A stretch of DNA of 64,000 bases from Cytophagaceae bacterium (GTDB taxonomy: Bacteria; Bacteroidota; Bacteroidia; Cytophagales; Flexibacteraceae): assembly GCA_027490155.1 (NCBI GenBank), contig JAIXYP010000005.1:1-64000 (forward strand), given 5' to 3'. A program made the position numbers and the translations under genes. Of the stretch, positions 1 to 64,000 are shown in pieces. The notes beneath the pieces were generated by a model, which was not told where the DNA came from, did no database searches, and saw only the letters and a program-made list of their open reading frames with translations. Numbering within the stretch: the first letter of the stretch is position 1; each line of letters opens with the position of its first letter.

Positions 1-303
1 CAAGTAGTGCCAGTATGTTTGCAAATGCTGGTCGAAAATGCCCTTAAACACAACATTGCCTCAAGGAACAAACCCCTTAGGTTGCGTATTTTTGTCGAGG
101 ATGAGGGACCCTACCTAGTGGTGACCAATAATTACCAACCTAAGACCAGCACCGAGTTTTCGTCCCGCATTGGTCTAGTCAACATCAAAAGTCGTTACCA
201 TTTTTTAACCTCACAACAGGTTGTGATCACCAAGGATGACAACAGTTTTACGGTAAAGCTACCACTTTTACACCCACATGAGAATCTTAATCGTAGAAGA
301 TGA
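1..303 (+). CDS. Sensor histidine kinase, LytS/YehU type (3' end only)
   Basis: The reading frame is open from the left edge, so the 5' part lies outside the window. The visible ~100 residues are the end of a GHKL ATPase domain: VENALKHN is the N-box that binds Mg-ATP, and IGLVNIKSRY is the G-box-like segment typical of His_kinase (LytS/YehU) family kinases. The C-terminus ends in KLPLL followed by a short tail. The stop lies inside the next gene: the response regulator starts at 278, a 26-bp overlap, which indicates translational coupling and a cognate two-component pair. Family knowledge suggests an N-terminal membrane sensor region, but none of it is visible, so the signal cannot be inferred. 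Confidence 0.88.
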   Translation, partial: QVVPVCLQMLVENALKHNIASRNKPLRLRIFVEDEGPYLVVTNNYQPKTSTEFSSRIGLVNIKSRYHFLTSQQVVITKDDNSFTVKLPLLHPHENLNRRR

Positions 304-1048
304 GCCACTAGCTCAGCAAGAAATTAAACGGATGCTCGGGCGCCTGCGGCCTGATGCCGAAATCGTCGCGGCCCTTGATAGCATTGAGGATACGGTGGCC
401 CTGCTACAAGAGTCACCTAAGTGTTGTGACCTGATCCTGATGGATATTGAGCTGGCTGACGGCTCGTCTTTTTCCATTTTTGATCAGGTTCAGGTTATGA
501 TCCCTGTCGTTTTTGTTACGGCCTATAACGAGCATGCCCTCCGTGCCTTCAAGGTCAACAGCATCGACTACTTGCTCAAACCCCTGGACGAGGAGGCCCT
601 AGAGCAAGCCCTCAGCAAGTACGAAAACCTCTATGACAGTGATGGTTCTCGCCAGGCAGAGCCGCAATGGCAGGAGGTTGTCAAGGCCCTATCTGGGCAA
701 TCCGCCACCTACAAAACCAGGTTTGTAGCCATGGTTGGTGACAGGATCAAATACATCCCCGTAGAGGAAATCGCCTACTTTTTTGCCGAGGACAACACAG
801 TCTTTTTAGTCCAGCACGACAAGCGCCGCTATGTGATCAATAACAATCTTGAGCAGATCGAGACCATGGTTGATCCGCAACATTTTTTCAGGATCACGCG
901 CAAGTACCTTGCTAACATCAAGGCCATTGGTGACGTCTTCAAACACTTTAATAGTCGGCTTAAGGTCACCCTTTCGCCACCAGTTGAGGATGCAGTGCTT
1001 GTGAGCCGAGTTAAAGTACCTGAGTTCATGAAGTGGCTTGGGGGTTAG
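278..1048 (+). CDS. LytTR-family response regulator
   Basis: A 256-residue two-domain regulator. The receiver domain (about 1-115) has the acidic pair E7/D8, the phospho-acceptor D56 in LILMDIEL, T81 and K101 in YLLKPLD. The LytTR DNA-binding domain (about 148-255) carries the family pattern: a KYIPVEEIAYF strand, NNLEQIE and FFRITRKYLAN. It should be phosphorylated by the overlapping upstream kinase and bind direct-repeat promoters as a dimer. The start inside the kinase gene is supported by the receiver domain beginning at residue 2 (RILIVEDE). Target genes are unknown; the next gene downstream is separated by about 85 bp and could be one, but nothing in the sequence proves it. Confidence 0.93.
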   Translation: MRILIVEDEPLAQQEIKRMLGRLRPDAEIVAALDSIEDTVALLQESPKCCDLILMDIELADGSSFSIFDQVQVMIPVVFVTAYNEHALRAFKVNSIDYLLKPLDEEALEQALSKYENLYDSDGSRQAEPQWQEVVKALSGQSATYKTRFVAMVGDRIKYIPVEEIAYFFAEDNTVFLVQHDKRRYVINNNLEQIETMVDPQHFFRITRKYLANIKAIGDVFKHFNSRLKVTLSPPVEDAVLVSRVKVPEFMKWLGG

Positions 1049-1132
1049 GCCTTTACGTTACGGACTTTGACCGGATCATTACCGAAGTACACCTAATTGC
1101 GCCCCATAGGCAGCAACACCAACCCTGACCAA

Positions 1133-2227
1133 ATGCAGTACCCGAACCATTTTCCGCTCCACAGGCTGCTAAGCTTGCTAGGCCTTAGCTTGCCTTTAGC
1201 CCATGGAAATGGTTTTGTACGTACCCTGTTATGGCCATTTGTTTTGGTGATGGCCCTAACCTTAGGTGGCTGCCAAAAAGTAACCATCTTAGTAGAGCGC
1301 ATCCCAGAAGGCACCAAGCCAAACGAAAAGCTTTATCTGACAGGCAATTTCAACTACTGGGACCCTGCGGATGCCAACTACCAGTTAGTGGCGAATGGCA
1401 AAGGCCAATACCTAGTGACACTCCCGGCTGGTTGGGGAACCATTGAGTACAAATTCACACGGGGGGACTTCACCACTGAGGAAACTAACAACTGTGGAGA
1501 CCCATTAGCAAATCGTAAACTCGAGATAGGTGATGTTGATACCCTAAGGCTCGAGATTGAGAGTTGGAAAGACCAGGGGCTCAAGAATTGCGAACACGTA
1601 ACCATGCTTGTCACTCCCATCACACCACTAAAGGATAACGAGTCCATCTTTTTGGCGGGTGACTTTAACAACTGGAACGCAGGTGAGGAGAAGTATCGTT
1701 TTAAACCAATTGGAGGAGGACTTTATGGCTTAACACTCAAGAAGACTGTGCCAGCCATCGAGTTCAAGTTCACACGAGGAGATTGGAAGGCCGAAGAGCT
1801 AGACGAATATGGCAACGTGATCGAGAACCATGTTTTTAGTTTCGGTACTGATGACACCCTTCGGTATGTCATCCCGTTCTGGAAGGATCGCTGCCGCGCT
1901 GGAGGTGACCAGATCTATGTCAAGGTTCGTATCCCGAAGACCACACCAGAGGGGCAAAATATATTTGTGGCTGGCAACTTTAATGGGTGGAATGCGGCCC
2001 ACCCGCAGCATCAGCTACGGAGGATTGCCCCATATGTATTTGCTGGCAATTTTCCGATTGAGGATCCATCTGGTCGTAATCCGACGGAGTTTAAGTTTAC
2101 CCGTGGGACCTGGGCCAGTGTCGAGTCCGAAACAAATGGACGAAACCATCCAAACCGGATTGTGATGCATGGTGTCCTTGATACCCTGACACTAGACGTA
2201 TTGGCATGGAGGGACTTGGTGCATTGA
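1133..2227 (+). CDS. Lipoprotein with three tandem glycogen-binding-like (CBM48/AMPK1_CBM-type) E-set domains
   Basis: The frame can begin at a TTG at 1097, but the ATG at 1133 is the first good start. A hydrophobic stretch ends in LTLGGC, a lipobox, so the mature protein probably begins at that Cys. The rest consists of three tandem repeats of about 100 residues, each with a GNFNxW-type turn (LTGNFNYW, LAGDFNNW, VAGNFNGW) and an E[YF]KFTRG strand about 45-55 residues later. This pattern is shared with the AMPK-type glycogen-binding/CBM48 fold. There is no catalytic domain. It is probably an envelope protein that binds alpha-glucan or a related glycan, although these E-set domains can also be purely structural. 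It follows the LytTR regulator by about 85 bp on the same strand and ends at a strong bidirectional terminator. The long region before the lipobox leaves the exact start uncertain. Confidence 0.75.
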   Translation: MQYPNHFPLHRLLSLLGLSLPLAHGNGFVRTLLWPFVLVMALTLGGCQKVTILVERIPEGTKPNEKLYLTGNFNYWDPADANYQLVANGKGQYLVTLPAGWGTIEYKFTRGDFTTEETNNCGDPLANRKLEIGDVDTLRLEIESWKDQGLKNCEHVTMLVTPITPLKDNESIFLAGDFNNWNAGEEKYRFKPIGGGLYGLTLKKTVPAIEFKFTRGDWKAEELDEYGNVIENHVFSFGTDDTLRYVIPFWKDRCRAGGDQIYVKVRIPKTTPEGQNIFVAGNFNGWNAAHPQHQLRRIAPYVFAGNFPIEDPSGRNPTEFKFTRGTWASVESETNGRNHPNRIVMHGVLDTLTLDVLAWRDLVH

Positions 2228-2310
2228 TCCTAGCGATTAGGATGCATCTGGTGATTAGGATTTGGCTGCATACGATCAAATTAACACTCCTTTGCCAATG
2301 GTGGCAACAA

Positions 2311-2345
2311 AAAAACCTCAGCCATTTGCGATGACTGAGGTTTTT
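2311..2345. terminator. Bidirectional intrinsic terminator
   Basis: CCTCAG (2316-2321) pairs with CTGAGG (2335-2340), extended inward by CAT/ATG, and is flanked by A5 on the left and T5 on the right. It lies between two convergent genes and can serve both. Confidence 0.85.
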
Positions 2346-2382
2346 ATATTTGGCCTAGGCCTAGGCGATTAGTGGCAAATTA

Positions 2383-3147
2383 CTAGGCACCAATCACTTT
2401 TACGTACTGGAACTTTTCGTACTCAGCCATCTTCTCTTTAGCGTCCTTGTTGTAGGCAGGCCCTTGAACGACGTTTTTGTCATCCCCAAAAGTGACCTTG
2501 CTTACATCAACACCGTTTTGTTTCAGGACCTCTAGGATACGTTTCCGTGCCTCCTTAGAGCGATTCTGGGTCAAAAGCTCATTTGTTTTGAAGGTCTTGG
2601 TAGGTACGGTGCTACTGCTGCTTTCGATGTTGAAACTGAGCTTGCCATTTTTTGCATAATTTGGCAATAGACTCTTGATGAAGTCCTGGAAATTTTTGTC
2701 AACCAAGGTGATCACCTTCTTGTTATAAGGGAAGTACTGCACGTATTCAAGGGGCTCAGGTGCCTTGACCGCACCTGTCGGTACAACCTCACCTTTGATC
2801 GTGACCTGAACGTTCGCTGGGTCGCCATTGGTGCTGATTGTCACACCTTTGCTAAAACTGCCTGGGCGGCCAGCTGGGTTGTATTGCACTTTGATGAACC
2901 CTTGTTTTCCTGGCAGGATAGGCTCCTTAGACCAGTCTGGCGTGGTACAACCACAACTAGCTTGTGCATTGGTGACTAAAAGGGGGGCATTCCCTTCGTT
3001 TTTGAAGCTGAATGTGTAGGTAGCTACACCAGCTTCTTCTGTTATCTTACCGAAGTCATGCTCAAGTTTGTCGAATTTGATCTTGCCCGACTGAGCAAAA
3101 GTGACGCCCGATATCAGCATCAGGCATAGGAAAATTAAGCGGTTCAT
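2383..3147 (-). CDS. Secreted DUF1573 protein with OmpA-like C-terminal region
   Basis: Start chosen at the ATG at 3147, because a signal peptide follows directly (MNRLIFLCLMLISGVTFAQ); an upstream in-frame start at 3195 would only add a polar leader. The mature protein has a DUF1573 domain, an immunoglobulin-like (ASH/MSP-type) fold common in Bacteroidetes envelope proteins, with the family's ASCGCTTPDW motif and the HDFGKI opening. The C-terminal third (KNGKLSFNIESSSS, then NRSKEARKRILEVLKQNGV) resembles the helix-strand pattern of OmpA/MotB peptidoglycan-binding domains, but is divergent. The function is unknown; an envelope or periplasmic role is inferred. It is monocistronic, convergent with the preceding lipoprotein gene and divergent from menC. 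Confidence 0.82.
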   Translation of the reverse strand: MNRLIFLCLMLISGVTFAQSGKIKFDKLEHDFGKITEEAGVATYTFSFKNEGNAPLLVTNAQASCGCTTPDWSKEPILPGKQGFIKVQYNPAGRPGSFSKGVTISTNGDPANVQVTIKGEVVPTGAVKAPEPLEYVQYFPYNKKVITLVDKNFQDFIKSLLPNYAKNGKLSFNIESSSSTVPTKTFKTNELLTQNRSKEARKRILEVLKQNGVDVSKVTFGDDKNVVQGPAYNKDAKEKMAEYEKFQYVKVIGA

Positions 3148-3299
3148 AGCGACCTGTTTAGTGTGAAAACTGCAATTACGACACAAATAAGGCATATTTT
3201 AGCTACACTGGTCTTAAATTGTCGTTAATAATTGTTAACGATATTCGGATAAGGCGTGACTAAATCATAACATTGTAGCTGATATCAACCCCATAGTCA

Positions 3300-4406
3300 A
3301 TGCAAGGCTGGCAATACCGGATTATTAAGCACCCATTACAATTTTCGTTCGTAGCAAATACTAGCCGAGGTCCACTCACCGAAAGACCCACTTGGTTTCT
3401 TTTGCTTAAGCATTCGGAATTGGATAATTTTGGAATAGGCGAATTTGGTATTATTAAAGGCCTAAGCCCCGAGGATCATGAAGATCTGGAGGCAATTGCC
3501 CATCAACAGATCAGGAAGTGGATTTCATTTTTGCCAGAACCAAGTTTTGCTCTTCACGAACAAGATAGAATTTATCACATCAGGCAGCATATAGATGCCA
3601 ACTTGCCAAGTTTGCAATTTGCAGCTGAAACTGCTTGGCAAGATTTGGTTTTGGGGGGTATTCAGCAGATTTATCCATCCTCATTCCTAGAGGGAAGTAC
3701 CAGTATTACCATCAACGGATTGATCTGGATGGATGGTATCCCGGAGATGACAAGACAGCTTGAGGAGAAACTTGTCCGCGGCTTCAAGACAATCAAGGTC
3801 AAGATCAGCGATGCTAATTGGGATCAGGAGTTTGATTTTCTGAAAAAAATTAGACGCATCACAGATTCTAACAGGATTACCTTGAGGGTTGATGCAAATG
3901 GCGCATTTAGCCTAAAACGTGCCCGTGAGATTATGACCGAACTACACGGACTCAAGATCCATAGCATCGAGCAGCCCATCAAAGCTGGAAAGATTGACCA
4001 GATGGCCAGCCTTTGCAAAAACCACGAAATGCCGGTTGCCCTAGACGAGGAGTTGATTGGTGTTACCACAGCAGAAGCTCAAGAAGCCTTGCTGGATACC
4101 ATTTGTCCTCAATACCTAGTCCTAAAGCCGAGTTTGCTTGGGGGTATTAGCGCCTGTCGGACGTGGATAAAGATGGCAGAAAAGCGAAATATTGGCTGGT
4201 GGGTAACCTCTGCCCTCGAAAGCAATGTAGGCCTCAATGCTATTGCGCAGTTCGTTGCCACAACCAAGGCTACCATTCCGCAAGGATTGGGCACAGGCCA
4301 GCTCTATACTAATAACATCGCTGGCCCCCTAGCCCTTGACGGTGAGAATCTGTATTACAAACCTAGCAATCCACTTGCTTTAGACCCGCTTGTAAACTGG
4401 TCATAA
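3300..4406 (+). CDS. menC: o-Succinylbenzoate synthase (enolase superfamily)
   Basis: Catalyses dehydration of SHCHC to o-succinylbenzoate in menaquinone biosynthesis. The 368-residue protein has an enolase N-terminal capping domain (1-125) and a TIM barrel. The expected residues are present: the KVK catalytic lysines K166/K168, metal ligands D198 (RVDANGAF), E224 (IEQP) and D249 (ALDEEL), and second-side lysine K276 (LKPSLLGG). The segment TSALESNVGLNAIAQF is typical of Bacteroidetes OSBS and favours this assignment over a dipeptide epimerase of the same superfamily. The gene stands alone; other men genes are not in this window. Menaquinone fits the succinate dehydrogenase operon further downstream. 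The ATG at 3300 begins the conserved domain directly. Confidence 0.85.
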   Translation: MQGWQYRIIKHPLQFSFVANTSRGPLTERPTWFLLLKHSELDNFGIGEFGIIKGLSPEDHEDLEAIAHQQIRKWISFLPEPSFALHEQDRIYHIRQHIDANLPSLQFAAETAWQDLVLGGIQQIYPSSFLEGSTSITINGLIWMDGIPEMTRQLEEKLVRGFKTIKVKISDANWDQEFDFLKKIRRITDSNRITLRVDANGAFSLKRAREIMTELHGLKIHSIEQPIKAGKIDQMASLCKNHEMPVALDEELIGVTTAEAQEALLDTICPQYLVLKPSLLGGISACRTWIKMAEKRNIGWWVTSALESNVGLNAIAQFVATTKATIPQGLGTGQLYTNNIAGPLALDGENLYYKPSNPLALDPLVNWS

Positions 4407-4473
4407 TAAAAAAGCAATTCCTAGGTTTGTGCCGTATTCTGGTGGAGTTAAGAATCCAAACGATGGTAAATTG

Positions 4474-4521
4474 ACAAAACAAGCCGCTTACGACGTATTA
4501 CGGAATCAGCGGCTGTTTTGT
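4474..4521. terminator. Bidirectional intrinsic terminator
   Basis: AGCCGCT (4482-4488) pairs with AGCGGCT (4508-4514), and the flanking ACAAAAC/GTTTTGT extend the stem. It lies between convergent menC and the CNNM gene. Confidence 0.8.
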
Positions 4522-4594
4522 TTAGTGTTTAGGAGGGATCGTCAGAAATAATCAGGCACTTTAGCTTAACGAGTCGGAAGCAGAATAGCCAAGC

Positions 4595-5923
4595 CTATTC
4601 TTCATCATCTAAATCATCAGCATCTTGTTTGACACTGACCAAAATCTTATCGATACGATTGCCATCCATATCAATTACCTCGAACGAAAAGTTACGCCAG
4701 ACAAAGATTTCGCCTGTGCGTGGGATTTGCTCATTTAGGTGCAATATAAATCCGCCAAGGGTATGGAAACCAGTTCTGTCTTCTTGCTCAACATCCTCAA
4801 GGTCAAAATGCTGAATAAACTCTTCAAATGACAGCAGAGCATCGATTAGGTAGGTGCCGTCATCGCGCTTGATGATTTGTGCCTCCTCTAGTGTTTCGGG
4901 CTGATCCATATCACCCACTAAGGCCTCGACTAGGTCATGCATCGTTACAATACCCTGCACCGCACCATATTCGTCGATGACAATCGCTAGTCGCTTTTTC
5001 TGAACTTTAAATGCCTCTAGGACTTTAAAAGCCGTCATGTTCTCGGGGATGAACATAGGCGGGTCCATGATCGGGACAATGTCAAATGGTTTGCCTTTGC
5101 TGTTATGGTTTGCGATCAGGAACTTTTTGGTCCCCAAGATTCCAATCACTTTGTCGAGGTCACCATCACACACCGGGAAGTGGCTAAAGACACCAGACAA
5201 GATCTTTTGGCGGTTTACGTCAAAATTGGTGTTGCTGTCTAACCACTCGACGTCCAGTTGGCTGGTCATCAGTGATGCAATCTTACGATCACCCAAGTGG
5301 AAAACCCGCTCAATGATGTCTTGCTCAACCTCCTCAAACTCCCCTGTGTTGGTGCCTTGGTTAATCAGCTCCTTGATTTCTTCCTCTGTGATCAGGGGCT
5401 CGTCACTTTCCTTTAGCCTAAAGGCCTTGACTAGAAGATTGGTGCTGCTACTCAGAACCCAAACCAAAGGAGAGAATATTTTGCTTACCACCAACATTGT
5501 CGGGGCCATTGCACGGCCAACAGCCTCGGGGTTGTGTAGACCTAGTCTTTTCGGAACCAACTCGCCTAGGATGATCGAGAAGTAGGTGATCATCAAGACA
5601 ACCAAGCCTAAGGCGACTGGCTTGGCCCAATAGACCGTCAAGAGGTTCATGTCCACCAGATAGTTCTGGAATGACTCAGAAAGCTCGCTACCACCAATGG
5701 CACCTGTTAAGACGCTGATAAGCGTGATTCCTACCTGCACAGTGCTCAAAAAACGAGTATGATCGCTGGCGAGAGATAAGGCCGTTTTGGCCTTTTTGTC
5801 ACCTTTTTTGGCAAGGGCTTCCAGCCGTGACTTGCGCGCTGATACGATTGCAATTTCGGCCATGGAGAAAACGCCATTAGCCAGAATTAAGCCTAAGAGT
5901 ATTAAAAGGCCTTCTAAACCCAT
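4595..5923 (-). CDS. CNNM-type (DUF21) membrane protein with CBS pair and CorC/HlyC domain
   Basis: A 442-residue inner-membrane protein of the family formerly annotated as hemolysin C or TlyC; family members are linked to Mg2+ or other divalent-cation export and resistance. Domain order: N-terminal CNNM/DUF21 transmembrane domain (about 1-190, helices such as GLEGLLILLGLILANGVFS and the VQVGITLISVLTGAIGG segment), a CBS pair (about 205-335; MTSQLDVEWLD, then RLAIVIDEYGAVQGIVTM), and the CorC_HlyC transporter-associated domain (about 350-435; LGGFILHLNEQIPRTGE). The C-terminus is acidic. In Bacteroidetes the gliding protein GldE has a similar layout, but no gld neighbours are present here, so I prefer the general transporter call. 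Confidence 0.88.
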   Translation of the reverse strand: MGLEGLLILLGLILANGVFSMAEIAIVSARKSRLEALAKKGDKKAKTALSLASDHTRFLSTVQVGITLISVLTGAIGGSELSESFQNYLVDMNLLTVYWAKPVALGLVVLMITYFSIILGELVPKRLGLHNPEAVGRAMAPTMLVVSKIFSPLVWVLSSSTNLLVKAFRLKESDEPLITEEEIKELINQGTNTGEFEEVEQDIIERVFHLGDRKIASLMTSQLDVEWLDSNTNFDVNRQKILSGVFSHFPVCDGDLDKVIGILGTKKFLIANHNSKGKPFDIVPIMDPPMFIPENMTAFKVLEAFKVQKKRLAIVIDEYGAVQGIVTMHDLVEALVGDMDQPETLEEAQIIKRDDGTYLIDALLSFEEFIQHFDLEDVEQEDRTGFHTLGGFILHLNEQIPRTGEIFVWRNFSFEVIDMDGNRIDKILVSVKQDADDLDDEE

Positions 5924-6062
5924 ATATATGCACAGCCTCTGAGTGTAACCTTCGGTTCAGGTCCTGATGAGCCAGATCAGGCAGGCCAGTTAAGGCAGAA
6001 GGGTCGGGGGCCAGTGCGGCAAAAGTGTTAGGTACATTTCCTGCTGGCATGGCAGTGAATTC

Positions 6063-6080
6063 TGTGCTTTATATAGCACA
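6063..6080. promoter_or_regulatory. Perfect palindrome TGTGCT-N6-AGCACA
   Basis: A 6-bp arm palindrome with an AT-only centre, about 140 bp upstream of the CNNM start. The shape fits a dimeric repressor operator, but no known regulator can be assigned and a chance palindrome is possible. Confidence 0.3.
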
Positions 6081-6136
6081 TCATTCAGGTGTACAGTTTC
6101 AGACCGTAAAATTAAGTCAAATCTACCAAAATATAA

Positions 6137-6163
6137 AAACCCAGGTCATCAAGACCCGGGTTT
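6137..6163 (-). terminator. Intrinsic terminator of the small heat-shock gene
   Basis: AAACCC/GGGTTT and GGTC/GACC arms with one mismatch around a 5-base loop. Read leftward, it is followed by TTTTTATATTTT. It lies about 60 bp beyond the hsp20 stop. Confidence 0.8.
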
Positions 6164-6223
6164 GTTGCCTTCAACCAGCTTTTAACTTGTATTTTAGGCT
6201 TATTTGTGCTTCTAGGAACAACC

Positions 6224-6718
6224 TTAGCTGATTGTGATTGTGCGCGGTTCTTTCGTTTTGGCTTCCTCGCGTTTAGGGATATTTACCAAAAGGATACCGT
6301 CTTGGTAATTGGCGTGTATGCCGTCTGGATCAACTGTGGTGGGCAAGGTAAAGCTGCGCTCGAAACTCTCGTAGCTAAACTCGCGGCGGGTGTACCGAGG
6401 GGCATTGAATGCACTTTCTGAGCTCTTGGCCTCAGTGTTGGTTTCGGCTGATTGGCTGTTTTCGGCTTTGATTGTCAAGACATTGTGGCCAGCAGCATTG
6501 GCCTTGATGCTGATGATGAACTTGTCTTTGCTCAGGCCAGGGGAAGCGAGCTCGATCAGAAATGCATCCTGATGCTCTGCAATGTTGACAGCCGGCACGG
6601 TGGTGCTGTTGTCACGACCGCGAACATCGGTGAGGGCATTGCCCCATACACTCTCGAACAAAGGGCTGAAGCTGTGGGCGAAAGATGTGTGGGCTGGTTT
6701 AAATTTTACGAGTGTCAT
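6224..6718 (-). CDS. Small heat-shock protein, Hsp20/alpha-crystallin family
   Basis: A 164-residue ATP-independent holdase chaperone. The N-terminal arm (1-38) is followed by the alpha-crystallin domain (about 42-148), with the opening PAVNIAEHQDAFLIELASPGLSKDKF, the loop RREFSYESFERSFTLP, and the family signature region NYQDGILLVNIPK (A-x-x-x-G-V-L pattern). The C-terminal extension contains RTITIS; its I-x-I is the usual oligomerisation motif. The gene is monocistronic, with its own terminator. Upstream, at 6931-6996, lie two near-identical 24-bp repeats that may control it. The ATG at 6718 begins MTLVKF and is the natural start. Confidence 0.93.
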   Translation of the reverse strand: MTLVKFKPAHTSFAHSFSPLFESVWGNALTDVRGRDNSTTVPAVNIAEHQDAFLIELASPGLSKDKFIISIKANAAGHNVLTIKAENSQSAETNTEAKSSESAFNAPRYTRREFSYESFERSFTLPTTVDPDGIHANYQDGILLVNIPKREEAKTKEPRTITIS

Positions 6719-6930
6719 GGTGGTTAGCCTATTGCTAGGCGATTATGTTGAGTGATAGTGGTTGCAATGATTGTTGATGCGTCCGCAGGGGTTTGTTTTG
6801 TCCGTCAGATTTAGCGATTAGACCTTACCGTTGACAGGTGCAGGGCTCATCACTAAAACTTGGTCGCCACTTACTTTGTAGGACGAATATCTCTTTTCAA
6901 TTTGCATACCTAGCTCTCATAAATCTTAAA

Positions 6931-6996
6931 ATACTGCCATAATGGCTTATTTTGGCGGTATTACTCATGTATATACTGTCAAAATGGCTTATTTTG
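6931..6996. repeat. Two 24-bp direct repeats 42 bp apart, putative operator pair
   Basis: Copies at 6931-6954 and 6973-6996 differ at only two positions and share the exact 14-mer AATGGCTTATTTTG. Start-to-start spacing is 42 bp, close to four helical turns, so both copies face the same side of the DNA. The first copy is inside an inverted repeat (AATACTGCCA pairing with TGGCGGTATT) and contains GCCATAATGGC. They lie 210-280 bp upstream of the hsp20 start. A regulator binding site is inferred; no known regulon motif is claimed. Confidence 0.55.
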
Positions 6997-7235
6997 TCTG
7001 ATTTTCCTAAGGCTAGCCACTTTGGGATACAGAAATGGTTGGTGGACTACACCTATATGGATGGTGTTTGGTCCAGCTGACTTGGTGGATGAACGGACTA
7101 TTAAGGGGGTTAGGTGGCAACAAAATTCCTCTCCTAGGTAGATTGGTAACAGATTTTTTATACATTGCAACAAGCTCGGAGACCTAAATTCCCCAATATC
7201 TACTTCAAGCTGGCTTGACATTAAGGTCCTAAAAA

Positions 7236-7262
7236 CAAAAGCCCGACCTAAACAGGGCGGGC
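7236..7262 (-). terminator. Intrinsic terminator, leftward
   Basis: GCCCG (7241-7245) pairs with CGGGC (7258-7262), and CCT with AGG, around an AAAC loop. Read leftward, it is followed by TTTTGTTTTTAGG. It is the strongest terminator downstream of the M61 gene, although more than 200 bp past its stop. Confidence 0.65.
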
Positions 7263-7400
7263 ATTTGCAAAATCAGAAAAAGTCCATTATTCTAAATATC
7301 GAAGCAGTAACTAGCTGGCATGAAAGGCAGAGGAAACTCTGCTTTTTTGTTGGCCATTGTCGCTAGGCTGGCTTGTAGCTGGTATGGTATTAGTTTCGGA

Positions 7401-7437
7401 GGTTGCCAAGCCTTCTGGTTTTGACTACTTGGCAACC
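7401..7437. repeat. Perfect 10-bp inverted repeat
   Basis: GGTTGCCAAG (7401-7410) and CTTGGCAACC (7428-7437) form a perfect stem with a 17-base loop, 38 bp beyond the M61 peptidase stop. No T-run follows on the leftward strand, so it may stabilise the 3' end of the mRNA rather than terminate. Confidence 0.5.
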
Positions 7438-7474
7438 TTGAAATTTTATTATAAGGCAAAGGTAAGGCCTACGG

Positions 7475-9460
7475 CTATCGTGGCAAGTTGCCAGACCATG
7501 CATTCCAGAGCTTTAACATTTCGCTAGTAGGATTTGGGTCTAACGTTAACAAATCTGTCTCAGTGCGGGTAACTGTTATAGCCTTGCCTTTCAGCTTTAT
7601 CTTTTTGCCATTGCGGTCCACCATGACCGTGATTTTGTCCCCGACTTTAGCTGTAGATCTCCACTTGCCAAAAATAGCACCTTGTGTTTCGGCGTTGAAT
7701 GGAACGCCATTGAGCTCTAACAAAATGTCGCCAACCTCATAACCAAGCTGTTTGCCTAGCTCGTTCATTTCGGAGTTGTTTGCGATCACCATTTGCCCAC
7801 TTTGGTTCGGCCTAAGGGACACATTACCAATGCTGAATACTTCGGTTTTCTTTTCAGCAAGATAACTGATGCCCACAGCCGCAAAACAGTCCTGTAATGG
7901 AAGTGGTTTGTTCCCCTCGACGTAAAGACTGAAGAACTCACGAAGTGCTGGCATGCCTGTTATGACGACGATTTCATCAAAGAGGCCTGTGTCCTTAAAG
8001 CTGCGTTCTTGACCGTACTTGTTGCTTAGGGCCTTAATCAGGTCTGGCATTCCGTAGGCGCCACCAGAAAGTTGACGCATCCGTACATCCAAACAAAAGT
8101 TAATCATCGGGCCTTTTAGGTAAACATTGCTGTATTGGTCAGAGGTCCTGCCTAGAACCTCTAGGCTCATAGTAGTGAAAGGAAGGGTGTCCTTGAAGTA
8201 CTTACGCGAGATGCTGGTATAACGTTGTAGGTTGTCAATGTACTCCTTGGTATCCTTAACCCGCTGACGGAACAAGATGTAACTAGCCATATATTCAGTC
8301 AGACCTTCGTAAAGCCAAAGGTGGCGGCTCATGGTTGGGTTGGCGAAGTCAAAGTCACCTATTTGCTCGCTATGGATATTAAGCGGCGTGATAATATGAA
8401 AGAACTCGTGCGAGGCAATATCACGCAATGACTTAGCTGCGTTGGCTGGGCTTTCGGACGGTAGGGTGTAGACAGATCCTGTGTTATGCTCCAGCGCACC
8501 TGCAGATCCTGAAAGGAAAGGTTTGGCACCATAGTGCAGCAGGAAGCTATAACGTTTAGCTGGTAGTTTTCCGCCAAAGAAGTCTGATGCAGCTTGCAAC
8601 ATTCCTTGAAGCTCTGGCAAGAGATCTTTGGCATGTATGGCACCTCTTTCGTCATGAACCGCAATCTGGACTTTTGTTTCGCCCAATGTAACGCTTGCTG
8701 TATCAGCATTAGCTTTATAGAGGATGGGGCTATCTGCAAGGACAACATAGTTAGGCACCTCAAACAGATCTGCACTGAGGCTAGGGTTGGCATCTACAAG
8801 GCTGGTGGCCCCATACATGTTATCCTTGTGTTGTACCAGAACTTTGATAGGGGTGTTCTTGAATCCATCAAAGTATCCGAAGAAACAATGGCTCTGGAGA
8901 AGGACCGTTGTATCCAGTTGGATGTTACTACCTGCTGGTTCAAAAGGGTTGTTCTTGGTCAATGTATCAAAGCTGTCACTAACCCTATACTTTATCTTGA
9001 CCAGTTTATCAGCTGATGAAATACGCCAGCTGTCTTGATCTCCGTGAGTAACAAGGAGCTGATTGCCTTTTGCATCGAGGGCCTCAAATCCACTGACATA
9101 GCGACCAAAGTTATAGACCTTATAGGTGCCCGGTACCATAGCTGGCAGCCGATATACAACCTCGGCTTGGCTGAACTTTGGCGGGGTGCAAGTAATTAGT
9201 AACTGATCATTCGTTACGGCGGACAGATCCGTCTCAAAAGTTACCACTGGAGGCAAAGGTGGTGCAACAGGTTCGACCGCAATTGGCTTAGGCAAGGTTA
9301 CGGTCTTTTTGGCAACCTGTGATATTTTGGTTGTTTTAGGTGTTGTTTTAGACTTTGGGCCAGTTGCTTGGGCCATTGCTACTTGGTAGGTCATGGCCAA
9401 ACCAAGTGATAGTGCTAGGTGTTTAGCTAGGCTGGTCGCTGCAAAAGTAAATTTTGGCAT
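7475..9460 (-). CDS. Secreted M61-family (glycyl aminopeptidase-like) metallopeptidase with PDZ domain
   Basis: A 661-residue exported zinc peptidase. An N-terminal signal region (LAKHLALSLGLAMTYQVAMAQ) is followed by a basic, Pro-rich linker (30-75). The M61 N-terminal beta domain spans about 75-250 (VVYRLPAMVPGTYKVYNFG is typical). The catalytic domain contains the zinc motif HEFFH at 351-355, with third ligand E385 in WLYEGLTEY. A PDZ domain (about 545-640, QLGYEVGDILLELNG) follows. Family members cleave N-terminal Gly or Ala; the substrate here is unknown. A good -7 element lies about 100 bp upstream (9566-9573), and the next gene to the right is transcribed in the same direction with its own terminator between them. 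Confidence 0.9.
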   Translation of the reverse strand: MPKFTFAATSLAKHLALSLGLAMTYQVAMAQATGPKSKTTPKTTKISQVAKKTVTLPKPIAVEPVAPPLPPVVTFETDLSAVTNDQLLITCTPPKFSQAEVVYRLPAMVPGTYKVYNFGRYVSGFEALDAKGNQLLVTHGDQDSWRISSADKLVKIKYRVSDSFDTLTKNNPFEPAGSNIQLDTTVLLQSHCFFGYFDGFKNTPIKVLVQHKDNMYGATSLVDANPSLSADLFEVPNYVVLADSPILYKANADTASVTLGETKVQIAVHDERGAIHAKDLLPELQGMLQAASDFFGGKLPAKRYSFLLHYGAKPFLSGSAGALEHNTGSVYTLPSESPANAAKSLRDIASHEFFHIITPLNIHSEQIGDFDFANPTMSRHLWLYEGLTEYMASYILFRQRVKDTKEYIDNLQRYTSISRKYFKDTLPFTTMSLEVLGRTSDQYSNVYLKGPMINFCLDVRMRQLSGGAYGMPDLIKALSNKYGQERSFKDTGLFDEIVVITGMPALREFFSLYVEGNKPLPLQDCFAAVGISYLAEKKTEVFSIGNVSLRPNQSGQMVIANNSEMNELGKQLGYEVGDILLELNGVPFNAETQGAIFGKWRSTAKVGDKITVMVDRNGKKIKLKGKAITVTRTETDLLTLDPNPTSEMLKLWNAWSGNLPR

Positions 9461-9565
9461 AGGGAGGTTCCTGGGTTGCTCTGTTGGGATATGTTATGGT
9501 CTTTGACGAATTAGGAAAGTGTTTGCTTTCGTCCATGTGTCAGACCAAGCCATTCTGATATTAAG

Positions 9566-9573
9566 CAAAAGTA
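9566..9573 (-). promoter_or_regulatory. -7 promoter element for the M61 gene
   Basis: Leftward TACTTTTG matches the Bacteroidetes TAnnTTTG consensus. The predicted transcript start gives a leader of about 100 nt. No strong -33 TTG was seen at ideal spacing. Confidence 0.45.
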
Positions 9574-9658
9574 TAGCCTATGATAGGCATTGCCCAGTCA
9601 AAATACCTTAGCGTTGACAATCTGAAGATAAGCGGATTGCTTTAGGGATGAAAATGTT

Positions 9659-9701
9659 AAAGGCCAATTAGGTCCTGACTTGCAGAAACCAATTGGCCTT
9701 T
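9659..9701 (-). terminator. Terminator of the GH13 gene
   Basis: A perfect 11-bp inverted repeat, AAAGGCCAATT (9659-9669) with AATTGGCCTTT (9691-9701), about 28 bp past the amylase stop. The leftward tail is only moderately T-rich. Confidence 0.65.
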
Positions 9702-9728
9702 GGAGAAAATGAGGATAGGGTCTGACTG

Positions 9729-11603
9729 TTACTTGATTAGCTCTAACACCAAACCAGATTTAGCTGCAATGGTCACCGATTTGAGATCAGCCAAGACCTC
9801 GCCAGTGATGACATTTTTAGCCTTTGAGTATCCTTTTATTAGTTGTTGGTAGCGACCTAATTCGTGATTAACCTCCTTGCCATTGTTGTTGAGGATTACA
9901 ATAACGGTGGCATCTTGGTGTTTGCGGCCATAAACGTATAGGTTGCCATCCCCAACATAGTGTATATAGTTGCCTTTTGCGATTGTTGGGTTGGTTTTGC
10001 GCCAGGTAAGCAACTTGCGCATGTGCTGATAAACTGCTTTTTGCGCTGGGGTGTGATTTTTGGGGTCAAAGCTGTTGATAGCGTCACCAGCCCATCCTCC
10101 CGGAAAATCTTGCCTAAGCTCAGGATGACTTCCATCCTTGCCCTTGAGCATGATCTCGGTACCGTAATAGATTTGGGGTACACCGCGCACAGTGGATAGA
10201 AATGTAAGAGCCATTTTCATTTTGGCTGTATCCATCCCAACTTCGCTACAGAACCTATTAACATCATGATTGTCTAGGAACACCAAATGCTGGCTGGCAT
10301 CGTCATAAACGAAGTCTTGGGATAATAGATTGTAGATTTTGTTTAGCCCATCATCCCATCCACCATTCTGATTAAATGCTTGATTGGTAGCGCCAAATAG
10401 TGGAAAGTCTGTAATTGTAGGCAGATTTCCGGCATATTTGTCGGTGTTGACACCTTTGCCTTTGGTTGTCCAGTAGGCGGCAAGTGCAGGGCTACTCACC
10501 CATACTTCGCCTACAATGTATAGGGTAGGGAACTGCTCTCGTAACGCCTTTATCCAGTTTAGCATAAAATTTTTCTCAGGGTATGGGTAAGTGTCCATAC
10601 GGATCCCATCTATCCCAGAGGTGAATACCCACCACAACGAGTTCTGGATCAGATAACGAGCTAAGGTAGAGTCCCTTTGGTTGAGGTCTGGCATAGTACT
10701 ATCAAACCATCCATCAGTCATCACCTCAGTGTCTTCAGCACTTGCATGTGGGTCTGGAACGACAGAGGCACGGAAGTTGGACCTGAAACCTGGCTCTGTA
10801 TAGTGGTTAAACCACTTTTTGGACGGCGGATCCACAAAGATATGATTGAGGCTGCCGGCATGGTTGAGAACCATATCCTTGATGACCTTCATGCCACGCC
10901 CGTGCGCTGTGCTGATTAGGTTTTTATACTCGGCGAGAGTGCCAAACCGTGGGTCGATTTCATAAAAGTCTGTGATCGCATATCCATGATAGCTGCTATG
11001 AGGCATATTGTTGGTCAGGACAGGGTTGATCCAGACTGTAGTGATGCCAAGGTCTTGCAAGTAGGGTAGCTTGTCCGTGATGCCTTTGATGTCCCCACCG
11101 TGGCGGGCATAGTTCTTGGATCGGTCAGATTTTTCCGAAAAACCATCAGCATCGTCATTGGCTGGGTTGCCATTAGCAAACCGATCAGGTGTGATTAGAT
11201 AGACTGCATCCGCGGCTGTGATTGGTTGTTGTTGGGTGGCTGGCTTATATAACAGTTGGTACGCTAGGTTGAGGGACTTGCCATCAGCCCAGCCAAAGGT
11301 TAGTTTAGCTTCTCCAGACTTGACGGTTTTATCAAGGCTGAGAAGCAATATAAGGTAGTTGTTGCTTTCGAGCCGATACTGTTTCGTGATCCGGAGGCCT
11401 GGATAGCTAACTGATGCTTTAGCAGTGGCAATTTCTGGATGGTTGACCAGAAGCTGTAATGAGCGATCCTTAGCTGTGATGAACCAATTCGGTGGCTCAA
11501 TGCGGGTGGTCTTGGTCGTATTGATAGCCCCTTTTTGGGCCATGGTGGCCTGGGCAACAAAAATGAAAAGGGCCAATGCAGCCAGTCTGAAAGATAGATA
11601 CAT
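9729..11603 (-). CDS. Secreted GH13 alpha-amylase / cyclomaltodextrinase-like (SusA-type) enzyme
   Basis: A 624-residue starch/maltodextrin hydrolase. Signal peptide at 1-22 (ends ATMAQ), then an N-terminal beta-sandwich (about 35-125), then the GH13 (alpha/beta)8 barrel (about 130-540). All four conserved GH13 regions are seen: DMVLNHAG, GIRMDTYP with nucleophile D337, IVGEVWV with acid/base E366, and FLDNHDVNR with transition-state stabiliser D447. A C-terminal beta domain ends the protein. The NMPHSSYHGYAITDFYEID segment resembles cyclomaltodextrinase/neopullulanase-type enzymes. No susCD pair adjoins it. It is divergent from the giant T9SS protein, and both have the same TATATTTG -7 element in the shared 440-bp spacer. 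Confidence 0.9.
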   Translation of the reverse strand: MYLSFRLAALALFIFVAQATMAQKGAINTTKTTRIEPPNWFITAKDRSLQLLVNHPEIATAKASVSYPGLRITKQYRLESNNYLILLLSLDKTVKSGEAKLTFGWADGKSLNLAYQLLYKPATQQQPITAADAVYLITPDRFANGNPANDDADGFSEKSDRSKNYARHGGDIKGITDKLPYLQDLGITTVWINPVLTNNMPHSSYHGYAITDFYEIDPRFGTLAEYKNLISTAHGRGMKVIKDMVLNHAGSLNHIFVDPPSKKWFNHYTEPGFRSNFRASVVPDPHASAEDTEVMTDGWFDSTMPDLNQRDSTLARYLIQNSLWWVFTSGIDGIRMDTYPYPEKNFMLNWIKALREQFPTLYIVGEVWVSSPALAAYWTTKGKGVNTDKYAGNLPTITDFPLFGATNQAFNQNGGWDDGLNKIYNLLSQDFVYDDASQHLVFLDNHDVNRFCSEVGMDTAKMKMALTFLSTVRGVPQIYYGTEIMLKGKDGSHPELRQDFPGGWAGDAINSFDPKNHTPAQKAVYQHMRKLLTWRKTNPTIAKGNYIHYVGDGNLYVYGRKHQDATVIVILNNNGKEVNHELGRYQQLIKGYSKAKNVITGEVLADLKSVTIAAKSGLVLELIK

Positions 11604-11736
11604 AAGGATAACTTTGGTGTATTGCTGAACGCTTCTGCTGACAATATCTAGCTGCTTTCGTTCCGTAGTTCGGTGTGGTATGATATCAACGTCTCTTGGC
11701 CCCAGATCTGGATGCTATCCCTAGGCAAGTGATAGG

Positions 11737-11744
11737 CAAATATA
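11737..11744 (-). promoter_or_regulatory. -7 promoter element for the GH13 gene
   Basis: Leftward TATATTTG is an exact TAnnTTTG match. It predicts a leader of about 125 nt for the amylase mRNA. Confidence 0.5.
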
Positions 11745-11997
11745 AGGGTGAACTTTATTATCTTAGGTGTGGATACTGCATAAATTTAACCGAACTTAAA
11801 TCTGTCGTATATATCTAGCTGCAAAATTTTGGCTTAACTTTACCTACCTAAGCTGTTAACAAGGTCGATATGGTTATGTGCCTGAAGTTAGGGAGCCTTC
11901 CAATCGGTGGAGGTTCTTGACAATCAGCCATGCGATTTAAGTCTGGATGACACATCCACAACCATAAGGTGAGGACTGCGAATGTCCAACAATGATC

Positions 11998-12005
11998 TAT
12001 ATTTG
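11998..12005 (+). promoter_or_regulatory. -7 promoter element for the T9SS surface-protein gene
   Basis: TATATTTG, an exact TAnnTTTG match, 41-47 bp upstream of the likely ATG. This implies a short leader of about 35 nt and argues that translation starts at 12046 or 12052, not at the GTG at 12022. Confidence 0.55.
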
Positions 12006-12045
12006 ACTGTTAACATCCTCAGTGTACCATCCTGACCAATTTGCA

Positions 12046-15000
12046 ATGACAATGAACTTTACTCCTCTTTGGCGTTCGATAGGTTGTTTGATTTTGGTGG
12101 TTGCTAGCTTTTTGCTGGCCCAAACCTTGACTTATGCCCAATCGCCTAGCAGGTTTACAAGTGGCGACTTTGCTAGTCCAAATAACTGGAGCCAAGGTAG
12201 CTCGGTCGGGATGACCAGTGCCTTTAGCAGCTTTGTCCATACCACAAACGCCAACGGAACTGGCAATCGGTATTTTAGGTTTTACAGTGCCACCTCAGGG
12301 GGTACAACTTATGAGCCGAATGGCGGATCAGATATTTTGCTTAGCACCAATACCCCAACGGCACTGCAGGTTACTGGCTCGGGCAAAGCCTATTTCCTGA
12401 ACGTTAGTTCTGCTGCTGATAACTATGTCTTCAAGACAAGCGGAAGTGGCAGCCCTGGCACAAGTCGTCTGATTATTTTTAGGGTTCAGGGTGTTGTCCG
12501 CGCCGTTAACAGTGGGACTAACGTTACTCGGAGCCCTTCCGGAACAGTCTATCCTGGGCAAAATATTGTGGTATCGGCCGTAGCTAATGGTGTTTTAGCC
12601 ACAGGGCAACGGATGTACCTTCGGTACACAACCAATAGTTTTACTTCCAGCACCATCATACCGATGGCATTTGTAAGTGGCACTACCTATTCGGCTACAA
12701 TCCCTGCCTCAGATAACCAGGCAGGTGCCACCTTGAACTACTATGTCTTGACAAGTGGAGGCAATACAGACGGATCGGCTCTGTCCATCAGCCATTCGGA
12801 TGCTGACCTTTTTACCATAAATGGTCAGACCAACGGTGGCAGTAACTATAGCTACATGGTCGCCAATAGTTGGGTGTCGGCTGCAGCAACTGCTTGGAGC
12901 CTTGGGACAACTTGGGCAGGTGGAGTAATCCCTACTGAAGGTTATCCGGTTACGATAAACCATGGTGTCACACTTGACCTTGCTACTAGGTCTGTTTCGG
13001 CCCTAACGATTGCTGATGGTATTACCCTAGCTCTTGGTAACAATAGTTTGACTATTGCCTCCACAACTAGCGGAACCTCTTTGACAGGTGGTGGTGTAAC
13101 TGGCTCGACTGTTACTTCTTCGGCCACTGGGAGGCTTATTACTTCAGGCACTGGTACCCAGTCCTTTACGGGCAGACTCACCTTGCCCAACACTAGGATA
13201 GGTACTGCGGTTAACTTCGGTACCAATTCTACAATCGTAACTAGCTGCTCCTTGACCTTGGTTGCTGGAGGATCTGTTAGTACGAATGCGCCTACCTATG
13301 CTACCGGATCGACCCTTGAGTACGCCCAAACAGGCACCGTCAGTCGAGGGACGGAGTGGAGTGCCTCCTCAGGAGCAGGATATCCAGCCAATGTGTTGTT
13401 AACAGGCACCATCCTCAACATGGGCTCCGGAATTTCAGACATCCGATGTGCCGAGAACCTTAATATCCCCTCGGGTACCACTCTAAGCATGCAGGCTACT
13501 TCGGGTGCGTTGATCGTAGGCAGCCTAACACTCGGAGGGACCATTGTTCAGAGCACTAATAGTAGTAGCTCATTACGGTGCGAAACCAATGTCCTGATAG
13601 CTGCAGGATCTACCTATACGCATAATAGCCGCACGCTTTCGATGTTCGGTGCCACCAACGGTACTATTTCAGGCCTAGGTACTGCGCCACTTTTTGGCCT
13701 TGAGGTCAATAAAACTGTCGGTGCTAAAGTTACAATAACTGATCCTAGGTCCTTGGCCAGTTCCGGATCATTATCCCTTACTAATGGCATTCTGGAGGCT
13801 TCTACCAACTTATCTATAGGGTCAGCGGGGACAGTCACTCGCGGTTTGGGCAGTCTTACAGGTACTGTGACTTTTGCAGGTAATAACCCAGTAACCTATA
13901 CTTCAACTTTCAGCGGTACGACAGGCCCTGAGCTTCCGGCTGATCCACAGTTAGCCGATATAAATATCAATAGTGGGGCAGTGGCCAGCTTGGGTAGGAG
14001 CATCGCCTTGAATTCTTCGAGAACGATGTTCGTTAACGGCACCCTCAACTTGGTGAGTAATACCATAACGGGTGCTGGCACGATGAATCTTGGCTCAACA
14101 GCTGTCGTCAACATCAACAACAGCGGTGGAATTTCGGCAGTTATGTTGCCAGACGCCATCGCCACGACGGAAGGGGCCATCATCAACTTATTATCGTCCG
14201 GAAGCTACGGAGCAGGTGGCCTAAACTTATCAGGAGTTAACTTGGTTATCAAATCTCCTGCAGTGGTCACAGCAGCTGGTGCTGCCACATTTGCCGGCCT
14301 TTCTGTCGAAAGTGGGGCATCTTTTAATCAAACGGCTGGCAACCTGACCATTACCAGAAGTACACCCGCCATCTCATTCAACATTGTGGGGTCCTTTAGC
14401 ACATCAGGCACAATAGCCTTTACTGGGTCTGCAACACACACAACAATTGGCGCAGTTACTTTCCAGAATCTAAACCTCAGCAGATCAGTCAACTTCCCGG
14501 CAGGGGTTACAGTCAACGGTACCTTAAACATTCTAGCCAATGGTGCTATCCTCAGCAATGCACTTACTTATGGCCCAACTGCCAACCTGACGTACAACAC
14601 CGGAGGTTCTTACACACGCAACCTAGAGTGGAGTGCTATTACTGGCCCTGGCTATCCTAAGGACGTGACCATTTCAGCAGGTACCACGCTCAACTTATTA
14701 GGATCAAGCTCGGCTAATCGGCAGATCTCGGGAGATCTTGTTGTAAGTGGAAGCCTCAATCTTGGTTCGATGTCCAACAAACTCCTTGTGTTGGGAAATA
14801 CAACCCTTAATGGCAGCCTTATTCTAGGTTCGGCTGCTGGTGGGGATCTAGAGCTAAAGCAGCAATTGATTGTCAACGCAGGTGCTATCTACAATGCCAA
14901 TGGTAGGGAGATGTTATTCTCTGGTACTGTTACCCAATCCATATCTGGGTCGTTTGTTGGTACCCTAGGCCTATCATTGGTTGGATACTCAGGGACCTCC

Positions 15001-17994
15001 ACCTTGACTTTTGGCTTGCCTGTTAGTGTAAGCAGCCGCTTCCGGCTTAGTTGCCCAACAGGAACCATCAACCCTGCAGGTAATCTCACAATAAGCACTG
15101 GGGCTACTGTCTTCAGACAGGCTGGCACCTTTGTAACTGCTCCTGCCTTTGGTGGTGCTGTTATCATTAGCTACGGCAATAGCCAAAACCTGACTACAGA
15201 TAACGAGCTACCGACTAATGCTGCAAACATAGCCGCCATCTATGTCGATGCCAGTGCCTATACCACCACCCTGAACCGCAACTTGGTCATCAATAGTGGT
15301 AATTCGTTCAACCTCAATAACGGGATATTCGGACTGGGGACCAATACCATAACGGGGGCCGGTGCGATCAATCTCAATGGCGGTACCCTACGAATTGGCC
15401 ATGTAGGCGGTATTGCTGCAAGCTTGGCAACTACCATACGTAATTTCAATACTGGCATTATTGACTTCGACGGAGGAGGCGCCCAAAACGTCGGTGTTGT
15501 ACCTGGCCTAACAAATATGCGCCTCGCAACAATTGGTGCTGGGACTACTGTTACCCTAGATGCAGCCACGAATATCAGAGGCTTTTATGTAGGACCGGGC
15601 ACTAGCTTTGACCTCGGAGGGCGCACCCTCACTATAACCGTCTCTAGCACTGATACAACACTCTACAGCCTCGGGACCTTTGTGCATAGCAGTGGGAAGG
15701 TAGTATTTGCAGGCTCTAGCAGTGCAGTCCATATAATCAAAGGAACAGTAGGGCTATTTGATGTTGACATCATTCCTTCTGGTTTGTGTGGTATCAATTT
15801 TGGCACTGGCACTACCATAAATGGTACCCTCTCAATGTACACTGGTAGTTATTGTGTAACATCTGGGCCTACCTACGCCGTCGGCAGTACTTTAAATTAC
15901 CGATCTGGCGGGACTTATAACATCACGGTTGAGTGGAGCAATCCGTATAACGTTAGGGCAAGTTTCGCCACCTTGGTCAACATTGGAGGCAGTCTTCCGA
16001 CTGTAACCCGCACTATGCGGGGTAATCTGACGGTTGACTTTAATAGCGCTGTTAGTATGAACGAGTCTGGCAGCCGCATGACTGCCCCTTTTTCAGTTGA
16101 TGGGGACGTCATCCTTGATGGTGGGCTTTACCTCAGCAACCAAGTTGGAGGCGACCTAAGTATCGGAGGTAACTTTTATGTCAACTCCGGTTTTGCCTTT
16201 TTTGGTAACTCTAGGGCCGTGACATTCAATGGGGCAGGTAACCAAATGTTGGCCGGGACCTCCTCCTCACCTATCTACTTTCAGTTCCTGACCATTAACA
16301 AGCCTACTGGCGACTTTCTGTTTGACCACAGTTACATCCTTGATAACGGATCTGGAATGGCTCGTTTTTGGCAAATGTCCGGCACTACCTATCTCAATAA
16401 TCAACCTATCAATCTGTCCGGTAGTGGTAGCAAAATCTTCAGGGTTGATGCCGGGACCGTTTATACCGATGGCACCAACCTCAATGTTTCGACCTTGACG
16501 TTTCAGGATGGGGTGCCAACCACAGGCCGCCTTGGTGGCACAATCATTTACAACAAAACTGGTTCTGAAAATCTAGTCGGTGTTGTCTATTACAACCTAA
16601 GCCTTGCGGGCAGTAGTACCAAAACCATGGTAGGCAACCTGAGCATTGAAGGCTTGTTGGACATGACTGGCGGGGCTACTTTGGACAAAGCTGGCTTCAC
16701 CTTGGCTTATGGCAGCACTGGATCGCTGCGATATGCGGGAAACTTGTTCCAGACTGCTGGCGACGAATGGCCAGCTGATGCCAGTCCACTGAATGTCGAG
16801 ATCAACAACCCTGCTTATGTCACCTTAGGAGCTCCTCGGACCATCGCTGGGACCCTCACGATGCGTAGCGGAGACCTGAACTTGGCTGGCAATGTGCTCA
16901 CGGTCGGCACTTCAGCCCTCAGTACCGGCAATGTGGTATTGTCATCCAGCTCCACTGGTGCTATTATTGGTCTGCTAAGGCGCTGGATTAGCACGGCAGC
17001 ATCCACATACCAATTCCCGATCGGGCTAACTGCAACAAGGCGCAATGCTGAGGTTGCATTTTCCGCTGCGCCAAGTGGTGGTGGTACCCTAACTGCTCAG
17101 TTTATCCCTGGCAGACCTACGGAGACAGGTTTCCCGCTAGACCAAGGCGGTATCACGGTAGGTAACCTTGGTGCCAACGGGATATGGGAAATTGAAGCGG
17201 GGGATGGCTTATCAGGTGGTACTTACGGAATCACCCTAACAGGCACCTCTTTCCTTGGTGTCAATAATGTAAACCGATTGGTTTTGGTCAAACGTGCCAG
17301 CTCTGGTGATCCGTGGACTTTGGTAGGTACCCATATCCCGACGGCAGGAACCGCCTCTGAACCAATTGCCATGCGAACTGGGCTGACCTCATTTTCGCAG
17401 TTCGGTATTGGTGGCAATTACTATGAAAATCCGCTGCCAGTAACCTTGACCTATTTTGGGGGCAACCGCATGGGCTCAGCAGACTACCTGAGCTGGATAA
17501 CGACCGAGGAGCTAGACAACGCGGGTTTTGTCCTCAGTATCAGCGAGGATGGCATAACCTATCAAGAGGTTAGGTTCGTAGCCTCAACCGCAACGGGCAA
17601 GGGGCTTGTCCGGTATGCTGAAACCATTGAGATCGATAATCCAGCCTCCAAAATTTATTATCGCCTTCAACAGCGTGATCATAATGGCATGATCAGCGGT
17701 ACCTGGTTTGCAGTTATCCAGTCCCGCTCATCAGAGGTTGGGCAGGTCGCAATATGGCCGAACCCTGTTACTGCTAACACCAAAATCATCTTACCCTTTA
17801 GGTCAAACGAACCTTGCCAATTGGAGTTGTTAGATGCTACTGGCCGTGTATTGCATTATGTCAGCAACACCTTGCCTCCCCAAGCCTCTGACCAAGTGGT
17901 TGACTTTATCAGGACTCTGCCAGCAGGAACTTATTGGTTGCGTGCTTCAAACCAGACTACCGTATTGCCGGTGGTGAAGGTGAGTAGTTATTAG
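12046..17994 (+). CDS. Giant repeat-rich surface protein with T9SS type A sorting domain
   Basis: About 1,980 residues. An upstream GTG at 12022 is in frame, but the ATGs at 12046/12052 are followed by a normal signal peptide (RSIGCLILVVASFLLAQTLTYAQ). An N-terminal beta-rich module is followed by a very long Ser/Thr/Gly/Asn-rich region starting near the WSLGTTWAGGVIP segment, with short strands and GTLNL, GAGTMNL or GAGAINLN turns that look like a parallel beta-helix. Four degenerate modules carry an EW or DEWPA core (TEWSASSGAGYP, LEWSAITGPGYP, VEWSNPYN, DEWPADASP). The C-terminal ~80 residues (AIWPNPVTAN, LLDATGRVLHY, LPAGTYWLRAS, LPVVKV) are a T9SS type A sorting domain, so it is exported across the outer membrane. 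Adhesion or matrix function is inferred; no catalytic motif is seen. Confidence 0.87.
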   Translation: MTMNFTPLWRSIGCLILVVASFLLAQTLTYAQSPSRFTSGDFASPNNWSQGSSVGMTSAFSSFVHTTNANGTGNRYFRFYSATSGGTTYEPNGGSDILLSTNTPTALQVTGSGKAYFLNVSSAADNYVFKTSGSGSPGTSRLIIFRVQGVVRAVNSGTNVTRSPSGTVYPGQNIVVSAVANGVLATGQRMYLRYTTNSFTSSTIIPMAFVSGTTYSATIPASDNQAGATLNYYVLTSGGNTDGSALSISHSDADLFTINGQTNGGSNYSYMVANSWVSAAATAWSLGTTWAGGVIPTEGYPVTINHGVTLDLATRSVSALTIADGITLALGNNSLTIASTTSGTSLTGGGVTGSTVTSSATGRLITSGTGTQSFTGRLTLPNTRIGTAVNFGTNSTIVTSCSLTLVAGGSVSTNAPTYATGSTLEYAQTGTVSRGTEWSASSGAGYPANVLLTGTILNMGSGISDIRCAENLNIPSGTTLSMQATSGALIVGSLTLGGTIVQSTNSSSSLRCETNVLIAAGSTYTHNSRTLSMFGATNGTISGLGTAPLFGLEVNKTVGAKVTITDPRSLASSGSLSLTNGILEASTNLSIGSAGTVTRGLGSLTGTVTFAGNNPVTYTSTFSGTTGPELPADPQLADININSGAVASLGRSIALNSSRTMFVNGTLNLVSNTITGAGTMNLGSTAVVNINNSGGISAVMLPDAIATTEGAIINLLSSGSYGAGGLNLSGVNLVIKSPAVVTAAGAATFAGLSVESGASFNQTAGNLTITRSTPAISFNIVGSFSTSGTIAFTGSATHTTIGAVTFQNLNLSRSVNFPAGVTVNGTLNILANGAILSNALTYGPTANLTYNTGGSYTRNLEWSAITGPGYPKDVTISAGTTLNLLGSSSANRQISGDLVVSGSLNLGSMSNKLLVLGNTTLNGSLILGSAAGGDLELKQQLIVNAGAIYNANGREMLFSGTVTQSISGSFVGTLGLSLVGYSGTSTLTFGLPVSVSSRFRLSCPTGTINPAGNLTISTGATVFRQAGTFVTAPAFGGAVIISYGNSQNLTTDNELPTNAANIAAIYVDASAYTTTLNRNLVINSGNSFNLNNGIFGLGTNTITGAGAINLNGGTLRIGHVGGIAASLATTIRNFNTGIIDFDGGGAQNVGVVPGLTNMRLATIGAGTTVTLDAATNIRGFYVGPGTSFDLGGRTLTITVSSTDTTLYSLGTFVHSSGKVVFAGSSSAVHIIKGTVGLFDVDIIPSGLCGINFGTGTTINGTLSMYTGSYCVTSGPTYAVGSTLNYRSGGTYNITVEWSNPYNVRASFATLVNIGGSLPTVTRTMRGNLTVDFNSAVSMNESGSRMTAPFSVDGDVILDGGLYLSNQVGGDLSIGGNFYVNSGFAFFGNSRAVTFNGAGNQMLAGTSSSPIYFQFLTINKPTGDFLFDHSYILDNGSGMARFWQMSGTTYLNNQPINLSGSGSKIFRVDAGTVYTDGTNLNVSTLTFQDGVPTTGRLGGTIIYNKTGSENLVGVVYYNLSLAGSSTKTMVGNLSIEGLLDMTGGATLDKAGFTLAYGSTGSLRYAGNLFQTAGDEWPADASPLNVEINNPAYVTLGAPRTIAGTLTMRSGDLNLAGNVLTVGTSALSTGNVVLSSSSTGAIIGLLRRWISTAASTYQFPIGLTATRRNAEVAFSAAPSGGGTLTAQFIPGRPTETGFPLDQGGITVGNLGANGIWEIEAGDGLSGGTYGITLTGTSFLGVNNVNRLVLVKRASSGDPWTLVGTHIPTAGTASEPIAMRTGLTSFSQFGIGGNYYENPLPVTLTYFGGNRMGSADYLSWITTEELDNAGFVLSISEDGITYQEVRFVASTATGKGLVRYAETIEIDNPASKIYYRLQQRDHNGMISGTWFAVIQSRSSEVGQVAIWPNPVTANTKIILPFRSNEPCQLELLDATGRVLHYVSNTLPPQASDQVVDFIRTLPAGTYWLRASNQTTVLPVVKVSSY

Positions 17995-18018
17995 GCTGGG
18001 TTATTACCAAGTAGATAT

Positions 18019-18052
18019 AAGAAAAGGCCTAGATTAACCAGGCCTTTTTCTT
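18019..18052. terminator. Bidirectional intrinsic terminator
   Basis: AAGAAAAGGCCT pairs with AGGCCTTTTTCTT around a 9-base loop, between the convergent surface-protein gene and gcvP. Confidence 0.85.
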
Positions 18053-18134
18053 GGGTCAATTCAAATACTCCAACCTAACGTTTGCATTAGGAATGCTATT
18101 TGATTCAATGTCTCTGTCGGTAAAGCTTGATGGC

Positions 18135-21035
18135 TTAAGCTACCACCTCAGCTTCAGCATAAGCCTCCATCGGAAGGCAGCTACAGACGAGGTTACGGTC
18201 TCCATAGGCGTTGTCAACACGGCTAACAGTTGGCCAAAACTTGGCATCCTGAACGTATGGTAGTGGGTAGGCTGCACGCTGACGGCTATATGGGCGGTCC
18301 CATACATCGGCAGTGATTACAGAGGCTGTGTGTGGTGCGTGTTTGAGGATGTTGTTCTTGGCATCAGCCTGACCGGTCAATACCTCCTCTATCTCAGCAC
18401 GGATGCTAAGCAATGCATCACAGAATCGATCGAGCTCTTCCTTCGTTTCGCTTTCAGTAGGTTCAATCATCATGGTGCCAGCCACTGGGAACGACACGGT
18501 CGGTGCATGGAAACCGTAGTCCATAAGGCGTTTGGCCACATCCTCGACTTCGACCCCAGCAGCTTTGAAGCCACGGAAATCCACAATCATTTCATGAGCA
18601 CAACGGCCATTGGCGCCACTATACAAGATGCTATAGCCTTCTTCCAGACGCTTTTTCATGTAGTTGGCGTTCAGAATGGCATATTCTGTGGCAGCTTTGA
18701 GTCCATCTGGCCCCATAAGCCTGATGTAGGCATAGCTAATTGATAATATGCTGGCACTACCAAATGGCGCCGCCGAAATGGCTGATATAGCTTCCGATCC
18801 ACCAGTCTGAACTTCGGTATGTCCTGGGAGGAAAGGTGCTAGGTGTTTGGCAACACCAATTGGGCCCATGCCAGGTCCACCACCACCATGCGGGATGCAG
18901 AAGGTTTTGTGCAGATTAAGGTGGCAGACATCAGCCCCAATAAAGCCAGGGCTGGTGACACCAACTTGGGCATTCATATTGGCGCCATCCATATAGACTT
19001 GGCCGCCACGCTCATGGATGATTTCACATATCTCGATGATGCGTTCTTCGAACACACCATGTGTACTCGGATAGGTAACCATCAGTGCAGCCAAGTTGTC
19101 CTTGTGGGCATTGGCTTGCATTAATAGGTCATCAACGTCCACATTGCCTGCCGCGTCACATTTAACAACAACAACCTGCATACCAGCCATGACAGCACTT
19201 GCCGGATTTGTACCATGTGCCGAGCTCGGGATCAGGGCAATATTACGGTGATGGTCTCCACGACTTAAGTGATAGGCTCTGATAACCATCAAGCCAGCAT
19301 ATTCGCCTTGGGCACCACTGTTTGGCTGCAAGGATACGGCATGGAAACCTGTGATGTCAGATAGCCAACGCTCAAGGTTGATGAATAGTTCCTGATAGCC
19401 TTTGGTTTGGCTGCTGGGTGCAAAAGGGTGCAGGCCACCAACCTCTGGCCAAGTGACCGGAATCATCTCTGTAGTGGCGTTAAGCTTCATCGTGCACGAC
19501 CCTAGGGATATCATGCTATGAACCATACTGAGGTCTTTGTTCTCTAACCGCTTGAGGTAGCGCAACATTTCATGCTCCGTATGATAGCTATGATACACGG
19601 GGTGGGTCATGTAAGCTGAAGTACGCTCAAGGCTCGAGCTCCAACTATTTGACTTTGTTGCTAGGTCCAGTAAGGTCTCGGCAGTTGGGCAAGTCTTGCC
19701 TGCTACCTCAGCCAGAATATCCAACAATACTTGCACGTGTGAGACGGTACTTGTCTCATCAAGCGAGATGCCGATATGGCCATCTTGGTGGTATCTGAGG
19801 TTGATCTTGGCGGCTTCAGCCAATGTACGAACGGCATCTGACTGTGCACCTACCAGGGTGATGGTATCAAAATATTGATCTGAAACTAGACCCAGACCGA
19901 GTGATTTGACGCCTGATGCCAAAGCTTTGGTCAGGAGGTTGGTGTTGTTTGCTATTTGCTTGAGGCCATCTGGTCCATGATAGACTGCAAAGCTGCCTGC
20001 CATAACAGACAGAAGCACTTGGGCCGTACAAATATTGCTGGTTGCCTTCTCGCGCCGGATATGTTGCTCGCGCGTCTGCAAGGCCATGCGGTAGGCAGGT
20101 TTGCCTTGTGCATCGACCGAAATACCAATGATGCGACCAGGGATATGGCGCTTGAACTCGTCATGGGTGGCGAAGAATGCAGCATGTGGTCCGCCAAAAC
20201 CCATCGGGATGCCAAAACGTTGGCTGGAGCCTAAGGCAACATCGGCACCCATTTCGCCTGGTGATTTCAGGACGGTGAGGGCCAACAGATCAGTAGCTAC
20301 ACTGACGTAAACATGCTGCTCGTGCGCAGCTGAGATGAAATCAGTATAGTCCTGAACGCCTCCTAGGGTGTCAGGATATTGGAGCATAACGCCGTAAAGA
20401 TCCTCACGAGTTATGTCGAGTTTATCTAGGTCCCCCACCTCGAGCTTAATACCGACAGGTATGGCTCTGGTCAACAACAGATCAATGGTCTGAGGATTTG
20501 TATTATGGCTAACAAAATAAGTATGCGCATCCTTCTTGGCTGCCTTCCGCTGACCATGTAGCATAGTCATAGCCTCGGCAGCGGCTGTGCCTTCGTCCAA
20601 TAGGCTAGCATTCGCAATCTGCATTCCGGTTAGGTCCATCACCATCGTTTGATAGTTAATGAGGGCCTCCATCCGGCCTTGTGCAATTTCGGCTTGATAC
20701 GGAGTATAAGCGGTATACCACCCTGGGTTCTCTAGGATGTTTCGGAGGATTACAGTCGGCGTATTGGTGCCATAATATCCCATCCCGATATGGCTACGGA
20801 ATAACTCGTTTTTACCCATCATCGACCTAAACTCAGCCAAAAACTCGTCCTCGGTCACTGCGGCGGGCACGTTGAGTGGTTTCGGGAGCCTAATACTCGC
20901 TGGTACGGTTTGGGCGATGAGCGTTTCTACGGAGTCAACACCTATGGCTTCGAGCATCACTGCCTTGGCAGTTGTGCTGGCCGTACCTATATGTCGTTCT
21001 ACGAATGGGGTGCGGCGCAACGGCGACTGGTTCAT
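18135..21035 (-). CDS. gcvP: Glycine dehydrogenase (decarboxylating), P-protein
   Basis: The 966-residue single-chain P-protein of the glycine cleavage system: it decarboxylates glycine with PLP and passes the aminomethyl group to the lipoyl arm of H-protein. Both homologous halves are present: N-terminal half (about 1-440; [29 protein letters not shown]) and C-terminal catalytic half, with the PLP lysine K710 in LNLHKTF followed by [38 protein letters not shown] is also typical of the family. Length is normal. gcvT and gcvH are not adjacent, which is common in Bacteroidetes. The leader between the likely promoter (21139-21146) and the ATG contains a strong hairpin flanked by two CCTTAAGG palindromes. 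Confidence 0.96.
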
Positions 21036-21075
21036 ACGGGGGAGTGTGGGGGATTGTAGTTTTGGTGTCCTAGGA

Positions 21076-21133
21076 CCTTAAGGACTTAATATAGGTTAAT
21101 GACCAGAGGTCTAACCTATTTGTTTCCTTAAGG
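21076..21133 (-). promoter_or_regulatory. Structured 5' leader of gcvP
   Basis: ATAGGTTA (21091-21098) plus GACC (21101-21104) pair with GGTC (21108-21111) plus TAACCTAT (21112-21119). This gives a 12-bp stem with a 2-base bulge and 3-base loop. CCTTAAGG palindromes lie on each side (21076-21083 and 21126-21133) and can also pair with each other. If transcription starts about 7 bp past the -7 element, the structure occupies the first ~60 nt of the mRNA. It does not match the known glycine riboswitch as far as I can tell. A protein-binding operator is an alternative. Confidence 0.45.
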
Positions 21134-21138
21134 CTCGG

Positions 21139-21146
21139 CAAAGTTA
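21139..21146 (-). promoter_or_regulatory. -7 promoter element for gcvP
   Basis: Leftward TAACTTTG matches TAnnTTTG. Its position implies a leader of about 97 nt. Confidence 0.45.
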
Positions 21147-21255
21147 CGCCCGAATGTCGGTATGTTGTTCTGGGGTCCTATCTGATCGTCGGCTTTCAGT
21201 AGCATAATTCCTGTCCTAATCTCCCGTCGATCTTACCTAATTTTACACCTGTTTA

Positions 21256-21263
21256 TACATTTG
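21256..21263 (+). promoter_or_regulatory. -7 promoter element for the deacetylase-like gene
   Basis: TACATTTG matches TAnnTTTG and lies 51 bp upstream of the ATG, giving a leader of about 44 nt. Confidence 0.5.
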
Positions 21264-21313
21264 GCCTACTCGCCTATTGCCAGATTAAACAATATCTGCT
21301 TTTTTCGTCCAAG

Positions 21314-23296
21314 ATGCCTAAAGTACCAACTTCCCCATACACCAACCAACCTCGCTGGGGTTGGGGTCTTTTAGCTAGTCTGGTGTTGGCAGTAATCCTA
21401 TTTCTATTCATCCAGTATATTGTTCGTAGCAAGGCTGATGTCCAGGTTGAGGATTTGGCCTACGAATTCGAGGTGCCAGCCGCCAATATGCACCGATTTA
21501 CAGGTCTTGAAGGTCCAGATACCAAAAGTGTAGTCCCGCCAGAGGGCTTCACTTCTTGGCACAACTACGAAACTGGTTCCACAAACCAGATCGCAATCTT
21601 GCTCACTGACACAACTAGTTCTTGGCTTGGCATGGTGCAAGGTATGCAGTCAGCAGGGTTGCCATTTTGTTTGACTACATCGGTAGATAAAGCACTTCGC
21701 CATAACATGGTCTTGATCTATCCTAATCTCAGGAGCAACTACTTTTCGAAGGAGGAGATCAACAAGTTGGCCGATTATAGTAGGGAGCCATCTTTAGGTG
21801 GGGAGCATAGGGTGCTTTGTGCCTTCGGTCTAACCGGGGGCGGGCTTGAGGAGGCCTTTGGAGTCCGATTAGGAAAACCAAGCAAGACACGTTTTAACCT
21901 CTTGATCAATAATCAACTGCCTATCAGCCGTGATCTGCGTGAGCCTGAAGAATTAGCGTGGCGATTAGGTGACTCAGTCATTTATAAAGAAGTTCAGGTC
22001 ACTTTATCTTACCAGATCACTGGCAAAGCGACCTATCCACTTGTGCGATTTGACAAAGGTGATACCTCAGGGGTGGCTGTGTCCTATCGGCAGCTAGACA
22101 CGGGCCCACGTCTGTTGGCTTGGGGGATTGATCTTGGGGATTATGTCCTGCGGAACTATAATGGACGGGGATATGAAGGTTTCAAATCCTTTGTGAATGC
22201 TTATGAGCCAGGTATTGATGTTTTGTTTTTGCTTCTGCGGAAACTTTATCAAGATGCTGACCCCAGCACCGCAGTCACACTATGGCCTGTCCCAGATGGC
22301 AAGGGGCTGGAGCTCAATATTACCCATGACGTTGACTATACAAAGTCCATTGTGAATGGTGTCAAGTTCGCTGAATGGGAAAAACAAGCCGGCATTAAGG
22401 CAACCTATTTTGTCCAGACCAAGTACATTAAGGATTGGAACGATGATCTATTTTTAAACAACCTAGGTGCCAAGTGCATCAGCCAGATTAATGCCCTCGG
22501 GATGGAGATCAGCAGTCACTCTGTGGCGCATAGTTATGTGTACAATAACTTTCCGATGGGAACTGGCACAGAACGATACCCGAACTACCAGCCCTTTGTG
22601 ATGGAGCGTTACAAGTGCTATAATGGATCAATCTTGGGCGAGCTGAGAGTTTCACGGTTCTTGATCCAGCATTTTGCACCAGGTGCCCAATGTCTTTCAT
22701 TCCGCCCAGGTCACCTAAGCAACCCGCTTAACTTGCCCGAGGCCCTTTTGGCAACTGGGTATCGAAACCTTAGTACCATCCCTGCCTGTATGGCTCAAAG
22801 CTACAGGCCATTTTATTGCCGATACGGACGCAGTAGCTTCCAGCAGTTGCCAATTGTTGAACTGCCCATTGCGGTTGAGGACGAAAAAGATGGTCCAATG
22901 ATTAACCGTATTGCTGCAGGCATCAGGCTCGGGAGGTGTATCGCCCGTTATGGTGGCTATTACAATGCCTTGATCCATACCGACACCCTAGGCCAAAAAC
23001 TAGAATATGAAAAACAGCTCGTCGCAGCTCTTAGACCCATAGCACATATCACCACCGTGGCCGAAAGTGGGGACTGGTACCAGACATTGCTAGGCCTGCA
23101 GATTAGAAAAACTACTAATGGCCAGCTAGAAGTCTTGACCGCAAACCCTTATGCCAAGGTCAAATCTGGGCTCACCTTGTTGGTACCGTCTGGTTTCAAA
23201 ATTGTAGGAAAGGGCATCACCCCTGCAGGGCGTCAAAATTTATTCATCTTGCCAGCGTTTCAGGCACGTATGACTATATCAGTTATCCCAACCTGA
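21314..23296 (+). CDS. Membrane-anchored polysaccharide-deacetylase-like (CE4/NodB) protein
   Basis: 660 residues. A single N-terminal transmembrane helix (about 17-37, LLASLVLAVILFLFIQYIV) anchors a periplasmic or surface protein. Residues about 60-310 form an alpha/beta region that I cannot assign with confidence; its pattern (IAILLTDTTSSWLGMVQGMQ, then NMVLIYPNL) suggests a Rossmann or GATase1-like fold. Residues about 325-590 resemble a NodB/CE4 deacetylase: ITHDVD with H338, D339 and D341, metal-binding H402 and H406 in SHSVAHS, and FRPGH with R464/P465. Catalysis of N- or O-deacetylation of an envelope or exopolysaccharide glycan is inferred. A beta-like tail ends the protein. The next gene begins only 11 bp downstream, so the two are probably co-transcribed. 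Confidence 0.75.
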   Translation: MPKVPTSPYTNQPRWGWGLLASLVLAVILFLFIQYIVRSKADVQVEDLAYEFEVPAANMHRFTGLEGPDTKSVVPPEGFTSWHNYETGSTNQIAILLTDTTSSWLGMVQGMQSAGLPFCLTTSVDKALRHNMVLIYPNLRSNYFSKEEINKLADYSREPSLGGEHRVLCAFGLTGGGLEEAFGVRLGKPSKTRFNLLINNQLPISRDLREPEELAWRLGDSVIYKEVQVTLSYQITGKATYPLVRFDKGDTSGVAVSYRQLDTGPRLLAWGIDLGDYVLRNYNGRGYEGFKSFVNAYEPGIDVLFLLLRKLYQDADPSTAVTLWPVPDGKGLELNITHDVDYTKSIVNGVKFAEWEKQAGIKATYFVQTKYIKDWNDDLFLNNLGAKCISQINALGMEISSHSVAHSYVYNNFPMGTGTERYPNYQPFVMERYKCYNGSILGELRVSRFLIQHFAPGAQCLSFRPGHLSNPLNLPEALLATGYRNLSTIPACMAQSYRPFYCRYGRSSFQQLPIVELPIAVEDEKDGPMINRIAAGIRLGRCIARYGGYYNALIHTDTLGQKLEYEKQLVAALRPIAHITTVAESGDWYQTLLGLQIRKTTNGQLEVLTANPYAKVKSGLTLLVPSGFKIVGKGITPAGRQNLFILPAFQARMTISVIPT

Positions 23297-23307
23297 TCCT
23301 AACAGCA

Positions 23308-23976
23308 ATGATTTGTCAAATTTTAGGTGCAAAATCCAAGTTCAGCTTCGATTTGGTAGTCTGGCTTCTATTTGCCACTCTAGGAACCTTGCCTGCCTAC
23401 GGCCAAATACCGACCTCAATCAGCCATATACAAGATGTGCTGGCAGATGGGGCTGCTTCAATCAGCCCCGCTGATAGCCTTGACAAACAAATGCTCTACA
23501 TACCGTGGCCCGACGGTTGGGAGCTTGTCAAGAACAATGACAATGGCAAACGGGCTGATCTGCAGTTTTACCAAAAGGGGGAGAATCCTAGCAATTGGTC
23601 CGAAGCAGGCCTCATTTCTGCCATCTATAATAAGCGATTAGCCAACCTAGAGGAGTTTATGTATGACAACAATAGTGTCCTCCTGACCAATTGTGGTCAA
23701 CAGCAACACAAACTCATCAAACATCAGCCCACTGGTCCGGCCCCTTATATCGTCTATAGTTTTTCTTATGCCGATTGTGGCAAATCTACAGACGGTGCCA
23801 CCAAACAACCAACGCGTCCACAGTCTTGGTTATGCATTGTAGTGCAGGGGGCCAAGCACTTATTCATTGCTCAGTATGGCATCAAACAAGATCAATACGG
23901 GCCCATGCCTGCATCGATACAGAACCAATGGGTGAAAATTTTGGCCAAAGGACGTTTGATCAATATGCCAGAGTAG
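23308..23976 (+). CDS. Uncharacterised secreted protein paired with the deacetylase-like gene
   Basis: 222 residues with an N-terminal signal region (FDLVVWLLFATLGTLPAYGQ) after a longer than usual polar start. I recognise no domain. The mature part has five tryptophans, two cysteines that could form a disulphide (LLTNCGQQQ and SYADCGKS) and a beta-rich look. The start is 11 bp after the preceding stop on the same strand, so an operon with the deacetylase-like protein is likely and a shared role in envelope polysaccharide handling is possible. No terminator is visible in the 64 bp before the convergent DUF4292 gene. Confidence 0.7.
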   Translation: MICQILGAKSKFSFDLVVWLLFATLGTLPAYGQIPTSISHIQDVLADGAASISPADSLDKQMLYIPWPDGWELVKNNDNGKRADLQFYQKGENPSNWSEAGLISAIYNKRLANLEEFMYDNNSVLLTNCGQQQHKLIKHQPTGPAPYIVYSFSYADCGKSTDGATKQPTRPQSWLCIVVQGAKHLFIAQYGIKQDQYGPMPASIQNQWVKILAKGRLINMPE

Positions 23977-24040
23977 GGGATTGGCCGACAGATTTACTCA
24001 ATGTTGAGCCTATCCTCTCATAATCCGGACCTTCTGTTGA

Positions 24041-24772
24041 TTACCAAGGCAATTCAGGCCTTTCCGTCGGGAAATCGATGCGGGTATGTTCCAGATTCAA
24101 GTTCAGTTGCCCTTTAGGATTATTGACAATTAGTGCTTTGTGGTTAGCAAATAGCCCGATAGCGGTGTTGCCAAATTGGTCATACCAAAGGTGGCAATCT
24201 GTTTGGGCTAGTGCATCTGTGGCATTGAGGTAGGCCATTTTTCTGTTTGACTTGAGCAAGGCCAGCTTTAAGACAGGACGCAAAAACTGTTGCCAGACGG
24301 TGTCCTTATCCACCAATTGTTTACTTGGTTTCTGGCCATTAACAGGGCTATTGCCAAGCACTAGGGCTTGCAAGGCTCCTAAGGAAACTGGTGTGCCTAC
24401 CATATTACTGAGATCAGTATACCGATAGGTCTCCTGACCACCTTCTAGTTTGTTGGCTAGTTCTAGTCTATCTGGATAGAACATCAACCTAGCGGCCTCA
24501 ATCCCGAACAGGACAGAAACGGACACCCAGACGGCACTATCCCGGACCATCCGTACAGATGCAGTGCCGCTGAGGTTTTGGCTTGGGTCCTTGTACTTGA
24601 ACTTGACACGAGTGGTGCAGTACAGCGGGTCAAGTCTATTTTCTTTGAAGGCATTGGTTGCCCCGCCAGCATCATTGAGTATGGCAGTAGCTGGCGCCTT
24701 GCGTTTGCAACCCATGCTCAGCACCAAACCAACAAACATGAAACTGACCACAAGCTTTGGCTTAGTCCACAT
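24041..24772 (-). CDS. DUF4292 lipoprotein
   Basis: The ATG at 24772 is chosen because it gives a clean lipoprotein signal (MWTKPKLVVSFMFVGLVLSMGC) and overlaps the end of the TPR gene by 11 bp, which fits translational coupling; an in-frame start at 24835 would add an internal-looking leader. The mature part matches DUF4292, a Bacteroidetes family related in fold to the LolA/LolB lipoprotein-carrier group: the RVKFKYKDPSQNLSGTASVRM strands and the SVLFGIEAARLMFYPDRLELAN segment are characteristic. A role in outer-membrane lipoprotein handling is a structural inference only. Confidence 0.85.
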   Translation of the reverse strand: MWTKPKLVVSFMFVGLVLSMGCKRKAPATAILNDAGGATNAFKENRLDPLYCTTRVKFKYKDPSQNLSGTASVRMVRDSAVWVSVSVLFGIEAARLMFYPDRLELANKLEGGQETYRYTDLSNMVGTPVSLGALQALVLGNSPVNGQKPSKQLVDKDTVWQQFLRPVLKLALLKSNRKMAYLNATDALAQTDCHLWYDQFGNTAIGLFANHKALIVNNPKGQLNLNLEHTRIDFPTERPELPW

Positions 24773-26501
24773 AAGTTTTGGTGCTGATTTTACGATCAAG
24801 ATAGGGGCTTGCCTCACCACCAATGGTTTTGGCACGTTTCCATTGGCTTATGGCTTGCTCCTTTTCGCCTGCTTTCCAGAGGGCATCGCCGTAGTGCTCG
24901 ACTACCACAGCACTAGGGTTTGGTCCCTGAGTGGCCTTTTCGAGCATAATGTAGGCTTCCTTGTAGTCCTTAAGTTGGTAAAGTACCCAACCATAGGTGT
25001 CCTGATAGGTTGGGTTATTGGGCTGGAGTTTCATGAGCCGTTCGCACATTTCGCGGGCTAGGCTTAGCTTGTGTTTGCGTAAGGAAAGGAAGTAGCTATA
25101 GTTATTAAGGACATGGTCGTTGTCAGGGTCCAGCTTCAGGACCTTTTCGTAGGCATCATCACTTTTATCATACTGTTTGAGGCTATGGTATGCGTCACCA
25201 CTAAGGGCATTGGCCTCAATTACCAAGGCATTGTTGCCATTGGCGAGCTTAGCGGCTTGGGTTAGGGCCTCGGTCGCATCCAGATATTGTTTCTGGATTA
25301 AGTGTGCCCTCCCTTTGTATAGCCAAATGATAGGCTGGGTAGGGAATAATTCAGAAGCGGCTGTGCTATGTTTCAGCAGGCTATCGACCTCATTTAGGTC
25401 TGCATCTAGCCTAATGATCTCTTGCCAAACGGCCAAAGTTGCGCCAGGCAACTGAGTGGATTTAATATAGGCCGTCCTGGCAGGTTGCTTCCGATCGGCT
25501 AGGTTGTTAAAGTCGCCTAAAAGGGCAAATGCCTTGGCCTCTAGCGGGTGTGCCATAACAATAGCCTCAGCATATCCAATCCTTTTGTTACTTTCGGCAC
25601 TGTCGCTAGTCCCCAACATATACGGGCGCATCAGTGAAACTTTGTCGTCAATGTTCACATCAGGATTTTTGAGAGCCATTTCCAGCTCCGTATTGGCTTC
25701 AGGATACTTTTTCTCAAACCTGTAGATCTCATACATCAGCAACCGTGCATAGCCGTTATCTGGTGCAATCTGCTGGACTTTTTGGAGCCATAATTTAGCT
25801 TTTTCTGGTTGGTTATTATTGATAAGAAGCTCTGCCTGATAGAGCATGAACTGTGGCTCATCTGGCATTTGTTTGATGAGCTCCTCGCCTTCTTTTATGG
25901 CCGCGCCAAGTTTATTTTCGCTCAGTAAAATTTGCTGTTTTTGGCGTGTGAGCTCCTCATTACGGCCCACCTGCTTCTCCAACTGATTCAGGACATCGAC
26001 GGCATCGTCATATTTTTTTTCGGCTAGGTAAGCTTCAGCTAGTGGATAATAATAGTCTGGTTCGGCAGGGTATCGTTTGATTAGCTTCTTGAGCACCTTT
26101 ATGGCCTCTTTGCGTTTGCCTTGCTTGGCCTGTATGGTAGCTAGAAGTTGATAATAATAGGGATTGTTTTGGTCAATCTCGACCGCTTTGGCAGCCTGGA
26201 CTTCAGCCTCTGGAAGCTTGTTGAGCTTTAGTAATACCTCCGCAAGTTTGTAGCGTGAGGCTGCATTGGTAGGCTCTAGCTCAACTGAGCGCTCAAAGCT
26301 GGTTTGGGCTTTATCTAGCCTATCGATCAGCATAAACTTAACGCCCTCGCCAAATGCATCTTCTGCCCCCATATTATGGATTACCTCCTTTTGGGCCTTG
26401 ACCTCAGACACGGGAAAAGCTACCGCAAAGAGGCAGCAAAGCCCCAACAAGAGCAAAGAAAAACGAGATTGGGGTTTGATAATGTTGATGTGATGATGCA
26501 A
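24762..26501 (-). CDS. Exported tetratricopeptide-repeat protein
   Basis: 579 residues with a signal peptide (FSLLLLGLCCLFAVAFPVSEVKAQ) followed by about a dozen TPR units from residue 45 to the end, e.g. ASRYKLAEVLLKLNKLPEAE, PYYYQLLATIQAKQGKRKEA, HVLNNYSYFLSLRKHKLSLA and YQDTYGWVLYQLKDYKEAYI. The start is a TTG at 26501; no ATG lies between it and the signal peptide. TPR proteins of this type act as periplasmic or outer-membrane scaffolds; the partner is unknown. It overlaps the downstream DUF4292 lipoprotein gene by 11 bp. Confidence 0.9.
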   Translation of the reverse strand: MHHHINIIKPQSRFSLLLLGLCCLFAVAFPVSEVKAQKEVIHNMGAEDAFGEGVKFMLIDRLDKAQTSFERSVELEPTNAASRYKLAEVLLKLNKLPEAEVQAAKAVEIDQNNPYYYQLLATIQAKQGKRKEAIKVLKKLIKRYPAEPDYYYPLAEAYLAEKKYDDAVDVLNQLEKQVGRNEELTRQKQQILLSENKLGAAIKEGEELIKQMPDEPQFMLYQAELLINNNQPEKAKLWLQKVQQIAPDNGYARLLMYEIYRFEKKYPEANTELEMALKNPDVNIDDKVSLMRPYMLGTSDSAESNKRIGYAEAIVMAHPLEAKAFALLGDFNNLADRKQPARTAYIKSTQLPGATLAVWQEIIRLDADLNEVDSLLKHSTAASELFPTQPIIWLYKGRAHLIQKQYLDATEALTQAAKLANGNNALVIEANALSGDAYHSLKQYDKSDDAYEKVLKLDPDNDHVLNNYSYFLSLRKHKLSLAREMCERLMKLQPNNPTYQDTYGWVLYQLKDYKEAYIMLEKATQGPNPSAVVVEHYGDALWKAGEKEQAISQWKRAKTIGGEASPYLDRKISTKTYVD

Positions 26502-26793
26502 AGTATATCGGTAGGCCTATGGCTGATAAAGCCAGTGGAGATCAGAACGTTGACTGAAAGGGCTCAAAACAAGAGCCATGCCAAACAAACACAACTTGCT
26601 GATTGGGCATGGCTCGATATCGACTTGATGATCGGCAATCAGGTTGTCGTCAGTTTTGGGTTAGGCCGTTGGATCCTGAAATCCGACAAAGTGGCCACAA
26701 CACCCTGACACAACAAAGATACCGCAATGATGTCGTTGTCAAAAGTCTGACTTGGATGGACGGCTAATGCTAATGACCGAATACTGCCTGATT

Positions 26794-27795
26794 TTACTTG
26801 ATGACATTGTAGTCACCAACACTTAGGTCAGCAAAACGTCCGTGATAAACAGCGTGATTACCAAGCATACTGTCTGCCACCAAGGCATCTTTGACTTCTG
26901 TTTGTTGCTGGATAATACTGTTTTTGACAACAGAGTTGGTGATTTTGGTCCCCTTGCCAACGGATACGTGTGGGCCAACGACTGAGTCTTTGATCACTGC
27001 TCCTGCGCTGATGTAGACTGGCGGAACAATCACCGAGTTGGTGATGGTAGCACTGCTGTCGATCAGGTCAGTATCCTTGATGAACTCGAGGTAACGTTGG
27101 TTGGTATAAACTGTGCTGGCTTTGTTGCCACAGTCCAGCCACTCGGCTACTTGACCAGGTACGAATACAGTACCTTGGTTTTTCATGTTCTCGAGGGCGT
27201 TGGTCAGTTGGTACTCGCCCTTGTCGGTGATGTTGTTGTCAAGTAGGTACTGCAGCTCGCGCTTGAGGTAGGCTCCGTCCTTGAAGTAATAGATACCGAT
27301 AATGGCGAGGTCAGAAACGAAGGTCTCTGGCTTTTCGACAAACTCGGTGATGTGGTTGTGGGCATCAAGCTTGACAACACCAAACGCCGCAGGATCTTCG
27401 ACCTGTTGTACCCAAATGGTATTTTCTTTGGCATCGGCCAGCGAAAAGTCAGCCTTGAATAAGGTGTCTGCAAAGGCCACTACGACTTGTCCGTCTAGGC
27501 ATTCTTGAGCACAGAGGATGGCATGCGCAGTGCCTAGTGCTTTATCCTGATGGAAGATTCTGCCTTTAGCTCCTTGGCCTTCAGCGATTGAGATCAAGGT
27601 TTTCTCCACCTCGGCGCCAAATTGGCCAATGATGAAGGCAATCTCTTCGACTGGCTGACCGCAAACTTTGACGATGTCTTCTACAAGGCGCTCTACAATA
27701 GGTTTGCCAGCGATTGGGACCAAAGGTTTTGGAACGGTGAGGGTATGTGGGCGCATACGTTTGCCCATTCCAGCCATCGGGATGATGATCTTCAT
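26794..27795 (-). CDS. Sugar-phosphate nucleotidyltransferase with left-handed beta-helix tail
   Basis: 333 residues. The nucleotidyltransferase domain (1-235) has the signature IPMAGMGKRMRPHT, VPKPLVPIAGKPI (nucleotide and Mg binding), FADTLFK, EFVEKP and a WLDCGN motif typical of glucose-1-phosphate thymidylyltransferase-like enzymes. The C-terminal 80 residues (ITNSVIVPPVYISAGAVIKDSVVGPHVSVGKGTKI) form hexapeptide-repeat coils of a left-handed beta-helix. It makes an NDP-sugar for cell-surface glycan synthesis; which nucleotide and sugar is not clear from sequence alone. It lies between dut and the TPR gene, all leftward. Confidence 0.9.
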   Translation of the reverse strand: MKIIIPMAGMGKRMRPHTLTVPKPLVPIAGKPIVERLVEDIVKVCGQPVEEIAFIIGQFGAEVEKTLISIAEGQGAKGRIFHQDKALGTAHAILCAQECLDGQVVVAFADTLFKADFSLADAKENTIWVQQVEDPAAFGVVKLDAHNHITEFVEKPETFVSDLAIIGIYYFKDGAYLKRELQYLLDNNITDKGEYQLTNALENMKNQGTVFVPGQVAEWLDCGNKASTVYTNQRYLEFIKDTDLIDSSATITNSVIVPPVYISAGAVIKDSVVGPHVSVGKGTKITNSVVKNSIIQQQTEVKDALVADSMLGNHAVYHGRFADLSVGDYNVIK

Positions 27796-28055
27796 AAAAT
27801 CAATAGGTGAGTGTTGTTAGGTAAATTCGGTTAAAAGGAGAGCGTTAACAACGTAGCAAAGCAACTGCTTCAATGCGGTTCTGTGTGTTGCTGGTCGTTC
27901 TGCAATATAAGGTTTTATCCTAATTAGGGACAATTAAGCATGGTTTTTTCTGACAGTCTTTTCTGGCAAGACATTCCCAACTAGGCATACTCAAAGTTAT
28001 GGCCTGATGCCCAATGTAGGTCATAGGCTAATATTGCCATGGTGTGATCCTGGGA

Positions 28056-28493
28056 TTACTTTCCTGTGCTGCCATAACCTCCGGCCCCTCGTTCGGTATC
28101 GTCTAGCTCCTCCACTTCTGCCCACTGGGCAGTTGCATGCTGAGCGATTACAAGTTGGGCAATGCGCTCCCCATCCTGCACGACGAAGTCTTGATCACTG
28201 TGGTTGATCAGCAGGACCTTGACTTCGCCCCGATAGTCCGCATCAATCGTACCAGGGCTATTGAGCACTGTTATGCCATACTTGAGGGCCAAGCCAGACC
28301 TAGGACGCACTTGTCCTTCGAATCCGTTCGGAATCGCCATCAGCAAACCTGTCGGGATCAGAAGCCGTTGCCCAGGCTCTATGGTAACCGCCTCTTCCAG
28401 AAAGGCGCGAAGATCCATCCCGGCACTTTGCAACGTTTGATAGTGAGGCAGCGGGTGGCGGCTTTTGTTGATGATCTGAATTGGAACGGACAT
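28056..28493 (-). CDS. dut: dUTP diphosphatase
   Basis: 145-residue trimeric dUTPase, hydrolysing dUTP to dUMP and PPi. All five family motifs are present in order: AGMDLRA, RPRSGLA, the catalytic [16 protein letters not shown] and the C-terminal Gly-rich [10 protein letters not shown] arm. The start [10 protein letters not shown] is natural. Its neighbours are the PepP-like peptidase upstream and the nucleotidyltransferase downstream; a 260-bp gap separates it from the latter, so they may not share a transcript. Confidence 0.96.
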
Positions 28494-28596
28494 CCTGAGT
28501 GGCCTATGGTTTCGGGTAAGATAGTATTTGATTGACTGTATTTGAGATCGACCTCAGCCATCGTAATGGCTGTAGGAAAAATGGATACGAATCAGC

Positions 28597-29892
28597 CTAG
28601 GTCTGCTGTGCCATCAATGCTTCGATTTCATCCACCTCGATCGGGATACCAGCCATTAGGTCGATAGGGGCACCGTTGGTGATTACGAAGTTGTTCTCGA
28701 TCCGGATACCGATACCTTCTTCAGGGATGTAGATGCCAGGCTCGACGGTGAAGACCATACCCGGTACAAATGTGGTGTACCGATGGCCAACATCATGAAC
28801 ATCTAGCCCAATATGGTGACTCGTACCGTGCGGATAGTAGCGTTTGTAGAGCGGCTTTGCTGGGTCCTGCCGTTTGAGATCATCAGCCATCAAGAGTCCA
28901 AGTCCAACAAGCTCCTGCTCCATCATTTTGCCGACGACAAACTCATAGTCAGGCAGGCTATTGCCTACTCTGAGCATTTGTGCGGCGGCACGATAGATCC
29001 TCAGAACTGCCTCATAAATTTCTCGTTGACGGATGCTGAACTTGCCATTGACTGGTATGCAACGGGTGAGATCACTATAATAGTTGCCGTACTCGGCAGC
29101 ACAGTCTAGAAGAAGCAGATCCCCATCATTGCAGACCCTGTAGTTGTCAGTATAGTGTAGGATACAGGCATTGGCACCTGATGCCACAATAGGGGTATAG
29201 GCAAACCCTCGTGACCCTCGCCTGACGTACTCATGGAGCATTTCAGCCTCTACTTCGTACTCCATCACCCCTGGCTTGACAAACCCAAGCAACCGGCGGA
29301 AACCTGCCTCAGTGATGTCGCAGGCTTGTTTGATGGCACCAACCTCGTGGCTGTCCTTACTGATCCTGATTTGGTGCATCAGGGGAGCAAGTCGCAAATA
29401 GGTATGGACTGGATACTTCGCTTTGCAGAGGTGTGCAAACCGCATTTCACGGGTTTCGACCTCCACTACGGCGCGGCTATGCTCATTGGTGTTGAGATAG
29501 ACTGCTTGGGCCTCGCCCATAACACCATGCCATACACGGTCAAACTCGTGTGTCCAATACACGGTCTTGATGCCTGATCGCTCGATGGCTTGTTCCTTAG
29601 TTAGTTTGTAGCCTTCCCAAACTTTGATATGGTCATTGGTTTCGCGGACGAAGAGGATCTCACGGTGCTTGCCTTCATAACTATCAGGGAACAAGATCAG
29701 GATGGTTTCCTCTTGGTCGATGCCTGTTAGGTAAAACAGGTCAGCATTTTGGTACAGTGGTAAAGTGCCATCTGCATGTGTAGGCAGGATGTCGTTTGAC
29801 TGGACAATTACGGCGCCACCAGGCACTAAGTGCTTAGCTAGTTTGCGTCGGTTGTTGTGATAATGTGCTGCTGGAAGGGTGCGGTACCGCAT
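28597..29892 (-). CDS. pepP: Xaa-Pro aminopeptidase (M24B family)
   Basis: 431-residue dinuclear-metal peptidase that removes N-terminal residues preceding proline. N-terminal domain (about 1-165) with creatinase-like fold, then the pita-bread catalytic domain. Metal ligands are visible: the two Asp of LLLDCAAEYGNYYSDLTR, the His of HGTSHHIGLDVHD, the Glu of FTVEPGIYIP and the Glu of GIRIENNF. It begins MRYRTLPAAHYHNNRRKLA, the normal start for Bacteroidetes PepP. Cytoplasmic, with no signal peptide. It lies about 100 bp upstream of dut on the same strand. Confidence 0.93.
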   Translation of the reverse strand: MRYRTLPAAHYHNNRRKLAKHLVPGGAVIVQSNDILPTHADGTLPLYQNADLFYLTGIDQEETILILFPDSYEGKHREILFVRETNDHIKVWEGYKLTKEQAIERSGIKTVYWTHEFDRVWHGVMGEAQAVYLNTNEHSRAVVEVETREMRFAHLCKAKYPVHTYLRLAPLMHQIRISKDSHEVGAIKQACDITEAGFRRLLGFVKPGVMEYEVEAEMLHEYVRRGSRGFAYTPIVASGANACILHYTDNYRVCNDGDLLLLDCAAEYGNYYSDLTRCIPVNGKFSIRQREIYEAVLRIYRAAAQMLRVGNSLPDYEFVVGKMMEQELVGLGLLMADDLKRQDPAKPLYKRYYPHGTSHHIGLDVHDVGHRYTTFVPGMVFTVEPGIYIPEEGIGIRIENNFVITNGAPIDLMAGIPIEVDEIEALMAQQT

Positions 29893-29954
29893 AAGTGGTG
29901 ATCAGGTAGCTTTTGATAGGCCAAAGATGTAGTGTTACCTAAGTCAGCAATCTG

Positions 29955-29988
29955 CAAAAAAAGCAATTAGCAAGACCAGTCGCTAATC
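29955..29988 (-). terminator. Terminator of the T9SS type B gene
   Basis: Leftward ATTAGC pairs with GCTAAT (29966-29971 / 29982-29987), followed by TGC and a run of seven T. It lies about 50 bp beyond the stop at 30040. Confidence 0.6.
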
Positions 29989-30039
29989 TAAATCCCGAAA
30001 AAAAATCTGTTAAGGAGGTCCTTTGACGTTCAGGCTAAA

Positions 30040-32925
30040 CTAGTTCATGACTTCAATCCATCCTTTATAGATTTCAGCAGGGGCGTTCGCATCAAGACGT
30101 TTGAACCGAACGACCAGTCTATAAAAATAGACCCCGGCAGGGACAGGTGTACCTCCTTCTAACCGGTTGGTCCCTGGCCAGTTTACCTCTGGGTCATTGG
30201 TCGAGAAAACTTCGACACCATAGCGATTATATACCTTGGCATCGAGGTCTGCCACAAATTCAGGAATGCTACATTTAGGCCGGAATAGGTCATTGAGCCC
30301 GTCCTTGACCCCTGGCGTGATTACGTTTGGAAGTTCGAAGAAGGGGCAATTGTCCGTACAAAAAGTAGCTGATGGGTTGCTTTCGATTCCAAAACGGGTA
30401 GTTGAGGTGAGGTAATAACAACCCGCCATGGACCCAGCATTGTTATGTACAAATTGAAGCTGTCCTGGGTCTAGGGTCGCAATTTTGCTGAATCGGCCAC
30501 TGCTGTTGGGGTTGAAGTAAACATTATAGGCTGCCAGACCCGAGTCGCAAGGATTAGTGAGGCTATCAAATGTCCAGGTCAGGACGTTGAGGCGTTTACT
30601 TGGATCTGTGAGGGCCTCGCAAGTTGTGCAACCTTGCACGATTAGGTTAGGCAATCCACGTGGGTTACAAATGCCAGTGGTGTCGCCAGGAGGAGGTGGA
30701 GGTGTTGTGTCAATTGGCGTGGCAGGTGCCAATTGGCTTAAATTGACCAAGTTGACAGGCAATGGTGGTGTACTATAGGACCCACGTGTTATGACATAGT
30801 AGTTGTAAGTGCGTCCATTTACTAATGGTATACTCTGATAGGTTCCACGATCGGTATAAGTGCCTTGTGTACCGCTCAGGATAACTGAGTCAATCGGTAG
30901 GTAGGTGTCATTAACTTCCCTGAAAATGAGGTGGTGGAAGGCTTGGGCCTGTCCATTTAGATCCAATGGGGCACTGCCTCGATTTTGCCAAGGGGTCGTT
31001 GCATTCCAGACAAGTTGCACCTGTTTTGGGCCTCCTACTCCAGTCAAGAATGGGGTGGATGCAGCACCTGCGTCAATCGATCTACGTACCAGCCCTGTTG
31101 TAGTTTGGGCAAAGTAGTCCAGCTTGAGCCGGTAGTTAACTTGTTGATCCTTTGTGTTAACCAAACTGTCAATAAAAGTAGTGTCTTGGAGCCAGTTTTG
31201 GGTCTGATATACGGTCACGAAAGTCCCATTGGTGTTGGCAGAAGATCGCTCAAGCTGATAGCCATAAGGTGGTTTGTAGGTCAAGGTATCAGGTTCTAAC
31301 GGTTTGGTCCAGACCAAACTAACCATGCCCTTTGTGGCATCTGTCCTCAAAACACTCGCACGAAGGATGTTTGGTTTGGTAAGTTTCATCCGAACCTTAA
31401 CTTGATCGGATGGGTAACTGAGGCCACCTTTAGGCGCAGGGTAGCGCGCTACCAGCCGGTAAGAATAAAATACACCTTGCCTCAAACCAGCCCCTCGGTT
31501 GTCATCAAAATATTGAGTTTGGGCGGCAGGCACAGCTGCAATCCGGGTATAACCAGAGCTGATCGGCATCCCGGGGGTGCAACCTGTAGTGTCCGTAGCG
31601 GTGGAGTCGATCTTGCGGTAGATGATAATGCTATCTGCCTGGCTACATTGGCGTAAGCTGTAGTTGTCCCAATTCAGGGTAACGGCATCAGACTGGGCAA
31701 AGGCTTTAAGACCAGTCGGACGAGGTCCGTAGATCGTGATCAACCATGGTTTGATGTCAACCAGTTTTGGGGTAAAGGACGAGTTCTCGGAGGCCTTAAA
31801 GGTGATTAGGTATGGCTCAGCCCGTACATCGTTACAGTTAGTCTGCCAGCTGAATTGACTGTTGCTTTGCTGTGGAATCTGTAGCAATCGGGTGAGGGTA
31901 GCAGGGATACTAGGTGGGCCGCTGACAGAAATTGGCCCACCAGTAGCAGAAATTTCGAGGGTTGTAACAACGTCATCATCGGTGGCTGAAATCAAACCAT
32001 TAATGACTGAGCCTGCTACCCGACAAACGGCAGCCGGTACCTTAAGCCTAGGGGCTGTATTGCGAGAGTCTTTAATTAAGATTTGCATATCTCGGACTAC
32101 ATATCCCAGTTGTACCATGCGGCCAAATCGGTTCCGGCGCCACTCAATTACCTTAAAGGCTATGTTATACTCGCCTACGGTATTCCTCGGTACATCCCAA
32201 GTTAGTTGGCCTGTGCGTGCGTTAATTGTAAGTCTGGCGGGTCCAGTTTGTGCACTGTCTTGGCCACCTGCCGCAACTTCGGGGTATTGCCAACCACCTA
32301 CCTGTACACTTCCTGTACCTGCCACAAACTGACGTGAGGGGGTCAATTCAAATGATAACGAGTCGCCATCAGGGTCATAAGCAGATGGGTTATGACGATA
32401 TACTTGGCCTATTACCCCTTGGTCAATAGGTGGATTAAGTAGTAGGGGAGTACTGTTAGCCCCTAACAATGGGTCAATCAGGATCCGAGTTTCGACGTAG
32501 AAATTAGTGCTGCCACTATTGCCCATATTGATGACCGCAAAGTTGCGGTTGAGCTCATAGTAATACGCTGTATATGCTCCAGGGGCAGGATAGGTGTGCT
32601 CTGCAATGTATTGGTTAATGTTGGTTTCGGTCCCTGGGATTGCCACTGCAGCTCCGTTACGCTGTACTGTGGTAGATGCGCCATCTCCAAAACTAATTGT
32701 AGCCGACTGGTTGACTACATTACTGGTGTTATCCGTATATACTGTTAGCGTGAAGCGAAAGCGGAGCGACGATGCGCCTCCAAGCCGTGTTGCTGTCATT
32801 TCACCTGCTCTGATGTGGCTCGCATTTGTACTAACGCAGAACCCCAGACCCAAAACTAGGAGCAAGGTCAGCCGTAGAAGGGCTGGCCAGCAGCAAGCTA
32901 TGGTTCTGTTGGTTTTTCGTGGCAT
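30040..32925 (-). CDS. Large secreted protein with fibronectin/PKD-like modules and T9SS type B (gliding-associated) C-terminal domain
   Basis: 961 residues. The signal peptide (LLRLTLLLVLGLGFCVSTNA) is followed by SHIRAGEMTA, an opening common to a Bacteroidetes family of gliding-associated proteins. Beta-sandwich modules follow: a PKD-like domain in the first 150 residues (AEHTYPAPGAYTAYYYEL), cadherin-like segments, then three or more fibronectin-III-like modules (about 400-800, e.g. FAQSDAVTLNWDNYS, GGPKQVQLVWNATTP). A Pro-rich linker (IDTTPPPPPGDTT) precedes a final module. The last ~90 residues (LPNVITPGVKDGLNDLF, VYNRYGVEVF, PAGVYFYRLVV, YKGWIEVMN) are the T9SS type B/CHU_C domain. Surface-exposed adhesin or structural role is inferred. 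Confidence 0.9.
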   Translation of the reverse strand: MPRKTNRTIACCWPALLRLTLLLVLGLGFCVSTNASHIRAGEMTATRLGGASSLRFRFTLTVYTDNTSNVVNQSATISFGDGASTTVQRNGAAVAIPGTETNINQYIAEHTYPAPGAYTAYYYELNRNFAVINMGNSGSTNFYVETRILIDPLLGANSTPLLLNPPIDQGVIGQVYRHNPSAYDPDGDSLSFELTPSRQFVAGTGSVQVGGWQYPEVAAGGQDSAQTGPARLTINARTGQLTWDVPRNTVGEYNIAFKVIEWRRNRFGRMVQLGYVVRDMQILIKDSRNTAPRLKVPAAVCRVAGSVINGLISATDDDVVTTLEISATGGPISVSGPPSIPATLTRLLQIPQQSNSQFSWQTNCNDVRAEPYLITFKASENSSFTPKLVDIKPWLITIYGPRPTGLKAFAQSDAVTLNWDNYSLRQCSQADSIIIYRKIDSTATDTTGCTPGMPISSGYTRIAAVPAAQTQYFDDNRGAGLRQGVFYSYRLVARYPAPKGGLSYPSDQVKVRMKLTKPNILRASVLRTDATKGMVSLVWTKPLEPDTLTYKPPYGYQLERSSANTNGTFVTVYQTQNWLQDTTFIDSLVNTKDQQVNYRLKLDYFAQTTTGLVRRSIDAGAASTPFLTGVGGPKQVQLVWNATTPWQNRGSAPLDLNGQAQAFHHLIFREVNDTYLPIDSVILSGTQGTYTDRGTYQSIPLVNGRTYNYYVITRGSYSTPPLPVNLVNLSQLAPATPIDTTPPPPPGDTTGICNPRGLPNLIVQGCTTCEALTDPSKRLNVLTWTFDSLTNPCDSGLAAYNVYFNPNSSGRFSKIATLDPGQLQFVHNNAGSMAGCYYLTSTTRFGIESNPSATFCTDNCPFFELPNVITPGVKDGLNDLFRPKCSIPEFVADLDAKVYNRYGVEVFSTNDPEVNWPGTNRLEGGTPVPAGVYFYRLVVRFKRLDANAPAEIYKGWIEVMN

Positions 32926-33089
32926 GAAGCTGATTTGTCAATTGGTACCCTAAATTACTAAACTAAACCTTTGCAGTCGCTGTTTCTCAGTATATCTAAT
33001 GCTATAACGACGTTAAGTCAGGATTATTTAGATTGTCGCTAAATAAGGTTAGCAAGCTGATCTGGTTTGTTTGCTGCGGCTTTCGCCTC

Positions 33090-33097
33090 TAATTTTG
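33090..33097 (+). promoter_or_regulatory. -7 promoter element for sdhCAB
   Basis: TAATTTTG matches TAnnTTTG, with TTG at 33067-33069 about 20 bp upstream as a possible -33. The predicted leader is about 50 nt. Confidence 0.55.
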
Positions 33098-33155
33098 GCC
33101 TTGCTAGTTACTGCATTTTCGTTAACTACTAACACACCCAGACGCCCACACCATA

Positions 33156-33977
33156 ATGAGTTGGTTAAGCAAAACCCTGAGTAGCACCATTGGTCGCAAG
33201 CTCATCATGGCCGTTACAGGCCTTTTTCTTGTCAGTTTTCTGTTCGTCCACCTGATAGGCAACGTTGCACTCTTTTATGATGACGGGGGGGCTTCGTTTA
33301 ACAAGTATTCCCACTTTATGTCCACTGCGGGCATTATCCGTGTGTTTGAGTTATTATTGGTCGCTGGGTTTCTTGCCCACATCTGGACAAGCATTCAACT
33401 TACACGGCTTAACAATGCTGCGCGGCCCGAGGGTTATGCCTACCAGCTAAAGCCATCCAAGGAAGTCTCTTGGTTCAGTCGTAACATGGGGCTTAGCGGT
33501 AGCATTGTCCTGATTTTCTTGGTCACGCACCTTCAGAACTTTTATTATCGTTATCACTACGAGGAGATCCCGTACGTGATCTATGCCCCTGCACAGCTAT
33601 ACCCGCAGGCTAAAAACGCACCAAAGGAAGTTGTTACAAGTGTTGATTCTCTCGCTGGACATACTGTCCTGCACGTAACACAAAAGCAAGCGGAAACCAT
33701 TGCGCCTCAGCTGAATACCGAGGCCCTTAAGGATATGCAGCAGTTGGTACATGAGGTCTTCACAAAAGAGTGGTGGTTCTCGATCCTGTACGTGGTTGCC
33801 ATGTTCCTTCTTGGCTTCCACCTTAACCATGGTTTCCAATCAGCTTTCAGGACCTTAGGGCTAGCTCATAAAAAATACACGCCTTTCCTAACAAACCTTG
33901 GTGGTTTGATCTCGATATTGGTTCCGGCTGGCTTCGCTAGTATGCCTATCTATTTCCTGATAAAGGCTTTTATGTAG
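33156..33977 (+). CDS. sdhC: Succinate dehydrogenase cytochrome b subunit
   Basis: 273-residue membrane anchor of the type B (b558-like) succinate:menaquinone oxidoreductase, with five predicted transmembrane helices. The opening SSTIGRKLIMAVTGLFLVSFLFVHLIGN is typical of the Bacteroidetes SdhC family; its His residues (FVHLIGN, AHIWTS, VTHLQNF, GFHLNHGFQ) are candidate haem ligands for the two b haems. It transfers electrons from SdhB to menaquinone. It is the first gene of sdhCAB, followed by sdhA after a 126-bp gap. An insertion of about 60 polar residues between helices 3 and 4 is common in this phylum. Confidence 0.95.
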   Translation: MSWLSKTLSSTIGRKLIMAVTGLFLVSFLFVHLIGNVALFYDDGGASFNKYSHFMSTAGIIRVFELLLVAGFLAHIWTSIQLTRLNNAARPEGYAYQLKPSKEVSWFSRNMGLSGSIVLIFLVTHLQNFYYRYHYEEIPYVIYAPAQLYPQAKNAPKEVVTSVDSLAGHTVLHVTQKQAETIAPQLNTEALKDMQQLVHEVFTKEWWFSILYVVAMFLLGFHLNHGFQSAFRTLGLAHKKYTPFLTNLGGLISILVPAGFASMPIYFLIKAFM

Positions 33978-34103
33978 CATTTGTGGCGGACCAGCACCGA
34001 TTCTGGACCTGGGCCTCATAACAGCAAAACAAAAACTACTCACAAAAAATTTAACAGGTAAAGATCTATATCGGTCGATACCAACCTTAAAAACCCGAGG
34101 ATT

Positions 34104-36017
34104 ATGGCACTGGATTCCAAAATTCCGGACGGCCCAATAGCCGACAAGTGGACCAAATACAAATTTGGCCTCAAGCTGGTCAACCCATCTAACAAGCGTA
34201 AATACGACATTATCGTCGTAGGTACGGGGTTAGCTGGTGCTGCCGCCGCTGCCTCGCTTGCTGAGCTAGGTTACAACGTCAAGGCCTTCACCTATCATGA
34301 TAGCCCACGTCGTGCTCACTCTATTGCGGCACAGGGTGGCATCAATGCTGCCAAAAACTATCAGAACGATGGCGACTCAGTCTATCGCTTGTTCTATGAT
34401 ACCGTCAAAGGTGGTGACTACCGTGCTCGTGAGGCTAACGTCCACCGCCTTGCTGAGGTTTCTGTAAATATTATTGACCAGTGTGTGGCGCAGGGTGTGC
34501 CATTCGCACGTGAGTATGGCGGTCTTTTGAGCAACCGCTCCTTTGGCGGTACCCAAGTCAGCCGTACCTTCTATGCTCGTGGCCAAACCGGTCAACAATT
34601 GCTCCTTGGTGCTTACAGCGCCATGAGCCGTCAGGTAGCAGCTGGTAAGGTTAAGCTATATACCCGTACCGAAATGCTCGACCTTGTTGTTGAGGATGGC
34701 AAGGCACGCGGTATCGTTACCCGCAACTTGATCACTGGCAAAATCGAATCCCACTCTGGTCATGCTGTGTTGCTATGTACTGGTGGATACGGTAACGTAT
34801 TCTACCTGAGTACCAATGCTATGGCCTGCAACGTTACCGCTGCTTGGCGTGCGCATAAAAAAGGCGCCTATTTTGCCAATCCTTGCTTTACCCAGATTCA
34901 CCCAACCTGTATCCCAGTATCGGGCGAGTACCAAAGCAAGTTGACCCTCATGTCCGAGTCTCTTCGGAATGATGGACGCATTTGGGTTCCGCTAAAGGCA
35001 GGCGATTCCCGTCCACCTGCGGACATTCCTGAGGATGAGCGTGACTATTTCTTGGAGCGTAAATATCCATCTTTTGGTAACCTAGTCCCTCGGGATGTTG
35101 CTAGCCGTAATGCCAAATATGTCTGTGACGAAGGTCGTGGAGTAGGTAGCAGCAAGCTAGCAGTCTATATGGACTTTGCTGATGCCATCAAACGGGATAG
35201 CCAGAAAACCATTGAGGCTCGATATGGCAATCTCTTTGAGATGTACGAAAAAATCACTGGTGAGGACCCTTACACCTCGCCAATGCGTATCTATCCAGCT
35301 GTCCACTATACAATGGGTGGCCTCTGGGTGGACTACAACCTGATGACGACTGTCAAGGGGCTGTATGCCCTTGGCGAAGCTAACTTTAGCGACCATGGTG
35401 CTAACAGACTTGGTGCTTCTGCACTGATGCAGGGACTAGCTGATGGCTATTTCGTAATCCCTTATACCCTTGGTGACTACCTAGCCACCATCGGGCATCA
35501 GGACAAAATTAGCCCTGAACATGCTGCATTTAAGGAGTCAGAAGCGATCGTTACTGAGCGTATCAACAAATTGCTCAGCATAAACGGTAAATTCACAGTC
35601 GACGAAATCCACCGCAAACTTGGCCTAGTTATCTGGGACTATTGTGGAATGTCACGTTCAGCCGAAGGCCTCACGAAAGCCAAGAAAATGGTGCAGGAGC
35701 TTAAGCACCAGTTCTGGACCGATGTCAAAGTAGTGGGCACTAACGAAGAGCTGAACATCACACTCGAGAAAGCTCTTCGTGTTGCTGACTTCATCGAGCT
35801 AGGTGAGCTTATGATTGACGACGCACTGAATCGTAACGAAAGCTGTGGTGGTCACTTCCGAGAAGAGAGCGAAGTGGACGGCGAAGCTAAACGTGATGAT
35901 GAAAACTACTCATACGTAGCCGCATGGGAGTACACTGGAGAAAACCAACCAGAGAGCCTTCACAAAGAGCAGCTTACGTTTGAATACGCCAAGCCGTCAC
36001 AACGTAGTTACAAATAA
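34104..36017 (+). CDS. sdhA: Succinate dehydrogenase flavoprotein subunit
   Basis: 637-residue catalytic subunit carrying covalent FAD. The Rossmann motif [22 protein letters not shown] is near residue 35; [14 protein letters not shown] is the FAD-attachment region. Active-site segments include [17 protein letters not shown] and the Arg-rich [12 protein letters not shown] and [19 protein letters not shown] regions. Like its Bacteroidetes and Bdellovibrio homologues it is longer than the E. coli type and has a C-terminal acidic extension. Converts succinate to fumarate; reversal is possible with menaquinone under low oxygen. sdhB follows 66 bp downstream. Confidence 0.97.
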
Positions 36018-36083
36018 TCTTTCCTTTCATCAGGGCTGCCAACCTTAAACAGACCGTTAGCCCGAAAAGATAATCGACTAGTC

Positions 36084-36833
36084 ATGAATCTTAACCTTCA
36101 TATCTGGCGTCAAAAGAACAAGGACACCAAAGGCAAAATGGTCTCTTATCAGGTCAATGACATCAATGAGGAAATGTCTTTCCTAGAGATGCTAGATGTC
36201 CTGAACGAAGACCTGCTGCGCAAAGGCGATGATCCTGTTGCATTTGACCACGACTGCCGCGAAGGTATTTGTGGTGCTTGCAGCATGGTAATCAACGGAC
36301 GCCCTCATGGACCAACCCGGACAACGACCTGCCAGCTCCATATGCGTTACTTCAACTCTGGGGACAATGTGTACATCGAGCCTTGGCGTGCTGGTTCCTT
36401 CCCAGTCCTCAAGGATTTGACTGTCGATCGCTCAGCTTTCGACCGTATTATCCAAGCAGGTGGTTTCGTATCAGTCAATACGGGTAGCGCACCAGATGCC
36501 AACGAAATCCCAATTGGCAAAGAGATCGCCGATGAGGCCTTTAACTCTGCTACCTGTATTGGTTGTGGAGCCTGTGTTGCGGCCTGTAAGAATGCTTCTG
36601 CTAGCCTCTTCGTTTCTGCCAAGATTTCTCAACTTGCTATGTTGCCTCAAGGTGCTGCTGAGCGTAAGCGCCGTGCCGAGAGCATGATCGCCCAGATGGA
36701 CGCCGAAGGATTCGGTGCTTGTACCAACACTGGTGCCTGCGCTGCCGAATGCCCTAAGAGCATCGACCTTACCAACATCGCTCAAATGAACCGCGAGTTC
36801 ATTGGTGCCAAGCTGACCAGCGAGTTGGTATAG
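36084..36833 (+). CDS. sdhB: Succinate dehydrogenase iron-sulfur subunit
   Basis: 249-residue electron-transfer subunit. Three cluster motifs are complete: [2Fe-2S] CREGICGAC with the later CQLH, [4Fe-4S] [11 protein letters not shown], and [3Fe-4S] [14 protein letters not shown]. Passes electrons from SdhA to the SdhC haems. It ends the sdhCAB operon, with a strong terminator 20 bp downstream. Confidence 0.97.
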
Positions 36834-36853
36834 TTTGCCTCCTACCATTATTT

Positions 36854-36896
36854 AACCAAAAGCCAATCCTGGGAATGGGGTTGGCTTTTTTGGTTA
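36854..36896 (+). terminator. Terminator of sdhCAB
   Basis: GCCAATCC pairs with GGGTTGGC, followed by a run of six T; AACCAAAA and TTTTGGTT extend the stem. Confidence 0.85.
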
Positions 36897-36925
36897 GTTG
36901 ATGGTATGTCTGTTCTTGTAAACTA

Positions 36926-36961
36926 AAACCACCCAATAACATCTCTGCCATTGGGTGGTTT
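36926..36961 (-). terminator. Terminator of icmF
   Basis: A perfect 12-bp stem, AAACCACCCAAT (36926-36937) with ATTGGGTGGTTT (36950-36961). The leftward tail is TTTTAGTTT. It lies 25 bp past the icmF stop. Confidence 0.8.
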
Positions 36962-36986
36962 GTATGATCAAGTCTAAAGTAGGTGC

Positions 36987-39900
36987 CTACATATTCCGGC
37001 GGTACTGGCCACCAACTTGGTAGAGGGCACCTGAAATCTGGCCTAATGTGCAGCGTTTTGCGGTTTCCATTAGGGCTTCAAACAGGTTGCCATTTTGGAG
37101 GGCCGTTTCTTGCAGGTGTTTAACGTCTGCCTCGTAGGTAGATTTGTTGCGCTCGATAACGGCATTGCGACTTGCGATAGCAAATTCCTTTTCCTCATTA
37201 GTGGACCTGATGACCTCCGAAGGGATGATGGTTGGCGAACCTTTAGGGTCAAGGAAAGTATTGACGCCTATGATTGGCAGCTCTCCATTGTGTTTCAGGG
37301 TCTCGTAATACAATGACTCCTCCTGGATCTTGCTGCGTTGGTACATACGCTCCATCGCCCCTAGGACACCACCACGCTCCGAAATGTTGCGGAACTCGAG
37401 CATGACGGCTTCTTCCACCAAGTCTGTCAGCTCCTCGATAATGAAAGCGCCTTGCAGTGGATTTTCGTTTTTGGCCAATCCGCTTTCCTTGTTTATGATC
37501 AGCTGGATGGCCATAGCTCGGCGCACACTTTCCTCGGTTGGGGTGGTAATGGCCTCATCGTAGGCATTGGTATGCAACGAATTGCAGTTATCGTAGATCG
37601 CATAAAGCGCCTGCAAAGTTGTTCTGATGTCGTTAAAGGCGATTTCCTGCGCATGGAGGCTACGCCCACTCGTCTGAATATGGTACTTGAGCTTTTGGCT
37701 TCGGTCGTTGCCTTTGTACTTGTTCTTGATGGCTTTGGCCCAGATGCGCCTTGCTACACGTCCGATTACTGAGTACTCAGGGTCTAGGCCATTGCTGAAG
37801 AAGAAGCTGAAGTTGGGTGCAAAATCATCAATGCTCATTCCTCGGCTGAGGTAGTACTCTGCAAAGGTAAAGCCATTGCTAAGCGTAAAGGCTAACTGTG
37901 TGATCGGGTTTGCGCCTGCCTCAGCGATATGGTAACCACTGATCGAGACAGAATAGAAGTTCCGTATCTTCTCAGAGATAAAGTACTGCTGGATATCCCC
38001 CATCATCCGGAGGGCAAACTCTGTGCTGAAGATGCAGGTATTTTGAGCCTGATCCTCCTTCAAGATGTCTGCTTGGACCGTACCACGCACTTGGGTCAAG
38101 GTTTTGGCCTTGATCTGTTGGTAGATTTCGTTTGGCAGTACCTCGTCACCTGTCACACCGAGCAGCAATAGCCCAAGGCCATTATTGCTGGATGGTACCT
38201 CACCTTGGTAGGTCGGCACAGGCATTGCTTTGGCAGCGTAGATTGCCTGAATTTTGGCCTTTACATCATCTACCAAACCATTTTCGCGGATATACAATTC
38301 GCATTGTTGGTCAATGGCTGCATTCATGAAGAAGGCTAGCAGCATCGGTGCCGGTCCATTGATCGTCATCGAGACCGAAGTGCCTGGGTGGGCAAGGTTA
38401 AACCCACTGTACAGCTTTTTGGCATCGTCTAGGGTAGCGATGCTGACCCCTGAGTTACCGATTTTGCCATAAATGTCAGGGCGGTGGTCTGGGTCTTCAC
38501 CATACAAGGTCACCGAGTCAAAGGCTGTGCTCAGGCGCTTGGCTGGCATCCCTTGGGATACGTAATGGAAGCGGTGGTTGGTCCGCTCGGGGCCACCTTC
38601 ACCAGCAAACATCCGGGTTGGGTCTTCACCCTCACGCTTTAGCGGGAAAACTCCAGCAGTGTACGGGAACTCACCAGGCACGTTTTCGGTATATTTCCAG
38701 AGTAATATGTCGCCCCAGTCTTGGTACCGTGGCATACTCACTTTTGGTACTTTGGTCCCTGATAAGGAGGTTGTAAACAAGTCCTGACCAATGACCTTAT
38801 CCCGTACTTGGAACTCAAACTTGTCTTGTCGATAGGTAGTCTTAAGTGCTTCCCAAGTATTTAGGTGATTTCTGCTTTCGCCTGTTAGGTGGTTGTATTG
38901 TTGGTCATATAGTCCTTGCAAAGTTAGGAGTTGAGCATTTAGCTCCTCCTTTTTGGTACCAGTTGCCTTCTCAGCTTGGCTGGTCAAGTACTGTATTGTG
39001 CCTTGCAGTTGATATAGCTGAGTAGCAAGTTTACTTTGGTCCTGCACCGTATCCATATAGGCAACGTTGGCTTCGCTGATCTCAGCTAGGTAGCGGACAC
39101 GGTCAGGCGGGATGATGTAGATCTTTTCGCTGGCCAGTTTGCTTCCGCCAAACTGGGTGCTTAGCGGCGCATTTGTGCGCTCGACGATTTTCTGGATTAG
39201 CGCACCATACAGGTTATTGACGCCTGGGTCGTTAAACTGAGAGGCCATCGTACCATAAATTGGCATCTGGTCATCAGTCGCATCCCAAAGGTTATGGTTG
39301 CGCTTGTATTGTTTCCGGACATCACGGATGGCATCAAGCGAGCCGCGTTTGTCAAACTTGTTGAGTGCAATGACGTCGGCAAAGTCCAGCATGTCGATTT
39401 TCTCGAGCTGGGTTGCAGCGCCATACTCGCTAGTCATGACATAGAGGCTGACATCGCTGTGCTCGATGATCTCGGTATCACTTTGTCCAATGCCGCTGGT
39501 CTCAACAATCACCAAGTCAAAGCCTGCAGATTTGACGATGTTGATGCTTTCCTGCACATACTTGCTGAGTGCAAGGTTGCTTTGGCGTGTGGCCAATGAG
39601 CGCATATAAACCCGAGGGTCATTGATGCTATTCATCCGGATACGGTCACCCAGCAGGGCACCACCCGTTTTGCGTTTGCTAGGGTCCACCGAGATGATGG
39701 CCAGAGTTTTGTCAGTAGTATCCAGCAAGAAACGGCGGACCAATTCATCCACTAGGCTCGATTTGCCGGCACCGCCAGTACCCGTGATACCGAGGACAGG
39801 TGGTGTTGCTGCAGGCTTGACTTGATCCAGCAGGGCAGTGATGGTCGGGGTTTGATCTGGATAGTTTTCGCAGATGCTTATAAGGCGACCAATGGCGACA

Positions 39901-40460
39901 TGGTCTTTGGCCTTAACCCGATAGACCAATTGTTCGATGTCATCTGGGGTCAGATGGTCGGCTTCAGGTTCGTCATCTAGGGCAGGGATCGCTATCTTCT
40001 GGTGTGCCCAAGTCGGGAAATCACAACGGCGCAGCACGTCATTGATCATACCCTGAAGCCCTAGGGTGCGCCCATCGTCAGGCGAGTAGATTCGGCTAAT
40101 ACCGTAAGCGTGAAGCTCATCAATTTCGGTAGGTAGGATGGTGCCACCTCCGCCACCAACAATTTGGATATGACCGCAACCACGCTCTTCTAGCAAGTCA
40201 TGGATGTACTTGAAGTATTCGACATGGCCACCTTGGTAACTCGTGATCGCAATTCCTTGTGCATCCTCTTGGATGGCACAATTCACTATCTCTTGGGCCG
40301 AACGGTTATGCCCTAGGTGGATTACCTCGGCTCCTGAGGCTTGGAGGATACGCCGCATGATGTTGATTGCGGCATCGTGTCCGTCAAACAAACTAGCGGC
40401 CGTGACGAGGCGGACAGGGTATTTTGGCTTGTAAGCGCCATTTGCAGGGGTCGCATTCAT
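36987..40460 (-). CDS. icmF: Fused isobutyryl-CoA mutase with built-in G-protein chaperone
   Basis: 1,157 residues in IcmF order: N-terminal cobalamin-binding domain with the DGHDA motif at 26-30 (His28 is the expected axial ligand), a MeaB-like GTPase with P-loop GTGGAGKS at 227-234, [10 protein letters not shown] and NKFD, a linker, and the acyl-CoA mutase barrel from about residue 560. The mutase motif TAGVFPLKR has Phe, and AQNTCIFS has Gln, where methylmalonyl-CoA mutase has Tyr and Arg (RGPY, VRNT). This marks isobutyryl-CoA specificity: carbon-skeleton rearrangement of isobutyryl-CoA to butyryl-CoA, linking valine and fatty-acid catabolism. Automated pipelines often call it methylmalonyl-CoA mutase. 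Monocistronic. Confidence 0.9.
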
Positions 40461-40605
40461 AGCTTGCTTTGGGCTTGCTGTTTGGTGTATGGGGTGTCAA
40501 GAAGAGGCAATAGGATGTCACTTCTTGGCAGTGGTGCAATTTAAGGCTATTTGGTGGCCAATAGCTAATCCCTTTATCGTGGAGATCGCTAAAGACTAGG
40601 ATCCA

Positions 40606-42789
40606 TCAATATATATCAGGAACGGTTTTGGCCTTGAGGTTGGCTGGCGGATATAGTCTGCGTGCAACATCATAGACACGCGTATTTGCGTCTGTAGCAT
40701 AATGGACAAAATCTTTGTAAGGGAAACCACAGACATCCACTAAGCCAATGTTGTAGTTTTCGCCATCAAAGCGTCCTCCAACGGGCTGGTCATTCCACTG
40801 AAAGTAATGGATACCAACAACTTCTGGACGAGCAAAACCTTGCTCCACGTAAGTTTGGTAGGCAATGCCCCGCTGCTTCTGGTTATACACCCCCCGGATG
40901 CCAGTAGCAGTATGCCCTTGGTCAAGCGCACCAAAGTGGAACTCACCGATCATGACTGGTTTACCTGTTCGTTTGGTGATTTCGGCCGTTTCGGGAGGGT
41001 AGGGTGAGTTATACCCATTGATGCTAAAGACATCAAAATACTGACCTGCCCTGTAGCATAGGTCATTGCTAATATAGGCATACCTAATGCCGAGATTGAG
41101 GTGGTGCGGATCAACCACTTTGACAGCATCACAGACTGGTTTTAGGTATTTATCAACCATGGCGTTGCTCCAATTACGGAGGTAGGCCAGCGCCTCTGGT
41201 GTAAGCTGGACATCACTAGGCAACACAACCGAGTCTAGTTGCTCAATCGATTTGAGTTTAAGGCCCCAAGCTGTATTAAACTGCTTTACGTTCCCGCGAT
41301 ATTGATTGATGAGATCGTTCCGTAGCTCCCGACGTGTATGGTTTGCTCCGTTCTTGGTCTGGAGCATCTTAAGGGCTAGGTTATTATCCCCAAAGGCCCA
41401 CTCTGGCTCATTGTTCAGGAAATAGCCAATCATGTTACGGTCTGCCTTATGTGGCTCAAGTTGCTTTGCAAACTTGGCACAACTGTCCGGATAGCTAGGG
41501 TCAAACACATCTGGGAAATCTCGGTATAGTTTCTTTGATGTGGTCGGGAACTTGCGCAAAGGCATTACATACGGCATGTTTGCAAAACGGATAAAGCCTG
41601 TATCACTCCAGTTGGCAATGGTGTTGAAGCGCCATTGGGCCATCATGTTTTTTGTGATGCGGTTCCAGACCATGCGCCAATCCTTTTTGCCGAATGTTTT
41701 GCGATAGTTGTTGGCAGTGAAGCTGAAGAGTTTTTTAATTTTTTGGTGATAGGTGTAGTTGACAGTGTCCAGCCCAGTTGGAAGTTCCTGATACAACTCT
41801 TCAAAACCAGTGATCATTGCACCCTCTCCTGGGCGCACCCCTGTTACCCCTGTGCTAAGGAAAGCAAAACCATCGGGGTCGATCAGCCACCAGCGTTTCC
41901 CTCCAATATTTTCTACCCGGAACCAACCAGTTCCATTCATTTTGAGGGATTTGAGCGCACCATTTTCAGTCCTGCCTAGATTGAGACCAGCGTTAGAAAA
42001 GGTTGTATCTAGTTTACGATGGTAGTACCCAAGCTCAAAATCGCCTGGGATTTTGCTACCCCATGTTTTGTGCGTCAGCTGGCCTAAGGCATCGATATAG
42101 GGTGTGGTCAGCGTAGGTAGGTCAGTTTTTAGTTCGGTCTGGAGCTCAAGACCTTTCAGGTAGAGCTTAGAGGTAAAAAAAGGCTTTGAAAAAGGCTCAA
42201 GTTCAAGTCTAACATCCACCAAATCAGTTGGTTTGATGGACTGCCCAAAAATGCGGCCTTTGCCTTGACGTGGGTAGCGAGGTAGGTATATCTGTTGGCA
42301 ATCTAGGTAGCTTAGTGGCACAACCATTTTGGTCCGCAATTGTGGGAAAATCCCGACCGAGGCTGCACAAGCACGCTCAATGACCTTTCCGTCAGCTGAC
42401 CTACGGTAGAAACCGATGATGACATTGGTCGTGTACCTATTCGGGTTAAAGAGGTCAAGCACTAGGTATTGAGCCTTATGCCATGCTTTTGCTTCCGATT
42501 GATTCCAGAGGCTGAAACTATGCCCTATAGTATCTGGTGTGAGTAGATAAGTTGGACCACCTGCTTCTACTGATTCGGCAATAGTCACCGAATAGGGCCG
42601 ACCAAGTAAGTTGGCTGGTGGTTGGGAACTTGCTGGGTTCAGTTTTGACCGCTCTGCGTACTTTATTGTTGTTTTGACAAGCTTATCAAGGTCCAGGCTT
42701 AAAAGCTGCACATTTTGTGCTTGGCTCAGTTGACAATAGAGGGCTGCAAAACCCATAAATAAAAATATACGGATCTGGAGACTAGTCAT
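40606..42789 (-). CDS. GH50-like (beta-agarase-related) secreted glycoside hydrolase
   Basis: About 727 residues from the ATG at 42789, chosen because the signal peptide (IRIFLFMGFAALYCQLSQAQ) follows at once; an in-frame start at 42828 adds 13 residues. An N-terminal beta-sandwich (about 30-220) precedes an (alpha/beta)8 barrel. The pattern of the agarase/GH50 type is seen: RWWLIDPDGFAFLSTGV, FLNNEPEW (candidate acid/base Glu), IGEFHFGALDQG (candidate nucleophile Glu), then HYFQWNDQPVGGRFDGEN. The specificity cannot be read: agarose, another galactan or an unrelated beta-glycan are all possible. A small gene ends 44 bp upstream on the same strand. Confidence 0.78.
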   Translation of the reverse strand: MTSLQIRIFLFMGFAALYCQLSQAQNVQLLSLDLDKLVKTTIKYAERSKLNPASSQPPANLLGRPYSVTIAESVEAGGPTYLLTPDTIGHSFSLWNQSEAKAWHKAQYLVLDLFNPNRYTTNVIIGFYRRSADGKVIERACAASVGIFPQLRTKMVVPLSYLDCQQIYLPRYPRQGKGRIFGQSIKPTDLVDVRLELEPFSKPFFTSKLYLKGLELQTELKTDLPTLTTPYIDALGQLTHKTWGSKIPGDFELGYYHRKLDTTFSNAGLNLGRTENGALKSLKMNGTGWFRVENIGGKRWWLIDPDGFAFLSTGVTGVRPGEGAMITGFEELYQELPTGLDTVNYTYHQKIKKLFSFTANNYRKTFGKKDWRMVWNRITKNMMAQWRFNTIANWSDTGFIRFANMPYVMPLRKFPTTSKKLYRDFPDVFDPSYPDSCAKFAKQLEPHKADRNMIGYFLNNEPEWAFGDNNLALKMLQTKNGANHTRRELRNDLINQYRGNVKQFNTAWGLKLKSIEQLDSVVLPSDVQLTPEALAYLRNWSNAMVDKYLKPVCDAVKVVDPHHLNLGIRYAYISNDLCYRAGQYFDVFSINGYNSPYPPETAEITKRTGKPVMIGEFHFGALDQGHTATGIRGVYNQKQRGIAYQTYVEQGFARPEVVGIHYFQWNDQPVGGRFDGENYNIGLVDVCGFPYKDFVHYATDANTRVYDVARRLYPPANLKAKTVPDIY

Positions 42790-42833
42790 TTGTCTTTGGG
42801 ACAAGTATTTGAGAATGAGGAGAAGCAACAGTA

Positions 42834-43259
42834 TTAGTTATGTAGCACACCCGGTAAGTCCAAAAAAGGTAGGGGCTGAAGGTTACCTTCGATTATGGAG
42901 TCTGGCATGAATAGGAACTTTTTGTCGTAGACCGTTCGGTCGATGTAATAGCTGACCCAGTATTCATTCACAAGGTGGAAAACCTCAGGCGAAATGATCT
43001 CTATAGGTGCAGCACTTTGCCCGGGTAGCTCTTCGATTAGGTGCCGTAGGACACTGGTTTCCTGTTTGTTGCCTTCTGCGGTCGTGCCATAGCCTTTACT
43101 GGCAATGATGATGTTATGGAGGTCCTTGTCATTCTGGTTGATGATAAAGACCCTCCATTGGTATTCAAGGTCAGACTGGCCAAAGTCTTCCGAAAGTGGT
43201 TCACGAACAATGGCTAGGGTAACACCCACAACCTGAGGGAAATTGATGTCTGCTTTCAT
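42834..43259 (-). CDS. Conserved hypothetical protein, 141 residues
   Basis: No named domain recognised. No signal peptide or membrane segment; acidic, with a predicted alternating beta pattern (EYQWRVFIINQNDKDLHNIIIAS, EYWVSYYIDR). I have the impression that similar small proteins occur widely in Bacteroidetes, but cannot assign a function. It lies 44 bp upstream of the GH50-like gene on the same strand, so co-transcription is possible, although the cytoplasmic look argues against a shared role in polysaccharide breakdown. Confidence 0.75.
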   Translation of the reverse strand: MKADINFPQVVGVTLAIVREPLSEDFGQSDLEYQWRVFIINQNDKDLHNIIIASKGYGTTAEGNKQETSVLRHLIEELPGQSAAPIEIISPEVFHLVNEYWVSYYIDRTVYDKKFLFMPDSIIEGNLQPLPFLDLPGVLHN

Positions 43260-43336
43260 TAACAGTGGTTTGGCTAGGGTAAACTTGAGAGAATCTGGCC
43301 AATCAGTTTGGCCTTATAATAGCTCTTTACTATCCC

Positions 43337-43936
43337 TTATGACTGGTTATAAGCCTCCGTAATCAGCCCAACAAGGTGGTCATTTAAGTCCCCAGCCTCG
43401 GTCAGGATAAGGTAACGGGTCATTCGGTCGCTTCCCCCCATAGGTTTGGTTATGGGCAATAGGCCAGGGTAATCGGTAGAAGATTTGGCCAAGGCTAGGC
43501 CAAGTGTTAGCCCTTGTTTGCTAGGGAATACGACTGCAAAAGTATGGTTGCGCTGTAGCGTAACATAGGTTTTGCGGGCTAGGATAAGCGAGGAAGGTAG
43601 TGCCGTTTTGATTGCCAAAATCAGGGATTGATACAATGGCACTTGTGTGGCAAACTTGGCGAAAAGGGCATTAACCAAAGCAACTGGATCATCATAACCT
43701 CCGATGGTCGATCCGTCTAATGTACTAAAGATCAGCATGGCTCGGTTTTGCATGATACCATGGGTTTCCTTAAACCACTTGAGCCTTTCCTTAGGTTTTG
43801 TAGCTGGGCAACTTCTTGCGATCTCGACCCATTCATCCAAAGTTCTTCCAGTAGCCTTGACCATCGTTTCGGTCATGCTGTTGGTATAACTGTCCATCTT
43901 GTCGGACTTATCATACAGATGGTTAATGTCTGGCAT
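43337..43936 (-). CDS. DUF4287 domain protein with DUF5655-like C-terminal region
   Basis: Up to 199 residues. The region YTNSMTETMVKATGRTLDEWVEIA followed by ERLKWFKETHGIMQNRA is a DUF4287 motif; the later half (about 95-190; FAKFATQVPLYQSLILAIKTALPSS, TYVTLQRNHTFAVVFP) resembles DUF5655. This pairing is seen in small cytoplasmic proteins of unknown function. The start could be the first ATG (43936) or one of the Met at residues 14, 21 or 25; the polar first residues are not decisive. It is followed downstream by another small gene after a 77-bp gap. Confidence 0.78.
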   Translation of the reverse strand: MPDINHLYDKSDKMDSYTNSMTETMVKATGRTLDEWVEIARSCPATKPKERLKWFKETHGIMQNRAMLIFSTLDGSTIGGYDDPVALVNALFAKFATQVPLYQSLILAIKTALPSSLILARKTYVTLQRNHTFAVVFPSKQGLTLGLALAKSSTDYPGLLPITKPMGGSDRMTRYLILTEAGDLNDHLVGLITEAYNQS

Positions 43937-43998
43937 GGGGCTCGGTCTTGGGATGGTATTGGCACGTATTTAGACTGGCAATCGAAGTCGCAAAACAA

Positions 43999-44040
43999 CC
44001 AAAAGCCGCCACTATTTCCTTCAACAGTAGCGGCTTTTGG
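43999..44040 (-). terminator. Terminator of gyrB
   Basis: CCAAAAGCCGC pairs with GCGGCTTTTGG, with ACT/AGT extending the stem inward. The leftward tail GGTTGTTTTG follows. It lies 54 bp past the gyrB stop. Confidence 0.75.
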
Positions 44041-44093
44041 CCAATGGTTAGTAGTGGTAATTTGTCCTGATCCTCACGGATTGTGATGTGGTG

Positions 44094-46061
<1,968 letters not shown>

Positions 46062-46237
46062 TTAGTTTGAAAGCCTTGTATATCAGTTGTTTAAATAGGA
46101 TGGGTTCTAGCTGGTTACTTTTGATGGCTTAGCTACATCCTGCCCAAAAGACCAAGACTGTTTTCGTTTTCGGTTGTGAGAATCTACTTTTGATCAGGGT
46201 CAATAACTAGGTTGCTAGCTCCCAGACCAAAAGCCTA

Positions 46238-46245
46238 CAAAAATA
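46238..46245 (-). promoter_or_regulatory. -7 promoter element for gyrB
   Basis: Leftward TATTTTTG matches TAnnTTTG, within an A/T-rich segment. A closer promoter cannot be excluded. Confidence 0.35.
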
Positions 46246-46358
46246 GCAAAAAAATGGCCAAAAACCTAGCATGCCCAAGCCCTAATCGGTTGGTTAAGTT
46301 TGGTGTTTAGCAAAAACGTTTGGTCCTTTTGCTATCTTCTTCCGCTGGATCGCATTTG

Positions 46359-46382
46359 CCTAATAACGATAGGGTTATTAGG
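46359..46382. repeat. Perfect 9-bp inverted repeat
   Basis: CCTAATAAC (46359-46367) and GTTATTAGG (46374-46382) around a 6-base loop, 8 bp past the CoA-binding gene's stop. No T-run follows on either strand, so it is a weak terminator candidate or an mRNA-stabilising stem. Confidence 0.4.
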
Positions 46383-46390
46383 GCTGTGAG

Positions 46391-46762
46391 TTATTCGTAT
46401 TGCCCTATTCTGAGCATTACCAGCGTACAGGCTTCGATGACTTCTATGCCAGCCTCTTGGGCCAATCTGCTGAGCTCTGTCCCTTCTGCACCAGGGTTCA
46501 GGATGATACGCCGAGGATTGGAGCCAAGGATGGTCTCTAACCAGGCTTTGTGGTTACGCTCGCCCACATACACCGTTATGGTGTCAATATTTGGGTAGGC
46601 ATAGTTTTCGGTACTGATTTTTTGGCCTAATAATGAGTCGGGACGTAAACCAACTAGTTTGATAGGGTGCCCATATTCGGTCAGCATCATAGCAGCCTTG
46701 TAGCTATACCGATCAGGGTTGGTGCTGGCACCGAGGACTAGGGTAGTTGGTCGTGGTTCCAT
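46391..46762 (-). CDS. CoA-binding domain protein (YccU-like)
   Basis: 123 residues forming a single Rossmann-type CoA_binding_2 domain: TLVLGASTNPDRYSYKAAMMLTEYGHPI at the N-terminus and ILNPGAEGTELSRLAQEAGIEVIEACTLVML at the C-terminus are typical. The substrate or partner is unknown; the family binds CoA or a nucleotide through the GAS-NP loop. It is the last leftward gene before the gyrB upstream region and follows ccmE after about 166 bp. Confidence 0.88.
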   Translation of the reverse strand: MEPRPTTLVLGASTNPDRYSYKAAMMLTEYGHPIKLVGLRPDSLLGQKISTENYAYPNIDTITVYVGERNHKAWLETILGSNPRRIILNPGAEGTELSRLAQEAGIEVIEACTLVMLRIGQYE

Positions 46763-46928
46763 TAGATTTTATTGGTATGCGGGATGTCCTTGTGCATCAA
46801 AATACCCAAATCACACCGCCAAAAGCTGTGCCAGTTTTTAGGCAAACACTTACCCTTTAGGTTCCAGCGAAAGCCTTATCTGCCTATTTGCAGGGCTTCG
46901 AACAAGTGCTGAAAACTTCGCTAATGAT

Positions 46929-47390
46929 TTAGCGCTGGGAAGCCATTGCCACAGGTGTCTTAGCTGTGCCAGCCTTCTTCGGAACCTCGCGGAACTCTTC
47001 GTCTTGATACTTGCTAGGGCACTTCATCAGGATCTGATCAGCCAAGAAGGTATCGTTTTGGACACTGCCGATAACCACAATCTGCTCGCTGCGCTCAAAG
47101 TCCTGAGGCATCGGGTTCAGATAGACCACGTCTTTAGCCTCGTTATTGTTGTCCACCAAGCGGAACTTGAAGTAGTTAGGGTCTTGCTTGGGGTTGTATT
47201 CGTATCTCATTGTGCCAGTGCTGGTCTTGAAAACCTTGCCGACGACGTGGATTTTTTTGTCATTCCCTTCTTGTGCTAATTGCCAGGCTTGGCGGAAGTC
47301 AACGTAAGCACTAGCATCATTGTTCATGCTGATGATGGTCGCAAAGGCGATCGCAATCACAACTAAACCGATGATATGACTGATTTTCAT
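46929..47390 (-). CDS. ccmE: Cytochrome c maturation haem chaperone CcmE
   Basis: 153 residues: an N-terminal membrane anchor (IIGLVVIAIAFATIISM) and an OB-fold domain (about 30-135). The family's VVGKVF, FRLVDN and VIGSVQNDTFLADQILMKCPSKYQ segments are present; KCPSKY is the C-terminal turn. The haem-attachment residue is a His in the proteobacterial proteins (VLAKHDE); here the corresponding segment reads LMKCPSKY, as in other Bacteroidetes-type CcmE proteins, so the attachment chemistry may differ. It receives haem from the CcmABCD exporter and hands it on for cytochrome c assembly. Last gene of the leftward ccm block. Confidence 0.9.
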   Translation of the reverse strand: MKISHIIGLVVIAIAFATIISMNNDASAYVDFRQAWQLAQEGNDKKIHVVGKVFKTSTGTMRYEYNPKQDPNYFKFRLVDNNNEAKDVVYLNPMPQDFERSEQIVVIGSVQNDTFLADQILMKCPSKYQDEEFREVPKKAGTAKTPVAMASQR

Positions 47391-47440
47391 GACGTTTATT
47401 TTGGTAGTGGATTGGAATTTTGTCTGGCTCTAAAATGAAT

Positions 47441-47662
47441 CTACTGGCCCTTCTCGAGCTTGCCGATTTTACGGTCTAGACGAACAATATATAGCAACAA
47501 CCCAATCACGATGATGGTAAGGCAAATCACCACAACATAGATCTTACCCTCGGCCCTTAGGTTATCCGCCATTTCGATCTCTTGTTGGGCAAAGGCATAG
47601 GGCCCTGCCAGCAAGGTCATCAAAAGGAACAAAAAGCGACGATAAGTAGGTTGAAAGGACAT
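47441..47662 (-). CDS. ccmD: CcmD-family small membrane protein
   Basis: 73 residues from the ATG at 47662; a longer in-frame start at 47776 would add 38 polar residues. A signal-peptide-like N-terminus (RFLFLLMTLLAGPYAFAQ) is followed by ADNLRAEGKIYVVVICLTIIVIGLLLYIVRLDRKIGKLEKGQ: one transmembrane helix and a basic tail, the typical layout of Bacteroidetes CcmD-like proteins. Its role in stabilising CcmC/CcmE in the haem exporter is family knowledge. It lies between ccmC and ccmE. Confidence 0.85.
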   Translation of the reverse strand: MSFQPTYRRFLFLLMTLLAGPYAFAQQEIEMADNLRAEGKIYVVVICLTIIVIGLLLYIVRLDRKIGKLEKGQ

Positions 47663-47779
47663 CTTGATGTGATAATGACGCAAAAGGATAGTGTTTGTTG
47701 CCTTAGCCTTCCTTGAGTTGCTATTTGCTTGCAAAAATACCAACCGATGACCAGAAAGCTGTTTGAGCCTTGACAAAAA

Positions 47780-48439
47780 TCAGCTGATGGCGCTGGATTT
47801 GAGCAAACTATAGCGCACCTGCAGGTCTGTGATCCACCAACCGAGGCCAGCCCATGCTAACACGGCAGGGTAGAAGACCATCCGGAGTTGGCTGTCAAGC
47901 TCATATGCGTTGAAACCCGGATTGCCACCATTGCCAGGGTGCAACGAGCTGGATGCCAAACGTGGTAAAACGAAGATCAGGGCAATGAACAAGAAGTAGG
48001 CAAACACACTATATACAGCCGAAATCCTGGCTCGTTGCTGGCCATCAGTGAAGGAGGAACGCAAAAGCAAGTAAGCTAAGTATGTTAGCATTGCTGCTGC
48101 AGCCGAGTTGAGTTTCGGGTCGGCGGTCCACCATGTGCCCCAAGTAAATCGAGCCCAGACACTACCAGTCAAGAGGCCAAGGCAGCCCAGCAAGATGCCA
48201 GAGTGGGTTGCCTCCCGTGCGACAATGTCGTTATAGTCTTTGCCAGACCGCAGGTACCGAATGCTATGCCAAAGGGCCACGGTAAACAAAATCGTCATCC
48301 CGAACCACATAGGGACGTGAAAGTGCAGGTTCCGAATTGTCTCGTTCAGGATAGGTTTGCGCGGGACTGGCAATAAGAAACCAGCCACAACGGTGTATAT
48401 CAGGAGGATGGCAACTGTCCATTTATAGGCTTTTTTCAT
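47780..48439 (-). CDS. ccmC: Haem exporter protein CcmC
   Basis: 219 residues with six transmembrane helices. The tryptophan-rich motif WGTWWTADPKLN is the Bacteroidetes form of the CcmC/CcsA haem-handling WWD signature, preceded by a conserved His (NLHFHVPMWF) and followed by another (SSLHPGN). It takes up haem and presents it to CcmE. Start MKKAYKWTVAILLIYT is natural. It is co-directional with ccmB (70 bp gap) and ccmD. Confidence 0.93.
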   Translation of the reverse strand: MKKAYKWTVAILLIYTVVAGFLLPVPRKPILNETIRNLHFHVPMWFGMTILFTVALWHSIRYLRSGKDYNDIVAREATHSGILLGCLGLLTGSVWARFTWGTWWTADPKLNSAAAAMLTYLAYLLLRSSFTDGQQRARISAVYSVFAYFLFIALIFVLPRLASSSLHPGNGGNPGFNAYELDSQLRMVFYPAVLAWAGLGWWITDLQVRYSLLKSSAIS

Positions 48440-48509
48440 CTTTAAGGATCAGGACTTACCTGGATAGGATGCGGGTCAATGTGAATGGATTTGACCTGTG
48501 CCATGGCGA

Positions 48510-49202
48510 CTAACTGCGCCAAATGTACGGAAAGAGACTATAACTAAGGGCAACTACTAGGGCCATCAGGCCTAAAACAGGCCATAGACCCTGCGCAGCA
48601 AAGTCGGTTTCGAGGCCGTCAAGGGCATGTTTGCTTAGTTTGATCAGGAGCAAAAGTTGAGGCAAAACCAGAGGGAAACTCAAGACTGGCATTAAGGTGC
48701 TACTAGCTGAGGCCTTCGAGACAATGCCCGCGATCAAGGTCAACGTGCCAGAAAGTGAAACCGAGCCAAGGATTACTGTCAAGATATAGTGCAGGTGGTT
48801 GGCCACTGGGTTGCCGATCATCAGGCTGAAAAGTAGGAGGCTCAACAATCCCAAAGCACTAGTCATCAGGCTGTTGTACAGCATTTTGGCTACCAGAAAG
48901 GTGCTGGCAGGCACCATGGTATAATAGTAGAGCTGTGTGCCTCGGCTGGCATTACCAAAACTACGTCCTATGGCCGTCAAGGAGGTAAACAGCAGGATAA
49001 TCCAGATCAAACTATTCCAGATGGGTCCTTTGAGCATACCTACCTGCATCCCGATGGAGGCAAAACAGATGAACACTGCCCCAGCCGCATACAACAACAA
49101 CCCGCCCACCGTCGCTTTCTGACGCCATTCTTGCTCCACCTCGTGCCGTAGGAGCAGCCAAAGTGTGCCTAATGGAGTCAATAATTGGGGCTGTTGGGCC
49201 AT
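48510..49202 (-). CDS. ccmB: Haem exporter protein CcmB
   Basis: 230 residues, six predicted transmembrane helices, matching CcmB (ABC-type permease subunit of the cytochrome c biogenesis haem exporter): LWLLLRHEVEQEWRQKATVGGLLLYAAGAVFI at the start and SSTLMPVLSFPLVLPQLLLLIKLSKHAL near the middle are family segments. It needs an ATPase partner, CcmA, which is not encoded here. It lies 86 bp downstream of SCO1 on the same strand. Confidence 0.92.
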   Translation of the reverse strand: MAQQPQLLTPLGTLWLLLRHEVEQEWRQKATVGGLLLYAAGAVFICFASIGMQVGMLKGPIWNSLIWIILLFTSLTAIGRSFGNASRGTQLYYYTMVPASTFLVAKMLYNSLMTSALGLLSLLLFSLMIGNPVANHLHYILTVILGSVSLSGTLTLIAGIVSKASASSTLMPVLSFPLVLPQLLLLIKLSKHALDGLETDFAAQGLWPVLGLMALVVALSYSLFPYIWRS

Positions 49203-49288
49203 GTAGGAGATTAGAGTAATGTGTTAAACCTTGCGGATACTTTGGTCAAATAGCTTTTGGTTAGGGACAACTAAACCTAGTTTGTCAT

Positions 49289-50068
49289 CTACCAACCGAC
49301 GGTGTTGCCCGCCTTGTATCGGTAATACTGAAGCAGTAAGTCGATATCGATCTGTAAACGTTTGAGATCTGGCTTGCTGGTACCATCATAATAGCCCCTG
49401 ATATGTCCCTCCTTGTCTATAAGGGCGAAGAGCTGGGTATGGATAAAGTCTTCTGGGCCGCCATTGCCTTCTTGCGCATCGAGGAAGTAGCCTTCGCGTG
49501 CTTGTTTGTAAAGTGCTGCTTTGTCACCCGTTAGCAAATGCCATTGGTTGGTCTTGATGCCTTTGTCCTTGGCATATTGCGCCATTACAGGCACTGAGTC
49601 TGTTTCAGGATCCACCGTATGGCTTAGGATCAGGATATTGGGGTTCTGCTCGTAGTACTTGGCAACCCCAACTAGGCCATCTGTCATCACTGGGCAAATG
49701 GACTGGCAAGTCGTGAAGAAGTAGTCAACGATCGTGATCTTACCCTCCATTACTTTTTCGGTAACTATTTGGCCTGTTTGATCACTAAAACTAAAGGCTG
49801 GTACCTTATGATACTGAACAGCTGAGGCCATTTTGCCATCAGGCCCGACGGTTGTGTCACGCCCTAGGGGTTTGAAGTAGGGTAGCTCGCGGGCAGGTTT
49901 GGGGTTGGTGTAGGCCGAGTAGGCTCCAACGAGCAAAAATCCACTGATCATCACGGCGCCAAACCCGATCACCCACCATAATAGTTTATCTGGTTTGATG
50001 GATGTGTTAGGGCTATTGTTACCCGGGCTACGAGAAGGGTTGTTGCTGGTGTTGCTATCGTTTGGCAT
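49289..50068 (-). CDS. SCO1/SenC copper chaperone
   Basis: 259-residue thioredoxin-fold protein for copper insertion into cytochrome c oxidase Cu(A) sites. A polar Asn/Ser-rich N-terminus (1-28) is followed by a transmembrane anchor (about 29-50, LLWWVIGFGAVMISGFLLVGAY). The mature domain has the CxxxC copper motif in TTCQSICPVMT and the distant His in EDFIHTQLF. SHTVDPETDS and LLTGDK are further family motifs. It opens the leftward ccm block. No oxidase genes are in the window. Confidence 0.92.
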   Translation of the reverse strand: MPNDSNTSNNPSRSPGNNSPNTSIKPDKLLWWVIGFGAVMISGFLLVGAYSAYTNPKPARELPYFKPLGRDTTVGPDGKMASAVQYHKVPAFSFSDQTGQIVTEKVMEGKITIVDYFFTTCQSICPVMTDGLVGVAKYYEQNPNILILSHTVDPETDSVPVMAQYAKDKGIKTNQWHLLTGDKAALYKQAREGYFLDAQEGNGGPEDFIHTQLFALIDKEGHIRGYYDGTSKPDLKRLQIDIDLLLQYYRYKAGNTVGW

Positions 50069-50284
50069 TGCCTATTGGGCGAGGGACCCGAACAAAAGGC
50101 CCCTTATGGTTGTGTATCCGGCCGCAAAGATACGACTAAGCGGGCCCTTGTCGTATGGATCACCTGCCAGATTAGGCCAAAGTCATCCCCAATATTAGTA
50201 GAAGCACCATGCATTAACTTACCAATGCTTGATCTGCCAAATTCGGAACGTCCCCAGACCCTAGTACACCTACATAAGATGACT

Positions 50285-51226
50285 CTATAGATACCTCATA
50301 AGGTAATCATATAGCCTAGTCATGTTCCGCAAGTCCTCAAGGTGCAGCGTCTCATTAGGGCTATGGACATTCATTTCGGCGGCACCGATGAAACACCAGT
50401 CAAACGGATAGGGGCTTTTCTGCAACTCGTGCCCATCACTGCCACCACTACCTTCGACCTCTATCTGGTATGGTACCTCAGATTGCACGGCTAGATCGAA
50501 GATACGATTTAGGAAACGGCGCCGCGGAATGGCTTTATCCCTGATGCTGATTGCAGGCCCAAGCCCAAGCTTAACGCCTGTCGTCACCCAAGTGATGTCC
50601 GAAATCAGCGCTTGTTGTACCCCCAGTTCTTCATAGAGATAGCGTGCCATCACTGAAACATTGCCACCACCATGCTCTTCCCAACAGCTAAAGGCCAAAA
50701 CGCCATCATTTAAGGTTTCGGCTAGTTTGAGGGCATTATAGATCCCGGCACGGTTATCCAGATAACAACAAGTTATCAGGTCACCATCCTGGCGGAAGTT
50801 TGGTTTGAAGGTGAGGGTAGTGCCACGGTCTATCTCACGCTCATGATTGACGAACAATAGCTCGCCCATCCTGTCCGCAACGATCTGGCCCGTGATCTCC
50901 CCACCACTATCTTGCCCAACTAGGTCCCACCCATTTTCGATTTCTGGCCCACCGATTGGTACCATTTGGTTGTCGTACCGCACCGTAAACCCTATTGAGT
51001 CCATGTGGGCAAAAACGACAGACCTTGGTTTACCAAAGACCAGCATAAACCCATCCTGAAAGGCCGGCCCTTCGACAATAGTAGGCTGCACCTTCCAACT
51101 GGCCTGATTGTCAGCTACATATTGTAAAAGGTAGTCCTTCATTGGGCCCTCGTCACCAGAGGTGGCACGGATGGTACATAAGGTCTTGAGTAGCTCTAGG
51201 TTTACGTCGTTGGTCAGTTGAGACAT
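50285..51226 (-). CDS. M42-type aminopeptidase (M42/M20/M28 clan)
   Basis: 313-residue cytoplasmic metallopeptidase. Visible zinc-binding motifs: AHMDSIGF (His and Asp ligands), CYLDNRAGIYNAL (bridging Asp), the catalytic ECW-type pair in CWEEHGGGN, and VHSPNETLHLED (last His). The small-insert domain between the first two motifs and the DNRAG motif favour M42 (glutamyl aminopeptidase/endoglucanase-like family) over M28. Substrate not readable. It lies 59 bp upstream of the stop of no close partner; the next rightward gene is 89 bp away. Confidence 0.8.
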   Translation of the reverse strand: MSQLTNDVNLELLKTLCTIRATSGDEGPMKDYLLQYVADNQASWKVQPTIVEGPAFQDGFMLVFGKPRSVVFAHMDSIGFTVRYDNQMVPIGGPEIENGWDLVGQDSGGEITGQIVADRMGELLFVNHEREIDRGTTLTFKPNFRQDGDLITCCYLDNRAGIYNALKLAETLNDGVLAFSCWEEHGGGNVSVMARYLYEELGVQQALISDITWVTTGVKLGLGPAISIRDKAIPRRRFLNRIFDLAVQSEVPYQIEVEGSGGSDGHELQKSPYPFDWCFIGAAEMNVHSPNETLHLEDLRNMTRLYDYLMRYL

Positions 51227-51314
51227 ATAGGAAAATGGAGTAAAGTAGTGTGGTGCTTGGGGTAGGTTTTTTACGATTGCATCAGCATTGGCGTTGATAT
51301 AATTGATTGCGTGC

Positions 51315-52073
51315 TTACGGTAGTTTGGCCGTATTGACGGAGATCGTGACCTGACAGCGTGTCCCTTTTGGTAGAGATTTGAACCCCCATATCATTGGGC
51401 TGGTATTCAGGGTCGAGACGAATGTTACACCTTGTGGCATACCACTGACTTTGGTGCCAAAATTCAGGATGAGGGCTGTATCTCCACGGTCTAGTCCTGC
51501 CGAAATCAAATGCGTGGGGTCAGCTAGTTTGCCACTATCGATGATGCTGGTTTTGAGCGGGGCAGGGCTCACGGTGTTGAGCTTCAGGATCATGCTGCTA
51601 TCCGTTTTGGTACTGTGATTTTGCCGGATCTGGGCCAGCCATTGGTTTCCCAAGCTATCCTTATCGGTGTGGGAAGTCATAATGGCTTTCTGGACATCGA
51701 TCATGATTGAGCCTCCTGTTAAGGTAGTGCTGTCGGTGATAAACTGCCCACGTCTTGTCGGTATCTGGAAAGCTGCAAGGACTTGTCCGTTGTCGCTCAG
51801 TTCTACCGTCACGAAGCTGGTGTTCCGCTCTAATGAATATGTAGATAGACCTGTGCTAGGATCGTATGCGGCGTTGTTTGTTTGCTCCCTTGGGCCCGCT
51901 GTTTCGCGACAGCCTGACAGCAGGGCCAAAAACAGCACCAATGTTGGCAGACCTACCATTCGGAAAATGCCGCTCAGGTGCTTTGATTGGTCCCGGTTAG
52001 ATTTCAGAGTGGTCAAAAAGGCAGGATCGTTAGCAGGTTTGGGTTTGGCAATCGGCGTCATGATCAGTTTCAT
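51315..52073 (-). CDS. Uncharacterised lipoprotein
   Basis: The lipobox ALLSGC follows a hydrophobic stretch (GLPTLVLFLALLSGC), so the protein is probably lipid-anchored. Start uncertain: the ATG at 52073 leaves a long n-region before the lipobox, and the Met at 51959 gives a very short one. A first in-frame start at 52283 would run into the divergent universal stress gene and is unlikely. The mature ~200 residues have no recognised domain; the sequence is beta-rich and lacks cysteines after the lipobox. It is divergent from the tandem universal stress protein. Confidence 0.65.
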   Translation of the reverse strand: MKLIMTPIAKPKPANDPAFLTTLKSNRDQSKHLSGIFRMVGLPTLVLFLALLSGCRETAGPREQTNNAAYDPSTGLSTYSLERNTSFVTVELSDNGQVLAAFQIPTRRGQFITDSTTLTGGSIMIDVQKAIMTSHTDKDSLGNQWLAQIRQNHSTKTDSSMILKLNTVSPAPLKTSIIDSGKLADPTHLISAGLDRGDTALILNFGTKVSGMPQGVTFVSTLNTSPMIWGFKSLPKGTRCQVTISVNTAKLP

Positions 52074-52236
52074 AGCTGTGAGTCCCGGCCTGCAAATATC
52101 GGACCCTGTCAGGACTTGGTTGAAGTTTTTTGTGCTCAGGACATGATATGGCTCATGTTTTGTAGGATGGATTATAAGTTTTGGCCTTACTTGCTTTCGC
52201 AAACGCAACCAACCGACCCTTACTCTACCAGTATCT

Positions 52237-53082
52237 ATGAAAAAGATCCTCGTCCCCACAGATTTCTCAGAAGAAGCAGACAAAGCCCTGGTCTATGCCC
52301 GTGACCTCGCCCTCAAAATGGAGGCTGAGATCTATTTCCTGCACGTGATGGAGTCAGCCAATGTTATGGGCTCCGGTTTGTTCCCAGCTGAGCCGGGCGT
52401 TGACAGCGAGATGGACCTCTTCACCCTCAAGTTGATGGAGGTCCGGACCAAGGAAATGAAGAAACGTGCGCTCAGCAGCCTCTATATCGGCATCACCACC
52501 CACATGAAGATCATCGTCGGTAGTGTGTTTGCTGAGGTCAAAAATTTTATCCTTGACAATAACATCGACCTAGTCGTGATGGGCAGCAAAGGCTCATCTG
52601 GCCTTGAGGAGATCTTCGTCGGTAGCAATGCCGAACGTTTGGTACGCCAAGTGCCTGCCCCAGTGCTTGTCGTCAAGAACGAAGCCGAGACCTTTGGTCC
52701 GATCAATATTCTGTATCCTACAGATTGCTCAGCTGGTGCCGAGGAGTCTGTCGCAATCCTGAACCAGTTCTCAGCTGCTTTTGAGGCTGAGGTCAAAGTG
52801 TTGCATATCAACACCCCATCCAACTTCTACAGCACCAGCAGCAGCACCAAAATGCTCAAGGAGTTTGTTGAAGAGCTGGGTATCAAACGTGCCACCGTCC
52901 ATAGCATCAATGACCTGAGCGAAGAAGAAGGCATCTTGTCCTTCGCTACCGAAAATCAGGTTGACCTGATCGTGATGGCTTCTCGTGGCCGCACTGGTGT
53001 TAGCCGTTTGGTAACTGGCAGTGTCGCTACAGACATAGTCAACCACAGCCAACTCCCTGTGTTGGTGGCCAAACTCAAGTAG
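52237..53082 (+). CDS. Tandem-domain universal stress protein
   Basis: 281 residues with two UspA domains. Domain 1 (1-145) begins MKKILVPTDFSEEADKALVYA and ends with the ATP-binding pattern GSKGSSGLEEIFVGSNAERLV, then PVLVVK. Domain 2 (about 150-280; INILYPTDCSAGAEESVAIL, ASRGRTGVSRLVTGSVATDIV, PVLVAKLK) also keeps the G-x2-G-x9-G-S/T motif, so both may bind nucleotide. Stress-response or energy-sensing role is family knowledge. A terminator lies 100 bp downstream. Confidence 0.93.
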   Translation: MKKILVPTDFSEEADKALVYARDLALKMEAEIYFLHVMESANVMGSGLFPAEPGVDSEMDLFTLKLMEVRTKEMKKRALSSLYIGITTHMKIIVGSVFAEVKNFILDNNIDLVVMGSKGSSGLEEIFVGSNAERLVRQVPAPVLVVKNEAETFGPINILYPTDCSAGAEESVAILNQFSAAFEAEVKVLHINTPSNFYSTSSSTKMLKEFVEELGIKRATVHSINDLSEEEGILSFATENQVDLIVMASRGRTGVSRLVTGSVATDIVNHSQLPVLVAKLK

Positions 53083-53182
53083 TAGGCCATTCAGCATCTA
53101 CTCAAAGGTCTGCCAATTGACCTTCGAAGTGGTCAAGGATGATTTCCATCCTAATTATCAACCGCTGATCCAAAAATACCAT

Positions 53183-53207
53183 AGGCCCCATCATTAGGGG
53201 CCTTTTG
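53183..53207 (+). terminator. Terminator after the universal stress gene
   Basis: AGGCCCC (53183-53189) pairs with GGGGCCT (53197-53203), followed by TTT. It lies 100 bp past the stop and just ahead of the DPP-IV-like gene. Confidence 0.65.
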
Positions 53208-53273
53208 GCGTTTATATTGCCTCCTAGTTTCCCCCATGACGTACTGGTCCTGACCATACCTCTGCTATTTCTT

Positions 53274-55487
53274 ATGAACAAGATACAAAATACAGTCAAG
53301 GCTTGGGCCTTCGTTTTGGTGCTCTTTGGCATCCTCCCCTCATTGGTTTTTGCCCAGCAAAAGGCCGCTATCACCAACCAAGACATTTGGGCCAGTGGCA
53401 AGTTTGCCCCCAAATCCGTCCGGGGAATGAACTGGATGGCCGATGGCAGGTACTACACCAACGAGGTGGCAGGTGATGCTCGCCAGACCTTGATCGTAAA
53501 GTTCGAGGTCTTGACTGGTAAACCTGTTGATACCTTGTTTAGCAGTCGGCAGCTAGAGGCAGGCGGCATTGGACCAGGTGGTTTTGACGCCTACGAGTTC
53601 AATAGCTCCGAGCAATACATCTTGCTCCAGACGGAAGTCGAGCCGATCTACCGCCGCAGCAGCAAGGCTAATTATTACATCTATGACCGTCAGGCCCGCA
53701 TTGTTTTCCCTCTTAGTAAGGGTGGACCGCAGAGCTATGCTACCTTCTCACCTGATGGTAAGTCCATAGCCTTTGCCCGAGACAACAATATGTTTGTTGT
53801 GGATGTCGCTACAAAACAAGAAAGCCAGATCACGACCGATGGTGCACTCAACAAAGTCATCAATGGCAGCTGCGACTGGGTTTATGAAGAGGAGTTTGAG
53901 TTTGCACAGGCTTTTAGCTGGTCGGCAGATGGGCGCTATTTAGCCTATTACCGTTTTGACGAGCAAGCCGTGCCCACCTATAATATGCAAACATGGGGTA
54001 GCCTCTATCCGGCTGACTACCTATATAAATACCCTAAGGCGGGCGAAAAAAACTCAGAAGTCAGCATCAGGGTTTACGACCTCCTCCTGAGCACCACACG
54101 ATCTGTGGACGTGGGCATGGAGACCGATCAATACATCCCCCGCATCAAATGGACTAAGGATGCCAAAACGCTATCTGTTCTGCGGATGAACCGCCTCCAA
54201 AATAAGTTGGAGTTGCTCCATGCTGATGCTGCTACGGGAGCCTCAACGGTCATTATTACCGAGACCTCCCCTCAATATGTGGAAGTCACGGACGACCTGA
54301 CCTACCTAGCAGATGGCAAGTCCTTTGTTTGGAGCAGCGACCGCAGTGGCTACAAACACCTATACCTCTATGACATCAAAGGAAAACTCCTGAACCAGAT
54401 CACGACAGGTGCATGGGAAGTGGATCAGCTATTGGGGATTGACCAAAAGACTAGCCAAGCCTATATTACTAGCACGCAAGCAGGGGCACGCGAGCGGCAA
54501 CTATACGTCACCAAGCTAAACGGCAAGGGCCTCAAACAACTTAGTGTGGGTGCTGGCTGGCATTCTCTCAATTTTTCGACTGATTTCCGCTACTACCTCG
54601 ATAGTTACTCCACTGCCACTACGCCTACACGTTACAGCCTCCATAAGGGTACGGATGGTGCCGTCCTGAAGGTACTAGAGGATAACGCCGCCCTTAAGTC
54701 CCGTCTGGAGGGTTTGATCCTTGGTGCGTTTTCGTTCTTTACGTTCAAGACCGACCAAGGCACGGAGCTAGAAGGGTACCAAATCAAACCTGCGGACTTT
54801 GACCCAGCCAAAAAATATCCGGTCCTGATGTTTGTCTATGGCGGACCAGGCAACCAACAAGTAAAGGATGCTTGGTTTGGACAAAACTACTTTTGGTTCC
54901 AGAGCCTAGCTGCCCAAGGCTATGTGGTGGTCTGTGTGGATAACCGCGGAACTGGTGGTCGTGGCGCCGCTTTCAAAAAATGCACGTATGCCCAACTTGG
55001 CAAATTGGAGGCCGAAGACCAGATTGCAACAGGACGCTACCTAGCAAAACAAGCTTGGGTGGATCCTGCCCGGATTGGTATCTGGGGCTGGAGTTTTGGC
55101 GGCTACATGACCTCCCTCTGTATGACCCTTGGGGCAGATGTTTTCAAGGCTGGCATAGCGGTTGCACCCGTTACCAACTGGCGGTTTTATGACTCCATCT
55201 ATACCGAGCGTTACCTCAAAACCCCTCAGCTAAATGCCTCAGGATATGACGATAACAGCCCTGTAACCCACGCCAGCAAACTAAAAGGCAAGTTTTTGCT
55301 TGTCCATGGCACTGGCGATGACAACGTCCACTTCCAAAACGCAGTCGCAATGGAAGATGCCCTGATCAAGGCCAACAAGCAGTTTAGTACCTTTTATTAC
55401 CCCAACCGCAACCATGGCATTTATGGTGGAGTAACCCGCCTGCACCTTTACACCATGATGACCGACTTTTTGAAGACGAATTTGTAG
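53274..55487 (+). CDS. Prolyl oligopeptidase family S9B peptidase, dipeptidyl peptidase IV-like
   Basis: About 737 residues from the ATG at 53274, preferred because it begins the signal peptide (NKIQNTVKAWAFVLVLFGILPSLVFAQ). The N-terminal eight-bladed propeller carries the substrate-binding Glu pair in CDWVYEEEFEFAQAFSW. The C-terminal alpha/beta hydrolase has the nucleophile motif GWSFGGYMT, the Asp in GTGDDNVHFQ and the His in NRNHGIYGG. Exported dipeptidyl peptidase removing X-Pro or X-Ala dipeptides in peptide utilisation. It is convergent with the GH3 gene; a terminator lies between them. Confidence 0.93.
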   Translation: MNKIQNTVKAWAFVLVLFGILPSLVFAQQKAAITNQDIWASGKFAPKSVRGMNWMADGRYYTNEVAGDARQTLIVKFEVLTGKPVDTLFSSRQLEAGGIGPGGFDAYEFNSSEQYILLQTEVEPIYRRSSKANYYIYDRQARIVFPLSKGGPQSYATFSPDGKSIAFARDNNMFVVDVATKQESQITTDGALNKVINGSCDWVYEEEFEFAQAFSWSADGRYLAYYRFDEQAVPTYNMQTWGSLYPADYLYKYPKAGEKNSEVSIRVYDLLLSTTRSVDVGMETDQYIPRIKWTKDAKTLSVLRMNRLQNKLELLHADAATGASTVIITETSPQYVEVTDDLTYLADGKSFVWSSDRSGYKHLYLYDIKGKLLNQITTGAWEVDQLLGIDQKTSQAYITSTQAGARERQLYVTKLNGKGLKQLSVGAGWHSLNFSTDFRYYLDSYSTATTPTRYSLHKGTDGAVLKVLEDNAALKSRLEGLILGAFSFFTFKTDQGTELEGYQIKPADFDPAKKYPVLMFVYGGPGNQQVKDAWFGQNYFWFQSLAAQGYVVVCVDNRGTGGRGAAFKKCTYAQLGKLEAEDQIATGRYLAKQAWVDPARIGIWGWSFGGYMTSLCMTLGADVFKAGIAVAPVTNWRFYDSIYTERYLKTPQLNASGYDDNSPVTHASKLKGKFLLVHGTGDDNVHFQNAVAMEDALIKANKQFSTFYYPNRNHGIYGGVTRLHLYTMMTDFLKTNL

Positions 55488-55525
55488 GGTTATTCTGAGC
55501 TCTATCCTCATTAATTACGATGAAT

Positions 55526-55555
55526 AAGGGCTTGTAGGATGATCTACAAGCCCTT
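55526..55555. terminator. Bidirectional intrinsic terminator
   Basis: A perfect 12-bp stem, AAGGGCTTGTAG with CTACAAGCCCTT, around a 6-base loop between the convergent peptidase and GH3 genes. Confidence 0.75.
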
Positions 55556-55581
55556 GTTCGTTTATGCGATCTAGGAGGAGC

Positions 55582-57939
55582 TTACTTCAGCCTAAACCTC
55601 GCCGTTTGATCACCCACCCGAACTGTAAAGTACCCATTTTCTAGGATGCGGTTAGCCTCTGCGTCAGGGTAGGATAGGTGGTCATGTGGGTTGATTTCGA
55701 AGGCCAACGTTTTGCTTTCTCCTGGTTTTAGCCATACTTTTTCGGCCTTCTGCAACCGCTTAACTGGCCTAGTCAAGGTGCCAACTTCATCCGTCAGGTA
55801 CCATAGGGCAGCTTCATATCCCGCTACGGAGCCCGTATTGCGGACTGTAATGGTTGCATTAACGCGGCCCGTTTTGGTTATGACCGTATCCGCAAGACGC
55901 AGATTTTCATAAGCAAAGGTGGTATAGCTCAGGCCATGGCCAAACTGGAAAAGTGGTAGGTTCTGCTCGTAGGGTTTGCGGTGGAAGTACTCTGATTTCT
56001 TGACATAATAGGGGGCCGTATGGGCTCCGCCTACTGGCCAGCTAAAGGCTAGTTTACCGCTCGGGTTTACGGCCCCTGTGATGATTTTGGCCAGAGCCTC
56101 CCCACCACCTTGGCCAGGATAACCAGCAAACAAAATGGCATTCGTTTTGGCCTCGATGTCCGCCAAGAGAGGAGGGCGCCCACAGATCAGGACCAAAACA
56201 ACAGGTTTGCCTGCCTTTTGGGCTGCCATTACCAAGTTTTTGTGATGCGGATTCAGGCCCAAGTCCACCGCATTGCCTTTGAACTCGCTATAAGGCAACT
56301 CTCCAACCGTGATCACCACCACATCAGCTGCCTGCACCTGTTGTTGATAGGTGGCAAAGGATGGGCTTTCGGGATTTTCGGCAAGGCTATCGGCCACTAC
56401 TAGGCTGCTGCCTTTGGGCAAATTTTGTTTCAGGGCCGCTGCTAGGGTCAACATTTTGGCAGGCTGACGGCTTTCGGGTGCACCTTGCCACTCCAGTGTC
56501 CAAGGGCCATTGAGGTTACGTTTGCTGTTGGCTGCAAAACCAGCTATTAGCACCTTTTTAGCAGATTTGATCGGCAGGAGATTGTCTTGGTTCTTCAGCA
56601 AAACGATGCTTTGCTCAGCAGCTTTAAGGGCCTCAGCCACATGGGGAGCACTGCCGATTTTGCCAAGCCGATCCTTCCGAGGGTAGGGATAGTCAAACAG
56701 GCCAAGCTCAAACTTGAGTTTCAGGATGCGTGTTACCGACTCGTCCAGCCGGGCTTCGGTAATTTTGCCTTCCTTGACCAGCTCAGCCACGTAGCGGCAA
56801 AAGTTAACATCGCTACAAGCCATGCTGACATCAATGCCCGCGTCGATAGACCGTAGAGTTGCCTCTTTTTCGTCATGGTTGCTGGCGTGCATTTCCACCA
56901 TTTTCATGATGTCCTTGATGTCGGTCACGATCACACCCTCAAAGCCCATTCTTTTCCGCAGCAGATCAGTCAGAAGTTTTTTGCTACCATGAACTGGCTC
57001 CCCGTTAAGCTCACCACTATTGACCATCAGGGTTTTGACTCCTGCTTTGAAGGCGGCATAGAACGAAGGGGTAAAGTACTCATGGAGCACCTGATCCGGG
57101 ATTTCGCTTGGGCTGCGGTCCCAGCCATACTTAGGGTCCGAATAGCCAATAAAGTGTTTGGCACAGGCACTAAGTTTGTAGGGAGCAATTTCAGGGCAGT
57201 TCTGGAAGGCAGTTATGTAGGCTGCACCCAATTGGCTACAGAGGTAGGGGTCTTCGCCAAAGGTTTCGTACAGGCGTGGCCAGTTGACGTTTTTGCCAAC
57301 ATCGAGGACGGGGGCAAAGTTCCAATGGTGGCCTAGGTCAGCACTTTCAATGGCGGTGATGCGGCCCATGCTAGCAGCTAGGCTAGGGTCAAAGCTGCAA
57401 GCAAGGGTCAGGTTGTGCGGGAACATCGTTGCCTCATCGATGTAGTCAGCACCGTGCACATGGTCCATTCCGAAGATGATCGGTATACCTAAACGGGTTT
57501 CATTCATGGCCACCTCCTGAATACCCTTCACGAAGTCTGCCCACTTTTCGGCTGTACCCGTGCCACTCAAGAAGGAACCCACATGGTAGTTCCGGATGTA
57601 GTCACGGATTTTGCCGAGGTTGAGGTCTAGTTTTTTGGTGCCATCCAGGGTGATGCTACTAGCACAAAGCTGGGTCATCTGGCCGATTTTTTCTTCCAGT
57701 GTCATGCGGATGACGAGGTCCTTAGTGCGGGCCTCGATGCTGAGTTTGGTGTTGCGGTAGGGGGCATCAGCGGGAGGGACACCAAGACGAGATCCGCTAG
57801 GGTTAGGTTGCGCCCAGCCTAATGTGGTGCTCATCAGCAACACCAAGCCGATTAAAATACCTCTTCTAATCCCTAGGTCTAAACCGATGCTTATCTGGTA
57901 GGCAGGGGAGGCTTGGGCCACTTTCGTTGTCAAGTACAT
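55582..57939 (-). CDS. bglX: Secreted GH3 beta-glucosidase
   Basis: 785 residues. Signal region (GILIGLVLLMSTTLGWAQ), then the GH3 N-terminal barrel (about 65-400; GMDHVHGADYIDEATMFPHN, KHFIGYS, and GFEGVIVTDIKDI with the nucleophile Asp of TDI), the GH3 C-terminal domain (about 430-640; SIVLLKNQDNLLPI, NPHHKNLV, FAGYPGQGGGEALAKII) and a C-terminal fibronectin-III-like domain (about 690-780; TITVRNTGSVAGYEAALWYL). It resembles periplasmic BglX and releases terminal glucose or xylose from oligosaccharides; exact specificity is not readable. Divergent from kduI. Confidence 0.92.
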   Translation of the reverse strand: MYLTTKVAQASPAYQISIGLDLGIRRGILIGLVLLMSTTLGWAQPNPSGSRLGVPPADAPYRNTKLSIEARTKDLVIRMTLEEKIGQMTQLCASSITLDGTKKLDLNLGKIRDYIRNYHVGSFLSGTGTAEKWADFVKGIQEVAMNETRLGIPIIFGMDHVHGADYIDEATMFPHNLTLACSFDPSLAASMGRITAIESADLGHHWNFAPVLDVGKNVNWPRLYETFGEDPYLCSQLGAAYITAFQNCPEIAPYKLSACAKHFIGYSDPKYGWDRSPSEIPDQVLHEYFTPSFYAAFKAGVKTLMVNSGELNGEPVHGSKKLLTDLLRKRMGFEGVIVTDIKDIMKMVEMHASNHDEKEATLRSIDAGIDVSMACSDVNFCRYVAELVKEGKITEARLDESVTRILKLKFELGLFDYPYPRKDRLGKIGSAPHVAEALKAAEQSIVLLKNQDNLLPIKSAKKVLIAGFAANSKRNLNGPWTLEWQGAPESRQPAKMLTLAAALKQNLPKGSSLVVADSLAENPESPSFATYQQQVQAADVVVITVGELPYSEFKGNAVDLGLNPHHKNLVMAAQKAGKPVVLVLICGRPPLLADIEAKTNAILFAGYPGQGGGEALAKIITGAVNPSGKLAFSWPVGGAHTAPYYVKKSEYFHRKPYEQNLPLFQFGHGLSYTTFAYENLRLADTVITKTGRVNATITVRNTGSVAGYEAALWYLTDEVGTLTRPVKRLQKAEKVWLKPGESKTLAFEINPHDHLSYPDAEANRILENGYFTVRVGDQTARFRLK

Positions 57940-58142
57940 TCTAAAATATTTTTGCGTTTTGTGTGTCAGGATGCCTCAGATGGGTAACAAAGGCAGCAGA
58001 AGCGAAAAAATGCACCCTCGGTCTTGTGTTTACCCCACCCATGGGCGTACTTTCGTGTAAATCAGTCAGCAGGCAAATTACTGTCATTTCTGACACAATC
58101 CGTTTCACCTTACCGTACAAAAACGCTTTCAACCCCCTAATT

Positions 58143-58973
58143 ATGGACATCCGGTTTGCCGCCAATCCTGCTGACTTCAAACATTACACCACCGATCGCC
58201 TTCGCCAAGATTTCTTGATGGAGTCTCTGTTCGTAGTCGGTGACCTCAATTTGGTTTATAGCCATTATGACCGTGTCATCACAGGAGGTGTAGTCCCTAC
58301 TATTGGCCAAATAGGTCTTTCGAATCCTGCCCCTTTGCGTGCAGACTACTTTTTAGAGCGCCGCGAGCTTGGTATCATTAATGTCGGTAATAGCGGTCAG
58401 GTCATCGCTGATGGGGTGACTTATTCACTAGCCAACAAGGAGTGCCTCTACCTCGGCAAAGGCACCAAGGATGTCGCCTTCTTGAGTGAGGACGAAGCTA
58501 ACCCTGCCAAGTTCTACTTGCTGAGCAGTCCAGCTCATACCGCCTATCCTGCTGCCACAATGACTTTGGCTGAAGCCAGCCCCATCGAAACAGGTGCTGC
58601 CGAAACTGCCAATTGTCGCACCATCTACAAATTTATCCACAAGGACGGGATCAAATCTTGCCAGTTGGTGATGGGCATGACCCTCTTCAAACCTGGTAGC
58701 ATCTGGAACACCATGCCTTGCCACTTCCACGACAGGCGCATGGAGGTCTATCTCTATTTTGATCTAGATGCCAATGCACGGGTGTTCCACTTCATGGGCG
58801 AGCCACACGAAACCCGTCACCTCATTGTCGCTAATGAACAGGCCATCATCTCCCCACCTTGGAGTATCCACACAGGCACAGCAACTGCTAGCTACAGCTT
58901 CATCTGGGGCATGGCCGGCGAAAACCAAGACTACGCCGACATGGACTTCGTGACAATGGACCAACTGAAATAG
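58143..58973 (+). CDS. kduI: 5-Keto-4-deoxyuronate isomerase
   Basis: 276 residues from the ATG at 58143 (MDIRFAANPADFKHY), matching the normal family length; an in-frame start at 57963 would add 60 residues with no homology pattern. The cupin fold has the conserved ligand motif CHFHDRRMEVYLYF (two His and a Glu) and later HLIVANEQAIISPPWSIHTG. It isomerises 4-deoxy-L-threo-5-hexosulose uronate to 3-deoxy-D-glycero-2,5-hexodiulosonate in pectin-derived uronate catabolism. No kduD or lyase genes are nearby. Confidence 0.94.
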   Translation: MDIRFAANPADFKHYTTDRLRQDFLMESLFVVGDLNLVYSHYDRVITGGVVPTIGQIGLSNPAPLRADYFLERRELGIINVGNSGQVIADGVTYSLANKECLYLGKGTKDVAFLSEDEANPAKFYLLSSPAHTAYPAATMTLAEASPIETGAAETANCRTIYKFIHKDGIKSCQLVMGMTLFKPGSIWNTMPCHFHDRRMEVYLYFDLDANARVFHFMGEPHETRHLIVANEQAIISPPWSIHTGTATASYSFIWGMAGENQDYADMDFVTMDQLK

Positions 58974-59022
58974 CCGATAGGCTATCAGCAACAACCCTGC
59001 CTTTTGCTAAAATTTTGCCATG

Positions 59023-59046
59023 GCCACCCTTCATATTTAGGGTGGC
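59023..59046 (+). terminator. Possible terminator of kduI
   Basis: GCCACCCT (59023-59030) pairs perfectly with AGGGTGGC (59039-59046), 50 bp past the kduI stop. No proper T-run follows, so termination is uncertain. Confidence 0.4.
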
Positions 59047-59201
59047 TCGTTGGCTAATTCGTCCTGTTTGCCCTTAATTTTATAGTTGGCCTATGCTAAG
59101 CAATCGTTTTGCAATCGGTTGATAACGAGTAAGATGGCGTGAGTACAGTTGTTTTGGTGATGTTTTGCTGCCATATTAGCAGACAATTCGTTGCCACCCC
59201 A

Positions 59202-59897
59202 ATGCTCCGTACCCTTTTGCCGGTTGTGTTTCTGCTGCTAGTCTGCCTCAATCTTTGGGTGCTGCTAGAAATGCGCCATGCCGAGACCAAGCGGTCCTAC
59301 GTGACAGGAATCGAGGAATGGCGAGTTAGTAAATTACGGCATTTACTTGACCCCAAAACATCCCCACTTCGTGAGTTGGAGATTTTCGGTGGACTACGCT
59401 ACTATCCCGTACGGCCAGGATACCGCATTTTGGCAAGGTTCCGCCCACGTCCTGATACAGGTATCGCCCTCCGGACTAACCGTAAAAGCAAAATTAGGCT
59501 TACTTGGGTAGGCCAATTTGAGTTTATGGCTTCTGGTAAACCATGTTCGTTACGGGCCTTTGTTACCCCATGGGATAGTGCCGTCTCCCCTAATCCAGAT
59601 AGCATCACATCCAAAACCAACAAGACGAAACAACTCACTCGATCTGGTGCTGGGGCGATTCTCTTGGTGCCATTCAGGGATAGTACCAATGGACGTGGCA
59701 CAAGCCGTTTCGGGCGCTACCTAGATGTCACCCTTGCAACCGATACCTCGGCTTGGCTAGATTTCAATATGGCCTACAATGCCTATAGCCTCTATAACCC
59801 ATGGTATATCAGCCCACGTGCCCCCAAAGCCAATTTCCTCCCAGTCTGGATAGAGGCTGGAGAGCGGACGTATAAGGTTGTGAAAGAAGGGAAGTAG
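59202..59897 (+). CDS. DUF1684 domain protein with N-terminal membrane anchor
   Basis: About 231 residues from the ATG at 59202, which begins the hydrophobic anchor (LRTLLPVVFLLLVCLNLWVLL). The C-terminal half is DUF1684: VPFRDSTNGRGTSRFGRYLDV, then LDFNMAYNAYSLYNPWYISPRAPKANFLPVWIEAGERTY. The motif family is widespread in bacteria and has no established activity. An earlier in-frame ATG at 59139 would bury the anchor behind 21 residues. It is convergent with thrA, with only a 20-bp gap. Confidence 0.85.
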   Translation: MLRTLLPVVFLLLVCLNLWVLLEMRHAETKRSYVTGIEEWRVSKLRHLLDPKTSPLRELEIFGGLRYYPVRPGYRILARFRPRPDTGIALRTNRKSKIRLTWVGQFEFMASGKPCSLRAFVTPWDSAVSPNPDSITSKTNKTKQLTRSGAGAILLVPFRDSTNGRGTSRFGRYLDVTLATDTSAWLDFNMAYNAYSLYNPWYISPRAPKANFLPVWIEAGERTYKVVKEGK

Positions 59898-59916
59898 GTT
59901 AATCCTGTATGCAAAC

Positions 59917-62373
59917 CTAATTGCCCCCACAGCGCATAATATCAGCAAACACACCAGCTGCCGTGACTGCAGCACCTGCACCCGGGCCTTTAACCACTAG
60001 TGGGGTCGCATTATAGCGCATCGTCGTGAAAACCACCATATTCTCAGACCCATTCAGGTTATAGAACGGATCATCAGCTGTGACTGTGTTGAGCCGTATG
60101 CTGGCCTTGCCTCCAGCAATTGTAGCTATGTAACGCAGTTTACCACCTTTGGCTTCAGCATTTGCCAGCAACTCATCAAAGTGGGACTGGTGTTTGGCCA
60201 TTTCGGCATAAAATGCAGCAACAGTTTGGGCCTCAGCGCAAGCTTTAGGAAGCAAAGGCTCGATTTCGATGTCTGTCGCCTCTAACCCAAGGCCCATTTC
60301 ACGGGCCAAGATCAGGACTTTACGGGCCATGTCAAGCCCACTTAAGTCGTCACGAGGATCAGGCTCGGTATATCCTGCATCTTGGGCCAATCGAACTGCC
60401 TCATGGAAAGGCACTGCCTTGCCAAACGTATTGAACAAAAATGATAGTGTGCCTGATAGTACCGCCTCAATTTTCAATACTGGGTCACCGCTCTGGACTA
60501 GTGCTTGCAACGTATTGATAATCGGTAGCCCTGCCCCGACGTTGGTTTCGTACAGGAAGGGTGCGTTGTGCCTTAAGGCAGTGGCTTTTAGACTTTTGTA
60601 AGTACTTAGTGGACCACTATTAGCCAATTTGTTGGGTGTTACAACCGCTATACTAGCCGCTAATGCTGACTGGTAGAGACCAACGAATAGGGAGCTAGAA
60701 GTACAGTCAGCCAACACAGAGTTTGGTAGGTTGGCTGCAATCACCTGTTTAACGAATAGGTCGGCGTCAGCTACTTGGTCGCTATTGCTAAGGGTTTCGG
60801 CCCATGCGTTAAGTTCGATTCCGTCGGTATTGACGGCCATGCGTTTGGAATTGCAGATACCTACAAGCCTTACCTTTAGCTGGAGGTGTTGCTCCAAAAA
60901 GTCCGCCTGCTGGGCTAGTTGTCCCAACAATGATTTGCCGATTAGCCCCGGTCCTGCCAAGAATAGGTTTAGGGTCTTGTCTTGGTTCCAGAAGAAGGCA
61001 TCATGCAGGGCATTGAGCCCCTTGTTCAGGTCCCGATGGGCCACAACTACGGAGATATTGAGCTCTGAGCTGCCCTGTGCTGCCGCCCTGATATTGACGC
61101 CATTGTTACCAAGGGCACGGAACAACTTAGCGGATACGCCTGCATAGGTCCGCATCCCTTCACCAATCACCGCAATAACAGAAAGGCCCTCCTGCAGCTC
61201 TGGCTGGTCCATAAGGCCACGCTCAATTTCTCGCTCGAATGCCTTTTGGGCTGCAGCTACTGCTTTTGGTCCATCCTGTGGGGCAATGGCGATACAGAGG
61301 TTTTGTTCGCTACTCGCTTGGCTGATCAGAATCAGGTTGACGTTTGCCTCTGCCAAGGCCGAAAAGACCTTACCTGCCATACCAGCTACACCCATTAGGC
61401 CTGTGCCTAACAAGTTGAGCAATACCACATGCTCAATGCAGCTAATGCCTCGGACAGGTCGCTCGCCTGCTTTGGCATCTTTGTGGATTAATGTGCCAGG
61501 ATGTTCTGGCTTAAATGTATTCGCAATCCGGATTGGGATACCAAGGGCAACAGCAGGCAAAAGGGTAGGAGGGTAGATAACCTTAGCCCCGAAGTGGCTT
61601 AGCTCCATCGCCTCCTGATAGGTCACCTCGGGTTGGGTATAGGCTTTGGCCACCCGCCTAGGGTCGCTGGTTAGCATCCCGTCCACATCAGTCCAAATCT
61701 CGATCAGGTCCGCGGCAAGGCCAGCACCTAGTATGGCGGCAGTATAGTCGCTACCTCCACGACCTAAGGTTGTGCTATGGTCAGCAAGGTCTGAAGCTAT
61801 AAACCCGGTAACAACTGGCACAACCCCGATTTGTGTCAAAGGCAGTAAGGTTGCTCTTACAAGCTCATAAGTAGTGGGCAGGTCGGGGGTCGCATTCGTG
61901 AAGTCTGAGTTAGTCCGTATCAGTTTCCGGGCATCAACCATACTCGCCCCGACACCCTCCTGGCTAAGGCAGTCAGCAACGATGTGTGCTGATAGTTGCT
62001 CACCAAACCCCGCAATTAGGTCCAACGAACGAGGACTACACTCGCCAATCAGGTATAATCCATGCAAAACATCCTCTAGCTGGTTGAGCAATAGGCGTAA
62101 TTTGCCATAGTTAGCGCTCTGGATCAAGGGTTTTAGTAGCTCACGCGCTGTGCTGAAATGTAGTTCGGCAAGGTTGTTGGCATCTTCAAGGTAGGTCTCA
62201 TCACGTCCTGCTGCTTTGGTAGCAAGCCCCAATAGTTTATTAGTAACCCCACTTAGGGCCGAGACCACTACGACAACTGGGCCATCAGTCTGTGCTTGAC
62301 GGACAATCTTAACAACTTCAGTTATGGATGAAGCACTTCCAACGGATGTGCCTCCGAACTTCAATATTTTCAT
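59917..62373 (-). CDS. thrA: Bifunctional aspartokinase / homoserine dehydrogenase
   Basis: 818 residues. The aspartokinase domain (1-290; MKILKFGGTSVGSASS, then GFIASDLADHSTTLGRGGSDYTAAILG), two ACT regulatory domains (about 310-455; GMAGKVFSALAEANVNLILISQASSE, MRTYAGVSAKLFRALGNNGVNI) and the homoserine dehydrogenase domain (about 465-818; LFLAGPGLIGKSLLGQLAQQ with a Rossmann GPG-x-x-G variant, ETNVGAGLPIINTLQ, LSGTLSFLFNTF, DPRDDLSGLDMARKVLILARE). Makes aspartyl phosphate and reduces aspartate semialdehyde toward threonine and methionine; threonine feedback through ACT is expected. thrB and thrC do not follow; a possible leader attenuator was not seen. Confidence 0.96.
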   Translation of the reverse strand: MKILKFGGTSVGSASSITEVVKIVRQAQTDGPVVVVVSALSGVTNKLLGLATKAAGRDETYLEDANNLAELHFSTARELLKPLIQSANYGKLRLLLNQLEDVLHGLYLIGECSPRSLDLIAGFGEQLSAHIVADCLSQEGVGASMVDARKLIRTNSDFTNATPDLPTTYELVRATLLPLTQIGVVPVVTGFIASDLADHSTTLGRGGSDYTAAILGAGLAADLIEIWTDVDGMLTSDPRRVAKAYTQPEVTYQEAMELSHFGAKVIYPPTLLPAVALGIPIRIANTFKPEHPGTLIHKDAKAGERPVRGISCIEHVVLLNLLGTGLMGVAGMAGKVFSALAEANVNLILISQASSEQNLCIAIAPQDGPKAVAAAQKAFEREIERGLMDQPELQEGLSVIAVIGEGMRTYAGVSAKLFRALGNNGVNIRAAAQGSSELNISVVVAHRDLNKGLNALHDAFFWNQDKTLNLFLAGPGLIGKSLLGQLAQQADFLEQHLQLKVRLVGICNSKRMAVNTDGIELNAWAETLSNSDQVADADLFVKQVIAANLPNSVLADCTSSSLFVGLYQSALAASIAVVTPNKLANSGPLSTYKSLKATALRHNAPFLYETNVGAGLPIINTLQALVQSGDPVLKIEAVLSGTLSFLFNTFGKAVPFHEAVRLAQDAGYTEPDPRDDLSGLDMARKVLILAREMGLGLEATDIEIEPLLPKACAEAQTVAAFYAEMAKHQSHFDELLANAEAKGGKLRYIATIAGGKASIRLNTVTADDPFYNLNGSENMVVFTTMRYNATPLVVKGPGAGAAVTAAGVFADIMRCGGN

Positions 62374-62642
62374 CTGTATGGGTTCTATGTTGCAAAAAGT
62401 GAAAAATTATCCTTCTTGGCATCATTTTTTGCCAATGATTGTCGTTCCTAAGTCAAAATCGGTGTTCAATGGCTATTTTTACAAAAGTATCTGGAAGCCA
62501 GACTTGCCCAATTGAAGCCATTGGAGCTCCCATTTGTCGATCTCCCGAAGTCATGACCAAACCACTAAGATCAGCAGACATTATCACCTCCAACGCTACC
62601 CAGCCCTCAGCCTCAGGAGCCGGAATCAGGGTTGCTTCGGGG

Positions 62643-63188
62643 ATGTTTTTTGCTATCTATCGACCAAGGCTTTGGCTGATTGGTGCTGCAGTTGGACTTT
62701 GCGGGTTGCTGGCAACCTGTCAACGGCCACCAGAGCTTAGTGTTGTGCCTAAGATCTCGTTTAACAAATTTCAGTACCTCGAGGGGGGACCTAACGTCGA
62801 TACCATTCGCCTAACAATTAACTTCGAGGATGGCAATGGGGATCTAGGCCTTAAGCAAACGGATACGCTAGCTCCATTTAATGAGTTCCTTCCCGGCCAG
62901 ATCCCGAATCCGAACTACTACAACATCTTGGTTGATTATTTTGAGCAGAACCTCAATACAGGTGGGTTTGATTCCTTACTCAGCCCCTTAACCTACCGTG
63001 GTCGATTTAAGCCAATCTATCTGGATGGTCAGCTGGGCCAACCCCTGACGGGAACGATCTCCTATGATATACAGGTCAATAATTTCCCTGATGATCGGGA
63101 CATTTTGTTCAAGATCTTGATCAAGGACCGTGCGTTGCATAGTAGCAATCGGGTAGAAACCGTACCATTCAGGATTCCGAGACAGTAA
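62643..63188 (+). CDS. Uncharacterised lipoprotein with an Asp/Gly-rich motif
   Basis: Start taken as the ATG at 62643, which gives a compact lipoprotein signal (YRPRLWLIGAAVGLCGLLATC); in-frame ATGs at 62553 and 62439 are also possible. The mature part carries LTINFEDGNGDLGL, a short Asp/Gly-rich motif that recurs in small Bacteroidetes lipoproteins and may bind Ca2+, and ends ETVPFRIPRQ. No known domain is assigned. It is divergent from thrA and convergent with the FAS1 gene. Confidence 0.68.
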   Translation: MFFAIYRPRLWLIGAAVGLCGLLATCQRPPELSVVPKISFNKFQYLEGGPNVDTIRLTINFEDGNGDLGLKQTDTLAPFNEFLPGQIPNPNYYNILVDYFEQNLNTGGFDSLLSPLTYRGRFKPIYLDGQLGQPLTGTISYDIQVNNFPDDRDILFKILIKDRALHSSNRVETVPFRIPRQ

Positions 63189-63222
63189 GCCTTCCGATTG
63201 ATAAATTACTAGCCATCAATAA

Positions 63223-63253
63223 CAAAAGCCATCCCGAAACGGAATGGCCTTTG
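63223..63253. terminator. Bidirectional intrinsic terminator
   Basis: GCCAT/ATGGC arms with flanking AAA/TTT and CC/GG around a short loop, between the convergent lipoprotein and FAS1 genes. Confidence 0.6.
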
Positions 63254-63324
63254 CTTGTACTCGATCCTAAACTGAATTGTCCTTTATTCTACCTAAAGGG
63301 TCATGGTATGGTGGCTACTGGCCC

Positions 63325-63891
63325 TTATTTGGGCATCACCACTTTGTCAAGCACATGGATAACGCCATTGCTTTGGTATACGTCATAGGTTGTGATGTTG
63401 GCCATGTTTCCCAGCTCGTCCTTGACGACGATGTTATGGGCCCCATTCATCATTGCGGTAAGGGTACCGCCGCTCACTGTTTTGAGGCTAGCGGAGCCAT
63501 TGCCTTTTTTGATCGCTGCTGCAATACCGTCAAAGTCATAACGGCCAGCGACCACATGGTAGGTAAGTATTTTGGCCAAGGTAGACTTGTTCTCAGGCTT
63601 AAGTAAGGTGGCAACAGTGCCATCTGGCAGGTTTTCAAAAGCATCGTTCACTGGGGCAAAAACCGTGAATGGGCCTTTGATTTTGAGGGTTTCGACAAGG
63701 CCAGCGGCTTTGACTGCGGCCACCAAGGTGGTGTGGTCCTTGCTGTTTACTGCATTGTCGATAATATCCTTGCTGCGGTACATGGCTTCGCCACCTACGG
63801 TTACTGTTTGGGCCATCACTCCTAGGCTGATGCCTAGGACAAGGGCGGTGGTTGCACTGGCACGGACGATTGACTGAATGGAGACTGTCAT
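63325..63891 (-). CDS. Secreted fasciclin (FAS1) domain protein
   Basis: 188 residues: a signal peptide (IVRASATTALVLGISLGVMAQ) followed by one FAS1 domain (about 45-187). The two family motifs are present: FTVFAPVNDAFENLP (H1 region) and the C-terminal DVYQSNGVIHVLDKVVMP (H2 region with the YH-equivalent HVLDKV). FAS1 proteins mediate surface adhesion or matrix attachment. No anchor is seen, so it is probably released or periplasmic. The remaining 109 bp to the right edge contain no gene that I can see. Confidence 0.93.
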   Translation of the reverse strand: MTVSIQSIVRASATTALVLGISLGVMAQTVTVGGEAMYRSKDIIDNAVNSKDHTTLVAAVKAAGLVETLKIKGPFTVFAPVNDAFENLPDGTVATLLKPENKSTLAKILTYHVVAGRYDFDGIAAAIKKGNGSASLKTVSGGTLTAMMNGAHNIVVKDELGNMANITTYDVYQSNGVIHVLDKVVMPK

Positions 63892-64000
63892 GTTTTTCTT
63901 TCTGAAGTAGGTTTGTTCTTTCTTAGGAGCCGCTTAGGTCGTTCCTTGCGGCGTTCTGGCATACATACGGAGTTGGCTTAGGGCTTGGATTGCTTAAGTC

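What the first reader, a model, noticed from the sequence alone, without database searches (positions are those of the whole stretch)
21314..23976. Deacetylase-like membrane protein paired with an unknown secreted protein
The CE4-like domain keeps the H/D and H-x3-H metal residues but is fused after a membrane helix and a 250-residue region I cannot place. The next gene, 11 bp downstream, encodes a small secreted protein of no known family. The pair may modify an exopolysaccharide or envelope glycan.
Basis: partly seen in the sequence, partly recalled or inferred. Interest (0 to 1): 0.5.

Follow-up and report, generated by a model that had tools for sequence, protein, structure and literature searches.

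The report
Membrane-anchored biofilm-sugar deacetylase plus unknown neighbour
The first gene looks like a membrane-anchored enzyme that strips acetyl groups from a secreted biofilm sugar chain, built on a recently described plan, while its small neighbour gene is an unplaced protein found beside it only in a close relative.

Summary
The two genes are real and conserved. P1 (21314-23296, 660 aa) is a membrane-anchored carbohydrate-esterase protein. The "unplaceable" 250 residues are most likely a GATase1/ThuA-like alpha/beta domain. P1's layout (membrane helix, alpha/beta, esterase, short beta-rich end) is that published for Bacillus cereus PelADA and for the last three domains of Pseudomonas PelA, although PelG, a marker of pel systems, was not found. 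Full-length relatives turned up in a congener and in one alphaproteobacterial, one gammaproteobacterial and one Bacillota MAG. In the Bacillota MAG, P1 sits inside a synthase cluster: response regulator, HEAT protein, PgaC-like GT2 synthase, uncharacterised protein, P1, then a GH16-like hydrolase. All 5 genomes with a full-length P1 carry a close relative of that synthase (background 71/390 and 13/229); in the window's genome it lies on another contig. Best reading: P1 is an optional de-N-acetylase for this synthase's product. P2 (23308-23976) is a secreted protein under purifying selection, found in the two congeners (2 of 380 genomes, plus one weak domain match) and not beside P1 in the three other lineages. 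The "pair" looks like a lineage-specific addition, not a conserved system. Both structure models were poor; no activity is shown. New variant of a known kind; modest interest.

The parts
21314..23296 (+). P1: membrane-anchored carbohydrate-esterase (polysaccharide de-N-acetylase-like) protein, 660 aa
   Evidence: ORF; PF01522 at 22.1 bits, cut-off 23.1; full-length relatives L005, L006, L007 at 34-38% global identity
21356..21427 (+). P1 transmembrane helix, residues 15-38
   Evidence: helix in the model; hydrophobic stretch read from the sequence
21575..22261 (+). P1 N-terminal alpha/beta domain, about residues 88-316, GATase1/ThuA-like
   Evidence: N-terminal fragments of 6 family members: 3 match Glyco_hydro_42M (1e-4, 0.021, 0.21), one each DUF4159 and DUF4350; the window's own copy matches nothing; PelA 9CGY aligned over model residues 88-660 on a weak model
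22286..23098 (+). P1 carbohydrate-esterase domain, about residues 325-595
   Evidence: PF01522; VIA-align Z 13-17 to CE4 deacetylases
22325..22336 (+). MT1 motif H338-D339-V340-D341
   Evidence: H-D-x-D in 6 of 6 relatives
22517..22531 (+). MT2 motif H402-x3-H406
   Evidence: HxxxH in 6 of 6 relatives
22703..22708 (+). MT3 motif R464-P465
   Evidence: R in 6 of 6, P in 5 of 6
22976..22978 (+). MT5 histidine H555
   Evidence: LIH in 6 of 6
23099..23293 (+). P1 C-terminal beta-rich segment, residues 596-660
   Evidence: strands modelled, at low confidence; same length class as the PelADA C-terminal domain (PMC13254593 section 4)
23308..23976 (+). P2: secreted protein of unplaced family, 222 aa
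   Evidence: ORF; dN/dS 0.16; found in 2 of 380 genomes of the order plus a weak match to the C-terminal part of a TPR protein in a third

Best explanation
P1 is anchored by one helix in the inner membrane with its bulk in the periplasm. Its esterase domain, using a metal bound by D341, H402 and H406 with D339 as base and H555 as acid, removes acetyl groups from an N-acetylated exopolysaccharide as the chain passes. The N-terminal alpha/beta domain probably binds or guides the chain, as the corresponding domain of B. cereus PelADA does. The chain is most likely made by the PgaC-like GT2 synthase of a response regulator-YaiO-HEAT-GT2 cluster, which in this genome lies on another contig. P2 is a lineage-specific secreted accessory, probably co-transcribed with P1, of unknown role. 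Shown here: the genes, conserved motifs, family spread, clustering in L006, a close synthase relative in every genome with a full-length P1, and no PelG match. Inferred: layout and topology in detail, catalysis, substrate, co-transcription, and the link between the two loci.
For: Motifs conserved in 6 of 6. PF01522 above cut-off in L006 (24.5 bits) and L007 (30.0). Esterase fold Z 13-17 and PelA 9CGY Z 13.3, 373 residues spanning 88-660. L006 cluster order RR-HEAT-GT2-DUF-P1-(328-aa protein)-GH16-like. The GT2's best NCBIfam model is PgaC/IcaA, 1e-38 (L019) and 1e-42 (L006), below the equivalog cut-off, with QxxRW in 7 of 7 compared. One GT2 match, E 3.8e-109 or better, in each of 5 of 5 genomes with a full-length P1 (in G391 it is the query itself), against 71 of 390 and 13 of 229 at 1e-60. 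PelADA layout, activity and N-terminal carbohydrate binding: PMC13254593 (sections 4, 5 and passages).
Against: The window's own P1 is just below the PF01522 cut-off, and L005 is below too. The AlphaFold model is weak: mean pLDDT 47, most of the N-terminal domain below 50. In 3 of 4 lineages P1 lies apart from the GT2 cluster, and 69 of 71 synthase-bearing genomes of the order have no P1 match at 1e-10, so the synthase does not need P1. The count rests on four lineages, one of which (L006) suggested the link; backgrounds for the alphaproteobacterial and Bacillota groups were not measured. The genome of the distant relative, G186, has no match to this GT2; beside its P1-like gene lies a remoter GT2 (28% identity, 2e-26 by direct tblastn), which one search did not report, so that call's silence on weaker matches is not reliable.
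Confidence: 0.62

Rival explanations
1. P1 is a polysaccharide deacetylase acting on another envelope glycan (peptidoglycan, lipopolysaccharide or another exopolysaccharide), unrelated to the C64 synthase.
For: P1 and the GT2 lie on different contigs of the window genome; the structural neighbours listed include peptidoglycan deacetylases.
Against: P1 is inside the synthase cluster in L006 and a close relative of the synthase is present in 5 of 5 genomes with a full-length P1.
Confidence: 0.25
2. P1 belongs to a pel system and deacetylates Pel (alpha-1,4-GalNAc).
For: Similar domain layout to PelADA and PelA, and D-x-D spacing in MT1 as in PelA.
Against: PelG (PF16933) unmatched in 6 of 6 genomes with P1 or its distant relative, while the control search rang in Thermotoga maritima (completeness of the three MAGs G390-G392 is not told); no N-terminal hydrolase part; MT3 arginine present, unlike PelA.
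Confidence: 0.05
3. P1 and P2 form a dedicated two-protein enzyme-partner complex (P2 as substrate-binding or exporting partner).
For: 11-base spacing kept in two species, and both genes under purifying selection; in the family both occur in the same 2 of 11 genomes, one genus.
Against: P2 is not found in the stretches around P1 in L005, L006 or L007, and was found in 2 of 380 genomes of the order, plus one weak domain match.
Confidence: 0.3
4. P1 is a pseudoenzyme that binds polysaccharide without catalysis.
For: The MT1 order H-D-x-D differs from the adjacent aspartates of PelADA and from PelA in the position of the histidine.
Against: All five expected metal and catalytic positions (D339, D341, H402, H406, H555) are invariant in 6 of 6 relatives.
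Confidence: 0.08

Closest known systems
Bacillus cereus PelADA (PDB 9ZAU; PMC13254593)
   Same: Single membrane helix, N-terminal alpha/beta/alpha domain, esterase domain, short beta-rich C-terminal domain; HxxxH; metal-binding Asp and MT5 His; associated with exopolysaccharide synthesis.
   Different: PelADA has adjacent D262-D263, P1 has D-x-D; P1 keeps an arginine at MT3 next to the proline, while PelADA's base-coordinating arginine lies further downstream; P1 is linked to a PgaC-like GT2 system, not pelDEADAFG. Not compared by sequence here.
Pseudomonas PelA (CE21, PDB 9CGY; PMC12022489)
   Same: Alpha/beta domain (ThuA-like proteins among the top DALI hits in the paper), esterase and beta-rich domains in the same order; D-x-D in MT1; HxxxH.
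   Different: P1 lacks the N-terminal hydrolase; its MT1 histidine is one residue before the base instead of two; it has the MT3 arginine that PelA lacks; no PelG match in the genome.
CE4 polysaccharide deacetylases (PF01522), incl. PgaB/IcaB (recalled)
   Same: Esterase fold and motifs; the presumed partner synthase resembles PgaC/IcaA.
   Different: P1 of the window falls below the PF01522 cut-off; different N-terminal domain; not a PgaB-type two-domain protein (PgaB layout recalled).
DUF2194 (PF09960)
   Same: Recalled as deacetylase-like proteins of exopolysaccharide clusters.
   Different: P1 does not match PF09960 at E<=1, and PF09960 finds nothing in G000 at E<=0.001.

Membership tests
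CE4 / PF01522 Polysacc_deac_1 | Score above the curated cut-off (23.1 bits) | tested here: not met
   Window P1 22.1; relatives L006 24.5 and L007 30.0 pass, L005 19.2 does not
CE4 / PF01522 Polysacc_deac_1 | Metal triad Asp + HxxxH, MT5 His, MT3 Arg | tested here: met
   D341, H402, H406, H555, R464 in 6 of 6; the two MT1 aspartates are spaced D-x-D
CE21 (PelA) | Conserved His two residues before the base Asp and no Arg in MT3 | tested here: not met
   P1 family has T/S at that place, His at -1, and R464; CE21 features from PMC12022489 section 5
CE21 (PelA) | Alpha/beta, esterase and beta-rich domains in this order | tested here: inconclusive
   VIA-align Z 13.3, 373 aligned, rmsd 8.4, over 88-660, but on a model of pLDDT 47
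PelADA-type deacetylase | TM helix + alpha/beta/alpha (about 190 aa) + esterase (about 290 aa) + beta-rich end (about 67 aa) | tested here: inconclusive
   P1 segments about 229, 271 and 65 aa with matching order; no reliable model and no direct sequence comparison
Pel system | PelG exporter encoded in the genome | tested here: not met
   0 of 6 genomes; drafts, so gaps remain possible
GATase1/ThuA-like fold (P1 N-terminal domain) | Profile similarity to a member family | tested here: inconclusive
   Glyco_hydro_42M in 3 of 6 fragments (1e-4, 0.021, 0.21), DUF4159 and DUF4350 one each, below cut-off wherever bits were shown; window member none. PDB profile search: best hits FSP1 (0.017), then beta-galactosidases (0.11, 0.44)
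PgaC/IcaA (the GT2, G000:C64) | Equivalog cut-off of TIGR03937 (422.3 bits) | tested here: not met
   133 bits for L019, 146.5 for L006; still its best NCBIfam match
Any described family (P2) | Match in Pfam, NCBIfam or PDB | tested here: not met
   none in Pfam/NCBIfam at E<=1; PDB only a 22-residue match at E 0.5
PelADA-type deacetylase | De-N-acetylation of an exopolysaccharide | not testable with these tools
   needs biochemistry

The most novel reading that the evidence does not exclude
P1 founds a separate carbohydrate-esterase family (H-D-x-D plus MT3 Arg, with the KYIKDWNDD signature kept in 5 of 6 relatives) that serves as an interchangeable tailoring enzyme of an uncharacterised synthase-dependent exopolysaccharide system (response regulator-YaiO-HEAT-PgaC-like GT2) spread over Bacteroidota, Pseudomonadota and Bacillota; some other lineages carry sulfatase-superfamily domains beside or fused to the synthase instead.
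Probability: 0.4. Interest if true: 0.55.

Novelty: new variant of a known kind. Interest (0 to 1): 0.36.

Why it matters
If right, the PelA/PelADA deacetylase plan is not confined to Pel. It would also serve a widespread synthase cluster for which the paper searches listed no describing paper (listings only). That gives a concrete, testable lead on what this RR-YaiO-HEAT-GT2 cluster makes: an N-acetylated, partly deacetylated polymer.

Tried and rejected
A PDB search with P1 alone and hmmsearch with the whole-family profile gave only chance hits. The N-terminal-domain profile gave FSP1 first (0.017) and beta-galactosidases behind (0.11, 0.44), none convincing alone. AlphaFold of P2 (two-row alignment, pLDDT 38) and its Foldseek search gave nothing usable. 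My impression from the strand order that P2 might be PsbP/Mog1-like could not be tested. P1 and P2 in plasmids, and P1 in phages: no match. The DUF family next to the GT2 (L019:8467-9636, L006:4601-5704) is not visibly related to the P1 N-terminal domain (hhalign probability 0.6), so I dropped the idea that it shares that domain. The Paenibacillus homologue of that DUF led to a cluster with HEAT and GT2 but no P1 match, in an unannotated record. Trees of P1 (6 rows) and GT2 (7 rows) were too small to decide between co-inheritance and separate transfer. P1 searches near two other lineages found only the known genomes (1 of 229 at 1e-30; 1 of 28 at 1e-20); the surroundings of the alphaproteobacterial MAG were not searched. 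Weak rows (down to 44% and 29% identity) were counted as synthase-bearing, which makes the backgrounds generous. The first neighbourhood counts used a greedy ORF picker that missed real genes (P1 in L007, GT2 and YaiO in L065, HEAT in L084 and L087); one search repeated them by tblastn and the report uses the union.

Full report
Observation. The window holds ORFs at 21314-23296 (P1, 660 aa) and 23308-23976 (P2, 222 aa), same strand, 11 bases apart. A second species of the genus (L004) has both with the same spacing, at 91% and 85% protein identity. Counting substitutions gives dN/dS 0.14 for P1 and 0.16 for P2, so both are real genes. The neighbours are ordinary: upstream a 966-aa protein on the other strand that I read as glycine dehydrogenase, from recall; downstream, convergent, a DUF4292/LolB1 lipoprotein.

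What P1 is. Only the esterase part has a Pfam match, PF01522, at 22.1 bits against a cut-off of 23.1. Its relatives in L006 (24.5) and L007 (30.0) pass, and L005 (19.2) does not. Across six sequences including the distant L013 protein, T/S-H-D-x-D, HxxxH, the MT3 arginine and the MT5 histidine are invariant. The MT3 proline is kept in 5 of 6, and KYIKDWNDD in 5 of 6. The AlphaFold model is weak overall (pLDDT 47); its better stretches include parts of the esterase core, but other parts of the esterase are below 50. VIA-align puts CE4 deacetylases at Z 13-17, and PelA (9CGY) at Z 13.3 with 373 residues aligned over model residues 88-660, rmsd 8.4. VIA-align ranks only chains that Foldseek had already listed.

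N-terminal fragments of six family members were scanned: three match Glyco_hydro_42M (1e-4, 0.021, 0.21), one matches DUF4159 and one DUF4350, below cut-off wherever bits were shown, and the window's own copy matches none. That these three families share the GATase1 fold is recalled. The A1 profile aligns the L013 segment that carries the match with P1 at about residues 150-265. A PDB search with the fragment profile gave FSP1 first (0.017) and beta-galactosidases after (0.11, 0.44), weak in both cases. In the PelA paper the corresponding domain's top DALI hits include ThuA-like proteins (PMC12022489, section 4 part 1). In B. cereus PelADA the layout is membrane helix, alpha/beta/alpha 62-253, esterase 254-543, beta-rich to 610, and the N-terminal domain binds carbohydrate (PMC13254593, sections 4 and 5 and passages). 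P1 has segments of matching order and similar size. I take this as the most likely answer, not as proven.

P1 is probably not a pel protein. PelG (PF16933) is unmatched in 6 of 6 genomes with P1 or its distant relative; they are drafts. P1 keeps an MT3 arginine, which PelA lacks, and has its MT1 histidine one residue before the base, not two.

Where relatives occur. The pattern scan of about 85,000 species genomes returned 4 loci; it reaches only close relatives. In the window's family P1 and P2 occur in the same 2 of 11 genomes. At E 1e-10 the profile finds P1 in 3 of 390 genomes of the order: the window's genome, its congener, and a distant member in G186. It finds 1 of 229 in the class of the gammaproteobacterial MAG (1e-30) and 1 of 28 in the order of the Bacillota MAG (1e-20), in each case the genome already known. 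The spread is wide and sparse, which suggests transfer, but trees of 6 and 7 rows could not test this.

The synthase link. In L006 the order is response regulator, HEAT protein, GT2, uncharacterised 367-aa protein, P1, a 328-aa ORF (candidate outer-membrane protein by my reading, no Pfam match), and a GH16-like hydrolase (BglS model 1.4e-7, below cut-off). Searching with that GT2, each of the 5 genomes with a full-length P1 has one match, at 3.8e-109 or better; in G391 it is the query itself. G186 had none, yet a direct tblastn scores the GT2 beside its P1-like gene at 2e-26, 28% identity, so one search should not be trusted for weaker matches. The background at 1e-60 is 71 of 390 genomes in the order, G000 and G007 included, and 13 of 229 in the gammaproteobacterial class, G390 included; the other two groups were not measured. 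In the window's genome the GT2 is on contig C64 with an Hpt protein (my reading), a response regulator, a TPR-YaiO barrel, a HEAT protein and the uncharacterised protein, at least about 38 kb from P1 even if the contigs abut. In G390 and G392 it likewise stands with HEAT and YaiO genes, on another contig than P1. I looked at the GT2 loci of 14 of the 71 genomes of the order: response regulator in 13, HEAT in 11, YaiO/TPR in 10, the uncharacterised protein in 2, P1 in 0 of 14 (L061 is cut short). In 8 of the 13 gammaproteobacterial genomes, HEAT is at the locus in 8 (the weakest at 3e-4) and P1 in 0. So in these samples, where a full-length P1 is, the synthase is; the reverse does not hold (69 of 71 lack P1). 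This rests on four lineages, one of which supplied the hypothesis.

Chemistry. The GT2's best NCBIfam model is PgaC/IcaA, the poly-beta-1,6-GlcNAc synthase, at 133 and 146.5 bits, far below the equivalog cut-off, with a QxxRW motif in 7 of 7 compared. An N-acetylated polymer is thus plausible, and a periplasmic de-N-acetylase would play the part that PgaB or IcaB play for PNAG (recalled). This is inference.

P2. It is not found in the stretches held around P1 in L005, L006 or L007, by tblastn at E 0.01. In 380 genomes of the order it matches the two congeners and, weakly (1e-6), the C-terminal half of a TPR protein in G176 (22% identity). Whole-genome searches for P2 in the three MAGs were not run. 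Its role stays open; I commit to a secreted, lineage-specific accessory probably co-expressed with P1.

Verdict. The architecture is a recently described one, used here apart from pel and possibly with a widespread synthase cluster that the paper searches did not list as described (search listings only).

Noticed in passing
L055:7486-10497; L062:10480-12897; L064:4859-6862: Near the order's GT2 synthase, sulfatase-superfamily domains recur: fused to the GT2 in L055, in a neighbouring gene in L062 and L064. They may be alternative modifiers of the polymer.
   Followed up: partly
L019:8467-9636; L006:4601-5704; L069:8821-11922: An uncharacterised protein family with no Pfam match sits near the GT2. 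In Paenibacillus it is fused to a further ~650-aa part with no convincing Pfam match (TIM-barrel hydrolase-like by my reading).
   Followed up: partly
L013:1991-8198: A second, distant P1 relative with a T9SS sorting tail lies in a different cluster: GT2, TackOD1-domain protein, HlyD-like protein.
   Followed up: partly
window 21314-23976 against L004: Synonymous divergence of P1 (0.32) is lower than that of P2 (0.44) and of two neighbouring genes (0.57, 0.58) between the two congeners. Recombination or codon bias could explain it.
   Followed up: no
window 12022-17994: A 1990-aa GTG-start ORF, rich in S, T, N and G, looks like a large secreted surface protein (my reading).
   Followed up: no
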